From Candidatus Polarisedimenticolia bacterium (GTDB lineage: Bacteria > Acidobacteriota > Polarisedimenticolia > Gp22-AA2 > AA152), in contig DASTZC010000287.1 of the NCBI GenBank assembly GCA_035764505.1, positions 1 to 40,306 of the forward strand: 40,306 bases of DNA, read 5' to 3'. How positions within the stretch are numbered: the stretch's first letter is position 1; each line of letters begins with the position of its first letter. The translations under genes were made by a program, and so were the position numbers. The notes under the pieces are model-generated. The model did no database searches, was not told where the DNA came from, and worked only from the letters and a program-made list of their open reading frames with translations. This document shows positions 1-40,306 of this stretch, one piece after another.

Positions 1-615
1 GCCGGCCAGGCCGCTTCCCCGGGGGGTGCGGCGCGCCCCCGCCAGGAGCTCTCCGCTGACCGGATGGCGCACGTCGCCGAAGGCGTTGACCACCGCCAGC
101 GCGCCGACCGCCAGGCTGCCGCGGCGCAGCGTCGCGATGCCGACGCCCCCCTTCATGGCACGTGGCATACCGTAATACTTTCCCACCGTCGCGCCCGTCC
201 CGGCCCCGACGCTTCCTTCCGCCACGCGCGACGCACGGGCGGCGCGGCAGGCGCGCCGCGCCATCGCCGCGTCGGGCCGCCGCCGCGAGCTTCCCACGCC
301 CAGATCGAACAGGATGGCCCCGGTGACGATCGGGATGCGCACCCCGCGAACCGGAAAGCCGACCCGCCGTCCTTCCAGGTAGGTCATCACGCCGGCCCCT
401 GCGTCCAGGCCGAAGCCGCTGCCGCCGGCGAAGAAGATGGCATGCACCCTTTGCACCCGGTGGCCGGGCAGCGCCACCGTGGGATTGCGCAGCGAGGAGC
501 CGCCGCCGCGCACGTCCAGCCCGCACACCGCCCCCTTCTCGCACAGCACCACCGTGATGCCGGTGGCCGCGCGACGATCGCTCGCATGCCCGATGCGGAC
601 TCCCGGAAGACCCAA
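1..615 (-). CDS. P1 family (DmpA/S58) peptidase, 3' end cut off by window edge
   Basis: The reading frame from a TTG at 615 runs 205 codons without a stop to the window edge. It opens with GLPGVRIGHAS and contains VRGGGSSLRNP, HAIFFAGGSGFGLDA and EGSVGAGTGATVGKYYG, the signature blocks of the P1/DmpA (MEROPS S58, N-terminal nucleophile) aminopeptidases. These cleave themselves into two chains and remove N-terminal residues from small peptides or amides. The nucleophile and self-cleavage site lie further downstream, outside the window, so activity cannot be judged. TTG was chosen because GGAGGG lies just upstream and homologues start with this G-V-R-I-G-H block; an ATG at 635 is in another frame. 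It is divergent from the dehydrogenase at 787. Family is clear; substrate unknown. Confidence 0.85.
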   Translation of the reverse strand, partial: MGLPGVRIGHASDRRAATGITVVLCEKGAVCGLDVRGGGSSLRNPTVALPGHRVQRVHAIFFAGGSGFGLDAGAGVMTYLEGRRVGFPVRGVRIPIVTGAILFDLGVGSSRRRPDAAMARRACRAARASRVAEGSVGAGTGATVGKYYGMPRAMKGGVGIATLRRGSLAVGALAVVNAFGDVRHPVSGELLAGARRTPRGSGLAG

Positions 616-730
616 GCTCCCTCCTGTCGTTTCATGCCTCCGGCCGGCGCATCGTATCACCTCTCGACTCCTCGCCTCCGCGGCCGCCGCGCGGCGATCG
701 AGCCTCTTTCCCGGAGCGCCGCGACGATGA

Positions 731-759
731 TTGACAGCCAGAAGGGCCCCGCCTATCCT
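731..759 (+). promoter_or_regulatory. sigma70-type promoter of the 787 gene
   Basis: TTGACA at 731-736, a 17-base spacer and TATCCT at 754-759. Transcription would start near 766, about 20 bases before the TTG at 787, which has GAGG at 775-778. The promoter overlaps the upstream in-frame ATG at 727, so that ATG cannot be on this transcript. Confidence 0.6.
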
Positions 760-786
760 GTGCGGGTCATCGTCGAGGAAAAAATC

Positions 787-1803
787 TTGAGCTCGCCCAT
801 CAAGGTCGTGCAGTTCGGCATGGGGCCCATCGGCGTCGCGCTGGCCAAGGAAGTGCTGTCGCGCGCCGATCTGGAGCTGACCGGCGCCGTGGACCGGGCG
901 CCGGGAAACGCTGGCCGGCCGCTCGACGAGCTGGTGGGGCCGCAGGCGCACAACCTGCCGCGCGTCGTGCCGAACCTCGGGGATCTGCCGACGCCTCCGC
1001 AGCCGCGTGTCGTCCTGCACGCCACCGGCTCCCGCCTCAAGGAGGTGATGCCGCAGCTGGAGGAGATCCTGTCGATGGGGTACCACTGCGTCTCCTCGTG
1101 CGAGGAGCTCTCTTACCCCTTCCTGCGGCATCCCGAGCTCGGACAGCGTCTGGACGATCTGGCGAGGCGCAACGGCGTCGGCCTGGTCGGCGCCGGGATC
1201 AACCCGGGCTTCGCGCTCGATCTGCTGCCGGCGCTGCTGGCCACCGCCTGCCGGCGCATCGACCGGGTCGAGGCGCTGCGCTCCGTCGAGGTGACCGACC
1301 GCCGCGAGCCGCTGCAGCTGAAAGTGGGGATGGGGCTGACGCTCGAAGCCTACCGGACCAAGGAGCAGGCGGTGGGAGGCATGGGGCACGTGGGGCTGGC
1401 CGAATCGGCGGCGCTATTGGGATCGGCCTTGGGCTGGAGCACGCGGGGCATCGAGGAGTCGAGCGAGCCGGTGATCGCGCAGCACGAGATCACCATGGGA
1501 AGCCGCACTTTCGAGCCCGGAACGGTGCTCGGCACGCGGACGCGCGCGGTTCTCAAGGTGGACGGGGAGGACCGCCTCCTCCTTCAAGTGACGATTGCCG
1601 CGGCGGTCGGCAGGGAAGAAGATCACATCATGCTGGAGGGGGACCCGACCCTCGAGCTGGTCATTCCCGGAGGAATTCCGGGGGATTCCGCCACTGCTTC
1701 CATCCTGGCAAGCATGGCTCGGCGGATTGTGGCCGTCCCCCCCGGCCTGCATAGCGTTCTGACGCTTCCGGTGGTGCCCCCCGGCCCACCGAGACTGGTC
1801 TGA
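787..1803 (+). CDS. dihydrodipicolinate-reductase-like NAD(P)-binding dehydrogenase (2,4-diaminopentanoate dehydrogenase type)
   Basis: A 338-residue protein. The N-terminal Rossmann fold begins KVVQFGMGPIG (GxGxxG at about residues 10-15), followed by a DapB-like layout: VVLHATGS, the HCVSSCEELSYP block and VGAGINPGFALDLLP. This pattern is seen in the DapB-related family that includes 2,4-diaminopentanoate dehydrogenase of ornithine fermentation; many members are annotated only as dihydrodipicolinate reductase. No other ornithine-degradation gene is in the window, so the substrate is open. The TTG start at 787 has GAGG eight bases upstream and a promoter just before that. The frame stays open upstream to 64, but that part overlaps the divergent peptidase and looks non-coding. 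The stop lies 6 bases from the convergent ATPase stop, with no terminator between. Confidence 0.75.
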   Translation: MSSPIKVVQFGMGPIGVALAKEVLSRADLELTGAVDRAPGNAGRPLDELVGPQAHNLPRVVPNLGDLPTPPQPRVVLHATGSRLKEVMPQLEEILSMGYHCVSSCEELSYPFLRHPELGQRLDDLARRNGVGLVGAGINPGFALDLLPALLATACRRIDRVEALRSVEVTDRREPLQLKVGMGLTLEAYRTKEQAVGGMGHVGLAESAALLGSALGWSTRGIEESSEPVIAQHEITMGSRTFEPGTVLGTRTRAVLKVDGEDRLLLQVTIAAAVGREEDHIMLEGDPTLELVIPGGIPGDSATASILASMARRIVAVPPGLHSVLTLPVVPPGPPRLV

Positions 1804-1809
1804 AGCCCC

Positions 1810-3141
1810 CTACATCGACAGCTCGGCTTCCTCCGACAGGAAGTAGGAGCCGCAGACCCGATCCAGGGTCGTGGCGTCGAGCGACGGCTCGCCCCCGGCG
1901 AAGCGCGCGGCATCCACCACCTTGTCCAGGAGGTCGCGCGGATGGCAGCAGCGGACCGGGATCCCCTGCTTGCCGTAGTACTCCTCGAACAGGTAATCCA
2001 CCGCCCATTCCCCGCCGGCCACGTGGTGCCGCTCGCACTCGCGCAGGAAGATCTCGCGGTATTCGGCGCGCGACGGATCGGTAATGGCGATCTTGTAGCG
2101 GATGCGCCGCAGGAACGCCTCGTCCACCAGGTCGTGCGGACGCAGGTTGGTGGCGAAGATCACGAGGCTGCGGAAGGGGACCGGGAACTTGCGACCGGTG
2201 TGCAGCGTCAGGTAGTCCACGGCGCGGTCCAGCGGCACGATCCAGCGGTTCAGCAGGTCGCGCGGCTGGACGAGCTGGCGTCCGAAGTCGTCGAGGATGA
2301 AGACGCCGCCGTTCGACTTCATCTGCAGCGGCGCCTGGTAGAAGCCCTCCCGCTCGTTGAAGATGAGATCCAGCATCTCCAGCGTCAGCTCGCCGCCGCT
2401 GAAGACCACGGGCCGGCGGGCGCGCACCCAGCGGCGATCGCGCAGGTCGCCCGACAGCGGCGTGTCTTCCGATCCGGCCGTCTCCTCGTCCCCATGGAAT
2501 ACGGGGTCGTAGACCTTGATCACCTGCTGGTCCATCTCGACGGCGTGCGGGATGTGGATGGCTCCCCCCAGGGCCCGCCCGATCGCCTCGGCCAGCATCG
2601 TCTTGCCGTTGCCGGGGGCGCCGTACAGGAACAGGGTCTTGCGCGCCGCCACCGCCGGACCGACGCGCTCCAGCAGCCCGGGCTGCATCACGATGTGGGA
2701 GAAAGCCTCGCGCAGCCGGTCGGCGGGAATGCGCTCCAGCCCGAGGTTCTGCAGCGTCACGCGCCGGGAGTATTCGGCCAGGGACACCGGCGCCGGGCCG
2801 ACATAGCGGCTCACGGCCATCGCCTCGCGGGCCCGGTCCCGCCCGGCGGAGAGGATGCAGTATCGATAGGCCGCGCGGCTGGGGCCGTCGTTCCCCTTCA
2901 TCTCGATGAGTCGCTCGCGCTTGAGCGCCTCGAGCGTCCCTTCCAGGACGTTGAAGGGCAGGCGCAGCGCGTCGGCGAGCTCGGTGCCGCGCATCTCGTT
3001 CTGGTAGTACAGGGTCTTGAGCGTCAGGTCGAAGAGAAAGGCGGCCGAGAGCCCGGTTTCCTCGGGGGTCCTGGGCGCGCGGGGAGTTTCCGAGTCGTGC
3101 GTCGTAGCGTTGATGACTTCCATCGCGGTCCGCGTGCTCAT
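1810..3141 (-). CDS. winged-helix AAA+ ATPase, last gene of the Tad operon
   Basis: A 443-residue cytoplasmic protein. Residues about 30-100 (LSAAFLFDLTLKTLYYQNEM to the CILSAGR region) look like a winged-helix unit; the AAA+ domain follows with Walker A GAPGNGKT at 174-181, Walker B GVFILDDFG at 279-287, sensor-1-like FATN at 329-332 and arginines at 345-346 that could act as finger residues. No membrane segment or signal peptide is seen. It starts one base after the DUF192 stop with AAGGAGG six bases upstream, so it is almost certainly co-transcribed with the pilus genes. It is not one of the classical Tad proteins. I infer an accessory role in pilus assembly, remodelling or regulation, not a known function. 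Family (AAA+) is sure; role is not. Confidence 0.8.
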   Translation of the reverse strand: MSTRTAMEVINATTHDSETPRAPRTPEETGLSAAFLFDLTLKTLYYQNEMRGTELADALRLPFNVLEGTLEALKRERLIEMKGNDGPSRAAYRYCILSAGRDRAREAMAVSRYVGPAPVSLAEYSRRVTLQNLGLERIPADRLREAFSHIVMQPGLLERVGPAVAARKTLFLYGAPGNGKTMLAEAIGRALGGAIHIPHAVEMDQQVIKVYDPVFHGDEETAGSEDTPLSGDLRDRRWVRARRPVVFSGGELTLEMLDLIFNEREGFYQAPLQMKSNGGVFILDDFGRQLVQPRDLLNRWIVPLDRAVDYLTLHTGRKFPVPFRSLVIFATNLRPHDLVDEAFLRRIRYKIAITDPSRAEYREIFLRECERHHVAGGEWAVDYLFEEYYGKQGIPVRCCHPRDLLDKVVDAARFAGGEPSLDATTLDRVCGSYFLSEEAELSM

Positions 3142-3142
3142 C

Positions 3143-3496
3143 TCATGCCTCCTTGGGTTCGATTTCGATCCGGTCGCCGATGCGGGTCCGGCTGCGCCGG
3201 ACGGTGCCTGCCGGGAGCTCCAGGACGGTCCTCGCCTTCCAGCGGATCGGGGCGAAGCGTCCGGGGGAGAGGTTCTCCTCCAGCCCCACGACGTTGCGGT
3301 CGCGGTCCAGGAAAACCACGTCGATCGGAAAGGCCATGCCGTGCGTGTGGATGCTCCGGCACGGGACGATCCATAGCGCCTCGCCGCTCTCCAGCCCCGT
3401 GCGCCCGGTCAGGCCGCGCAGGCGGGTCCAGAAGGTGTCGGCCTTGACCACCTGAGTGGCCAGCTCGGCTTCGCTGCGGGGATTCACGGCGCGCAT
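3143..3496 (-). CDS. DUF192 family protein in the Tad operon
   Basis: A 117-residue protein with the DUF192 hallmarks: an early R-x-x-G-L block (TRLRGLTGR), IVPCRSIHTHGMAFPIDVVFLD in the middle and a closing V-L-E-L-P-A-G segment. DUF192 is a small beta-rich domain of unknown function found in bacteria and archaea, often exported; here no signal peptide is obvious, so it may be cytoplasmic. It sits 10 bases after tadC and 1 base before the AAA+ ATPase, so it belongs to the pilus transcript. The start ATG at 3496 is the first plausible one after the tadC stop. The function is unknown. Confidence 0.85.
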   Translation of the reverse strand: MRAVNPRSEAELATQVVKADTFWTRLRGLTGRTGLESGEALWIVPCRSIHTHGMAFPIDVVFLDRDRNVVGLEENLSPGRFAPIRWKARTVLELPAGTVRRSRTRIGDRIEIEPKEA

Positions 3497-3506
3497 CGCA
3501 GCCCCC

Positions 3507-4466
3507 TCATTTGGCCGTCGCCTGGATCGTGTCGCTGAAGATCCGGGCGAGGTTCAGGAAGGCCGGGCCGAGGATCACCACCAGCAGCGCGGGGAAGATG
3601 CAGAACAGGAGCGGGAAGATCAGCTTGATCGTCGTCTTGGCGGCGGCCTCCTCGGCGCGCTGGATGCGCTCGGTGCGCAGGCAGTCGGAGTGGACGCGCA
3701 GCGACTTGGCGACGCTGGTCCCGAACTTGTCGGTCTGGATCAGCATGGCGGCCAGGGCGATGATGTCGTCGACGCCCGTGCGCTCGCCCAGGTTCTTGAG
3801 GGCCTCGACGCGCGTCCTGCCGGCCCGGATCTCCAGATTGACCAGCTTCAGCTCCTCGCTGATCTCCTGGTGCGTCCGCTCCAGCTCCTCGGAGACCTTC
3901 ACGATCGCCTGGTTCAGCCCCATGCCGGCTTCCACGCAGATGACCAGCAGGTCCAGCGCATCCGGCAGGCTCAGCTTGAGGCGGTGCTGGCGGCCGCGCG
4001 CCTGGCTCTTCAGGACCATCTTGGGCAGCATCATGCCGAGCAGCGCCAGCAGGGCGGTGATGAGGAAGCGTGTCGCCGGCATCATGTGGATCTTGAGGGT
4101 GCCCAGGAAGAACGCCGTGGGCATGCACACCATGCAGACCAGGCGGATGGTGTTGTAGGTGGACAGCGCGGTGCCGGTGCGGTGCCCCGCGTAGTGCAGC
4201 AGCTTCTGGGTCTTGGAGGCACTGGCCATCGAGATCGGCGTGCGCAGCATGCGCTTCCGCAGGAAGCCGGCCTGGCGCGAGTCCACCGGCGTGGTGGCCA
4301 GTGCCGGGCCGAGGCCCTCCGTCGCGGCCGCGATCGAGGATTCCGGGAGCCGTCCCAGGCGATCCACCGCGGCGCGGCGGGGCTTGAGGGCCAGGTAGGC
4401 GGCGGCCGACAGCGAGATCGTGAACGTGGCGATCAATCCGAAGAGGACGGTCATCTCGATATTCAT
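3507..4466 (-). CDS. tadC: Tad inner-membrane platform protein TadC
   Basis: A 319-residue type II secretion F-domain membrane protein. An N-terminal membrane segment (residues about 5-27), two central ones (about 125-160) and a final hydrophobic stretch (LLFCIFPALLVVILGPAFL) surround the cytoplasmic F domain, which contains LPDALDLLVICVEAGMGLNQAI, the typical TadB/TadC block. With TadB it forms the inner-membrane platform on which the CpaF ATPase acts to push Flp subunits into the pilus. It starts 3 bases after tadB ends and is followed 10 bases later by the DUF192 gene. Its position after tadB and its length match TadC. Confidence 0.93.
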   Translation of the reverse strand: MNIEMTVLFGLIATFTISLSAAAYLALKPRRAAVDRLGRLPESSIAAATEGLGPALATTPVDSRQAGFLRKRMLRTPISMASASKTQKLLHYAGHRTGTALSTYNTIRLVCMVCMPTAFFLGTLKIHMMPATRFLITALLALLGMMLPKMVLKSQARGRQHRLKLSLPDALDLLVICVEAGMGLNQAIVKVSEELERTHQEISEELKLVNLEIRAGRTRVEALKNLGERTGVDDIIALAAMLIQTDKFGTSVAKSLRVHSDCLRTERIQRAEEAAAKTTIKLIFPLLFCIFPALLVVILGPAFLNLARIFSDTIQATAK

Positions 4467-4469
4467 CGG

Positions 4470-5438
4470 CTATACCTCGATGTTGACGATCTTGCGGATC
4501 CACAGCAGCCCGACCAGCTGCATCACCCCGGCGGCAATCAGCAAGCGGATACCCCAAGTATCGTTGAAGATGATCTTCATGTACTCGTAGTTCAGGCAGA
4601 GCGTGATGAGTCCCATCACCGGCGGCAGGCACATCAGGATGATGCCGGTCAGCTTCGCCTGCGCCGTGTGCACCTTGAGCTGCCGCCAGATGCGGAAGCG
4701 CTCGCGGATGGTGGTCGAGATCTTTCCCAGCAGCTCTGCCAGGTTGCCGCCCGACTGGCGCTGGATCAGCACCGCCACCACGAACAGCTTGAGGTCGAGC
4801 AGGGCGACGCGATCCAGCAGGTTCATCAGGGCGCTCTTCATCGGCAACCCGTAGTTCTGCTCCTCGAAGACCCGCTGGAACTCTTTGCCGACCGGGTCAG
4901 GCATCTCGTCGGCGATCATCTTGATGCCGGTGTTGAAGGCGTGGCCGGCGCGGATGGCCCGGGCCAGCAGGTCGATGGCGTCAGGGAACTGCGCCTCGAA
5001 GCGGCGGAAGCGCTTGTTGCGGATTCGGACCACGATCAGGATCGGCAGGAACGCCAGCGCCACGCCGATCGGGATCGCCAGAAGCACCCCCAGCCGGAAC
5101 CCCAGGGCGCCGAGGAAGCCGGCCACGGCGCACACGGCGATCCACAGGGCGAACGTACCGGTCTTCATCTTGAGGTCGGCCTGCTCCAGCAGACGCTTCA
5201 TCTTGCCGCCGGCGCGGAAGCGCAGCAGCAGCTGCTGCAAGGGGCCGATGCCGGAGAGCGTCGAGTCCTTGAGGATGCTGAGCTCCTCCTCGCCGGCTCC
5301 GGCGGCCGCCAGCACGGCGGAGACGCGGGCCGTCATGAGCTTGTCCACCGAGCGGCTCTGCTGGCGGACCAGCAGCATGCTCACGCCGATCACCATCAGC
5401 GAGGTGGCGCAGAAGACCAGGAAGATGGGCAGCAACAT
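4470..5438 (-). CDS. tadB: Tad inner-membrane platform protein TadB
   Basis: A 322-residue type II secretion F-domain protein. It opens with a membrane segment (LLPIFLVFCATSLMVIGVSML), has a hydrophobic pair near residues 95-130, then the F domain with FPDAIDLLARAIRAGHAFNTGI and LFVVAVLIQRQSGGNLAELL, and ends in two more membrane segments. This is the TadB layout; the partner TadC lies immediately downstream. Start ATG 5438 is 3 bases from the cpaF stop, implying translational coupling. The role is the platform of the Flp pilus machine. Confidence 0.93.
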   Translation of the reverse strand: MLLPIFLVFCATSLMVIGVSMLLVRQQSRSVDKLMTARVSAVLAAAGAGEEELSILKDSTLSGIGPLQQLLLRFRAGGKMKRLLEQADLKMKTGTFALWIAVCAVAGFLGALGFRLGVLLAIPIGVALAFLPILIVVRIRNKRFRRFEAQFPDAIDLLARAIRAGHAFNTGIKMIADEMPDPVGKEFQRVFEEQNYGLPMKSALMNLLDRVALLDLKLFVVAVLIQRQSGGNLAELLGKISTTIRERFRIWRQLKVHTAQAKLTGIILMCLPPVMGLITLCLNYEYMKIIFNDTWGIRLLIAAGVMQLVGLLWIRKIVNIEV

Positions 5439-5441
5439 GGG

Positions 5442-6788
<1,347 letters not shown>

Positions 6789-6810
6789 GCGCTCCTCCTT
6801 CTACGGCCGC

Positions 6811-8049
6811 TCAGGCCGAGGCTCCATGATGGGAAATGCGGGCCATGCCCTTCGGAAAGATCCCCAGCACCTTGCGCCGGGCGGGGGCCGCGGCCTCGCC
6901 GCCGGGCGACAGGGCCGTGGCGTATCCCTCGAAGCAGGTGGCCAGGCCGTTGCGGTTGCGACTGACGAACGGGATCCCGTCGTTGAGGGCTTCGGGGATC
7001 GAGCGGGTGTCCTGGGGCACGGTCCAGGAGACCTTGAGCTCGAGCACCTTCTCCGCCTCGTCGAGCGTGATGTAAGGGTTGCGGTCGTAGCGGTTCACCA
7101 CCAGGCGCACCAGGTCGCGCGCCACGCCGTTCTGCTCGAGCCGGCGCAGGCACCACTGGGCGCGGCGCAGCGCCAGCAGGTCGAGCGTGGTGATCACGTG
7201 GACCATGTCGGACTGCCCTAATCCCGCCTGGGTGGAGGGCTCGGTCAGCTCGCCGGTGTTCACCACCACGAACTCGTACTGCTCGCGCACGAACTGGAGG
7301 AGCTGGGCGACGCGCGCCGGGTCGGTGTTGACGGCCTTCTCGAGCGACTCGCTCGCCGCCAGGACCTCGAGGCCCGAGACGTGCCGCAGGACCATGCCGT
7401 TGAGAAGCTCGCGGTCCATGCGGTGGGTGTTGGCGACCGCGTCGCTGACGCTGAAGCTGGGGCTCAGGTTCAACAGGAGCGCGGCGTCGCCGGCGGCGAG
7501 GTCCAGATCCACCAGGAGGGTGGAGCGTCCGGCGCTCGCCAGCGTCACCGCCAGGTTGGTCGCCAGGGTGGTGGCGCCGCAGCCGCCCTTCGCCGAGAGG
7601 AAGGTCATGACGCGGCCGCGCGTCCCCTTGTGGGTATGCACGGCGGGGGCGGAGCGCTTCCAGAACCTGGCCACCGCCTCCGAGAGGACCTTGCCGTCCA
7701 GGGGCAGGGGGATGAACTCGGCGGCGCCGGCCTGCTGGGCCCGGAGCATCAGCCCCGGATCGCTCATGCCGCCGGCCACGAAGACGCGCGGTGAGGGATG
7801 GCGGTCGAAGATCTCCTGCACGAGGGCCATCGAGGCGCCATCGGCCTCCGTGTCCACCAGGATCAGGGAGGTCTCGCTCGACTCCAGGACCGTCAGGCAG
7901 CCGTTCAGGCGCGCCGAGCGCGGTCCGCTTTCCATCGCCTTCACATGAATCGAATCATGCTCGGAAACCGCCTTTTTCACCTGCTCCAGGAAGGCGGGAC
8001 GCTCGGTGACGACGAACAGGTCGGTCGGGGGGGTCTTCGAAGTCTTCAT
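6811..8049 (-). CDS. cpaE: Tad pilus polar-localisation ATPase CpaE/TadZ
   Basis: A 412-residue MinD/ParA-like protein. Residues 1-130 form a receiver-like but phosphorylation-incompetent domain (LILVDTEAD, RVFVAGG, AGAAEFIPLPL). The ATPase domain has the deviant Walker A KGGCGATT at 154-161: the leading Lys is kept but the usual second Lys (GKT) is Ala, as is normal in TadZ/CpaE. The family positions the pilus machine at the pole. ATG 8049 overlaps the stop of the preceding tadG-like gene by one base (TAATG), so the longer in-frame extension upstream is not used. Part of the tad operon. Confidence 0.92.
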   Translation of the reverse strand: MKTSKTPPTDLFVVTERPAFLEQVKKAVSEHDSIHVKAMESGPRSARLNGCLTVLESSETSLILVDTEADGASMALVQEIFDRHPSPRVFVAGGMSDPGLMLRAQQAGAAEFIPLPLDGKVLSEAVARFWKRSAPAVHTHKGTRGRVMTFLSAKGGCGATTLATNLAVTLASAGRSTLLVDLDLAAGDAALLLNLSPSFSVSDAVANTHRMDRELLNGMVLRHVSGLEVLAASESLEKAVNTDPARVAQLLQFVREQYEFVVVNTGELTEPSTQAGLGQSDMVHVITTLDLLALRRAQWCLRRLEQNGVARDLVRLVVNRYDRNPYITLDEAEKVLELKVSWTVPQDTRSIPEALNDGIPFVSRNRNGLATCFEGYATALSPGGEAAAPARRKVLGIFPKGMARISHHGASA

Positions 8050-9131
8050 TATTCGACAAGCCTCACGGTTTGGAGTCCGCCCGGGGATGCTCCTTGCCCG
8101 ATGCCGGAAGTGGGGAGAATGCGGGCTGTAACAGTTCCGTTGCCGCTGATGTCCTCGAGGAAAAGGCTGGCGATGTTGGTGACGACGAAGCTCTGCTTGC
8201 CTGAGGTGAACGGAAACCGCGGATCGAAGAACGGGATGCGGATGATCCGTGGGCTGCCGGTCTCTCCGTACTTGCTGCCGGTAATCACCTTGTTGGCGGC
8301 GTCCCACTTGGCGCCGGAGTCCTGGGCGATCAGGTCCTCGACCCCCTGCTTGGTCGGTCCGACCAGGTTGCCGTTCTGGGTCCACAGGGTGTCGCCGATG
8401 GAAATGGTGCTGGGATTGCAGCCGGAGATGTTCTCGCGGTAGCGATCGCCGCCGACGTCGGGAGAGCCCGGAATCGGCAGATCGATCGGAAAGAACTGGC
8501 CCGGCGCGATGGCGGAGCCGGGATTGGCCTGCTTGACGATCAGCTGTACGCCGATGTCGAAGCCGTTGTTGCGGTAATCGGTGGCGTAGGAGGTCACGCC
8601 TTTCTCGTAGTACTCGCCCGCGTCGTACTTGCCGTTGCCATTGGTGTCGGCGAAGGCGTCGGGAAGAGCCCAGGGTTTCATGCAGCTGATCGAATTACCC
8701 AGGACCACTTCGGCGGTGGCGCAGGCCGAGACGTCGACCGAGTTGCGCCAGATGCGGGCGAAGAAGGTCGGCACCGGATTGCCTCGGGCCGCGGTGCGCG
8801 GCACGCAGACCCGGCAGCGCTTGAGGTTCAAATCGACCGTGACATCGCCGTTGTTGATGGCGACGGGGGTCGACAGCACCTGATTGTAATTGGCGTACTC
8901 CACGCCCTTGGCGGTCGCCTTGGCCGCGACGCCGGCGTTCAGGGTGTTGAACATCAGCATGTGTCCGCCGCAGGCCAGAGCCCCTGAGTCGGCGGCGTTC
9001 TGGCACTGGGTGCGCGCCGTGTACAGAACGCCGGCATCGATCGCCAGCGCCGCGGCGCCAATCAGGACCAGCATGACCAGGGCCACGAAGACCATTGTGG
9101 CGCCTTTCTCATCCTTCCAAAGCTGCGACAT
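8049..9131 (-). CDS. TadG-like minor pilin / pilus assembly protein with an EF-hand-like loop
   Basis: A 360-residue protein beginning with a short charged leader and one membrane helix (MVFVALVMLVLIGAAALAID), then ARTQCQNAADSGALACGG, the hallmark of the TadE/G-like (Tad domain) family. Unlike Flp and TadE here, the residue after the possible cleavage Gly is not followed by Glu at +5, so processing by the prepilin peptidase is uncertain. The rest should lie in the periplasm or on the pilus. It has a CxxC (residues 106-109) and a 12-residue stretch DTNGNGKYDAGE at 162-173 that matches a calcium-binding EF-hand or dockerin loop. It sits 27 bases after cpaC and overlaps cpaE. A tip or anchoring role is inferred from the family. 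Confidence 0.85.
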   Translation of the reverse strand: MSQLWKDEKGATMVFVALVMLVLIGAAALAIDAGVLYTARTQCQNAADSGALACGGHMLMFNTLNAGVAAKATAKGVEYANYNQVLSTPVAINNGDVTVDLNLKRCRVCVPRTAARGNPVPTFFARIWRNSVDVSACATAEVVLGNSISCMKPWALPDAFADTNGNGKYDAGEYYEKGVTSYATDYRNNGFDIGVQLIVKQANPGSAIAPGQFFPIDLPIPGSPDVGGDRYRENISGCNPSTISIGDTLWTQNGNLVGPTKQGVEDLIAQDSGAKWDAANKVITGSKYGETGSPRIIRIPFFDPRFPFTSGKQSFVVTNIASLFLEDISGNGTVTARILPTSGIGQGASPGGLQTVRLVE

Positions 9132-9158
9132 GTTGCACCTCGCTCCTATGCCTGGCCG

Positions 9159-11078
9159 TTACTTGGACGCCACGGGCGTCTGGGCGGCGGATTCGTCGAC
9201 CGGCTTCGGGGTCTCGAGCTTGCTGGTCTTCTTGGGCTTGTCCAGCTCGAAGCTCTCGTCCCACTGCGGAGGCTGAGGGGCCTGGCCGGGCGGATTGGGC
9301 CTCACGAAGGTCGGGGTCGCCACGACCAGCAGCTCGCTGCGGTTCTTCTCCAGGTTCTTGCTGCGGAACAGGTAGCCGAGGCCCGGGATGTCGCCGATGA
9401 GCGGAATCTTCTTCTTGACCTGAGCCAGGTCGGAGGAGTACAGCCCGGCGATGGCGAAGCTCTGTCCTTCCTTGAGCTCGATCTCGGTATCGGCGCGCCG
9501 CGTCTTCAGGGCCGGGATGGCGAAGCCGGAGAGGACCACGGCGTTGGCGAAGTCGAGCGAGGAGACCTCGGGAGTGACCCGCATGACAATGGTGTCCTTG
9601 TCGCGCACGGTCGGAGTGAAATCGAGGCTGATGCCGAACTTCTTCCATTCCACGGTGACCGAGGTGAAGCCGGCGCCCGCCTGCGCGACCGGGACCGGGA
9701 TCTCGCCGCCCGCCAGGAAGCTGGCCTTCTGGCCGTCGGCGGTGATCAGGGTCGGCTCGGCCAGGACCTGGGCCAGGCCGCGCTGCTTGAGGGCGGTGAT
9801 GAAGATCTCCCACTTGTCGCGGAAGCTGAAGCCGTAGACGTTGATGGCGTCGTTGAAATTGAAGTTGGGACCGACCGGGGTATTGGCGAAGTTGCCGCTG
9901 GCCGCGGGGCCGCCGAGATTGGTCATTCCCTCGTGGTCGCCGCGCGGGTTGAGCGGATCGAAGCGCACCAGCGAGGCGGACAGATCGGTCAGCGCCTGCT
10001 TGCTGACCTCGGCGAACATGATCTTGAGCATGACCTGCCGCCGGCCCTCGGCCGGGTAGGACATGTTGTTCACGACCTTGCCGGTATAGTCGGTGGCCAG
10101 CTTGACGGCCTTGTCGCCGGTCGCCGGATTGCTCACGGTGCCGTACAGGACGATGGTGTCCTTGGAGGCGCCCACGGCGATGTGCTCGTCGGGAAAGAAC
10201 TCCTGGAGACGGCGGGAGAGCGCCTCGGTGTCCATCTGGACCGTCAGGTTGTAGGTGCGCGAGGCGCCGCCGCGGAACCAGAGCACCAGGCTGGTGGTCC
10301 CGTGCGTCAGGCCGTTGATCAGGATCTGCTGGGGAGAGACGACCACCGCGTCGGCAATCGCCGGATTGGCGACGGAGACGCGCGTGACGGACGATTCCAG
10401 GTCGACGGTCAGCGACTTGCCGCTGGAGACGACCAGCTCGCGCGTGCTCTCGCCTTCGTCAGTCTTCACGGTGCCGGCATTGAGGCTCAGACTGGCGTGC
10501 GTGGGCATGACCGTGGCGCTCTTGGCGACCAGCGGGGTAGCCGGGGCGCTCTGGGCGACCACCGGGGGAGCCGGAGTGCTCTGGGCGACCACCGGGGGAG
10601 CCGGAGTGCTGACGGGGACGGTGACTTCCGGGGCCGTCTCCGCGCTCACCATCAAATCCACCATCAGGTCGTTGCCGTCGAGGCGGACGCGGCGCTCCAC
10701 CGAAGCGGCACCTTCGAAATCGATGCGGGTCGCGGTGCGGCCCTTGCTGCCGTTGGCCGAGCGCACCACGATGCGGCCGACCTCCTTGGTTCCGGGGGTC
10801 ATCGTCGTCTCGGACTGCCGACAATCCACGCCGTCCATGGTCATCGTCCAGCTCCCGGCCTGGATCGAGGAGAGGGAGTAGCCCAGCGGCTGGGTACCAT
10901 GGAAGGTCACGCGCGTGCCTCCCGTGGGCGCCGGCTGGGTCTCGACCGAGCGCAGCTCCACGACGGGAGAAGGGGTTTCCTGGGAGCGGGCCGAGAGACT
11001 GGTCGCCGCCAGGATGAGGCTCAGGGCGAACAGGGTCAGCTTCCGGGTCACGTGCTGGGGGGATCGTCGGCTGTTCAT
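9159..11078 (-). CDS. cpaC: Tad outer-membrane secretin CpaC/RcpA
   Basis: A 639-residue exported protein. The signal peptide is residues about 1-31, with a hydrophobic FALSLILAATSLS core. An AMIN-like beta domain follows (about 38-140), then a Pro/Ala repeat linker (about 155-190), the pilus-type secretin N-domain (ELVVSSGKSLTVDLESSVTR), a BON-like domain (about 285-345) and the C-terminal secretin domain with VLAEPTLITADGQKASFLAGG, LKEGQSFAIAGL and LIGDIPGLGYLF. It forms the outer-membrane pore for the Flp pilus. The N-terminal AMIN-like domain, which in other secretins binds peptidoglycan, and the repeat linker make it longer than typical CpaC. It starts 2 bases after cpaB. Confidence 0.93.
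   Translation of the reverse strand: MNSRRSPQHVTRKLTLFALSLILAATSLSARSQETPSPVVELRSVETQPAPTGGTRVTFHGTQPLGYSLSSIQAGSWTMTMDGVDCRQSETTMTPGTKEVGRIVVRSANGSKGRTATRIDFEGAASVERRVRLDGNDLMVDLMVSAETAPEVTVPVSTPAPPVVAQSTPAPPVVAQSAPATPLVAKSATVMPTHASLSLNAGTVKTDEGESTRELVVSSGKSLTVDLESSVTRVSVANPAIADAVVVSPQQILINGLTHGTTSLVLWFRGGASRTYNLTVQMDTEALSRRLQEFFPDEHIAVGASKDTIVLYGTVSNPATGDKAVKLATDYTGKVVNNMSYPAEGRRQVMLKIMFAEVSKQALTDLSASLVRFDPLNPRGDHEGMTNLGGPAASGNFANTPVGPNFNFNDAINVYGFSFRDKWEIFITALKQRGLAQVLAEPTLITADGQKASFLAGGEIPVPVAQAGAGFTSVTVEWKKFGISLDFTPTVRDKDTIVMRVTPEVSSLDFANAVVLSGFAIPALKTRRADTEIELKEGQSFAIAGLYSSDLAQVKKKIPLIGDIPGLGYLFRSKNLEKNRSELLVVATPTFVRPNPPGQAPQPPQWDESFELDKPKKTSKLETPKPVDESAAQTPVASK
10518..10607 (-). repeat. 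three in-frame 30-bp tandem units in cpaC
   Basis: Units at 10518-10547, 10548-10577 and 10578-10607. The last two are identical and the first is diverged. Each encodes ten residues of the type TPAPPVVAQS, so copy-number change keeps the frame and only alters linker length between the AMIN-like and secretin domains. Confidence 0.9.
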
Positions 11079-11080
11079 GG

Positions 11081-11908
11081 TTAGAAATTCTCCGTTGTAC
11101 GCTTATTTCCGCGGATTACTTCCACGGTGTCCGCGGGTTTGGGGGCGGGGTGGGCGCGGGGCGCGGCGGCCGGGGCCGCCTTGGGGGTGCCTCCGACCAT
11201 CGGTCCGAGCAGGGCGCCGTTGGTGGTCACGGGATCCATGTCGAGGCTGTTGCGCAGCGCCAGCTGCAGATCGCCCTCGTGGCTGGCCAGCGTCAGCTTC
11301 TCGGACTCTTCCGGAGTCACCAGCAGGGTGATGACGTTGACGGTCTCCGGTTTGCCTTCCTCGTCCTGCTCGATCTTCTGGCCGGCGGCCAGCACTTCGA
11401 CGTTCTGCAGGATCATCTTGCTGGCGCTTTTCGCCTTCTCACCGCCGGGGTTGACGCTGACGACGACGTCGACCCGCGTGCGAGGCAGGACGAAGCCGGC
11501 CACGCCGATGATCTCGTTGACCCGCACGCTGACCGCTCGCTTTCCCTTGGGAATCACGCTGGCCAGTCCGCCGCCGGCGTCTTTCGGCGCGAGCCGGGCC
11601 TCGAGGATCGGCTCGCCCGGGACGACGCCATCCATGATGGCGCGGCCCATGACCGCCTGGGGATCGGAGAAGGAGCCTTCGGGCCTCACCGAGGAGGCCC
11701 ATTCCACGCTCTTCACGTGCTCCGGCTGCAGCACCGTGCCGTAGGGGAGCTTGGTGGTGGCCACCACCAGCGGGAAAGTGGGGGCCGCCTGGTTGGTGGG
11801 CGTGGCTGAGGCCTGCCGCTCCTTGAGCATCCTGTAGGTGAGGATGCTGGCGGCGCCGCCCGAGCCGATGGCCAGGATCAAGATGCCGATCACGAGAATC
11901 CTTCTCAC
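11081..11908 (-). CDS. cpaB: Tad pilus assembly protein CpaB/RcpC
   Basis: A 275-residue protein with an N-terminal membrane anchor (RILVIGILILAIGSGGAASIL) and a periplasmic SAF domain (about 48-115: LVVATTKLPYGTVLQPEHV, GVVPGEPILEARL), then the CpaB C-terminal region RAVSVRVNEIIGVAGFVLPRTRVDV. In known Tad systems RcpC/CpaB associates with the secretin and may bind the cell wall. The C-terminal tail (about 240-265) is rich in Pro and Ala and probably disordered. It is 2 bases from cpaC and 55 bases after tadE. ATG 11908 follows a purine-rich ribosome site (GAGGAAG). Confidence 0.92.
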   Translation of the reverse strand: MRRILVIGILILAIGSGGAASILTYRMLKERQASATPTNQAAPTFPLVVATTKLPYGTVLQPEHVKSVEWASSVRPEGSFSDPQAVMGRAIMDGVVPGEPILEARLAPKDAGGGLASVIPKGKRAVSVRVNEIIGVAGFVLPRTRVDVVVSVNPGGEKAKSASKMILQNVEVLAAGQKIEQDEEGKPETVNVITLLVTPEESEKLTLASHEGDLQLALRNSLDMDPVTTNGALLGPMVGGTPKAAPAAAPRAHPAPKPADTVEVIRGNKRTTENF

Positions 11909-11963
11909 GTTCTTCCTCCTTAAACGCTCGGTCCCTTGCGGGTTCCGGCAGCGGTCCGTTCCG

Positions 11964-12389
11964 TTACTCGTTGCGCATCACGCTCTGCGCGGTGATGTTG
12001 ATGTCGGCGCCGGCGGTCGCGCCGGTGTTGATCATGCGAATCACAGGTCCCACGTACATGAAGGAATAGGGGACGGTCACGGTGATGGACACCTGGGTCC
12101 CGGTGCCGCCGTCCACGCCGGCGCCGCCGATGACGACGGAGGCGTTGTTCTTCACGTTGGCGGTGCTCAGGTAGCTGTTGACGCGCGCGACCACCGCGGC
12201 GTCATTGGTGAAGCCGGTGGGCAGCGCGGCCAGGCGCGCACCCTCGCGGGCGGCGTTGGCGAGAACCTGATAGAGGTTCCAGGCCCGGCCGAACTCGCAG
12301 ATGCCGACCACCATGAGCAGCAGCAGCACCACGACGAGCGCGAACTCCACCAGGTTCTGTCCAGAGCGATCGGATCGGAATCGATGCAT
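11964..12389 (-). CDS. tadE: TadE-type pseudopilin
   Basis: A 141-residue protein with a short basic leader (MHRFRSDRSG) cut after Gly10, then QNLVEFALVVVLLLLMVVG with Glu at +5, the prepilin peptidase site and helix of TadE minor pilins. The continuation EFGRAWNLYQVLANAAREGARLAA is a TadE signature. The C-terminal half is a Gly/Ala-rich, beta-like outer part with no cysteines. The ATG at 12389 lies 2 bases from the stop of the peptidase gene; the frame is open further upstream only because it shadows that gene. A minor pilin of the Flp pilus. Confidence 0.9.
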   Translation of the reverse strand: MHRFRSDRSGQNLVEFALVVVLLLLMVVGICEFGRAWNLYQVLANAAREGARLAALPTGFTNDAAVVARVNSYLSTANVKNNASVVIGGAGVDGGTGTQVSITVTVPYSFMYVGPVIRMINTGATAGADINITAQSVMRNE

Positions 12390-12391
12390 CT

Positions 12392-12919
12392 TCAGCTCCA
12401 CCGGCTCAGCAGCACCACGAGGGTGCCCGCCGCCACCGGAACGGCGTAGGGAATCTTCAAGGTGCCGGGATTCCCGAGGTTGAGTACAGGAGAAGGCCGC
12501 AGCCCTCCCGTGAACCAGAAGGCGAACAGCTGCGCGATCCCTTTCAGCGTGGACAGAAGCCGACCGTTGGCCAACGCGACCCCGAGGGCCAGAACGCCCC
12601 CGGCCAAAGCGCCGACCAGGGCGACGGCAAACAGGTCCCGCGGGCCCAGGATCGAGCCGAGGCAGGCCAGCAGCTTCACGTCGCCGGCACCCATGCCGCC
12701 GAGCGCGAAGAAGGGGAGGAAGATCGCCAGTCCGAGCAGCGCTCCGGCGAGGCTCCACCCGAGGGCGGCCCAGCCGCCGCGCAGGGTATTGAGGAAACAG
12801 CCGGCCGCGAGGCCGGCAAGGACCAGCTGGTTGGAGATGCGACGGGAGCGCAGGTCGGTGAAGCAGGCGATTCCCGCGACGATGATGGCGGCCAGATAGA
12901 TGATGAGTGTAAGTTTCAC
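12392..12919 (-). CDS. cpaA: Tad prepilin peptidase (CpaA/TadV type)
   Basis: A 175-residue polytopic membrane protein of the A24 aspartic peptidase family. The two catalytic aspartates lie in FTDLRSRRISN (Asp22) and GMGAGDVKLL (Asp80). It lacks the N-terminal methylase domain of PilD, as usual for the short CpaA/TadV type. It cleaves Flp and TadE leaders at the G|xxxxE site on the cytoplasmic side of the membrane. It begins 21 bases after flp (12941) and is followed 2 bases later by tadE. Confidence 0.93.
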   Translation of the reverse strand: MKLTLIIYLAAIIVAGIACFTDLRSRRISNQLVLAGLAAGCFLNTLRGGWAALGWSLAGALLGLAIFLPFFALGGMGAGDVKLLACLGSILGPRDLFAVALVGALAGGVLALGVALANGRLLSTLKGIAQLFAFWFTGGLRPSPVLNLGNPGTLKIPYAVPVAAGTLVVLLSRWS

Positions 12920-12940
12920 GACCGTCGTCTCCCGTGCTTC

Positions 12941-13132
12941 CTAAGAAAGCGCCGCAAAAGCGGTTGTTATGTTTCCCCACAAGCTTGCCAGGCCGTTTCC
13001 GACCGTCACGAGGGCCACGATGACGACGACGGCGATCAATGCGGCCAGCATCCCGTACTCGGCCAGGTCCTGACCCTCAGTCCTCGCGAGAAGGTCGCCC
13101 GGGAACAGCCTTGAAATCCGTTGCCGGAACAT
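12941..13132 (-). CDS. flp: Flp-type pilin, second copy in the operon
   Basis: A 63-residue Flp/Fap pilin. The leader is 20 residues (longer than usual), the cleavage site is G|QDLAEYG with Glu at +5 and Tyr at +6, and the helix is AALIAVVVIVALVTVG. The mature chain, about 43 residues, ends TAFAALS. It has GGAGG seven bases before the ATG. It is separated from the first flp gene by a 118-base gap holding a strong hairpin, and lies 21 bases before the peptidase gene, so it is probably expressed with the assembly genes at a lower level than the first copy. Confidence 0.93.
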   Translation of the reverse strand: MFRQRISRLFPGDLLARTEGQDLAEYGMLAALIAVVVIVALVTVGNGLASLWGNITTAFAALS

Positions 13133-13160
13133 CGCGTCGCCTCCATCCGCCCAAAGTCAT

Positions 13161-13178
13161 CGCCGGATTCTTCCGGCG
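13161..13178 (-). other. small hairpin ahead of the second flp gene
   Basis: CGCCGGA, a 4-base loop and TCCGGCG form a perfect 7-bp stem between the flp terminator-like hairpin and the ribosome site of the second flp gene. It could affect transcript stability or translation; it has no T tract on the minus strand. Confidence 0.45.
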
Positions 13179-13190
13179 TTTCGTTCCTCG

Positions 13191-13224
13191 AAAAGTGGGA
13201 GGGGGCTCGCTCGAGCCCCCTCCC
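13191..13224 (-). terminator. terminator-like or attenuator hairpin after the first flp gene
   Basis: A perfect inverted repeat, 12 bp stem with a 4-base loop (13197-13224), starts 27 bases after the stop of the first flp gene. On the minus strand it is followed after AC by TTTT. As the rest of the pilus operon has no clear promoter of its own, it is best read as a partial terminator or 3' stabiliser that raises pilin over assembly proteins. Confidence 0.75.
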
Positions 13225-13250
13225 GGAGCTCAGCATTCCCGTTTCGATTT

Positions 13251-13418
13251 CTAGGGGTTCAGGGCCTTCGCGATGTTGTTGAACACCGTCTGAATCTGGC
13301 CGCCCAGGGCCGTCACCGCCGCGATCACGACGAGCGCGATCAGCGCGATGAGCAGTGCGTACTCGGCCAGATCCTGGCCCTCTTCGCTTCTCCACAGACG
13401 GGTCATCAAAGCCTTCAT
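13251..13418 (-). CDS. flp: Flp-type major pilin, first gene of the Tad operon
   Basis: A 55-residue pilin: leader MKALMTRLWRSEEG, cut site G|QDLAEYA with Glu at +5 and Tyr at +6, helix LLIALIALVVIAAVTALGG and a short tail ending NIAKALNP. The mature form is about 41 residues, normal for Flp. The ATG at 13418 has a strong GGAGGAGG ribosome site and lies about 40 bases from the expected start of the sigma54 promoter. Being first, with its own hairpin behind it and the best ribosome site, it is likely the major pilin. Confidence 0.95.
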   Translation of the reverse strand: MKALMTRLWRSEEGQDLAEYALLIALIALVVIAAVTALGGQIQTVFNNIAKALNP

Positions 13419-13466
13419 GGTTCCTCCTCCTAAAAGTGATGTTTGGAAAACCCGTTGCGCGGGATA

Positions 13467-13483
13467 TGGCAAGCGGCGTGCCA
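13467..13483 (-). promoter_or_regulatory. sigma54 promoter of the Tad operon
   Basis: On the minus strand the sequence reads TGGCACG, four bases, TTGC: a perfect core of the -24/-12 consensus, with GG and GC ten bases apart. Transcription should start near 13457, about 40 bases before the flp ATG. A sigma54 activator gene lies 1.5 kb away. Confidence 0.88.
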
Positions 13484-13572
13484 TGCGGCGTGCAATGCGG
13501 CAAAGGGCTTGCGACGCAAGGGTTTCCACGGATTTGCAGGGAGGAGAGACCGGCAGTGCGAGGGGTTTGTGT

Positions 13573-13651
13573 GTGCAACTTGCACGCGAGTCTGCAAAGT
13601 CGTGCAGAGTCGGCCGCGGCGCGGAGGCGGTGAGCGTGCAAGCGGTTGCAC
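13573..13651. promoter_or_regulatory. cluster of three TGCA-centred palindromes, likely enhancer sites
   Basis: GTGCAA-C-TTGCAC at 13573-13585, TCTGCA-N6-TGCAGA at 13591-13608 and GTGCAA-N4-TTGCAC at 13636-13651. Centres are about 20 and 44 bases apart, near two and four helix turns. They lie about 90-170 bases upstream of the minus sigma54 promoter and 120-200 upstream of the plus one, the usual place for enhancers bound by sigma54 activators. A weaker site is at 13663-13672. Confidence 0.65.
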
Positions 13652-13769
13652 ACCGACGGAAGGTTTGCAGACACGCTCGCAGGGCGGAACACTCCTTTTC
13701 GTGGGAACGAATGCCGGCAAAGGCCCGCCACCCAAGGAGAAGATGGCGCGCGTGGCGGCTGCCGTCTTT

Positions 13770-13785
13770 TGGCACGGAGATGGCA
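13770..13785 (+). promoter_or_regulatory. sigma54-like promoter of the GAF gene
   Basis: TGGCACGGAGATGGCA keeps GG and GC ten bases apart and differs from TGGCACG-N4-TTGCA by one base in the -12 block. A start near 13797 would give a roughly 100-base leader containing the 23-base repeats. Confidence 0.55.
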
Positions 13786-13790
13786 ATAGG

Positions 13791-13859
13791 CACCGCCGTG
13801 CCGGTCAATAAGACACCGCCGTGCCGGTCAATAGGACACCGGCGTGCCGGGCCAATGGA
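13791..13859 (+). repeat. three tandem 23-bp units upstream of the GAF gene
   Basis: Units at 13791-13813, 13814-13836 and 13837-13859 with the theme CACCGCCGTGCCGGTCAATA. The first two differ at one position; the third is more diverged. They fall in the predicted leader of the GAF gene. Confidence 0.85.
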
Positions 13860-13897
13860 CATCCGAGCCGGATCAAATACCGGACAGGAGCACGAAG

Positions 13898-14941
13898 ATG
13901 ATTCAAAAACAGAAGGGGACGAAGGGGACGGCGCAGGGGGTCTCCCTGGCTGCCGAGATGGAGCAGCGCTACGGCGTGCGCCGCCCGCCCGAGATTTGCG
14001 CCGAGATGGGCCGGCGTCGCTGGCGCGAGCTGAACCGCCTGCTGCATGCCTGCATGGTGCTGCACGGCGCCGGCCGCGATCGGCGCCCGCTGCAGAGGGT
14101 TCTGCATACCGCCGCCGGACTGGTGGGAGCGAGCCGCGGGGTGTTCTACCTCAAGAGCGACGCCGAGATGACGCTCGAAGCGGCGGCTTCGCAGGGCTTC
14201 ACGGGAGGGATCCCCGAGGGGCTGCGCGGTGGAGGCGAGATCTCGCCGGCCGCCATGCGGGCCGGCAAGCCGCTGCTGGTCGCAGGTCCCGAGGAAGTGC
14301 GCCTGCAGTCCGAGCTTGCCATGCTGGGCGAGCCGGCAGCCGTCAGCTTCCCGATCCAGATGGAAGGGCAACCCTGGGGCGCCATTCTCCTGGGCCGGGA
14401 GAGCCGCTTCGAGGAAGACGAGGCCATCCTGCTGTGGATGTATGCCCTGGTGGTGGAGGACGCGCTTCCGAGCCTGTCGCGCGGCGAGCGCGCTCTGCGA
14501 GTGGAACCCGACTCCACCCCGGGCGGCCTGGTGTCGCCGGAAGCTTTCCGCTCGCTCGTGGACGCCGAGCTGCAGCGGCTGCCTTCGGGAGCTCGCGCCT
14601 GCACGCTTCTGAAAATCGCCTTCCGCCCGCAGGAGGGCATTGCCCGCCGCGGGGACGAGCTGCGCAGTGCCCGCAGCCTGCGGGTGCTGCGCTCCGTGCT
14701 GCGCCCCGTCGACCGCGTGGCTCCCAGCCAGGCGGGAGATCTCTTCGTCCTGCTGCCGGAGACGGGCGGAACGGAAGGAGAGCAGGTCGGGCAGAAGATC
14801 CGCCGGGCCCTGATCCAGTCCCGCGTGCTGGGCGACGAATCCGAGGTGATCCGGGCGCTGACGGTCCGGCGGGCGAGCTGCCCGGAGCATGGGCATCGGA
14901 GCGCCGCGCTCTTCCAGGCGCTCGAAGCGATCGCCGGCTGA
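13898..14941 (+). CDS. GAF-domain signalling protein with a possible degenerate GGDEF-like C-terminus
   Basis: A 347-residue soluble protein. Residues about 50-195 look like a GAF domain (LQRVLHTAAGLVGASRGVFY, then AVSFPIQMEGQPWGAILLGR). The C-terminal 120 residues (from VSPEAFRSLVDAELQRL) resemble the fold order of a GGDEF domain (LLKIAF, RVLRSVLR, DLFVLLPET) but carry no GG(D/E)EF motif, so cyclic-di-GMP synthesis is not expected. ATG 13898 has AGGAG seven bases upstream. The gene faces the Tad operon across a shared sigma54 control region and abuts, tail to tail, the sigma54 activator gene that lacks its own sensor domain. I infer it senses a signal for that activator; this is not shown by the sequence. 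Confidence 0.6.
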   Translation: MIQKQKGTKGTAQGVSLAAEMEQRYGVRRPPEICAEMGRRRWRELNRLLHACMVLHGAGRDRRPLQRVLHTAAGLVGASRGVFYLKSDAEMTLEAAASQGFTGGIPEGLRGGGEISPAAMRAGKPLLVAGPEEVRLQSELAMLGEPAAVSFPIQMEGQPWGAILLGRESRFEEDEAILLWMYALVVEDALPSLSRGERALRVEPDSTPGGLVSPEAFRSLVDAELQRLPSGARACTLLKIAFRPQEGIARRGDELRSARSLRVLRSVLRPVDRVAPSQAGDLFVLLPETGGTEGEQVGQKIRRALIQSRVLGDESEVIRALTVRRASCPEHGHRSAALFQALEAIAG

Positions 14942-14942
14942 C

Positions 14943-16073
14943 TCAGGGCTCCACGGGATCCTCTTGCGGATCGGAGGTCGAGCGCCGGGTCAGCGTGTAG
15001 TCCTTGATCTTGTAGAGCAGGGAGCGATAGCTCATCTCGAGCTCACGGGCGGCGCGGCGGCGGTTCCAGTCATGCCGCTCCAGGGACTGGAGGATGGCGG
15101 CGCGCTCCGCCTGCTCCACCGCGTGGCGCGCGACCTCGCGCAAGGACCGGGGGGACGGCAGCGCCGGCTGCGCCGCGGACGCCGGCTCCGGAGCTCCCGC
15201 GGCCATGCCGCATGGCACGTCCTCGAGGCTCGCATCCAGCTCGGCGTCTCCCCCGAGCAGGATCATGCGCTTGATGGCGTTCTCCAGCTCGCGGATATTG
15301 CCGGGCCAGGCGGAGGCGCCGAGCAGCGTGAAGAAGTCGCGGCCGGGATCGGCAAGCTCCGGACGGTTGTACTGGGTCGCGTAGCGCCGCAGGAAGTGCA
15401 GCGCCAGCGATTCGAGGTCCTCGCGCCGCTCGCGCAGCGGCGGAACGCGCAGGGAGACCACGCCGAGCCGGTAATAGAGGTCCTGTCGGAAGGTTCCCGC
15501 CTTGATGTCGCGCGTCAGATCGCGGTTGGTGGCGGCCAGCACCCGCACGTCGACCTCCACCACCTGGCGCCCGCCCACCCGGTACAGCTTTCTCTCCTGC
15601 AGGACGTGCAGCAGCTTGGCCTGCAGGCGCGGCGGAATCTCGCCGATCTCGTCCAGGAAGAGCGTTCCTCCCGAGGCGGCTTCGAACTGCCCCATGCGGT
15701 TCTCGACGGCGCCGGTGTAGGCCCCGCGCATGTGGCCGAACAGCTCGGATTCGAGCAGCCCTTCGGACAGCGAAGCGCAGTTGAGATGGACGAAAGGACG
15801 ATCACGGCGTGTGGAGTTGTGGTGGATCAAACGGGCCAGCAGGTCTTTGCCGACTCCCGTCTCACCCAGGATCAGGACGGTCTCCTGGGACGGCGCCACC
15901 CGCAGGGCCTTCTGCTCGACGCTCTGCATGGCGGCGCTGCCGCTGGGAACGTACTGCCAGTCCCCGGAGGCGTCGCGCCACAGCGAAGCCTGCCGCGGCG
16001 GACGCGCGGGGTTCTCCTTGCTTTTCTCGAGCTGGGAATGCCCCTGCGCGAACGCTGAATCTGCCGAGTTCAT
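14943..16073 (-). CDS. sigma54-dependent transcription activator without receiver domain
   Basis: A 376-residue bacterial enhancer-binding protein. After a short 45-residue N-terminus comes the AAA+ domain: Walker A GETGVGKD at 70-77, the sigma54-contact loop GAYTGA at 117-122 (Tyr in place of the usual Phe, which is tolerated), Walker [12 protein letters not shown] at 135-145 and [12 protein letters not shown] later. A Fis-type helix-turn-helix closes it (about 326-361, [20 protein letters not shown]). There is no receiver, GAF or PAS domain, so it should act constitutively or through a partner, as in PspF or HrpR/S. The ATG at 16073 has AAGGA nine bases upstream; the longer in-frame extension is not supported. 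It is the obvious regulator of the neighbouring sigma54 Tad promoter. Confidence 0.92.
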
Positions 16074-16228
16074 CCTCCACGGTCCTTGCGCAAATGGGCG
16101 ATACGACGAGCTACCGGAAGTATGGTGCGGCCGGCTGCGAAGACAATAGAAAAGATCGTACTCGGCGGTGCGAAACAATTGACGGAGGAAGGCTTTCGGG
16201 GACGGGTTCCGGACGGGCGGGAAGCGGC

Positions 16229-17347
16229 TCAGCTCCGGGCGGTTGCGGGCGTCGGCGGATTGACCAGATCCAAAAGAAGGGATTCCAGCGCGACCTGCCG
16301 GTTGACGAAGCGCCGCAGGTCCTCGCGGGTGCGCTCGAGACGTCCCAGCAGCTCGGCGGCGCGATAGGGGGAGACTCCGAGACGCTGCTCGGAGCGGGCC
16401 GAATCGGGGTGGGTCAATACCGCCATGTCGCACCCGCTTCCCAGAAGCATCGCGTCGCGCACCAGATCGGCGAGCATTGAGAGCGTCTCGTCGGTGGCCT
16501 CGTCCTCGGGAAAGAGGGCCGCCGTCGCGGACAGCGCCGCGGCGGGGGATGCTCCGGCCTCGACCGCTCCGGCGAGGATGTTCCCCAGCCGGGAGCGGCG
16601 CTGCAGATAGCGCTGTGGATCGGGAGCGAGCTCGAGGGCCTTTCCGGGGCGCCCTCCCGACAAAGCCGCGGCGAGCGCCGCCTGTCCCTCCGGGAGGCCG
16701 GGATCGACCTCCCGGAGCCAGCGGCGGATCTCATCACGGGCCAGGGTCGCGAAGCGGAAGGCGCGGCAGCGCGAGCGGATGGTCGGCAGCAGCGCCGCCG
16801 CGTTCTCGGTCAGCAGCAGGATCACGGCCCGCGCCGGAGGCTCCTCGAGGACCTTGAGCAGGGCGTTGGCCGATTCCTCGTTGAGCCGCTCGGCCGAGAG
16901 CACCAGCAGCAAGCGTCGGGGGGAGGTGGAAGGCGAAAGGTAGAGCTGTGCCAGGCGCCGGCGGGCCATCTCCGCCGGAATCCTCCAGGCTGGATGTCGG
17001 CGCACCTCGTCCTGCAGGGCGTGCAGATCGAGAGCGGCGCTGGCTTTTTCCTCGGAGGGACGGGCCGCCGGCTCTTCCTTGCCTCCCTGGGGATGCAGGA
17101 CCGTGAGATCGGGATGGAGCAGCGCCGCGGCGTCGAGCTTGCGGCAGCTGGAGCAGGCGCTGCAGGCGCCGGCCGATCCGGCCGCGCACAGGAGCTCGCG
17201 GGCAAGGGCCATGGCGGCAGTCAGCTTGCCGATCCCGTCGGGACCGTGGAACAGGAGCGCGCCGGCGAGGCGGTTTTCGTTCAAGGCGCGATCGAGGGCC
17301 GCGACAACGGCGCCTTGTCCGCGCAGCTCCGCGAAGCGGCGGGTCAA
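16229..17347 (-). CDS. holB: DNA polymerase III delta' subunit
   Basis: A 372-residue clamp-loader subunit. It has GQGAVVAALDRALNENRLAG, the P-loop region HGPDGIGKL (Leu replaces the usual Thr/Ser), a four-Cys zinc module in the CAAGSAGACSACSSC stretch, LNEESANALLKVLEEPP and the SRC motif in TIRSRCRAF. The start is TTG at 17347, whose last two bases are shared with the tmk stop (TTGA overlap), so translation is coupled to tmk. The tmk-holB order is common in bacteria. A 155-base gap with no clear promoter motif separates its end from the sigma54 activator start. Confidence 0.92.
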   Translation of the reverse strand: MTRRFAELRGQGAVVAALDRALNENRLAGALLFHGPDGIGKLTAAMALARELLCAAGSAGACSACSSCRKLDAAALLHPDLTVLHPQGGKEEPAARPSEEKASAALDLHALQDEVRRHPAWRIPAEMARRRLAQLYLSPSTSPRRLLLVLSAERLNEESANALLKVLEEPPARAVILLLTENAAALLPTIRSRCRAFRFATLARDEIRRWLREVDPGLPEGQAALAAALSGGRPGKALELAPDPQRYLQRRSRLGNILAGAVEAGASPAAALSATAALFPEDEATDETLSMLADLVRDAMLLGSGCDMAVLTHPDSARSEQRLGVSPYRAAELLGRLERTREDLRRFVNRQVALESLLLDLVNPPTPATARS

Positions 17348-17991
17348 GGCAGACCCAGGGAGGGGAGAGCGGATCGAAGGGCTGCGACGACCCGCTCGTG
17401 GACTTCCTCGATGCGACCGTCCCCTTCGAGGACCCGGATCCTCTGAGGATGGGAAGCGGCCAGCCGGCGGTAGGCGTCCCGCACCCGGCGGTGGAATTCC
17501 ATGTCTTCCTGCTCGAAGCGCGACTGATCCCTCGGCGCCCGGCCCTCGCGCCGGCGCGCCCGCGCCAACGCCGTCTCCGGATCGATGTCGAACAGCAGCG
17601 TGAGATCGGGCTCCAGGGCGAGCAGGTCGAGTCGGTTCAGCGTCTCCACCAGCTCCGCGGGAAGGTGCCGCCCGTCGCCCTGGTAGGCCCGGGTCGCGTC
17701 CTTGTAGCGATCGCACAGCACCAGCTTGCGCTCCGCCAGGGCCGGCAGGATCACCCGCGCCAGGTGCTGGGCGCGGGCCGCCTGGTACAGCAGCAGCTCC
17801 GACAGCGGAGTCAGGTCGCGATGGGCGGGATCGAGCAGCAGGGCCCGGATCTGGTTGCCGATCTCGGTGCCGCCGGGCTCGCGCGTCAGGACATGCTCGA
17901 TTCCGGCATTTTCCAGCCGGACCGACAGGAGCTGGATCTGGGTGGTCTTCCCGGACCCTTCGATCCCTTCGAAGGTGATGAAGGCGCGCAT
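17344..17991 (-). CDS. tmk: thymidylate kinase
   Basis: A 215-residue kinase converting dTMP to dTDP. It shows P-loop FEGIEGSGKTT near the N-terminus, the LTREPGGTEIG block, and the DRY motif in LCDRYKDATRAYQGDGR. The lid has REGRAPRDQSRFEQE. ATG 17991 was chosen over one nine codons upstream because the family starts with the F-I-x-F-E-G strand and GGAG lies six bases before it. An extended -10 promoter lies just upstream. Overlaps holB. Confidence 0.95.
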   Translation of the reverse strand: MRAFITFEGIEGSGKTTQIQLLSVRLENAGIEHVLTREPGGTEIGNQIRALLLDPAHRDLTPLSELLLYQAARAQHLARVILPALAERKLVLCDRYKDATRAYQGDGRHLPAELVETLNRLDLLALEPDLTLLFDIDPETALARARRREGRAPRDQSRFEQEDMEFHRRVRDAYRRLAASHPQRIRVLEGDGRIEEVHERVVAALRSALPSLGLP

Positions 17992-18016
17992 GCGATCTCC
18001 GCCGGTTCCGGCGCGC

Positions 18017-18025
18017 ATGATACCA
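18017..18025 (-). promoter_or_regulatory. extended -10 promoter of tmk-holB
   Basis: TGG-TATCAT on the minus strand, about 25 bases before the tmk ATG. The -35 region is poor, as expected for an extended -10 promoter. Confidence 0.5.
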
Positions 18026-18057
18026 CAGCCTCCCCACAGCGCCCGGCGCGCCGCCTT

Positions 18058-18066
18058 TGATAGAAT
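18058..18066 (+). promoter_or_regulatory. extended -10 promoter of the zinc-ribbon gene
   Basis: TGA-TAGAAT on the plus strand, back to back with the tmk promoter. Transcription would start near 18073, just ahead of the GGAGG ribosome site at 18076-18080. Confidence 0.5.
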
Positions 18067-18086
18067 CGTGCCCGCGGAGGGCCGGC

Positions 18087-18377
18087 ATGCGGCATTGTCA
18101 CGCCTGTGGCGCGGAGGTGAGCAAGGAAGGCAAGCTGTTCCGCACGGACGAGTGCGGCGGTTGCGGCCGCGACCTGCGCTGCTGCCGGAATTGCGTCCAT
18201 TACAGCCCCACCGCCCACAACCAGTGCCTGGAGCCGGTGGCCGAATGGGTGGCCGACAAGGAGCGCGCCAATTTCTGCGAGTATTTCACCTTCGCCGACA
18301 CGCAGGGCGGGGGGCCCTCCCGCCGCTCGCCGGAAGAAGCGGCGAGGGAGAAATGGAAGAAGCTCTTCAAGTCGTGA
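18087..18377 (+). CDS. small protein with two Cys-rich zinc sites
   Basis: A 96-residue soluble protein. Cys4, Cys7, Cys23 and Cys26 form a zinc-ribbon-like set (CHACG and CGGCG). A second set is Cys32/33, Cys36, Cys47 and Cys64 in CCRNCVHY, NQC and NFCEYF. The C-terminal tail is charged and helical (EEAAREKWKKLFKS). I recognise the pattern as a conserved uncharacterised family, not a named one. ATG 18087 has GGAGG six bases upstream. It is 13 bases ahead of the hydroxyacyl-CoA dehydrogenase, so they are likely co-transcribed. Function unknown. Confidence 0.85.
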   Translation: MRHCHACGAEVSKEGKLFRTDECGGCGRDLRCCRNCVHYSPTAHNQCLEPVAEWVADKERANFCEYFTFADTQGGGPSRRSPEEAAREKWKKLFKS

Positions 18378-18390
18378 AGGGAGGCGGGTG

Positions 18391-19266
18391 ATGAGCGTCG
18401 TATCGGCGGAGGCGATCCGCCGCGTGGCGGTGGTGGGGGCCGGGACGATGGGCCACGGCATTGCGCAGGTCGCGGCGCTGGCGGGCTGCCAGGTGAGGCT
18501 GTTCGATGCGGTGCCGCACTCCGCCGCCGCGGCCCTTCCCAAGATCCGCGCCTCGCTCGAAGCGGCCGTGGCCCGGGGGAAGGTGAGCGCCGAGGCGATG
18601 GGAACGGCCCTGGCGAATCTCTCGACCGCCAACACGCTGGAGGAGGCGGCGGGCGCGGCCGACCTGATCATCGAGGCGATCCCTGAGAAGATGGAATGGA
18701 AGCAGGAGCTGTTCGCGCGCCTCGGCGAAATCTGCCCGCGCGAGGCGCTGCTGGCGTCCAACACCTCCTCGCTGAGCCTGACGAAGATCGCGGCGCGCGC
18801 CGTCGCACCCGAGCGCGTCGTCGGGCTGCATTTCTTCAACCCGCCGCCGGTGATGAAGCTGCTGGAGGTAGTGCGTGCGGAGCAGACTTCCGAGGCCGCC
18901 TTGCAGACCGCGCTCGGCTTCGCGGCGCGGCTGGGCAAGGAGCCGATCGTGGTGAAGGACTCGCCCGGCTTCGCCACCTCGAGGCTGGGGGTGGTGCTGG
19001 GGCTGGAGGCGATGCGCATGCTGCAGGAAGGGGTGGCGGCGGCGGCCGACATCGACAAGGCGATGGAGCTGGGCTACGGGCATCCGATGGGGCCGCTGCG
19101 GGTCTCCGATCTGGTGGGGCTGGACGTGCGGCTCGCGATCGCCCAGACGCTCGCCTCCGAGCTCTCCGACACTCGGTTTTCCCCGCCGGAGATCCTGCGG
19201 GAGAAGGTGCGTGAGGGGAAGCTGGGCAAGAAAAGCGGGGAGGGGTTCTACCGCTGGGGCTCCTGA
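18391..19266 (+). CDS. 3-hydroxyacyl-CoA (3-hydroxybutyryl-CoA) dehydrogenase
   Basis: A 291-residue NAD-dependent enzyme oxidising 3-hydroxyacyl-CoA to 3-ketoacyl-CoA. The Rossmann motif GAGTMGHGIAQ is near residue 16; SNTSSLSLTKIA and VGLHFFNPPPVMKLLEVV hold the catalytic Ser, His and Glu. In the usual DxPGFxxNR block the Asn is Ser here (DSPGFATSRL), a variant I recall from some FadB2-like members. The C-terminal helical domain ends KKSGEGFYRW, which is typical. ATG 18391 has GGGAGG six bases upstream; a GTG directly before it is too close. Its last 19 bases overlap, tail to tail, the site-2 protease gene. Confidence 0.92.
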   Translation: MSVVSAEAIRRVAVVGAGTMGHGIAQVAALAGCQVRLFDAVPHSAAAALPKIRASLEAAVARGKVSAEAMGTALANLSTANTLEEAAGAADLIIEAIPEKMEWKQELFARLGEICPREALLASNTSSLSLTKIAARAVAPERVVGLHFFNPPPVMKLLEVVRAEQTSEAALQTALGFAARLGKEPIVVKDSPGFATSRLGVVLGLEAMRMLQEGVAAAADIDKAMELGYGHPMGPLRVSDLVGLDVRLAIAQTLASELSDTRFSPPEILREKVREGKLGKKSGEGFYRWGS

Positions 19267-20342
19267 GACCCACGCCCGGCCCCGGCCAACAGCGCCGCGC
19301 CGCGCAGGATGCCCGACAGCGTCACGATTCCCCGCAAGCCGCTCTCATCGATCACCGGCAGGAGCCCGACCCGCTCGACGCGCATCCGCCGCAGCGCTTC
19401 GCGCAGCGGATCGGCAGGATGCAACCGGGCCTCGACCGGCTGCGTCACGCTCTGCACACTCGCCTCCCGCGGCTCCCGCAGACCTTCCGCCATCTTCGCC
19501 CGGTTGACGACCCCCACGAAGACGCCGTCGCGCACCACCGGGAAATCCTCCTGTAGCGAGTGCAGCGAGAGGCGCGCCGCGTCGCCGAGGGAATCGGCCG
19601 GCGACAGGGCCAGATAATCGCGAATCATCATGTCCTCGACCTTGAGATTCTCGAGCGCCCCGTACAGCTGCGCGACCTGCTCCTCGGAGTTGGCGACCAG
19701 ATAGAGGAAGACGCCGATAACCGGCAGCCACCAATCCTCGAGGAAGATCCCGCCCAGGACGAAAACGCCTCCAAAGCCCTTGCCGACGCGCGCGGCAATC
19801 TGGGTCGCCCGCGGGTAGGGAAGGCGCGTGGCCAGAATGCCGCGCAGCACCCGGCCGCCGTCCATCGGATAGGCCGGGATGAGATTGAAGACTCCCAGCC
19901 CCAGGTTGGCCCAGAGCAACCCACCCAGCAGGTCAGCGCCGGGGGGCGCGTCCCACGCGAGCACCGGCGCTGCGCTGGCCAGCGTATCGAGCAGCCACAG
20001 TCCCCCGGCGATCAGGAAGTTCACCGCCGGGCCGGCCAGCGCGATCAGGATCTCGCGTGCCGGCTGGCGCGGGATGTCGTCCAGCACCGCGATGCCGCCG
20101 AGTGGATAGAGGGTGATCGAGGCGATGGCGACGCCGAAGCGGCGGGCCACCACGCAGTGTCCCAGCTCGTGCAGCAGGACGCACGAGAACAGCAGGACGA
20201 TGAGCAGGAAGATGCGCACGCCGGAAATCAGCCCCGCGCGGCTCGCCTCGTTGCCGGCGAGCAGCAGCAGGAGAATCAGGAAGGTGATGTGGACCCGGAT
20301 GGGAATGCCGAGCACCGTCCCCAGCCGGAAGGACCAGACCAT
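19248..20342 (-). CDS. site-2 protease family metalloprotease with two CBS domains
   Basis: A 364-residue intramembrane zinc protease. HELGH at 58-62 supplies two zinc ligands and Glu59; NLIPAYPMDGG supplies the third ligand (Asp161). Six or so membrane segments lie in residues 10-225. Two cytoplasmic CBS domains follow (about 232-285 and 292-350), which in this M50B subgroup bind adenine nucleotides and may gate activity. Bacterial relatives such as SpoIVFB cut membrane-bound regulators; the substrate here is unknown. It begins 22 bases after the methyltransferase-like gene. Confidence 0.92.
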   Translation of the reverse strand: MVWSFRLGTVLGIPIRVHITFLILLLLLAGNEASRAGLISGVRIFLLIVLLFSCVLLHELGHCVVARRFGVAIASITLYPLGGIAVLDDIPRQPAREILIALAGPAVNFLIAGGLWLLDTLASAAPVLAWDAPPGADLLGGLLWANLGLGVFNLIPAYPMDGGRVLRGILATRLPYPRATQIAARVGKGFGGVFVLGGIFLEDWWLPVIGVFLYLVANSEEQVAQLYGALENLKVEDMMIRDYLALSPADSLGDAARLSLHSLQEDFPVVRDGVFVGVVNRAKMAEGLREPREASVQSVTQPVEARLHPADPLREALRRMRVERVGLLPVIDESGLRGIVTLSGILRGAALLAGAGRGSQEPQR

Positions 20343-20364
20343 CCGCGATCCCTCCGTCCTAGTC

Positions 20365-21045
20365 CTAGTACAGCCCGGGAAGGATGAACCGCGTCCGCTG
20401 CCGGTAGCTGTGATACTCGGGCAGGGCGCGCGCCAGCTTCTCCTCCTCGATGCGGGCCCGCACCAGCTGGAAGCCGTTGACCATCGCCCAGAAAAGGATC
20501 GCGGTAAGGGTCCCGAAGCCGAGGCACAGGCCCAGCATGGTGATCGCCTCCCCGAGGTAGAGAGGGTGCCGGATGAAGCGATACGGCCCCGAATGGACGA
20601 TGCGGCGGGCCTCGGCCAGGATCGAGAAGGCGCTGCGCAGGTGGAGCAGCGACCATAGGCTCAAGGCGAGCCCCGCCACCGAGAGGGCGACCGCGGTGCG
20701 CGGCGCCTGGAACCGGTGCGGCGCGTTGAGCCGGTTCAGGACGACGATGCCGATCGGCCCGGCCAGGAACACCAGCATGGGAAGCACCCGCTCGCGGAAC
20801 CCCTGCGCCGGGGAGACCGCCCGCATGCGGGTGACGTAGGCCGCCAGTACGAGCAGGAAGAAGGCGATGGTGAGGAGGTGGCGCGCCACCTCCAGCGTGA
20901 GATCCTCACGCGCGCCCTCGCGCAGGAGGGCCCGCGTCTTCGTGGCGAGCGCCGACAGCTCGGCGGCGAGCAGCAGGCTCCAGAGCACCAGCGGGACGAT
21001 CTTCCCGGTGATCCAGTCGCGCGCAGCCGAATCGTTGCCGCTCAT
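20365..21045 (-). CDS. isoprenylcysteine carboxyl methyltransferase-like membrane protein
   Basis: A 226-residue polytopic membrane protein. The C-terminal half has the ICMT/PEMT signature: HSGPYRFIRHPLYLGE (the His-Pro turn for S-adenosylmethionine binding) and later RARIEEEKLARALPEYHSY. The N-terminal half adds three or four hydrophobic helices. Such bacterial proteins are annotated as isoprenylcysteine methyltransferases, but bacteria lack the usual prenylated targets, so a lipid or quinone-like substrate is possible. Its ATG directly follows the sdhC stop with no gap. Confidence 0.82.
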   Translation of the reverse strand: MSGNDSAARDWITGKIVPLVLWSLLLAAELSALATKTRALLREGAREDLTLEVARHLLTIAFFLLVLAAYVTRMRAVSPAQGFRERVLPMLVFLAGPIGIVVLNRLNAPHRFQAPRTAVALSVAGLALSLWSLLHLRSAFSILAEARRIVHSGPYRFIRHPLYLGEAITMLGLCLGFGTLTAILFWAMVNGFQLVRARIEEEKLARALPEYHSYRQRTRFILPGLY

Positions 21046-21687
21046 TCAGAGGTTCCAGCCCTTGCCCAGAAACCCGAGCATGTTGTTGATCCCGACCAGG
21101 AAGAGCACCACGAAAAGGATCATGGTGGCGGCGCTGAGCCGGCGCTGGGAGGCGGGGGTGGTGGTCAGCCCCCAGGTGATGGAAAAGGTCCAGACGCCGT
21201 TCGCCAGGTGATAGGCGGTGCCGAGCAGCCCCAGGGCATAGACCGCGACGGTGATCGGCTCCGTCATCGCCTCGTGCATGTGCTCGAAGTTCATCGGGAA
21301 GCCGCCGATCCAGGGCTCGATCCGGGTCTTGTAGACGTGCGCCCCCACGAACAGCAGCACCCCGATCCCGGAGAGACGCTGCAGCAGGTAGCGCAGATTG
21401 CCGAACAGCGGGTAGGCGGGCAGGTTCTGCCTGCCGCGGAAGGTAATCCAGATCCCCAATCCCGCGTGGAACAGGATCGGCAGGTAGATGAAAAGGACCT
21501 CGAAGGCGGTCATGAAGGGAAGATTGTTCATGGTCCGCAGGCGGGTGTCGAAGGCCTCCGGCCCCTTCTGGGAGAAGGAGTTCGTATAGAGGTGCAGCAG
21601 CACGAACACTCCCACGGGGATGATTCCCGAAAGCGAGTGCAGGCGCAGCCAGAAGAAGCGGCTATTCGAGGGAGAAACGAGCGTCAT
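21046..21687 (-). CDS. sdhC: succinate dehydrogenase cytochrome b subunit, di-haem type
   Basis: A 213-residue protein with five membrane helices. Four histidines, His32, His74, His117 and His160, sit in successive helices with nearly the same spacing as the axial ligands of Bacillus subtilis SdhC, so a di-haem cytochrome b558 is likely. It begins RLHSLSGIIPVGVFVLLHLY, typical of the family. It anchors succinate dehydrogenase or fumarate reductase and passes electrons to quinone. sdhA and sdhB, which usually follow, are absent; the next gene is the ICMT-like one. ribF, which makes FAD, lies 16 bases upstream. Confidence 0.9.
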   Translation of the reverse strand: MTLVSPSNSRFFWLRLHSLSGIIPVGVFVLLHLYTNSFSQKGPEAFDTRLRTMNNLPFMTAFEVLFIYLPILFHAGLGIWITFRGRQNLPAYPLFGNLRYLLQRLSGIGVLLFVGAHVYKTRIEPWIGGFPMNFEHMHEAMTEPITVAVYALGLLGTAYHLANGVWTFSITWGLTTTPASQRRLSAATMILFVVLFLVGINNMLGFLGKGWNL

Positions 21688-21703
21688 GGTCGTCGTGGCG
21701 TCC

Positions 21704-22648
21704 TCACCGCGGGACCACCGGAGCGACGTCGTGGAAGTAGCGGCGGGCCCGCTCGACGTCGGCGGCGATCTGTCGCGTAAGCTGTTCCGGGTTGTCGAAC
21801 TTCAGCTCGGGGCGGAGCCGCGCCAGGAAGCGGATCTCGAGCGGCGCATCGTAGAGATCGAATGCCGCATCCAGGAGATGGGTCTCGACGGCGAAGGCCG
21901 CGTCGGGAAACGTCGGGCGGCTTCCGACGTTGGTCACCGAGGGGTGCTCCCGCTCGCCGGTTTTGGCCAGCGTCACGTAGACACCGTCGGCCGGCAGGAT
22001 TTCCGAGCGGGCGCGCAGGTTGGCGGTGCGGAAGCCGAGCGATGCCCCGCGCGCCTCGCCGCGCACCACGATTCCGTGGATCGCAAACGGGCGCCCGAGC
22101 AGCTCGCGCGCCAGCTCCACCTCCCCGGAGAGCAATGCCCGCCGGATGCGGCTCGAGCTGACCGGGCTCCCCAGGACCAGGCAATCCTCCGTCGGAGGCA
22201 CCTCGATCCCCAGCTCCCGTCCGAGCTGCCGCAGCAGCTCGACGTTTCCTTCCCGTCCGCGGCCGAAGTTGAAGTTGTTGCCGACGAAAACGGCGGCGGC
22301 GTGGAGGGACTGGTGCAGCGTCTCGCGCACGAAGGTGTCGGCCGGAATCTGCGCGAAGGCGGGAGTGAAGGCGATCACCAGGGCGTGCCGGAAGCCGAGG
22401 GCTTCGATGCGCCGCATCTTCTCCTCATGATCGGTGAGCAGGGGCGGAGCCGATTGGGGACGAATGACCTTGAGAGGATGGGGACGGAAAGTGGCGCACA
22501 GCGCCGGAAGTCCCGTGCGTCGGGAATGCTCGAGCGTGTGCCGCAGGATCGCCTGGTGTCCGCGGTGTACGCCGTCGAAGTTTCCCAGCGTCACCACCGG
22601 GCGCTGCAAGGCCGCGCCGGACAGCTCCGCCGATTCGTAGACGGTCAA
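21704..22648 (-). CDS. ribF: bifunctional riboflavin kinase / FAD synthetase
   Basis: A 314-residue enzyme making FMN and then FAD from riboflavin. The N-terminal nucleotidyltransferase domain has GNFDGVHRGH (about 22-31), TFRPHPLKVI and SSSRIRRALLSGEV. The C-terminal kinase domain has RGASLGFRTANL, the GVYVTLAKTG strand and NVGSRPTF. The only start that gives the normal N-terminus is TTG 22648; no clear ribosome site precedes it. A lone -10-like TATCAT (22734-22729) lies upstream with no convincing -35. It heads the ribF-sdhC-ICMT-like-protease gene row. Confidence 0.94.
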   Translation of the reverse strand: MTVYESAELSGAALQRPVVTLGNFDGVHRGHQAILRHTLEHSRRTGLPALCATFRPHPLKVIRPQSAPPLLTDHEEKMRRIEALGFRHALVIAFTPAFAQIPADTFVRETLHQSLHAAAVFVGNNFNFGRGREGNVELLRQLGRELGIEVPPTEDCLVLGSPVSSSRIRRALLSGEVELARELLGRPFAIHGIVVRGEARGASLGFRTANLRARSEILPADGVYVTLAKTGEREHPSVTNVGSRPTFPDAAFAVETHLLDAAFDLYDAPLEIRFLARLRPELKFDNPEQLTRQIAADVERARRYFHDVAPVVPR

Positions 22649-22775
22649 GGAGAAGAACCCCCCGCTCGCCCCGGCGAATTGGACGGGGCGGCCCTTCCGG
22701 GCGCCTCAAGGGCCTCAGGGCCCGCCTCATGATACCCAATCCGGCGGCAATCTGCTCCCGCGCGGGGGCAGAGGC

Positions 22776-24131
22776 TCAGGAGAGGAGGGAGCCCACAAGA
22801 TCGTAAGGATGGGCCGCTTCGATCCGGACATCCACCAGGCGGCCCGGCTCCACTCCGGTCCCGGCGATCAGGACGCGGGAATCGACGTCGGGCGCCTGCG
22901 AGGCCATCCGGCCCGCGAGGAAGGAACCGCCCGGATCGGGGCGGTCCACGCGTACCGCGACCGTCTTTCCGACCAGGCGAAGGTTGTTCTCCTGCGCGAT
23001 GGAGGCCTGCGTCTCCATGAGGCGGCGCCTGCGATCGTCCTTGATTTCCTGGGGCACGTCGTCGGCGAGATCGAAGGCCGCGGTGCCTTCCTCGTGCGAG
23101 TAGGGGAAGACCCCCAGGTGATCGAAGCGCGACTCACGCACGAAGTCCAGCAGGCCGTCGAAGGCGGCCTCGGACTCGCCCGGAAAGCCGACGATGAAGG
23201 TGGTGCGCACCGCGCAGTCGGGCATGGCGGCGCGGATCTCCTCCAGCAGTCCGGTGAAGATGTGCCGCCCGCCGCCTCGCTTCATCGCCTTCAGGACCCC
23301 GGGGTCGGAGTGCTGCAGCGGCACGTCGAGGTAGCGGCAGATCTTGGCGCTTCCCGCCATGGTCCGCAGCAGGGCGGGCGTGACGCGATTGGGGTAAGCG
23401 TAATGGATGCGGATCCATTCGAGCCCGTCCACCGGCTCCAGGGCGCGCAGCAGCGCCGGCAGGTCGGCGCCCTCGCCGAGGTCGCGCCCGTAATCGGTGG
23501 AGTCCTGCGCGATGAGCACCAGCTCCTTGACCCCTCGCGCGGCGAGGTCCGCGGCCTCCGCGACCAGCGATGCGATCGGCCGCGAGCGCATCGCCCCGCG
23601 CATCGAGGGGATAGCGCAGAAGGCGCACGGGTGGTCGCAGCCTTCCGAGATCTTGAGATAGGCGAGATGCGGCAGGGTCGCCAGGACGCGGGCATGGCGG
23701 TGATCGTAGAGGGCGCGCGCGGCGCCCGAAATCGCGGTCGCCGGATCGGCCGCCGCGTGCTTCAAGTCGGCGCGCACCGCGTCGACGATCCCTTCGAGCC
23801 CGTCGAGCGAGACGAAGGCGTCGATCTCCGGGATCTCGCGGCGCAGCTGCTGGTGATAGCGCTGCACCAGGCAGCCGGCCACCACCAGGCGGCGGCAGCG
23901 TCCGGTTTTCTTGTGCTCCGCCATCTCCAGGATCGTCTCGATCGACTCGCGCTTGGCCGGCTCGATGAAGCCGCAGGTGTTGACGACGATGACGTCGCTA
24001 TCCGCCGGATCGGCGCTTAGCTCGCAGCCGTCCCGGCGCAGGCTCCCGAGCATGATCTCGGTGTCCACCAGGTTCTTGGGACAGCCCAGGGAGACGAAGC
24101 CGACGCGCAGCGGGGCGGGATGGGACCTCAC
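22776..24131 (-). CDS. rimO: ribosomal protein S12 methylthiotransferase
   Basis: A 451-residue radical-SAM enzyme that adds a methylthio group to Asp of ribosomal protein S12. The N-terminal cluster-binding cysteines are Cys17 (LGCPKN), Cys53 (NTCGFI) and Cys87 (AGCLVQRY); the radical-SAM cluster is Cys165, Cys169 and Cys172 in [10 protein letters not shown]-terminal TRAM domain covers the last 65 residues or so. RimO rather than MiaB is supported by LGCPKNLVD and [12 protein letters not shown]. It starts at GTG 24131, overlapping the asnS stop (GTGA), so the long in-frame extension upstream is only a shadow of asnS. Confidence 0.93.
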
Positions 24132-25459
24132 GGATAGAGACGATGGAGCATGCGCGGATAGGGGATGGCCTCGCGCAGGTGCCGCACGCCCCCCAGCCAG
24201 GAGACGACGCGCTCGATGCCCATGCCGAAGCCGGCGTGCGGGACGGTGCCGTACTTGCGAATCTCGAGGTACCACTTGAACGCCTCTTCCGGCAGCTGGT
24301 GCTGCCGGATTCGCTCGAGCAGCAGGTCGTGGTCGTGAATGCGCTGACTGCCGCCGATGATCTCGCCGTATCCCTCGGGGGCCAAAACGTCGACGCACAG
24401 CGCGCGGGTCGGGTCGGCGGGATCGGGCTGCATGTAGAAGGCCTTGATGTCGGCCGGATAGTGGGTCACCATGACCGGCCGATCGCGGCTCTCGGTGAGG
24501 ACCGTCTCGTCGAACCCGCCGAAATCGCTCCCTTTCTGGAAGGCCGGAGCTCCCTGCTCCGCCGCCCGGGCGGCGACCTCCGGCTTGAGCAGCTCCTCCG
24601 AGGCCTGGTCGTAGGTCATGCGTGGGAACGGCTTCACCACCTTCTCCAGGTGCGCGACGTCGCGCTCGAGGATCTTGAGGTCCTCGCGGTTGCGGTCCAG
24701 CACACGCGCCACCAGCGCCGTGACGAGGTCCTCCGCCAGATCCAGGATGTCCGGCAGCTCGGCGAAGGCCACCTCCGGCTCGATCATCCAGAATTCCGTC
24801 AGATGCCGCCGCGTCTTGGATTTCTCGGCGCGGAAGGTGGGACCGAAGCAGTAGACCTTGCCGAAGGCCATGCAGGCCGGCTCGAGATAGAGCTGGCCGC
24901 TCTGCGTCAGGTAGGCCTTCTCGCCGAAATAGTCGGTCTCGAAGAGGGTCGAAGTCCCCTCGCACGCCGCGGGGGTGAACACGGGGGAATCGATCAAGGT
25001 GAAGCCGCGCTCGTAGAAGAAGTCGCGGCAGCCCTGGCAGACCTCGTTGCGAATGCGCAGCAGGGCGTGCGGGCGCGAGGAGCGCAGCCAGAGATGGCGA
25101 TGATCCAGGAGGAACTCGGGGCCATGGTCCTTGGGGGTGATCGGATAGTCATGCGCCGCATGGATCGGCTCGACCGCGGCGAGGCCCATCTCGTAGCCGC
25201 CCGGTGCGCGCGGCTCCTTGCGGATGGTGCCGCGCACGGCCAGCGAAGATTCCTGCCCGAGGCTGCCACACAGGGCGAAGACCTCGGGGGGGACCTCCTT
25301 GGCGAAGGCGACGCACTGCAGATATCCGGTGCCGTCGCGCAGCACCAGGAAGCGGATCTTCCCCGACTCGCGGCGCGCGTACAGCCAGCCGCGGATGCGA
25401 ACCTCGCCGCCTTCGTGGCGCCCGAGGTCCCGGATGGCGACGACCGGCGCCTCAGGCAC
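24128..25459 (-). CDS. asnS: asparaginyl-tRNA synthetase
   Basis: A 443-residue class IIb synthetase charging tRNA-Asn. The N-terminal OB fold has [24 protein letters not shown], with the H-x-W-L-R-x-R-x type binding surface. The catalytic core has [22 protein letters not shown], motif 2 in [21 protein letters not shown] and motif 3 [10 protein letters not shown]. The H-L-T-E-F block and the lack of a GAD insertion separate it from bacterial AspRS. Its first 8 bases overlap the end of the EF-G-like gene and its end overlaps rimO, so the three form one translation-related unit. Confidence 0.93.
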
Positions 25460-27551
25460 CTTCCTCGTCCTCGGTCTTGTGGGGCTTGTGCTCGGCGATG
25501 ATCTTGGTCTGGAGCTGCGAGGGAACCTCTTCGTAGTGCGACAGCTCCATGTGGTACGAGCCGCGTCCCCCCGTAATCGACTTCAGGGTGTTGGAGTAGG
25601 CCAGCATCTCCGCCATCGGGACCTGAGCCTTGATGATCTGCGTGTGCCCCTGCGTGTCCATCCCCTGCACTCGCCCGCGGCGGCTGTTGAGGTCGCCCAT
25701 GATGTCGCCCATCAGCTCCTCGGGCGTCTCGACCGAGACGGTCATGATCGGCTCCAGCAGCGTGGGCCGGGCATGCTCCATGGCCGCCTTGAACGCCAGA
25801 TGCCCGGCGATCTTGAAGGCCATTTCGGAGGAGTCCACCGTGTGGTAGGCGCCGTCGTGCAGGATGACGCGGAAGTCCACCACCGTAAAGCCGGCGAGGT
25901 AGCCGCGCAGGCGAGACTCCTGGATTCCTTTCTCCACCGCGGGACGGAAGTTCTGCGGGATCGATCCGCCGAAGATCTCGTCCACGAACTCGAAGCCGGA
26001 GCCGCGTGCCAGCGGCTCCATGCGGATCTTGCAGTCGGCGAACTGCCCATGGCCGCCGGTCTGCTTCTTGTGGCGCCCGTGGCCTTCGGATTTGGCCTTG
26101 ATGGTCTCCAGGTAGGGGACCTTGGGAGGGTGCAGGATCGCTTCGACTCCGAATTTCTTCTTCATCTTGGCCACCGCCACCTCGACGTGCAGCTCGCCGG
26201 TCCCGCTGATGAGCATCTCGTGCGTGCGCGGGTCGCGGCTCACCTTGATGGTGGGGTCCTCGTCCGAGAGGCGCTGCAGGGCGTTGGAGATCTTCTCCTC
26301 GTCACCCCGGCTCTTGGGCTCGATGGCGAAGGAGATCGACGGCTCCGGGAAGCTCACCGCCGGGAAGGCGATCGGGTGCGCCTTGTCGGCGAGTGTGTCG
26401 CCGGTGTGCGTCTCCTTCAGCTTCGGGATCGCCGCGATGTCGCCGGCCTTCACCTCGGGCACGTGGATCAGCTCCTTCCCCTGCATGAGGGAGATGGAGC
26501 CGAACCTCTCGGAGGCGTTGCGCGTGACGTTGTGCACCGCCGAGTCGGACCTGAGGACGCCGCTGTAGACACGGAACAGGCTGATGCGTCCCGAGAAGGG
26601 ATCGGCGATCGTCTTGAACACGAAGGCGGAATAGGGCTCCTCCGGCACCGGCCGCCGGCGCGCCTCCTGCTGGTTCTTGGGATCGACCCCCGCGGCCTCG
26701 CCGCGCTCGGCCGGGGAGGGGAGGAGCTCGACCATGGCGTCCATGAGCTTCTGTGCCCCGATGTTGAACAGTGCGGAGCCGCACAGCACCGGGTAGATCT
26801 TGCCGGACTTCACCGCCGCCGCGAGACCGGCGCGCAGCTCGGCTTCCGGAAGATCGCCCGCCTCGAAGAAGCGCTCCATCAGCTTCTCGTCGGTCTCGGC
26901 CACCATCTCCAGGAGCTTCTCGCGGGTCGCGGCCGCCTCCTCCGACAGATCGGCCGGGACATCGGCGGTCTCGAACTTGCCGCTCTCGTCCTTCGCCCAG
27001 AGGATGGCCTTCATCTCCAGGAGATCGACGACGCCGCGGAAGTCCTTCTCCGAGCCGATCGGGAGCTGGACCGGCACGGCGGTGCGCCCGAAGCGGCTCT
27101 GGATCGACTCGAGGGCGCGCGCGTGGCTGGAGCGCTCGCGATCCAGCTTGTTGATGAACAGCAGGCGCGGCAGCCCGAACTCCTCGGCGAACGACCAGGC
27201 CTTCTCCGTCTGGACTTCCACACCGGCGACGCCGCAGACCACCGCGACCGCGGCGTCGGCGACCCGCAGCGCGGCCTTGGAGCCGGCGATGAAGGTGCCG
27301 TAGCCCGGCGTGTCGATGAGATTGATTTTCTTCTTGTTCCATTCGAAGAAGGCGAGGCTGGGGGAGATGGAGACTTTGCGATGGATTTCCTCGTCGTCGT
27401 AATCGGTGACGGTGTTGCCCTGCTCGACCTTCCCCAGCCGGCTCACCGCTCCCGAATCGAAGAGCAGGGCCGAGGCCAGGGAGGTCTTGCCTGCAGCCCC
27501 ATGGCCGATGACCCCCACGTTGCGAATGTCCGAGACGTCGAAGACTTTCAT
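25452..27551 (-). CDS. EF-G-like translation GTPase, catalytic His replaced
   Basis: A 699-residue protein with all five EF-G domains and normal length. G1 is GHGAAGKT (16-23), G3 is DTPGY (80-84) and G4 is NKLD (134-137). In true EF-G, G3 reads DTPGH and that His activates GTP hydrolysis; here it is Tyr84, and the switch I RGIT motif is also missing ([13 protein letters not shown] instead). Domain IV is present ([15 protein letters not shown]). This marks it as the divergent EF-G-like paralogue family, not the main FusA. Its role in translation, recycling or stress is unsettled. A TTGACA box lies about 120 bases upstream. Confidence 0.88.
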
Positions 27552-27646
27552 TCCCGCCTCCCCGCGTTGGCCGCGGTCCTGGAGTGCACCTCAGGGCGCC
27601 GGGCGGGCGGTCGCGAGGCTCCCCCCGGTGGCGCCCGGGTGAATCG

Positions 27647-27674
27647 TAAGTATCGAGGTTGAAAGGCGTGTCAA
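27647..27674 (-). promoter_or_regulatory. possible promoter of the EF-G-like gene
   Basis: A perfect TTGACA (27674-27669) followed after 16 bases by TACTTA (27652-27647), a weak -10. The GC-rich leader to the ATG would be about 90 bases. Confidence 0.35.
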
Positions 27675-27717
27675 TATAGCACGGCGCACGGAGCGGGCTC
27701 AACGCGCGGAAAGCTCT

Positions 27718-28125
27718 CTACTTGCCGGCCTTGACTTCGCTCAGGACCTTCTCGGCAATCCCGCGGACGGTTGGACACTTCGGGTCGTTAACCAGGCAGT
27801 GGGCGATGGTGTCGTTGGGGCATCCGCAGGTGCACAGCTCCTGATTGACCCGGTCCAGGTAGCGCTGCTTTTGCTTCGGCGTCAGGGTGGTAAGGTCGAT
27901 GCCCGGAAGCTCCATGAAGTAGTTCTCGCGAATCGTCACCCCTTCCTTGGACTGCACGGGCTGATTCTCGGGCGCCGGTGCGGTCTGCGTCTGCGGGGCG
28001 GCCTTGGCGGCCGGCTTGGTCTGGGGCTTCTTGGCGGCAGGCTTGGTGTCGGCGGCCCATCCGGCGGCCGAAAGGGGGGCGATCATCGCAAGGATTGCTA
28101 GGCACAGAAGTCGGCGAACGCTCAC
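27718..28125 (-). CDS. secreted Cys-rich small protein
   Basis: A 135-residue exported protein. Residues 1-25 are a signal peptide ending near AGWA|AD; a Lys/Pro/Ala/Gln-rich linker follows to about 60, then a compact C-terminal domain with Cys98, Cys100, Cys102 (CTCGC), Cys110 and Cys117 in LCTCGCPNDTIAHCLVNDPKC. The C-x-C-x-C motif followed by spaced cysteines slightly resembles CcmH-like haem-thiol chaperones and proteins of Acidobacteriota, but I cannot name the family. Metal binding or periplasmic thiol chemistry is possible. The start is GTG 28125, with GAGGAG eight bases upstream. It has its own promoter. Confidence 0.75.
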   Translation of the reverse strand: MSVRRLLCLAILAMIAPLSAAGWAADTKPAAKKPQTKPAAKAAPQTQTAPAPENQPVQSKEGVTIRENYFMELPGIDLTTLTPKQKQRYLDRVNQELCTCGCPNDTIAHCLVNDPKCPTVRGIAEKVLSEVKAGK

Positions 28126-28199
28126 GAAGACATCTCCTCAGGTTGCTTGTCGGGATTTCGGGGCGCTGCCGAGCGTGATTCGCCCGGGCCGCCCTAAAA

Positions 28200-28228
28200 A
28201 CAGTAAATCAAGAAGCCTTGAGGGTCAA
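28200..28228 (-). promoter_or_regulatory. promoter of the secreted Cys-rich protein
   Basis: TTGACC (28228-28223), a 17-base spacer and TACTGT (28205-28200). The leader would be about 68 bases. Confidence 0.5.
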
Positions 28229-28260
28229 GGGATTGCGTCACGCCGGGAGATCCGCCCGCC

Positions 28261-28608
28261 TCAGACGACCCGCCGGAGGTAGAGCGCCAGGACCGCGTAG
28301 GCGAGGCCGAGATAGAGGAGCGGCTCGAACAACCGGATGAGGTGTGCGGAGGAGCCGGTTCCCAGGCGCACCATGACGAGCCAGGAGGCCACGCCCACGG
28401 ACCAGAGGGTGAACGTCAGAAAGGCGTAGGGGCGGAGGCGCCACAGCGCCTGGGCCGCCACCAGCCCGAGCGCCGCGATCGCCACGCAAGTAATGAAGGC
28501 GCGGTTGAAGGGGGAGCCGCGCCTCAGGGGCAAGGCTTCGATCAGCATTCCGACGGAAGCGGCGGCAATCAGGAGGGAGATGAGAACGATCCCCGCAGGA
28601 CGCCTCAT
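28261..28608 (-). CDS. small four-helix membrane protein
   Basis: A 115-residue hydrophobic protein with four predicted membrane helices: IVLISLLIAAASVGMLI, FITCVAIAALGLVAAQAL, FLTFTLWSVGVASWLVM and LLYLGLAYAVLALYL. No family is recognised. ATG 28608 has GAGG eight bases upstream; a GTG at 28644 would add 12 codons and is less likely. It is about 45 bases after the kinase stop and may be read with it. Confidence 0.65.
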   Translation of the reverse strand: MRRPAGIVLISLLIAAASVGMLIEALPLRRGSPFNRAFITCVAIAALGLVAAQALWRLRPYAFLTFTLWSVGVASWLVMVRLGTGSSAHLIRLFEPLLYLGLAYAVLALYLRRVV

Positions 28609-28653
28609 CAACCGGACCTCGCTGGCGTTCTCGACGCGGGACACCCCGTCCGC

Positions 28654-30879
28654 TCAATCGGGCTGCGCGGCACTCTCCGGATAGAGTCTCTCGAACTCCG
28701 AGTCCCCGTGCAGCAGGTTCAGGTCGGGATCCCGACGCGCCCAGTTCGCGTCCTTGAAGCCGTTGCGCCAGGCCTTGCTCAGAGCGTCCATTGCCTCGGC
28801 TTTCTTGTTCATCGAGCAGAACACGCAGGCGACGTTGTAATGCACCATCGCCTCGTTCGGCCGCAGGAGCATGGCCAGGTTTGCCTCGCGCATCGCGTCG
28901 TCGTGACGACCCTCGACGGCGTAATTGTTCGCCAGGAGAATCCGAGCCCGGGCGTCCTCGGGGACCTGGCGGAGATGCCCTTCCATCGCCTGAATCGCCC
29001 GATGCCGGATGTTGCGGAGGGCCTCGTCCTTCCCGAGGGCCCCGAGCGAATTCATGATCGGCACGTAGACGTTGTAATCGGTGCCACTCGACTCGATTGC
29101 CTCGTCGGCCACGTTGGCCACCTCCTGGTACTTCCCCGACGCGTACAGCCCGCGGAGCAGCAGGTAATAGGCCCCTTCGCAGTCGCGCTTGCGCGCGATT
29201 ACGTTGCGCACGATGGCCGTCATCTCGTCGTACTGCCCCTTGGCGTAGAGGATCCAGGCCTGGGCCACCATCACCTCGGGGACGTCGGGCTGCAGCGCCA
29301 TGGCGCGCTCCGCGGCGCCCCGGGCGCGGTGGATCCAGACGTCCTCGCGGGCGTAGTGGGCGTGGTAGTAGGCGCAGACGTTGGCGATGGCGGCGAAGGC
29401 GAGGGCGAAGTTGGGGTCCTGGGTCACGGCGTTCTCGAACATCTGCAGGGCGAACTCCAGGTCCTGGCGCGTCAGGCGGCGCGCGTAGCTCCGGCCCCGC
29501 AGGTAGAGGTCGTAAGCCTGCAGGTTGTCGGTGGGCTTGGCGGCGAGCGCCTCCTGCTCCTGGGGCGACAGCTGGATGCGCAGCGCCGCGGCGATCTTCT
29601 GGGCGATCTCGTCCTGCACTTCGAAGACGTCTTTCATCTCGCGGTCGTAGCGCTCCGACCAGAGCGGGAAGTCGGTGTGCGTGTCGATCAGCTGCGTCGT
29701 GATGCGCAGCCGGGTGCCGGCCCGCCGCAGGCTTCCGGTCAGGACCGCTGCGGCGCCGAGCTGCTGGCCGATCTGGGAGGGAGTGACGCTCTTGTCGCGG
29801 TAGACCAGGACGGTGGGGCGCGAGAAGACCTTCATCCCCCGGATCTTGGACAGCTCGGTGATGATGTCCTCGGTGATGCCGTCGCGCAGGTACTCGTCCT
29901 CCTTCACGCCGCTCAGGTTCTCGAAATAGAGGACGGCGATCGACTTCTCGGAGGGCTTCTCGGCGCCGCCCTTGGAGTCGGACAGGCCGCGCCGCTGGCC
30001 GGAATCGAGGTCGCGCTTCAGGCGCAGCAGGTCGGTCTTCAGCTCGGTGGCGGTCTGGTAGCGCAGGTTGCGATCCTTCTCGAGCGCCTTCTCCAGGATC
30101 CTGCCCAGCTCGCCCGGCATGGCCGGGTTGGCCTCGGCGAGCGGCTTCGGGGCGCGGTTCAGGATCGCCTCGAAGACCACCGGCTGCGTGTCGCCCGGGA
30201 AAGGGAGGGCCCCGGTGGCCATCTGGTAGAGGACGGCGCCCAGCGAGAACAGGTCGGTGCGCGGATCGGTGAGCTGCCCGCGCGCCTGCTCCGGGGACAT
30301 ATAGAAAACGGTCCCGAGGACGGCGCCCGCCGTGGTCAGCGGGGAGGCCCCCATGACCGTGTCGGCCTGAGAGCTGTCGCGGTCGGTCCCCTGACGAACA
30401 CCCTCGATCTTGGCCAGCCCGAAGTCGAGGACCTTCACCTGCCCCCGGGCGGTCATCACCAGGTTCGCCGGCTTCAGATCGCGGTGCACGATCCCCTTGG
30501 AGTGGGCGGATTCCAGCGCGTCGGCAATCTGGATCCCGAGATCCAGGATCTCGCCGATTGGAAAACTGTTCCGGCCCATCTTCTGGGACAGGGTCTGGCC
30601 TTCGAGCAGCTCCATCACGATGAAATGGCGCCGCTCGTGCTCCTCGATGGAGTGCACGGTGCAGATGCCGGGATGGTTGAGGGAGGAGGCGGCGCGTGCC
30701 TCGCGCTGGAAGCGCTCGAGCAGCGTCGGATCGCGCTCCATCTCCTCGGAGAGGAACTTCACGGCGACCCGGCGCCCCAGCCGCCCGTCCTCGGCCTCGT
30801 AGACCACTCCCATGCCGCCGGCGCCGAGCTTTCGCAGGATCTTGTAATGGGAGACGGTGCTCCCGGGGACGGGCTCCAT
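28654..30879 (-). CDS. Ser/Thr protein kinase with TolB-like and TPR domains
   Basis: A 741-residue soluble protein. The Hanks-type kinase domain (about 12-280) is complete: GAGGMG loop (19-24), Lys41, Glu60, HRDLKPAN (132-139), DFG (152-154) and SPEQARG. Next, from about 322, comes a TolB/FlgO-like domain (SIAVLYFENLSG and LTGSLRRAGTRLRITTQLID), then TPR-like repeats from about 450 to the end. No membrane helix separates kinase from the rest, so it is cytoplasmic, unlike PknB. This architecture is abundant in Acidobacteriota. ATG 30879 has GAGGAAGG six bases upstream. Targets are unknown. Confidence 0.92.
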   Translation of the reverse strand: MEPVPGSTVSHYKILRKLGAGGMGVVYEAEDGRLGRRVAVKFLSEEMERDPTLLERFQREARAASSLNHPGICTVHSIEEHERRHFIVMELLEGQTLSQKMGRNSFPIGEILDLGIQIADALESAHSKGIVHRDLKPANLVMTARGQVKVLDFGLAKIEGVRQGTDRDSSQADTVMGASPLTTAGAVLGTVFYMSPEQARGQLTDPRTDLFSLGAVLYQMATGALPFPGDTQPVVFEAILNRAPKPLAEANPAMPGELGRILEKALEKDRNLRYQTATELKTDLLRLKRDLDSGQRRGLSDSKGGAEKPSEKSIAVLYFENLSGVKEDEYLRDGITEDIITELSKIRGMKVFSRPTVLVYRDKSVTPSQIGQQLGAAAVLTGSLRRAGTRLRITTQLIDTHTDFPLWSERYDREMKDVFEVQDEIAQKIAAALRIQLSPQEQEALAAKPTDNLQAYDLYLRGRSYARRLTRQDLEFALQMFENAVTQDPNFALAFAAIANVCAYYHAHYAREDVWIHRARGAAERAMALQPDVPEVMVAQAWILYAKGQYDEMTAIVRNVIARKRDCEGAYYLLLRGLYASGKYQEVANVADEAIESSGTDYNVYVPIMNSLGALGKDEALRNIRHRAIQAMEGHLRQVPEDARARILLANNYAVEGRHDDAMREANLAMLLRPNEAMVHYNVACVFCSMNKKAEAMDALSKAWRNGFKDANWARRDPDLNLLHGDSEFERLYPESAAQPD

Positions 30880-30955
30880 CGTCGACCTTCCTCTAGAGGG
30901 CCGCCAGGGTCGCGACAGACTCTAAGGACAAGAGCCGTTCGGAGGCGGAACCCGA

Positions 30956-30984
30956 AATATACGCTGGAGCATGAGATCGGGCAA
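30956..30984 (-). promoter_or_regulatory. sigma70-type promoter of the kinase gene
   Basis: TTGCCC (30984-30979), a 17-base spacer and TATATT (30961-30956, five of six consensus bases). The leader is about 70 bases. Confidence 0.65.
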
Positions 30985-31000
30985 GCGCCGCGGCGCGCCG

Positions 31001-31030
31001 TTGACACTGCCGGAAACGGGATGCTACGCT
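31001..31030 (+). promoter_or_regulatory. promoter of the nfo-queuosine-lpxH operon
   Basis: Perfect TTGACA (31001-31006), an 18-base spacer ending TGC, then TACGCT (31025-31030), an extended -10 form. The leader to the nfo start is about 160 bases. Confidence 0.5.
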
Positions 31031-31196
31031 TCGCGGCGGTCCCGCGCGTGGAAAGTCGCGCGGCAGCGCGCGGCAAGTCCGCACTGCTTCGAAGCCCTCC
31101 GAGCTGAAGTCTCACCCGGACCGACTGGAACGGAGCACCGTCGGGCCCCGTGCGCCCGGCGCCGGGGCCGACCGCCGAACCAGGAGCGCCATCGCC

Positions 31197-32090
31197 GTGA
31201 GCGAGAGGAGAGCCAGGGTCCCGAAGCGGCACCACGCGGCGCGCGTGCGTCTGGGAGCCCATATCTCCATCGCCGGCGGGATCGACAAGTCAGTTCCCAC
31301 GGCCCATGATGTGGGATGCGAGGTCCTTCAGGTCTTCGTGAAGAGCAGCAACCAGTGGAGGGCGGCGCCCTTCCGCGACGGCGAGACGCGCCGTTTCCGC
31401 GACAACCTGACCGCCACCGGGTTGGGTCCCGTGGTGGCGCACGATTCCTACCTGATCAATATGTGCTCCCCGGACGAGGCGCTGTGGGCCCGCTCGCGCG
31501 ACGCCTTCCTGGTGGAGCTGGACCGCTGCGAGGCGCTGGGAATCGGCTTCCTGGTGACGCACCCGGGCGCGCACACCGGCTCGGGGGAGGCGGCGGGGCT
31601 GGACCGGCTGGTGCGCGCCCTCGACGAGGTCCACGCCGCGCGTCCCCGTCAGGAGGTGATGGTCCTCCTGGAAACCACCGCGGGCCAGGGCTCCTCGCTG
31701 GGGCACCGCTTCGAGCAGCTCGCCGCCGTCCGCCGGCGCGTGGCGCAGCCGAGGCGCGTGGGGGTCTGCCTCGACACCTGCCACGTCTTCGCCGCCGGCT
31801 ACGATCTCAGGACCCCGGCGGCCTACCGCGAGACCCTGCAGCGCTTCGACGAGACGGTGGGACTGGACGCCCTGCGCGCCATCCATCTGAACGACTCCAA
31901 GAGGGAGCTCGGATCGCGCGTCGATCGACACGAGGCGATCGGCGCGGGGCGGCTCGGCCTGCGCGCCTTCGATCTCCTGCTGAACGATCCCCGGCTGAAG
32001 GAGGTTCCGATGATCCTCGAGACTCCCAAGGGGAAGGACTACGCCGAGGACCGCGTCAACCTCGCGCGGTTGCGGAGCCTCCTGCCTTGA
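31197..32090 (+). CDS. nfo: endonuclease IV (AP endonuclease)
   Basis: A 297-residue TIM-barrel enzyme cutting DNA at abasic sites. All nine zinc ligands of the family can be matched: His82 (VAHDSY), His122 (THPGAH), Glu159 (LLETTAG), Asp193 and His196 (LDTCHVF), His230 (AIHLND), Asp243 and His245 (DRHEAIG) and Glu275 (LETPKG). The start GTG 31197 has AGGAG ten bases upstream; a later start is possible since the first 16 residues are basic and not conserved. It is the first gene of a tightly packed operon and its stop overlaps queE. Confidence 0.94.
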   Translation: MSERRARVPKRHHAARVRLGAHISIAGGIDKSVPTAHDVGCEVLQVFVKSSNQWRAAPFRDGETRRFRDNLTATGLGPVVAHDSYLINMCSPDEALWARSRDAFLVELDRCEALGIGFLVTHPGAHTGSGEAAGLDRLVRALDEVHAARPRQEVMVLLETTAGQGSSLGHRFEQLAAVRRRVAQPRRVGVCLDTCHVFAAGYDLRTPAAYRETLQRFDETVGLDALRAIHLNDSKRELGSRVDRHEAIGAGRLGLRAFDLLLNDPRLKEVPMILETPKGKDYAEDRVNLARLRSLLP

Positions 32091-32743
32091 GCTCTCCCGG
32101 CGCCACCCTCCAGATCACGGAGATCTTCCACAGCATCCAGGGGGAATCGACCCAGACCGGCCGGGCATGCACCTTCGTCCGTTTGACAGGGTGCAACCTG
32201 CGCTGCGTCTGGTGCGACACCGCCTACGCCTTCGAAGGAGGCGAGTCGATGTCCATCGAGGCGATCGCGGAGCGCGTGGCCTCCTACGGGACCGACCTGG
32301 TCCTGCTCACCGGCGGCGAGCCGCTGGCGCAAGACGGGGTGCACCTTCTCATTTCCCGGCTCCTGGAGCAGGGGCGCGAGGTGATGATCGAGACGGGAGG
32401 GAGCCTCGATATCGCGCGGCTCGACCGACGCGTGCGCGTGGTGCTGGACGTGAAGTGCCCCGGAAGCGGCATGGAGCCGAAGAACCGCTGGGAGAACCTG
32501 GAGCATCTCAAGCCGACCGATGAGATCAAGTTCGTCCTCAACGACCGGCGCGACTACGAATATGCTCGTGACCTGATCCGGCGCCGGGATCTGGCCGGGC
32601 GTGCCACCCTGCTGCTCTCTCCGGTCCACGGCGTGCTGGCGCCGCGCGACCTGGCGGAATGGATCCTCTCCGACCGTCTGCCGGCGCGCCTGCAGCTGCA
32701 GATTCACAAGATGATCTGGGCGCCCGACGCGCGAGGCGTGTGA
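32087..32743 (+). CDS. queE: 7-carboxy-7-deazaguanine synthase
   Basis: A 218-residue radical-SAM enzyme of queuosine synthesis, turning 6-carboxytetrahydropterin into 7-carboxy-7-deazaguanine. The cluster is Cys36, Cys40 and Cys43 in GCNLRCVWCDTAYAF, and the binding strand is LLTGGEPLAQ. IFHSIQGEST at the N-terminus is a QueE mark. The start is TTG 32087, overlapping the nfo stop (TTGA). It ends overlapping queC by one base (TGATG). Confidence 0.94.
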   Translation: MSSPGATLQITEIFHSIQGESTQTGRACTFVRLTGCNLRCVWCDTAYAFEGGESMSIEAIAERVASYGTDLVLLTGGEPLAQDGVHLLISRLLEQGREVMIETGGSLDIARLDRRVRVVLDVKCPGSGMEPKNRWENLEHLKPTDEIKFVLNDRRDYEYARDLIRRRDLAGRATLLLSPVHGVLAPRDLAEWILSDRLPARLQLQIHKMIWAPDARGV

Positions 32744-33426
32744 TGGCCGGCGATCGGGACCTGGCGGTGGCGCTGGTCAGCGGCGGGATGGACTCGGCCG
32801 TGGTGGCCGCGATGGTCTGCCGCGATCACGAGCCGGCTTTCCTGCACCTGGATTACGGGCAGCGGACCGAAGCGCGCGAGCGCCGGGCCTTCGAGGCGAT
32901 CGCCGACCACTACAAAGTCGAGCGCCGCCTCGTCTCCCGCGTCGATCCGCTCGCAGCCGCGGGGGGATCGTCGCTCACCGACGTCTCGATGCCGCTGTCC
33001 GAATCGCGCGGCGGCCCCTCCGTGATTCCCACCACCTACGTCCCTTTCCGCAACACCCACTTCCTCTCCGCCGCAGTCTCCTGGGGCGAGGTCCTTGGGG
33101 CCCGCTGGATCTACTACGGCGCGGTCGAAGAGGACAGCTCAGGCTATCCCGACTGCCGCGAGCGCTACATCGAAGCTTTCAACCGGCTCATCGAGGCGGG
33201 GACGCGACCGGAGACCCGGCTGACGGTGGTCGCGCCGCTCGTCCACTTGCGCAAGGCGGAGATCGTGCGGGAGGGAATGCGGCTGAGCGCTCCGTTCCAC
33301 CTGACCTGGTCCTGCTACGGAGAGCAGGAGCGGGCGTGCGGCGAATGCGAGTCGTGCCGCCTGCGGCTCAAAGGCTTCCGCGAGGCGGGAATCGAAGACC
33401 CGATCCCGTACCGGGGCGGCGCGTGA
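32743..33426 (+). CDS. queC: 7-cyano-7-deazaguanine (preQ0) synthase
   Basis: A 227-residue ATP-dependent enzyme making preQ0 from 7-carboxy-7-deazaguanine and ammonia. The PP-loop LVSGGMDSAV is at 11-20, and LDYGQRTEARE, PTTYVPFRNTHFL and the zinc-binding CYGEQERACGECESC near the end are all family marks. The ATG shares a base with the queE stop, and queA starts inside its stop codon. It completes preQ0 synthesis with queE; queD, the enzyme before queE, is not in the window. Confidence 0.95.
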   Translation: MAGDRDLAVALVSGGMDSAVVAAMVCRDHEPAFLHLDYGQRTEARERRAFEAIADHYKVERRLVSRVDPLAAAGGSSLTDVSMPLSESRGGPSVIPTTYVPFRNTHFLSAAVSWGEVLGARWIYYGAVEEDSSGYPDCRERYIEAFNRLIEAGTRPETRLTVVAPLVHLRKAEIVREGMRLSAPFHLTWSCYGEQERACGECESCRLRLKGFREAGIEDPIPYRGGA

Positions 33427-34466
33427 GGGAAGACGAGACGCGGCTGGAGTACTACGACTATCTGCTGCCGGAGCACGCCATCGCGCAGGAACCGGCATCA
33501 CCGCGCGATGCCTCCCGGCTCCTGGTCCTCGACCGCGCTGCCGGCACGAGCCGGCACCTGCAGTTCGCGGATCTTCCCGATCTCATGAGCGAGCGGGACC
33601 TCCTGGTCCTCAACGACACGCGCGTCTTCCCGGCCCGCCTGCGCGGCCGCAAGCCGACGGGGGGAGCGGTCGAGTTCCTGCTGACGCGGCCGCTGGGGGA
33701 CGGATGCTGGGAGGCGCTGTGCAACGCGACCCGCGAGCTGCGGAGAGGCGCGAGGATCGAGTTCCCCGGCCTGGCGGCGGAGATCGAAGGGAGGCAGGGG
33801 GAAGGGATCGTGCTGCGCTTCCCCGGGGAAGCCGAAGTGGAGAGCCTGCTGGAGCGCTCGGGAGAGATGCCCCTGCCGCCTTATATCCGGCGCCCGGCCG
33901 GAGAGGTGGACGGTGCTTTCGACCGCGAGCGCTACCAGACGATCTACGCCCGGCAGAGGGGAGCCGTGGCCGCCCCGACGGCCGGCCTGCATTTCACCCA
34001 TGAGCTCCTGGCGCGCCTGGAGACGCAAGGGGTCAGGCGCTGCTTCGTCACATTGCACGTGGGTCCCGGGACTTTCCTCCCGGTACGGGTTGATGACGCA
34101 CGCCAGCACCGCGTGCTGCCAGAGCCCTTCGTCCTGAGCGACGCGACGCTGCAGGCGATCGACGCCACGCGCCGCCGTGGCGGCCGCGTGGTGGCGGTGG
34201 GGACGACCGTGGCCCGGGTCCTGGAGCATGCGGCACTGCGCGGCATCAGGCAGGGGGCGGAAGGGGAGTGCGATCTCACCATTCTCCCCGGGCATCGCTT
34301 CCTCAACGTGGACGCCCTGATTACCAACTTTCATCTGCCGCGCTCCACGTTGCTGCTGCTGGTCGCCGCCTTTGCCGGCCGCGAGCGCATCCTGGCCGCC
34401 TATGAAGACGCCCTCGAGCGCGGCTATCGCTTTTACAGCTACGGCGACGCCATGCTGATCCTCTGA
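33423..34466 (+). CDS. queA: tRNA preQ1 ribosyltransferase-isomerase
   Basis: A 347-residue enzyme that adds an epoxy-cyclopentanediol ring from S-adenosylmethionine to preQ1 in tRNA. It has YDYLLPEHAIAQEP at the N-terminus, LVLNDTRVFPARL, MPLPPYIRR, AVAAPTAGLHFT and TNFHLPRSTLLLLV, all QueA signatures. The start GTG 33423 overlaps the queC stop (GTGA), giving the normal N-terminus. tgt follows after 10 bases. Confidence 0.96.
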   Translation: MREDETRLEYYDYLLPEHAIAQEPASPRDASRLLVLDRAAGTSRHLQFADLPDLMSERDLLVLNDTRVFPARLRGRKPTGGAVEFLLTRPLGDGCWEALCNATRELRRGARIEFPGLAAEIEGRQGEGIVLRFPGEAEVESLLERSGEMPLPPYIRRPAGEVDGAFDRERYQTIYARQRGAVAAPTAGLHFTHELLARLETQGVRRCFVTLHVGPGTFLPVRVDDARQHRVLPEPFVLSDATLQAIDATRRRGGRVVAVGTTVARVLEHAALRGIRQGAEGECDLTILPGHRFLNVDALITNFHLPRSTLLLLVAAFAGRERILAAYEDALERGYRFYSYGDAMLIL

Positions 34467-34476
34467 GGTCGAGACC

Positions 34477-35604
34477 ATGTTCTTTCAGGTCACCACCGCC
34501 GATCCCGCGAGCCGGGCGCGCTGCGGTCTGCTGCAGACGCGCCACGGTGCCGTCGCCACGCCGGCCTTCATGCCGGTGGGGACGGCCGGGAGCGTCAAGG
34601 GGATGGAGCCGCAAGACCTGGAGGCGATGGGCTATCGCCTCATCCTGGCCAATGCCTATCATCTTCTGCTGCGGCCCGGCCCCGAGACGGTCGCGCGGCT
34701 GGGAGGGTTGCACCGCTTCATGGGCTGGTCCGGATCCATCCTGACCGACAGCGGCGGGTTCCAGGTCTACAGTCTGGCGCAGCGCCGCCGCTTGGACGAG
34801 GACGGGGTCGAATTCTCCAGCCATCTCGACGGCTCCCGCTTCCGCCTGACACCGGAGCGCAGCGCGGCGATCCAGCGCGACCTGGGATCCGATCTGGTCA
34901 TGCCGCTGGACGACTGCCCGCCTTACCCGGCCGATCGGGAGCGCCTCGAGGTTTCGCTCGCGCGGACGCTCGCCTGGGCGCGCCGCAGCCTCGAAGAGCC
35001 GCTCGGCGCGGGACAGCGGCGGTTCGGCATCGTGCAGGGAGGGGTGCACGCCGACCTGCGGGCGCGCGGGGCCGAGGAGATCGGCGCGCTGCCTTTCGAC
35101 GGGTTCGCCGTCGGTGGAATCGGGGTGGGCGAGCCCCCGGAGCTGGCGACCGAGGTCGCGGCGGATACGGCGATCCGGCTGCCGGCGGAAGCACCGCGTT
35201 ACGTGATGGGCGTCGGCGTCCCGGGTCAGATGATCGATCTGATCGCCGCAGGGATCGACCTGTTCGACTGCGTCCTGCCGACGCGTAACGCCCGTAACGG
35301 CACCCTGTTCACCTCCGCCGGCCGCATCAACATCAAGCGCCGCGAGTACCGCGAGGATCCCCGTCCCCTGGATCCGTTGTGCGCCTGCCGCACCTGCACG
35401 CGCTACTCGCGCGCCTACCTGCGCCACCTTTTCGTCTGCGGCGAGATCCTGGCGTCCACCCTCAACACGCTGCACAACCTGACCTATTTCGCCGGATTGA
35501 TGCAGCGGGCACGCTCGGCCATCGCCGCGGGCCGGCTCGAGGCTTTCCGGCGCGCCGCCGAGTTCACCCAGGCCCCGGAGCGCGAGGATCCCGCCGGCGA
35601 TTGA
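34477..35604 (+). CDS. tgt: tRNA-guanine transglycosylase
   Basis: A 375-residue enzyme exchanging guanine 34 of GUN-anticodon tRNAs for preQ1. Asp91 in TDSGGFQ is the general acid/base, Asp264 in FDCVLPTRNARNG the nucleophile, and the zinc ligands are Cys302, Cys304, Cys307 and His333. QGGVHADLR and GGIGVGEP are typical. It precedes queA's ring-adding step in the pathway though it follows it in the operon. Confidence 0.96.
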   Translation: MFFQVTTADPASRARCGLLQTRHGAVATPAFMPVGTAGSVKGMEPQDLEAMGYRLILANAYHLLLRPGPETVARLGGLHRFMGWSGSILTDSGGFQVYSLAQRRRLDEDGVEFSSHLDGSRFRLTPERSAAIQRDLGSDLVMPLDDCPPYPADRERLEVSLARTLAWARRSLEEPLGAGQRRFGIVQGGVHADLRARGAEEIGALPFDGFAVGGIGVGEPPELATEVAADTAIRLPAEAPRYVMGVGVPGQMIDLIAAGIDLFDCVLPTRNARNGTLFTSAGRINIKRREYREDPRPLDPLCACRTCTRYSRAYLRHLFVCGEILASTLNTLHNLTYFAGLMQRARSAIAAGRLEAFRRAAEFTQAPEREDPAGD

Positions 35605-35665
35605 AGCGGCGCGATCCCGCGTGCTACGATGCCGAGTCCGCAACCTCTCGCGCATCGAGGTGTCC

Positions 35666-36709
35666 ATGTCCCTGCCCGCGCATCGCAAGATCCTCGCGCT
35701 GTGGGCCCTGTTCTGCCTGTTGCCTCTCTCGTGCGCCGCCTCCGAGGCGAAGAAGGCGGCCGACGAGGGAGCGCGTCTCTACGAGCGGGGCGATTACGAA
35801 GCGGCCCAGCCTCTTCTCGAGAAAGCGGTGCAGAAGGGGGTGAAAGACGGCGAGACCTACTACCAGCTCGCCTACCTCTACAACCTCAAGAACTCTCCCG
35901 ACAAGGCGCGCGAATTCCAGGCGAAGGCGGAGCCGCTCCTGGCGAAGAGCGCCGCTTCCGGGGAGGGGACGATCAAGGACTCGTACTACCTGACCGCGCT
36001 GTACGCCTCGCTGCAACGCCTGCCGGAGATGAAGCAGGCGGCGCAGGAGGGCATCAAGAAGTTCGGCAATCGCACCGACCTTGACGGCGAGGATCTCTTC
36101 CGGCTGGCCCGGCTCTACCAGTTCGCCGGCGACGGCGCCGGCTCGGCCGCGACCTACCGCAAATCGGTGGAGGCGATGGGGCGCGACACGGACCCAAATC
36201 CCATCCTCTATGCGCTGGCACTGACCTCCGATGCACAGACCGATCTCCTGTCGCGACGCTACACGGATGCCGCCGGAAAGCTGGAAAAGGCGGCGGGGCT
36301 CAATCCCAAATCAGCCCCACCCGCCTACCAGCGGGCCCTCGTCCAGCTGGGGGCCGGGGACTACCCGAGCGCCGCCCAGCGATTCGCCGAGGTGCGCGAC
36401 GAGGCGACCTCCACCGAGGCGCAGTACGGCGCCGACGTCGCCCGCCATCTGCAAGGCGTGGGGGGCCGCCTCGAGAAGATGCCCGACGGGAAGTCCCTCC
36501 TGGAGATGGACAACCCGGCGGTCGACGCCGCGCTGGGCGAGGCCGCCCGCTCCTATCGCGAAGCCCGCGACGCCAAGCAGGCGGATCCCGCGAAGCTGCA
36601 GGAAACGGAGAAGCTCTTCTTCAGCCTGGCGGCCGAGTGGATGCTGCGCGGGAATTCGCTGCGCGACTCCTCCTTGGGTGGGAACTACGCCGACCTGATT
36701 CGGAAATGA
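35666..36709 (+). CDS. exported TPR-repeat protein
   Basis: A 347-residue protein with an N-terminal export signal (HRKILALWALFCLLPLSCA). Cys at the end of LLPLSC could be lipidated, but Pro at -3 is unusual, so cleavage by signal peptidase I is equally possible. The body is made of TPR-like helix pairs (GARLYERGDYEAAQPLLEKA, QLAYLYNLKNSPDKA, YQRALVQLGAGDYPSAAQRF). No catalytic motif is seen. ATG 35666 has GAGG five bases upstream. It lies between tgt and lpxH and overlaps lpxH (ATGA), which hints at an envelope role. Function unknown. Confidence 0.82.
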   Translation: MSLPAHRKILALWALFCLLPLSCAASEAKKAADEGARLYERGDYEAAQPLLEKAVQKGVKDGETYYQLAYLYNLKNSPDKAREFQAKAEPLLAKSAASGEGTIKDSYYLTALYASLQRLPEMKQAAQEGIKKFGNRTDLDGEDLFRLARLYQFAGDGAGSAATYRKSVEAMGRDTDPNPILYALALTSDAQTDLLSRRYTDAAGKLEKAAGLNPKSAPPAYQRALVQLGAGDYPSAAQRFAEVRDEATSTEAQYGADVARHLQGVGGRLEKMPDGKSLLEMDNPAVDAALGEAARSYREARDAKQADPAKLQETEKLFFSLAAEWMLRGNSLRDSSLGGNYADLIRK

Positions 36710-37440
36710 ACTCGATCCTCTTCCTGGGGGACGCGCACCTCCGGGACGGCGATCCCGAGCTGCAAGCCTTCCTGCGGTTCCTGCAAGACGCTCCCTCGCA
36801 CGCCGCCGCGCTCTACCTGATGGGCGATCTCTTCGATCTCTGGGTCGGCTCCCCGGCCTTTCTCACCGAATGCCACCATCGCGTTCTCGAGGCGCTGCGC
36901 CGGCTGCGCGCCGCCGGCATGGACCTCGTCTACGTCGAAGGGAACCGCGACTACCGACTCGGCCGACTTTTCGAGAGTGATCCCTTCCGTAGCGTGGTCC
37001 GCGAGAAGACCGAGATCACCTTCGGCGGACGGCGCATCCACCTGGCCCACGGCGACCTGGTGAACCGGGCCGATCGGCAATACCGTTTCTGGCGCCGCGT
37101 CGCCAAGGGCCCGCTGCTGCTGGGGGTCCTGGAAACTCTCCCCTCCGGCGCGGCACGCCGGCTCGCGACCCGGCTGGAGCGCGACATGGCCCGGACGAAC
37201 CAGCGGCACCGCGAGCGCTTTCCGGAAGAGGAGTGCCGGCGCTACGCCCTGGAAGTGCGCCGGCTCGGGGCCGACATGATGGTGCTGGGACACTTCCACC
37301 AGGAGATGCGCCTCTCCTACGCCGGGGCCGAAGGATCGATCGAGGTTTTCGTGCTCCCAGCGTGGCGCGAGGCGCACCGATTGCTGGTCTTGCGGGACGA
37401 CGGGGAGGTCGCCTTCGAAGCGCTCGGAGCCGGCGGATGA
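36706..37440 (+). CDS. lpxH: UDP-2,3-diacylglucosamine diphosphatase (LpxH type)
   Basis: A 244-residue metallophosphatase of lipid A synthesis. The metal-binding set is Asp9 and His11 (FLGDAHL), Asp41 (GDLFDLW), Asn80 (GNRD, with the Arg that marks LpxH in place of His), His115 (AHGD), and His196 and His198 (GHFHQE). It hydrolyses UDP-2,3-diacylglucosamine to lipid X on the inner membrane surface. It implies the host makes LPS. ATG 36706 overlaps the TPR gene stop; its own stop overlaps acpS. Confidence 0.9.
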   Translation: MNSILFLGDAHLRDGDPELQAFLRFLQDAPSHAAALYLMGDLFDLWVGSPAFLTECHHRVLEALRRLRAAGMDLVYVEGNRDYRLGRLFESDPFRSVVREKTEITFGGRRIHLAHGDLVNRADRQYRFWRRVAKGPLLLGVLETLPSGAARRLATRLERDMARTNQRHRERFPEEECRRYALEVRRLGADMMVLGHFHQEMRLSYAGAEGSIEVFVLPAWREAHRLLVLRDDGEVAFEALGAGG

Positions 37441-37817
37441 TTCTGGGCGTGGGGATCGACCTGTGCGAGGTGGACCGCATTCGCCGCCTTCTGGACAAGG
37501 ACAGCGAGCGCTTCATCCGGCGCGTTTTTCGCGCCGGAGAGGCCGCCTACTGCCGCGACAAGCGCCATCCGGAAATTCACTTCGCGGCCCGCTTCGCGGC
37601 GAAGGAAGCTTTCCTCAAGGCGCTGGGTCGCGGCTGGCGGCTGGGCTGGAGCCAGCTGGAGGTGGTGCGCTCGGAATCGGGCAAGCCGGACCTGGCGATC
37701 AGCGGACAGGCGGCCGAAGCGGCCCGGCGGCGCGGCGTGCAGCGCATCCATCTCACCTTGACCCACACGGCGCAAACCGCTGCGGCGGTGGTCATCCTCG
37801 AAGGAGACGAGGCCTGA
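37437..37817 (+). CDS. acpS: holo-[acyl-carrier-protein] synthase
   Basis: A 126-residue phosphopantetheinyl transferase that loads the 4'-phosphopantetheine arm onto ACP. GVGIDLCEVDRI (Asp8) and FAARFAAKEAFLKALG (metal-binding Glu) are the two defining motifs, and HLTLTHTAQTAAAVVI closes it. ATG 37437 overlaps the lpxH stop (ATGA). It links fatty-acid synthesis with the lipid A gene next to it. Confidence 0.95.
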   Translation: MILGVGIDLCEVDRIRRLLDKDSERFIRRVFRAGEAAYCRDKRHPEIHFAARFAAKEAFLKALGRGWRLGWSQLEVVRSESGKPDLAISGQAAEAARRRGVQRIHLTLTHTAQTAAAVVILEGDEA

Positions 37818-38725
37818 TGCACGTCCACCGGCGCGAGGAGGGCGAGCCACGGCGCGATCGCCGCAGGCTGCTGGCGGCGGCCGCTCTGACCGCCGTCATC
37901 CTCGTCGTCGAGGCGGTGGGAGGGTATGTCTCCCACAGCCTGGCGCTGCTTTCGGATGCCGGCCACATGCTGACCGACCTGCTGGCGCTCCTGCTGAGCC
38001 TGTTCGGGGTCACGGTGGCGCTGCGTCCCGCCACCGACCAGAAGACCTACGGCTACCTGCGGCTGGAGATTCTCACGGCCCTGATCAACGGCACCCTGCT
38101 GGTGGTGATTGCCCTCTACCTGATGGTCCAGGCCACCCGCCGCCTGTTCCGGCCGGAGGCCGTGGATGCCGGATTGATGCTGGAGGTGGCCATCGTCGGC
38201 CTGATCGCGAACCTCGTCGGCATCGCGCTGCTTTCTCCGTCGCGTCGCAACCTGAACGTCCATGGGGCGCTGCTGCACATGACGGGGGACGCGCTGTCGT
38301 CGGTGGGAGTGATCGCCGGCGCCCTGGTGATCCGCTGGACCGGCTGGACACCCGCCGATGGAGTGATCTCCCTGGTCATCGGCGCGGTGATCCTCTGGGG
38401 CGCCGCGCGCTTGATGCGCGATGCCTCGCACATTCTCCTGGAAGGCGTCCCGCCGGGAGTCGCTCTGGCGGATCTGCACCGGGCGATTCAGTCGGTCGAG
38501 GGGGTTGTGGCCATCCACGATCTGCACGTCTGGTGCATCACCAGCGGCATGCCGGCGCTGAGCGGGCACGTCGTCGTGCAGGACCGCGTCCTCAGGGATT
38601 CGGACGCGCTGCTGAACCGGATCAAGCGGGTTCTGGAGGAGAGCTTCGGCATCTGCCACACCACGCTGCAGCTGGAGTCGGAGCGCTACCAGGAGGTCGG
38701 GGAAATCCACCCGGCGTGCCGGTGA
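37817..38725 (+). CDS. cation diffusion facilitator metal exporter (CzcD/ZitB-like)
   Basis: A 302-residue membrane transporter with six helices (residues about 18-210) and a cytoplasmic C-terminal domain. Metal site residues lie in SLALLSDAGHMLTD (Asp47, His50, Asp54) and LLHMTGDALSS (His and Asp), the HD-HD set of zinc-type CDF proteins. The basic, His-containing N-terminus (MHVHRR) may also bind metal. It exports Zn or similar ions using the proton gradient. Its ATG overlaps the acpS stop (TGATG); it ends 6 bases from the convergent DUF4388 gene with no terminator between. Confidence 0.93.
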   Translation: MHVHRREEGEPRRDRRRLLAAAALTAVILVVEAVGGYVSHSLALLSDAGHMLTDLLALLLSLFGVTVALRPATDQKTYGYLRLEILTALINGTLLVVIALYLMVQATRRLFRPEAVDAGLMLEVAIVGLIANLVGIALLSPSRRNLNVHGALLHMTGDALSSVGVIAGALVIRWTGWTPADGVISLVIGAVILWGAARLMRDASHILLEGVPPGVALADLHRAIQSVEGVVAIHDLHVWCITSGMPALSGHVVVQDRVLRDSDALLNRIKRVLEESFGICHTTLQLESERYQEVGEIHPACR

Positions 38726-38731
38726 GGGGCT

Positions 38732-39862
38732 TCAGGCTTCCTTGAGCGCGATAATGCTGCGCTCCTTGAGGCGCTTGAGGACCCGCAGGGCGTCCACCTC
38801 TCGAAGCGGCGAGATGCTCACGATCGACTTGAGATCCCAGCTGCCGTTCACGCGGCTGACCAGGAAGACCTCTTCGGGAGTGAGCGACTCCTCGGTGAGC
38901 TGCTCGAGCGGGCGCTTGAGGTAGGGAATCTGCTTGGGGGGGAGCACGCCGCGGTAGAAGCGGTCGATGAGGTTCACCTCGGCCACCTTCATCAGCTCGC
39001 CGACTTCCGAGGCCTGACCGGAGGTGCGCGCCAGCTGCTCCAGCAGCGCCAGCGCCTCCTCCAGGGCCCCCGCCCGCAGCAAGTCCTTCGCCGCCCGCAA
39101 GCCGTCGGTGGCCGGCGCCGCGGCGACCGCCGCGGCGGTCTCCTTTCCGGCCGATCCCACCCGCACGAAGCCGCGCTCCAGGGCCGAAAGCAGGAAATAG
39201 CTGACGGTGAACTCCGGGGCGTGCAGCTCCAGGCAGAGATCCTGCAGCGTGCGCTTGCCGTTCACCAGCTCGAGGGTCTTGCGGGCGAAGGCATTGGACA
39301 TCAGCTCCGCAGAAGGCTTCACCTGGGTGCGCTCCAGGACGACCATGCGATGCGGAAAGGCCCGGCGGATCTTCTGGGCAAGGTCGTAGCGGCGCAGCCC
39401 CTCGAGGAGCACCTCCTCCACCTTCAGACGGATCGGCACGCCCTCCTCCGCCGGCGCCGCGGCCTCGTGGAACTCGAAGCTCCCCTCCGCCCACAGGAAA
39501 AGGCTGTAGACCGTCTCCTCGGTCTTGCGCTTGAGCGCCTGGGCGGCCACTTCCTCGGGGATCCATCCCTTCTGGACCAGCACGCGCCCCAGCATGACGT
39601 GTCGTTTCTCCTGCTCGTCGAAGGCTTCCTTGAGCTGCGCCTCGGTGAGCAGCTGCTGGCTGATCATGATCTGGCCGAGAAACTCGCGCGGATCGTTGCT
39701 GCCCGAGGAGGTGATGACTCCGTCGCCGAGGAAGAGTCGCTTGACGAGGGATTCGTGCTGCAGGCTCAGCGTTCCCGACTTGCGCGCCTGGCTGATCCAC
39801 TGCAGCAGGTCGGGGAAGGCCATCGTGGCAAGGCTTCCGGAGAGTCCGGGCTTCTGGGGCAA
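38732..39862 (-). CDS. DUF4388 (PATAN-like) domain protein
   Basis: A 376-residue soluble protein. Residues about 8-75 form a DUF4388 domain (GLSGSLATMAFPDLLQWI, SGTLSL and the LFLGDGVI strand). A helical middle part follows (LGRVLVQKGWIPEEVAAQAL), then more helical repeats to the end. DUF4388 occurs in signalling and gliding or pilus-related proteins of myxobacteria and Acidobacteriota, with unknown biochemistry. The TTG start at 39862, with GGAGG four bases upstream, is preferred to the in-frame ATG at 39913, since that ATG lies inside the promoter. It is not next to the pilus genes. Confidence 0.8.
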   Translation of the reverse strand: MPQKPGLSGSLATMAFPDLLQWISQARKSGTLSLQHESLVKRLFLGDGVITSSGSNDPREFLGQIMISQQLLTEAQLKEAFDEQEKRHVMLGRVLVQKGWIPEEVAAQALKRKTEETVYSLFLWAEGSFEFHEAAAPAEEGVPIRLKVEEVLLEGLRRYDLAQKIRRAFPHRMVVLERTQVKPSAELMSNAFARKTLELVNGKRTLQDLCLELHAPEFTVSYFLLSALERGFVRVGSAGKETAAAVAAAPATDGLRAAKDLLRAGALEEALALLEQLARTSGQASEVGELMKVAEVNLIDRFYRGVLPPKQIPYLKRPLEQLTEESLTPEEVFLVSRVNGSWDLKSIVSISPLREVDALRVLKRLKERSIIALKEA

Positions 39863-39903
39863 GGCGCCTCCGGAAAGGGTTTGCGGACCGCGACGCGCGG
39901 CGG

Positions 39904-39932
39904 AATATAGCATTCCGATCCCGGCGCTTCAA
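39904..39932 (-). promoter_or_regulatory. sigma70-type promoter of the DUF4388 gene
   Basis: TTGAAG (39932-39927), a 17-base spacer ending TGC and TATATT (39909-39904), so a -35 plus extended -10. The predicted start near 39897 lies about 35 bases before TTG 39862. Confidence 0.7.
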
Positions 39933-39950
39933 CCTGTCGGAGAAGGCCAA

Positions 39951-40072
39951 GTGAGCAGGGGCACCGTTGGACGCGGCGGCTGAGGAACGGCCGCGCGTCA
40001 ACATTCGTGAGGAGTACCGAGTGAACTGGGGCACCGTTGGACGCGACGGCTAGAAAGCCGCCGCGCGTCAAC
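39951..40072. repeat. two 52-bp hairpin-forming direct repeats, 70 bp apart
   Basis: Copies at 39951-40002 and 40021-40072 share about 43 of 52 bases. Each has GTTGGACGCG on one side and CGCGCGTCAAC on the other, giving a stem of roughly 16 bp with one bulged G. The arms are conserved while the loop differs, as in REP-like palindromes. Confidence 0.85.
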
Positions 40073-40176
40073 GGCCGCCACTTGATCTCTCAGGAGGGGA
40101 ACGTGGGCCTTCCGGGAGCGAGCGCGGGCCCGGCGGATGCCCGGGCAGGTGAAAGGAGCCCCGCGCGCGGGCCGGC

Positions 40177-40305
40177 TCAGGAGAAGGCGGCGTGTCCGGT
40201 CAGGTCCTGTCCCACGATGAGGGTATGGATGTCGTGCGTCCCTTCGTAGGTGTACACCGATTCGATGTTGCACAGATGGCGGCCCACCTGATACTCGTCG
40301 GTGAC
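40177..40305 (-). CDS. gcdH: acyl-CoA dehydrogenase, C-terminal end, glutaryl-CoA dehydrogenase type
   Basis: Only the last 42 residues are in the window. NIESVYTYEGTHDIHTLIVG followed by QDLTGHAAF closely matches the C-terminus of glutaryl-CoA dehydrogenases, which turn glutaryl-CoA to crotonyl-CoA in lysine and tryptophan breakdown. The Glu of YEGT is the catalytic base in this family. The frame runs off the window's right edge. Confidence 0.85.
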   Translation of the reverse strand, partial: VTDEYQVGRHLCNIESVYTYEGTHDIHTLIVGQDLTGHAAFS

Positions 40306-40306
40306 C

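Follow-up and report, generated by a model that had tools for sequence, protein, structure and literature searches.

A predicted family-specific sigma54 module with an enhancer-like array shared by a Tad pilus operon and the gene of a putative c-di-GMP receptor

How is the expression of a Tad pilus matched to that of a signalling protein if both are transcribed outward from the same intergenic gap? This question is raised by a 40,306-nucleotide stretch of a Candidatus Polarisedimenticolia genome (hereafter the window), in which a gap of 479 bp, flanked by a Flp pilin gene on the minus strand and a divergent gene for a 347-aa protein on the plus strand, contains two outward-facing sigma54 elements (Table 1). 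On the minus strand, the two pilin genes are followed by genes for an A24 prepilin peptidase, TadE, RcpC/CpaB, a secretin, a TadG-like protein, a TadZ/CpaE-like protein, TadA/CpaF, TadB, TadC, a DUF192 protein and an AAA-like protein. Flp pilin, prepilin peptidase, RcpC, secretin, TadZ-like, TadA, TadB, TadC and TadE/G components were thus all found, as expected of a Tad/Flp locus. We compared the window with three relatives (G001, G002 and G003), two from the same genus and a third from the same family. The major Flp pilin is 98%, 96% and 84% identical in G001, G002 and G003, respectively, and the gene order from the peptidase to TadZ is preserved in the relatives.

Table 1. Positions of predicted genes, promoters and DNA motifs in the window
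Feature	Position	Strand	Evidence or remark
Remaining Tad operon	1810..12919	-	Pfam
Second, Flp-like pilin	12941..13132	-	PF04964 E=2e-6, below cut-off; syntenic in relatives
Strong stem-loop 3' of the major pilin gene, GGGAGGGGGCTCG/CGAGCCCCCTCCC then ACTTTT	13196..13223	-	Fold -30 kcal/mol
Major Flp pilin, 55 aa, Tad operon gene 1	13251..13418	-	PF04964 E=3e-10
Predicted -24/-12 sigma54 promoter, pilus-facing, TGGCACGCCGCTTGCC	13468..13483	-	16.7 bits, top score in window
Enhancer-like palindrome S1 GTGCAACTTGCAC (TGCA-N3-TGCA)	13573..13585	.	Perfect; N3 dyad at matching relative position in G001
Enhancer-like palindrome S2 CTGCAAAGTCGTGCAG (TGCA-N6-TGCA)	13592..13607	.	14-bp core identical in G001
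Enhancer-like palindrome S3 GTGCAAGCGGTTGCAC (GTGCA-N6-TGCAC)	13636..13651	.	Perfect; position and spacing kept in G001
Predicted -24/-12 sigma54 promoter facing the GAF-degenerate GGDEF gene, TGGCACGGAGATGGCA	13770..13785	+	15.1 bits, rank 2 in window
Three 23-bp tandem repeats AGRCACCGCCGTGCCGGTCAATA, presumed 5' leader of GAF gene	13788..13856	+	Between GAF-side promoter and start codon
GAF + degenerate GGDEF protein, 347 aa	13898..14941	+	GAF PF01590 E=4.5e-8
Putative I-site RxxD (RPVD, residues 269-272)	14702..14713	+	Five residues before degenerate motif, 4/4 genomes
Degenerate GGDEF motif QAGDL	14729..14743	+	AAGDL, PTGDL and PQGEL in relatives
Orphan sigma54 activator, AAA+ and Fis-type HTH	14943..16073	-	PF00158 E=9e-68, HTH_8

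Scanning the window with a simple weight matrix of approximate frequencies, based on the published -24/-12 consensus, returned the divergent pair as the only two sigma54 sites at or above the threshold of 12 bits. A core-perfect promoter towards the pilus operon and a near-perfect one towards the GAF gene had been claimed in a first-pass annotation of this DNA, and both were borne out: the pilus-facing element (TGGCACG-N4-TTGC) matches the consensus exactly and the GAF-facing element retains the core GG-N10-GC. The promoter score was reached in 0 of 600 dinucleotide shuffles of the region on the pilus side and in 5 of 600 on the GAF side. GG at -24 and GC at -12, at ten-base spacing, were present in both elements in all four genomes. 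The genome also encodes rpoN (PF04552 matches on contigs C217 and C94), and we infer that sigma54 would act at both promoters in vivo. Six copies of the exact 15-mer TGGCACGNNNNTTGC are present in the 4.46-Mb genome, the pilus-facing promoter being one of them. The other five lie at C101:26603, C201:25129, C210:965, C220:4140 and C257:4720, and at least two of these contigs (C201 and C220) also carry sigma54 activator genes. PF04552 matches on C217, C94 and C31 suggest two rpoN genes and a short fragment at a contig end, which may be real or an effect of assembly or binning.

Between the promoters lie three palindromes, all of which had initially been described as built on GTGCAA/TTGCAC. This description holds for two of the three, as S2 shares with the other sites only the TGCA core, while S1 and S3 form perfect inverted repeats of GTGCAA/TTGCAC, interrupted by 1 and 4 bp, respectively. 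The half-site spacing is 7 bp in S1 versus 10 bp in S2 and S3. We refine the putative motif to GTGCA-N6-TGCAC, of which S3 is the only exact instance in the intergenic region. The palindrome centres (13579, 13599.5 and 13643.5) follow one another at steps of 20.5 and 44 bp, or about 2 and 4.2 helical turns, in good agreement with the two and four turns noted earlier. Counted from the inferred starts at 13457 (pilus) and 13796 (GAF gene), the centres of S1, S2 and S3 are located at -122, -143 and -187 on the pilus side and at -217, -197 and -153 on the GAF side. Inverted repeats about 80-200 bp upstream that are conserved together with the promoter are typical of enhancers, and the array corresponds to this pattern, its farthest site lying 217 bp from the GAF-gene start. 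TGCA-N6-TGCA has 31 copies genome-wide, two of them in the promoter gap, and the occurrence of two such dyads in the region had p = 7.5e-4 in dinucleotide-preserving shuffles. Searches of the intergenic region for consensus sites of NtrC, NifA (TGT-N10-ACA) and IHF and for a sigma70 promoter gave no match.

The family is represented by four genomes including the source, two of them incomplete, and, as the four are related, their agreement counts only partly as independent evidence. Querying with the GAF protein gave strong matches in G001, G002 and G003 only. In all three, the gene order Tad operon - pilin / GAF gene - activator - DNA polymerase III subunit - thymidylate kinase was kept, with the GAF gene of G002 divided across two contigs. 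The pilus-facing TGGCACG-N4-TTGC was retained in each of them, and the GAF-facing element read TGGCACG-N4-TGGC or TGGCACG-N4-TCGC. Palindromes were kept in 3/3 relatives as well, in variable number, so that a lack of conservation in close relatives, named beforehand as grounds for refutation, was not found. The TGCA starts follow at 7, 12, 10, 34 and 10 bp in the window and at 7, 13, 10, 35 and 10 bp in G001, the dyads of G002 comprise one separate N6 dyad and a run of four TGCA, and G003 has a single N6 dyad. A three-site enhancer as conserved trait had to be given up, as G003 has a single canonical dyad and G002 counts four TGCA-N6-TGCA pairs; since the number differs among relatives, three sites are inessential. 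The dyads were in excess over shuffled sequences in every relative (0/4000 for G001, 0/4000 for G002 and 0.002 for G003). A combined pattern, consisting of a dyad, 86-116 bp and TGGC-N7-TNGC, was present at the locus in all four family members; it matched seven times genome-wide in the three relatives, always at the pilus/GAF locus, and twice in total among another 37 genomes from the class. With identities down to 38-57% for the GAF protein and 67-76% for the activator, the persistence of such short sites at constant spacing carries weight. The run of four TGCA in G002 (C202:37804-37837; L144 about 11805-11838; TGCACCGGTCTGCACAGCCGTGCACGGCCCTGCA) proceeds at exact 10-bp steps and resembles one phased array more than a set of individual palindromes. 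Among Tad loci elsewhere in the phylum, none of six with a recognisable pilin had a sigma54 site of at least 12 bits upstream; ten more loci had no recognisable pilin.

Since the arrangement is conserved in 4/4 family members and nearly absent elsewhere in those genomes and in the class, a pair of outward-facing sigma54 promoters flanking a common enhancer-like array is well supported. We consider it probable that the locus represents a family-specific sigma54 module that co-expresses the Tad pilus and a predicted c-di-GMP receptor from a shared enhancer. The array of GTGCA-N6-TGCAC-type sites would act as one common enhancer, from which a sigma54 activator, most likely the adjacent sensor-less protein of the NifA/NtrC type, would loop to either promoter and activate the pilus operon jointly with the divergent gene. 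The predicted receptor might then adjust either the pilus machine or the activator. Of the control from a shared enhancer proposed in the first-pass annotation, promoters and array are thus upheld by conservation, while for the protein encoded at 14943-16073 as the cognate activator synteny and co-occurrence are the evidence. The support for the module comes from sequence analysis throughout. Several observations count against it: no IHF-like site that could assist the presumed DNA looping was found, the half-site spacing varies, G003 has one dyad, the genome offers about 25 possible activators, and the GGDEF assignment of the divergent protein is weak in single-sequence searches and in its structural model.

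The divergent gene had been labelled as a GAF gene. The GAF domain was confirmed, but the more informative part, a C-terminal degenerate GGDEF domain with an I-site, had been missed. With a family profile, the C-terminal part matched PDB GGDEF chains at E=1e-6; at the level of the single sequence the homology is weak, and the window protein stays below Pfam GGDEF detection. An AlphaFold (AF2) model was poor overall (mean pLDDT 59.7) and better in the C-terminal domain (mostly about 70-84), and this low-confidence model gave the GAF-GGDEF cyclase 4zmu and PelD 4etx as top Foldseek matches. None of the four genomes retains the catalytic motif, which reads QAGDL, AAGDL, PTGDL and PQGEL. At the canonical spacing before it, each genome retains an RxxD motif (RPVD, RGVD, RPAD and RPSD) with invariant Arg and Asp, which we take to be the allosteric c-di-GMP I-site of GGDEF domains. 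The aligned structure of GcbC, a c-di-GMP-bound form, carries RPAD at the same position. A GAF domain followed by a degenerate GGDEF domain is also the architecture of PelD from Pseudomonas aeruginosa (PDB 4etx and 4dn0; Foldseek E 6e-7 to 2e-6), for which c-di-GMP-bound structures have been solved, and the hallmarks of a PelD-like receptor were recovered, namely the GAF domain, the GGDEF fold with lost catalytic motif (on the profile match and the low-confidence model) and the I-site. PelD serves Pel polysaccharide secretion, whereas the window gene is paired with a Tad pilus. Because the GAF and degenerate GGDEF domains are combined with a retained RxxD, the protein is most likely a c-di-GMP receptor and not a cyclase; c-di-GMP would be its presumed ligand, and the pilus machine or the activator its presumed target. 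About a dozen further GGDEF matches in the genome make c-di-GMP signalling plausible. A competing explanation, to which we assign an appreciable but clearly lower likelihood, is that the protein does not sense c-di-GMP and works as a small-molecule GAF sensor or scaffold in which the GGDEF remnant is structural. A domain that escapes Pfam would fit this explanation, and the Asp of RxxD is frequent across GGDEF folds generally; set against it are the joint retention of Arg and Asp in the very genomes that have all lost the catalytic motif, and the c-di-GMP-bound structures of PelD, the nearest inactive structural match. This explanation is limited to the divergent gene and compatible with the shared enhancer.

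As claimed at the outset, a sigma54 activator is encoded nearby, at 14943-16073 and convergent with the GAF gene. It combines an AAA+ domain with Walker A, a GAFTGA-type loop and a Fis-type HTH, as is characteristic of bacterial enhancer-binding proteins. The loop reads GAYTGA in the window protein and GSYTGA in the relatives; the variants GAYTGA and GSFTGA are considered functional for sigma54 activation (PMC6615313). No recognisable domain, and no receiver domain, was found before residue 46, hence the designation as sensor-less. The NifA model is the best named NCBIfam match (E 1e-107) and the NifA structure 9qq6 the nearest among solved structures. Unlike NifA itself, the activator scores far under the equivalog cut-off (361 versus 529 bits), aligns to profile positions 170-530 only, with the N-terminal part missing, and has no NifA-type site at the locus. 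Its orthologs at the syntenic position (67-76% identical, this family only) have a well conserved HTH, while the best match in all other genomes searched was about 50% identical and matches in named genomes were at paralog level only, up to 47%. From its position, synteny and co-occurrence with the array, we infer that this protein would bind the dyads. Another activator of the genome, for example a kinase-driven response regulator, might instead bind them while the neighbour works elsewhere. The genome provides about 25 PF00158 proteins for this role, the neighbour lies outside the pilus operon, beside the DNA polymerase III subunit and thymidylate kinase genes, and the published Tad precedent is a response regulator (PMC3333781; PMC4641369); we nevertheless regard this assignment as unlikely, given that the syntenic ortholog is restricted to the family with the arrangement and adjoins it in 4/4 genomes with its HTH well conserved. 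That the palindromes are ordinary sites of a repressor or other pilus regulator, with -24/-12 motifs that use distant enhancers or are partly fortuitous, would suit the variable half-site spacing, the scarcity of sigma54 sites near the genome's other TGCA dyads and the fact that dyads by themselves do not identify an activator, but is highly improbable in view of their enhancer-typical position about 120-220 bp from both starts, a dyad and -24/-12 pairing that is locus-specific in four genomes, and promoter scores above nearly all shuffles on both sides in the window and the three relatives.

Within the proposed module, the receptor could also act on its neighbour, which is a more novel option than an action on the pilus motor. 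The sensor-less activator would then be controlled in trans by the convergent c-di-GMP-reading protein, as a split sigma54 switch, an idea that we put forward as speculative and rather doubtful. If it is true, the pilus and its own sensor would form a c-di-GMP-gated feedback loop on a Tad operon, since the shared enhancer would also drive the gene of the sensor.

The locus had been presented as a kind of regulation that is not well described, which proved too strong. Flp pilin genes and the Tad operon DORF39640-DVU2129 of Desulfovibrio vulgaris are targets of DVU2114, a response regulator that works with sigma54 and whose binding motif is conserved in a few species (PMC3333781; PMC4641369, Table 1). 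As in the window, a sigma54 activator motif there precedes the Flp pilin genes heading a Tad/Cpa operon; unlike DVU2114, a two-component response regulator, the window activator has no receiver domain, and the accessible text on DVU2114 describes no divergent GAF-GGDEF gene on a common enhancer. The divergent orp1/orp2 operons of D. vulgaris are co-activated by the single-component DVU2106 via intervening palindromes, with IHF (PMC3897727, citing Fievet et al. 2011). They share with the window the divergent sigma54 promoters, the palindromes between them and a single-component activator; in contrast, the orp targets are linked to division and IHF sites are needed, whereas no IHF site was seen in the window gap. 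With these two precedents, neither sigma54 control of Tad genes nor divergent operons under one activator is new. A literature search that covered few subscription journals gave no report of a predicted c-di-GMP receptor gene that lies divergent to a Tad operon, shares its enhancer and has a sensor-less activator next to it. We rejected Pectobacterium as a further sigma54-Tad precedent, as control of flp/tad by the sigma54 activator VasH was not confirmed (PMC3767616), and the Ralstonia and Caulobacter literature examined yielded no sigma54-Tad link. In Caulobacter, Tad pili are discussed as surface sensors that raise c-di-GMP (PMC12918737), and the literature found says little about feedback of c-di-GMP onto the expression of Tad genes. 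A compact conserved module would make such a c-di-GMP/Tad loop directly testable in E. coli K-12, and the locus adds a second lineage with predicted sigma54 command of Tad pili, beyond Desulfovibrio and the few known co-bearers.

A search for the same palindromes before other genes of the genome revealed one further promoter-linked locus, while dyads elsewhere mostly had no sigma54 site nearby. This single additional match to the combined pattern is located on contig C215 (L203 1607-1835), where overlapping dyads TGCAGATATCTGCAACGCTTTGCA are followed by a strong -24/-12 site GTGGCATGGTCATTGCC about 124 bp farther and by a gene for a predicted secreted Kelch-repeat protein of 1225 aa with extra C-terminal tandem repeats. 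The protein is possibly a second regulon member and an adhesin-like surface protein. As the probability of a chance occurrence is put roughly at 0.05-0.3 and the arrangement was not found in the three relatives, the match is suggestive only.

The 23-bp repeats in the presumed leader of the GAF gene have no other copy in the genome and were not seen in the leaders of the relatives; an interpretation as transposon ends was rejected on these grounds. Rfam returned zero family matches in the window. On the pilus side, the stem-loop separates the major pilin gene from the rest of the operon, and a similar hairpin occurs in 3/3 relatives. It probably serves as a partial terminator or mRNA stabiliser that raises pilin above the other Tad proteins.
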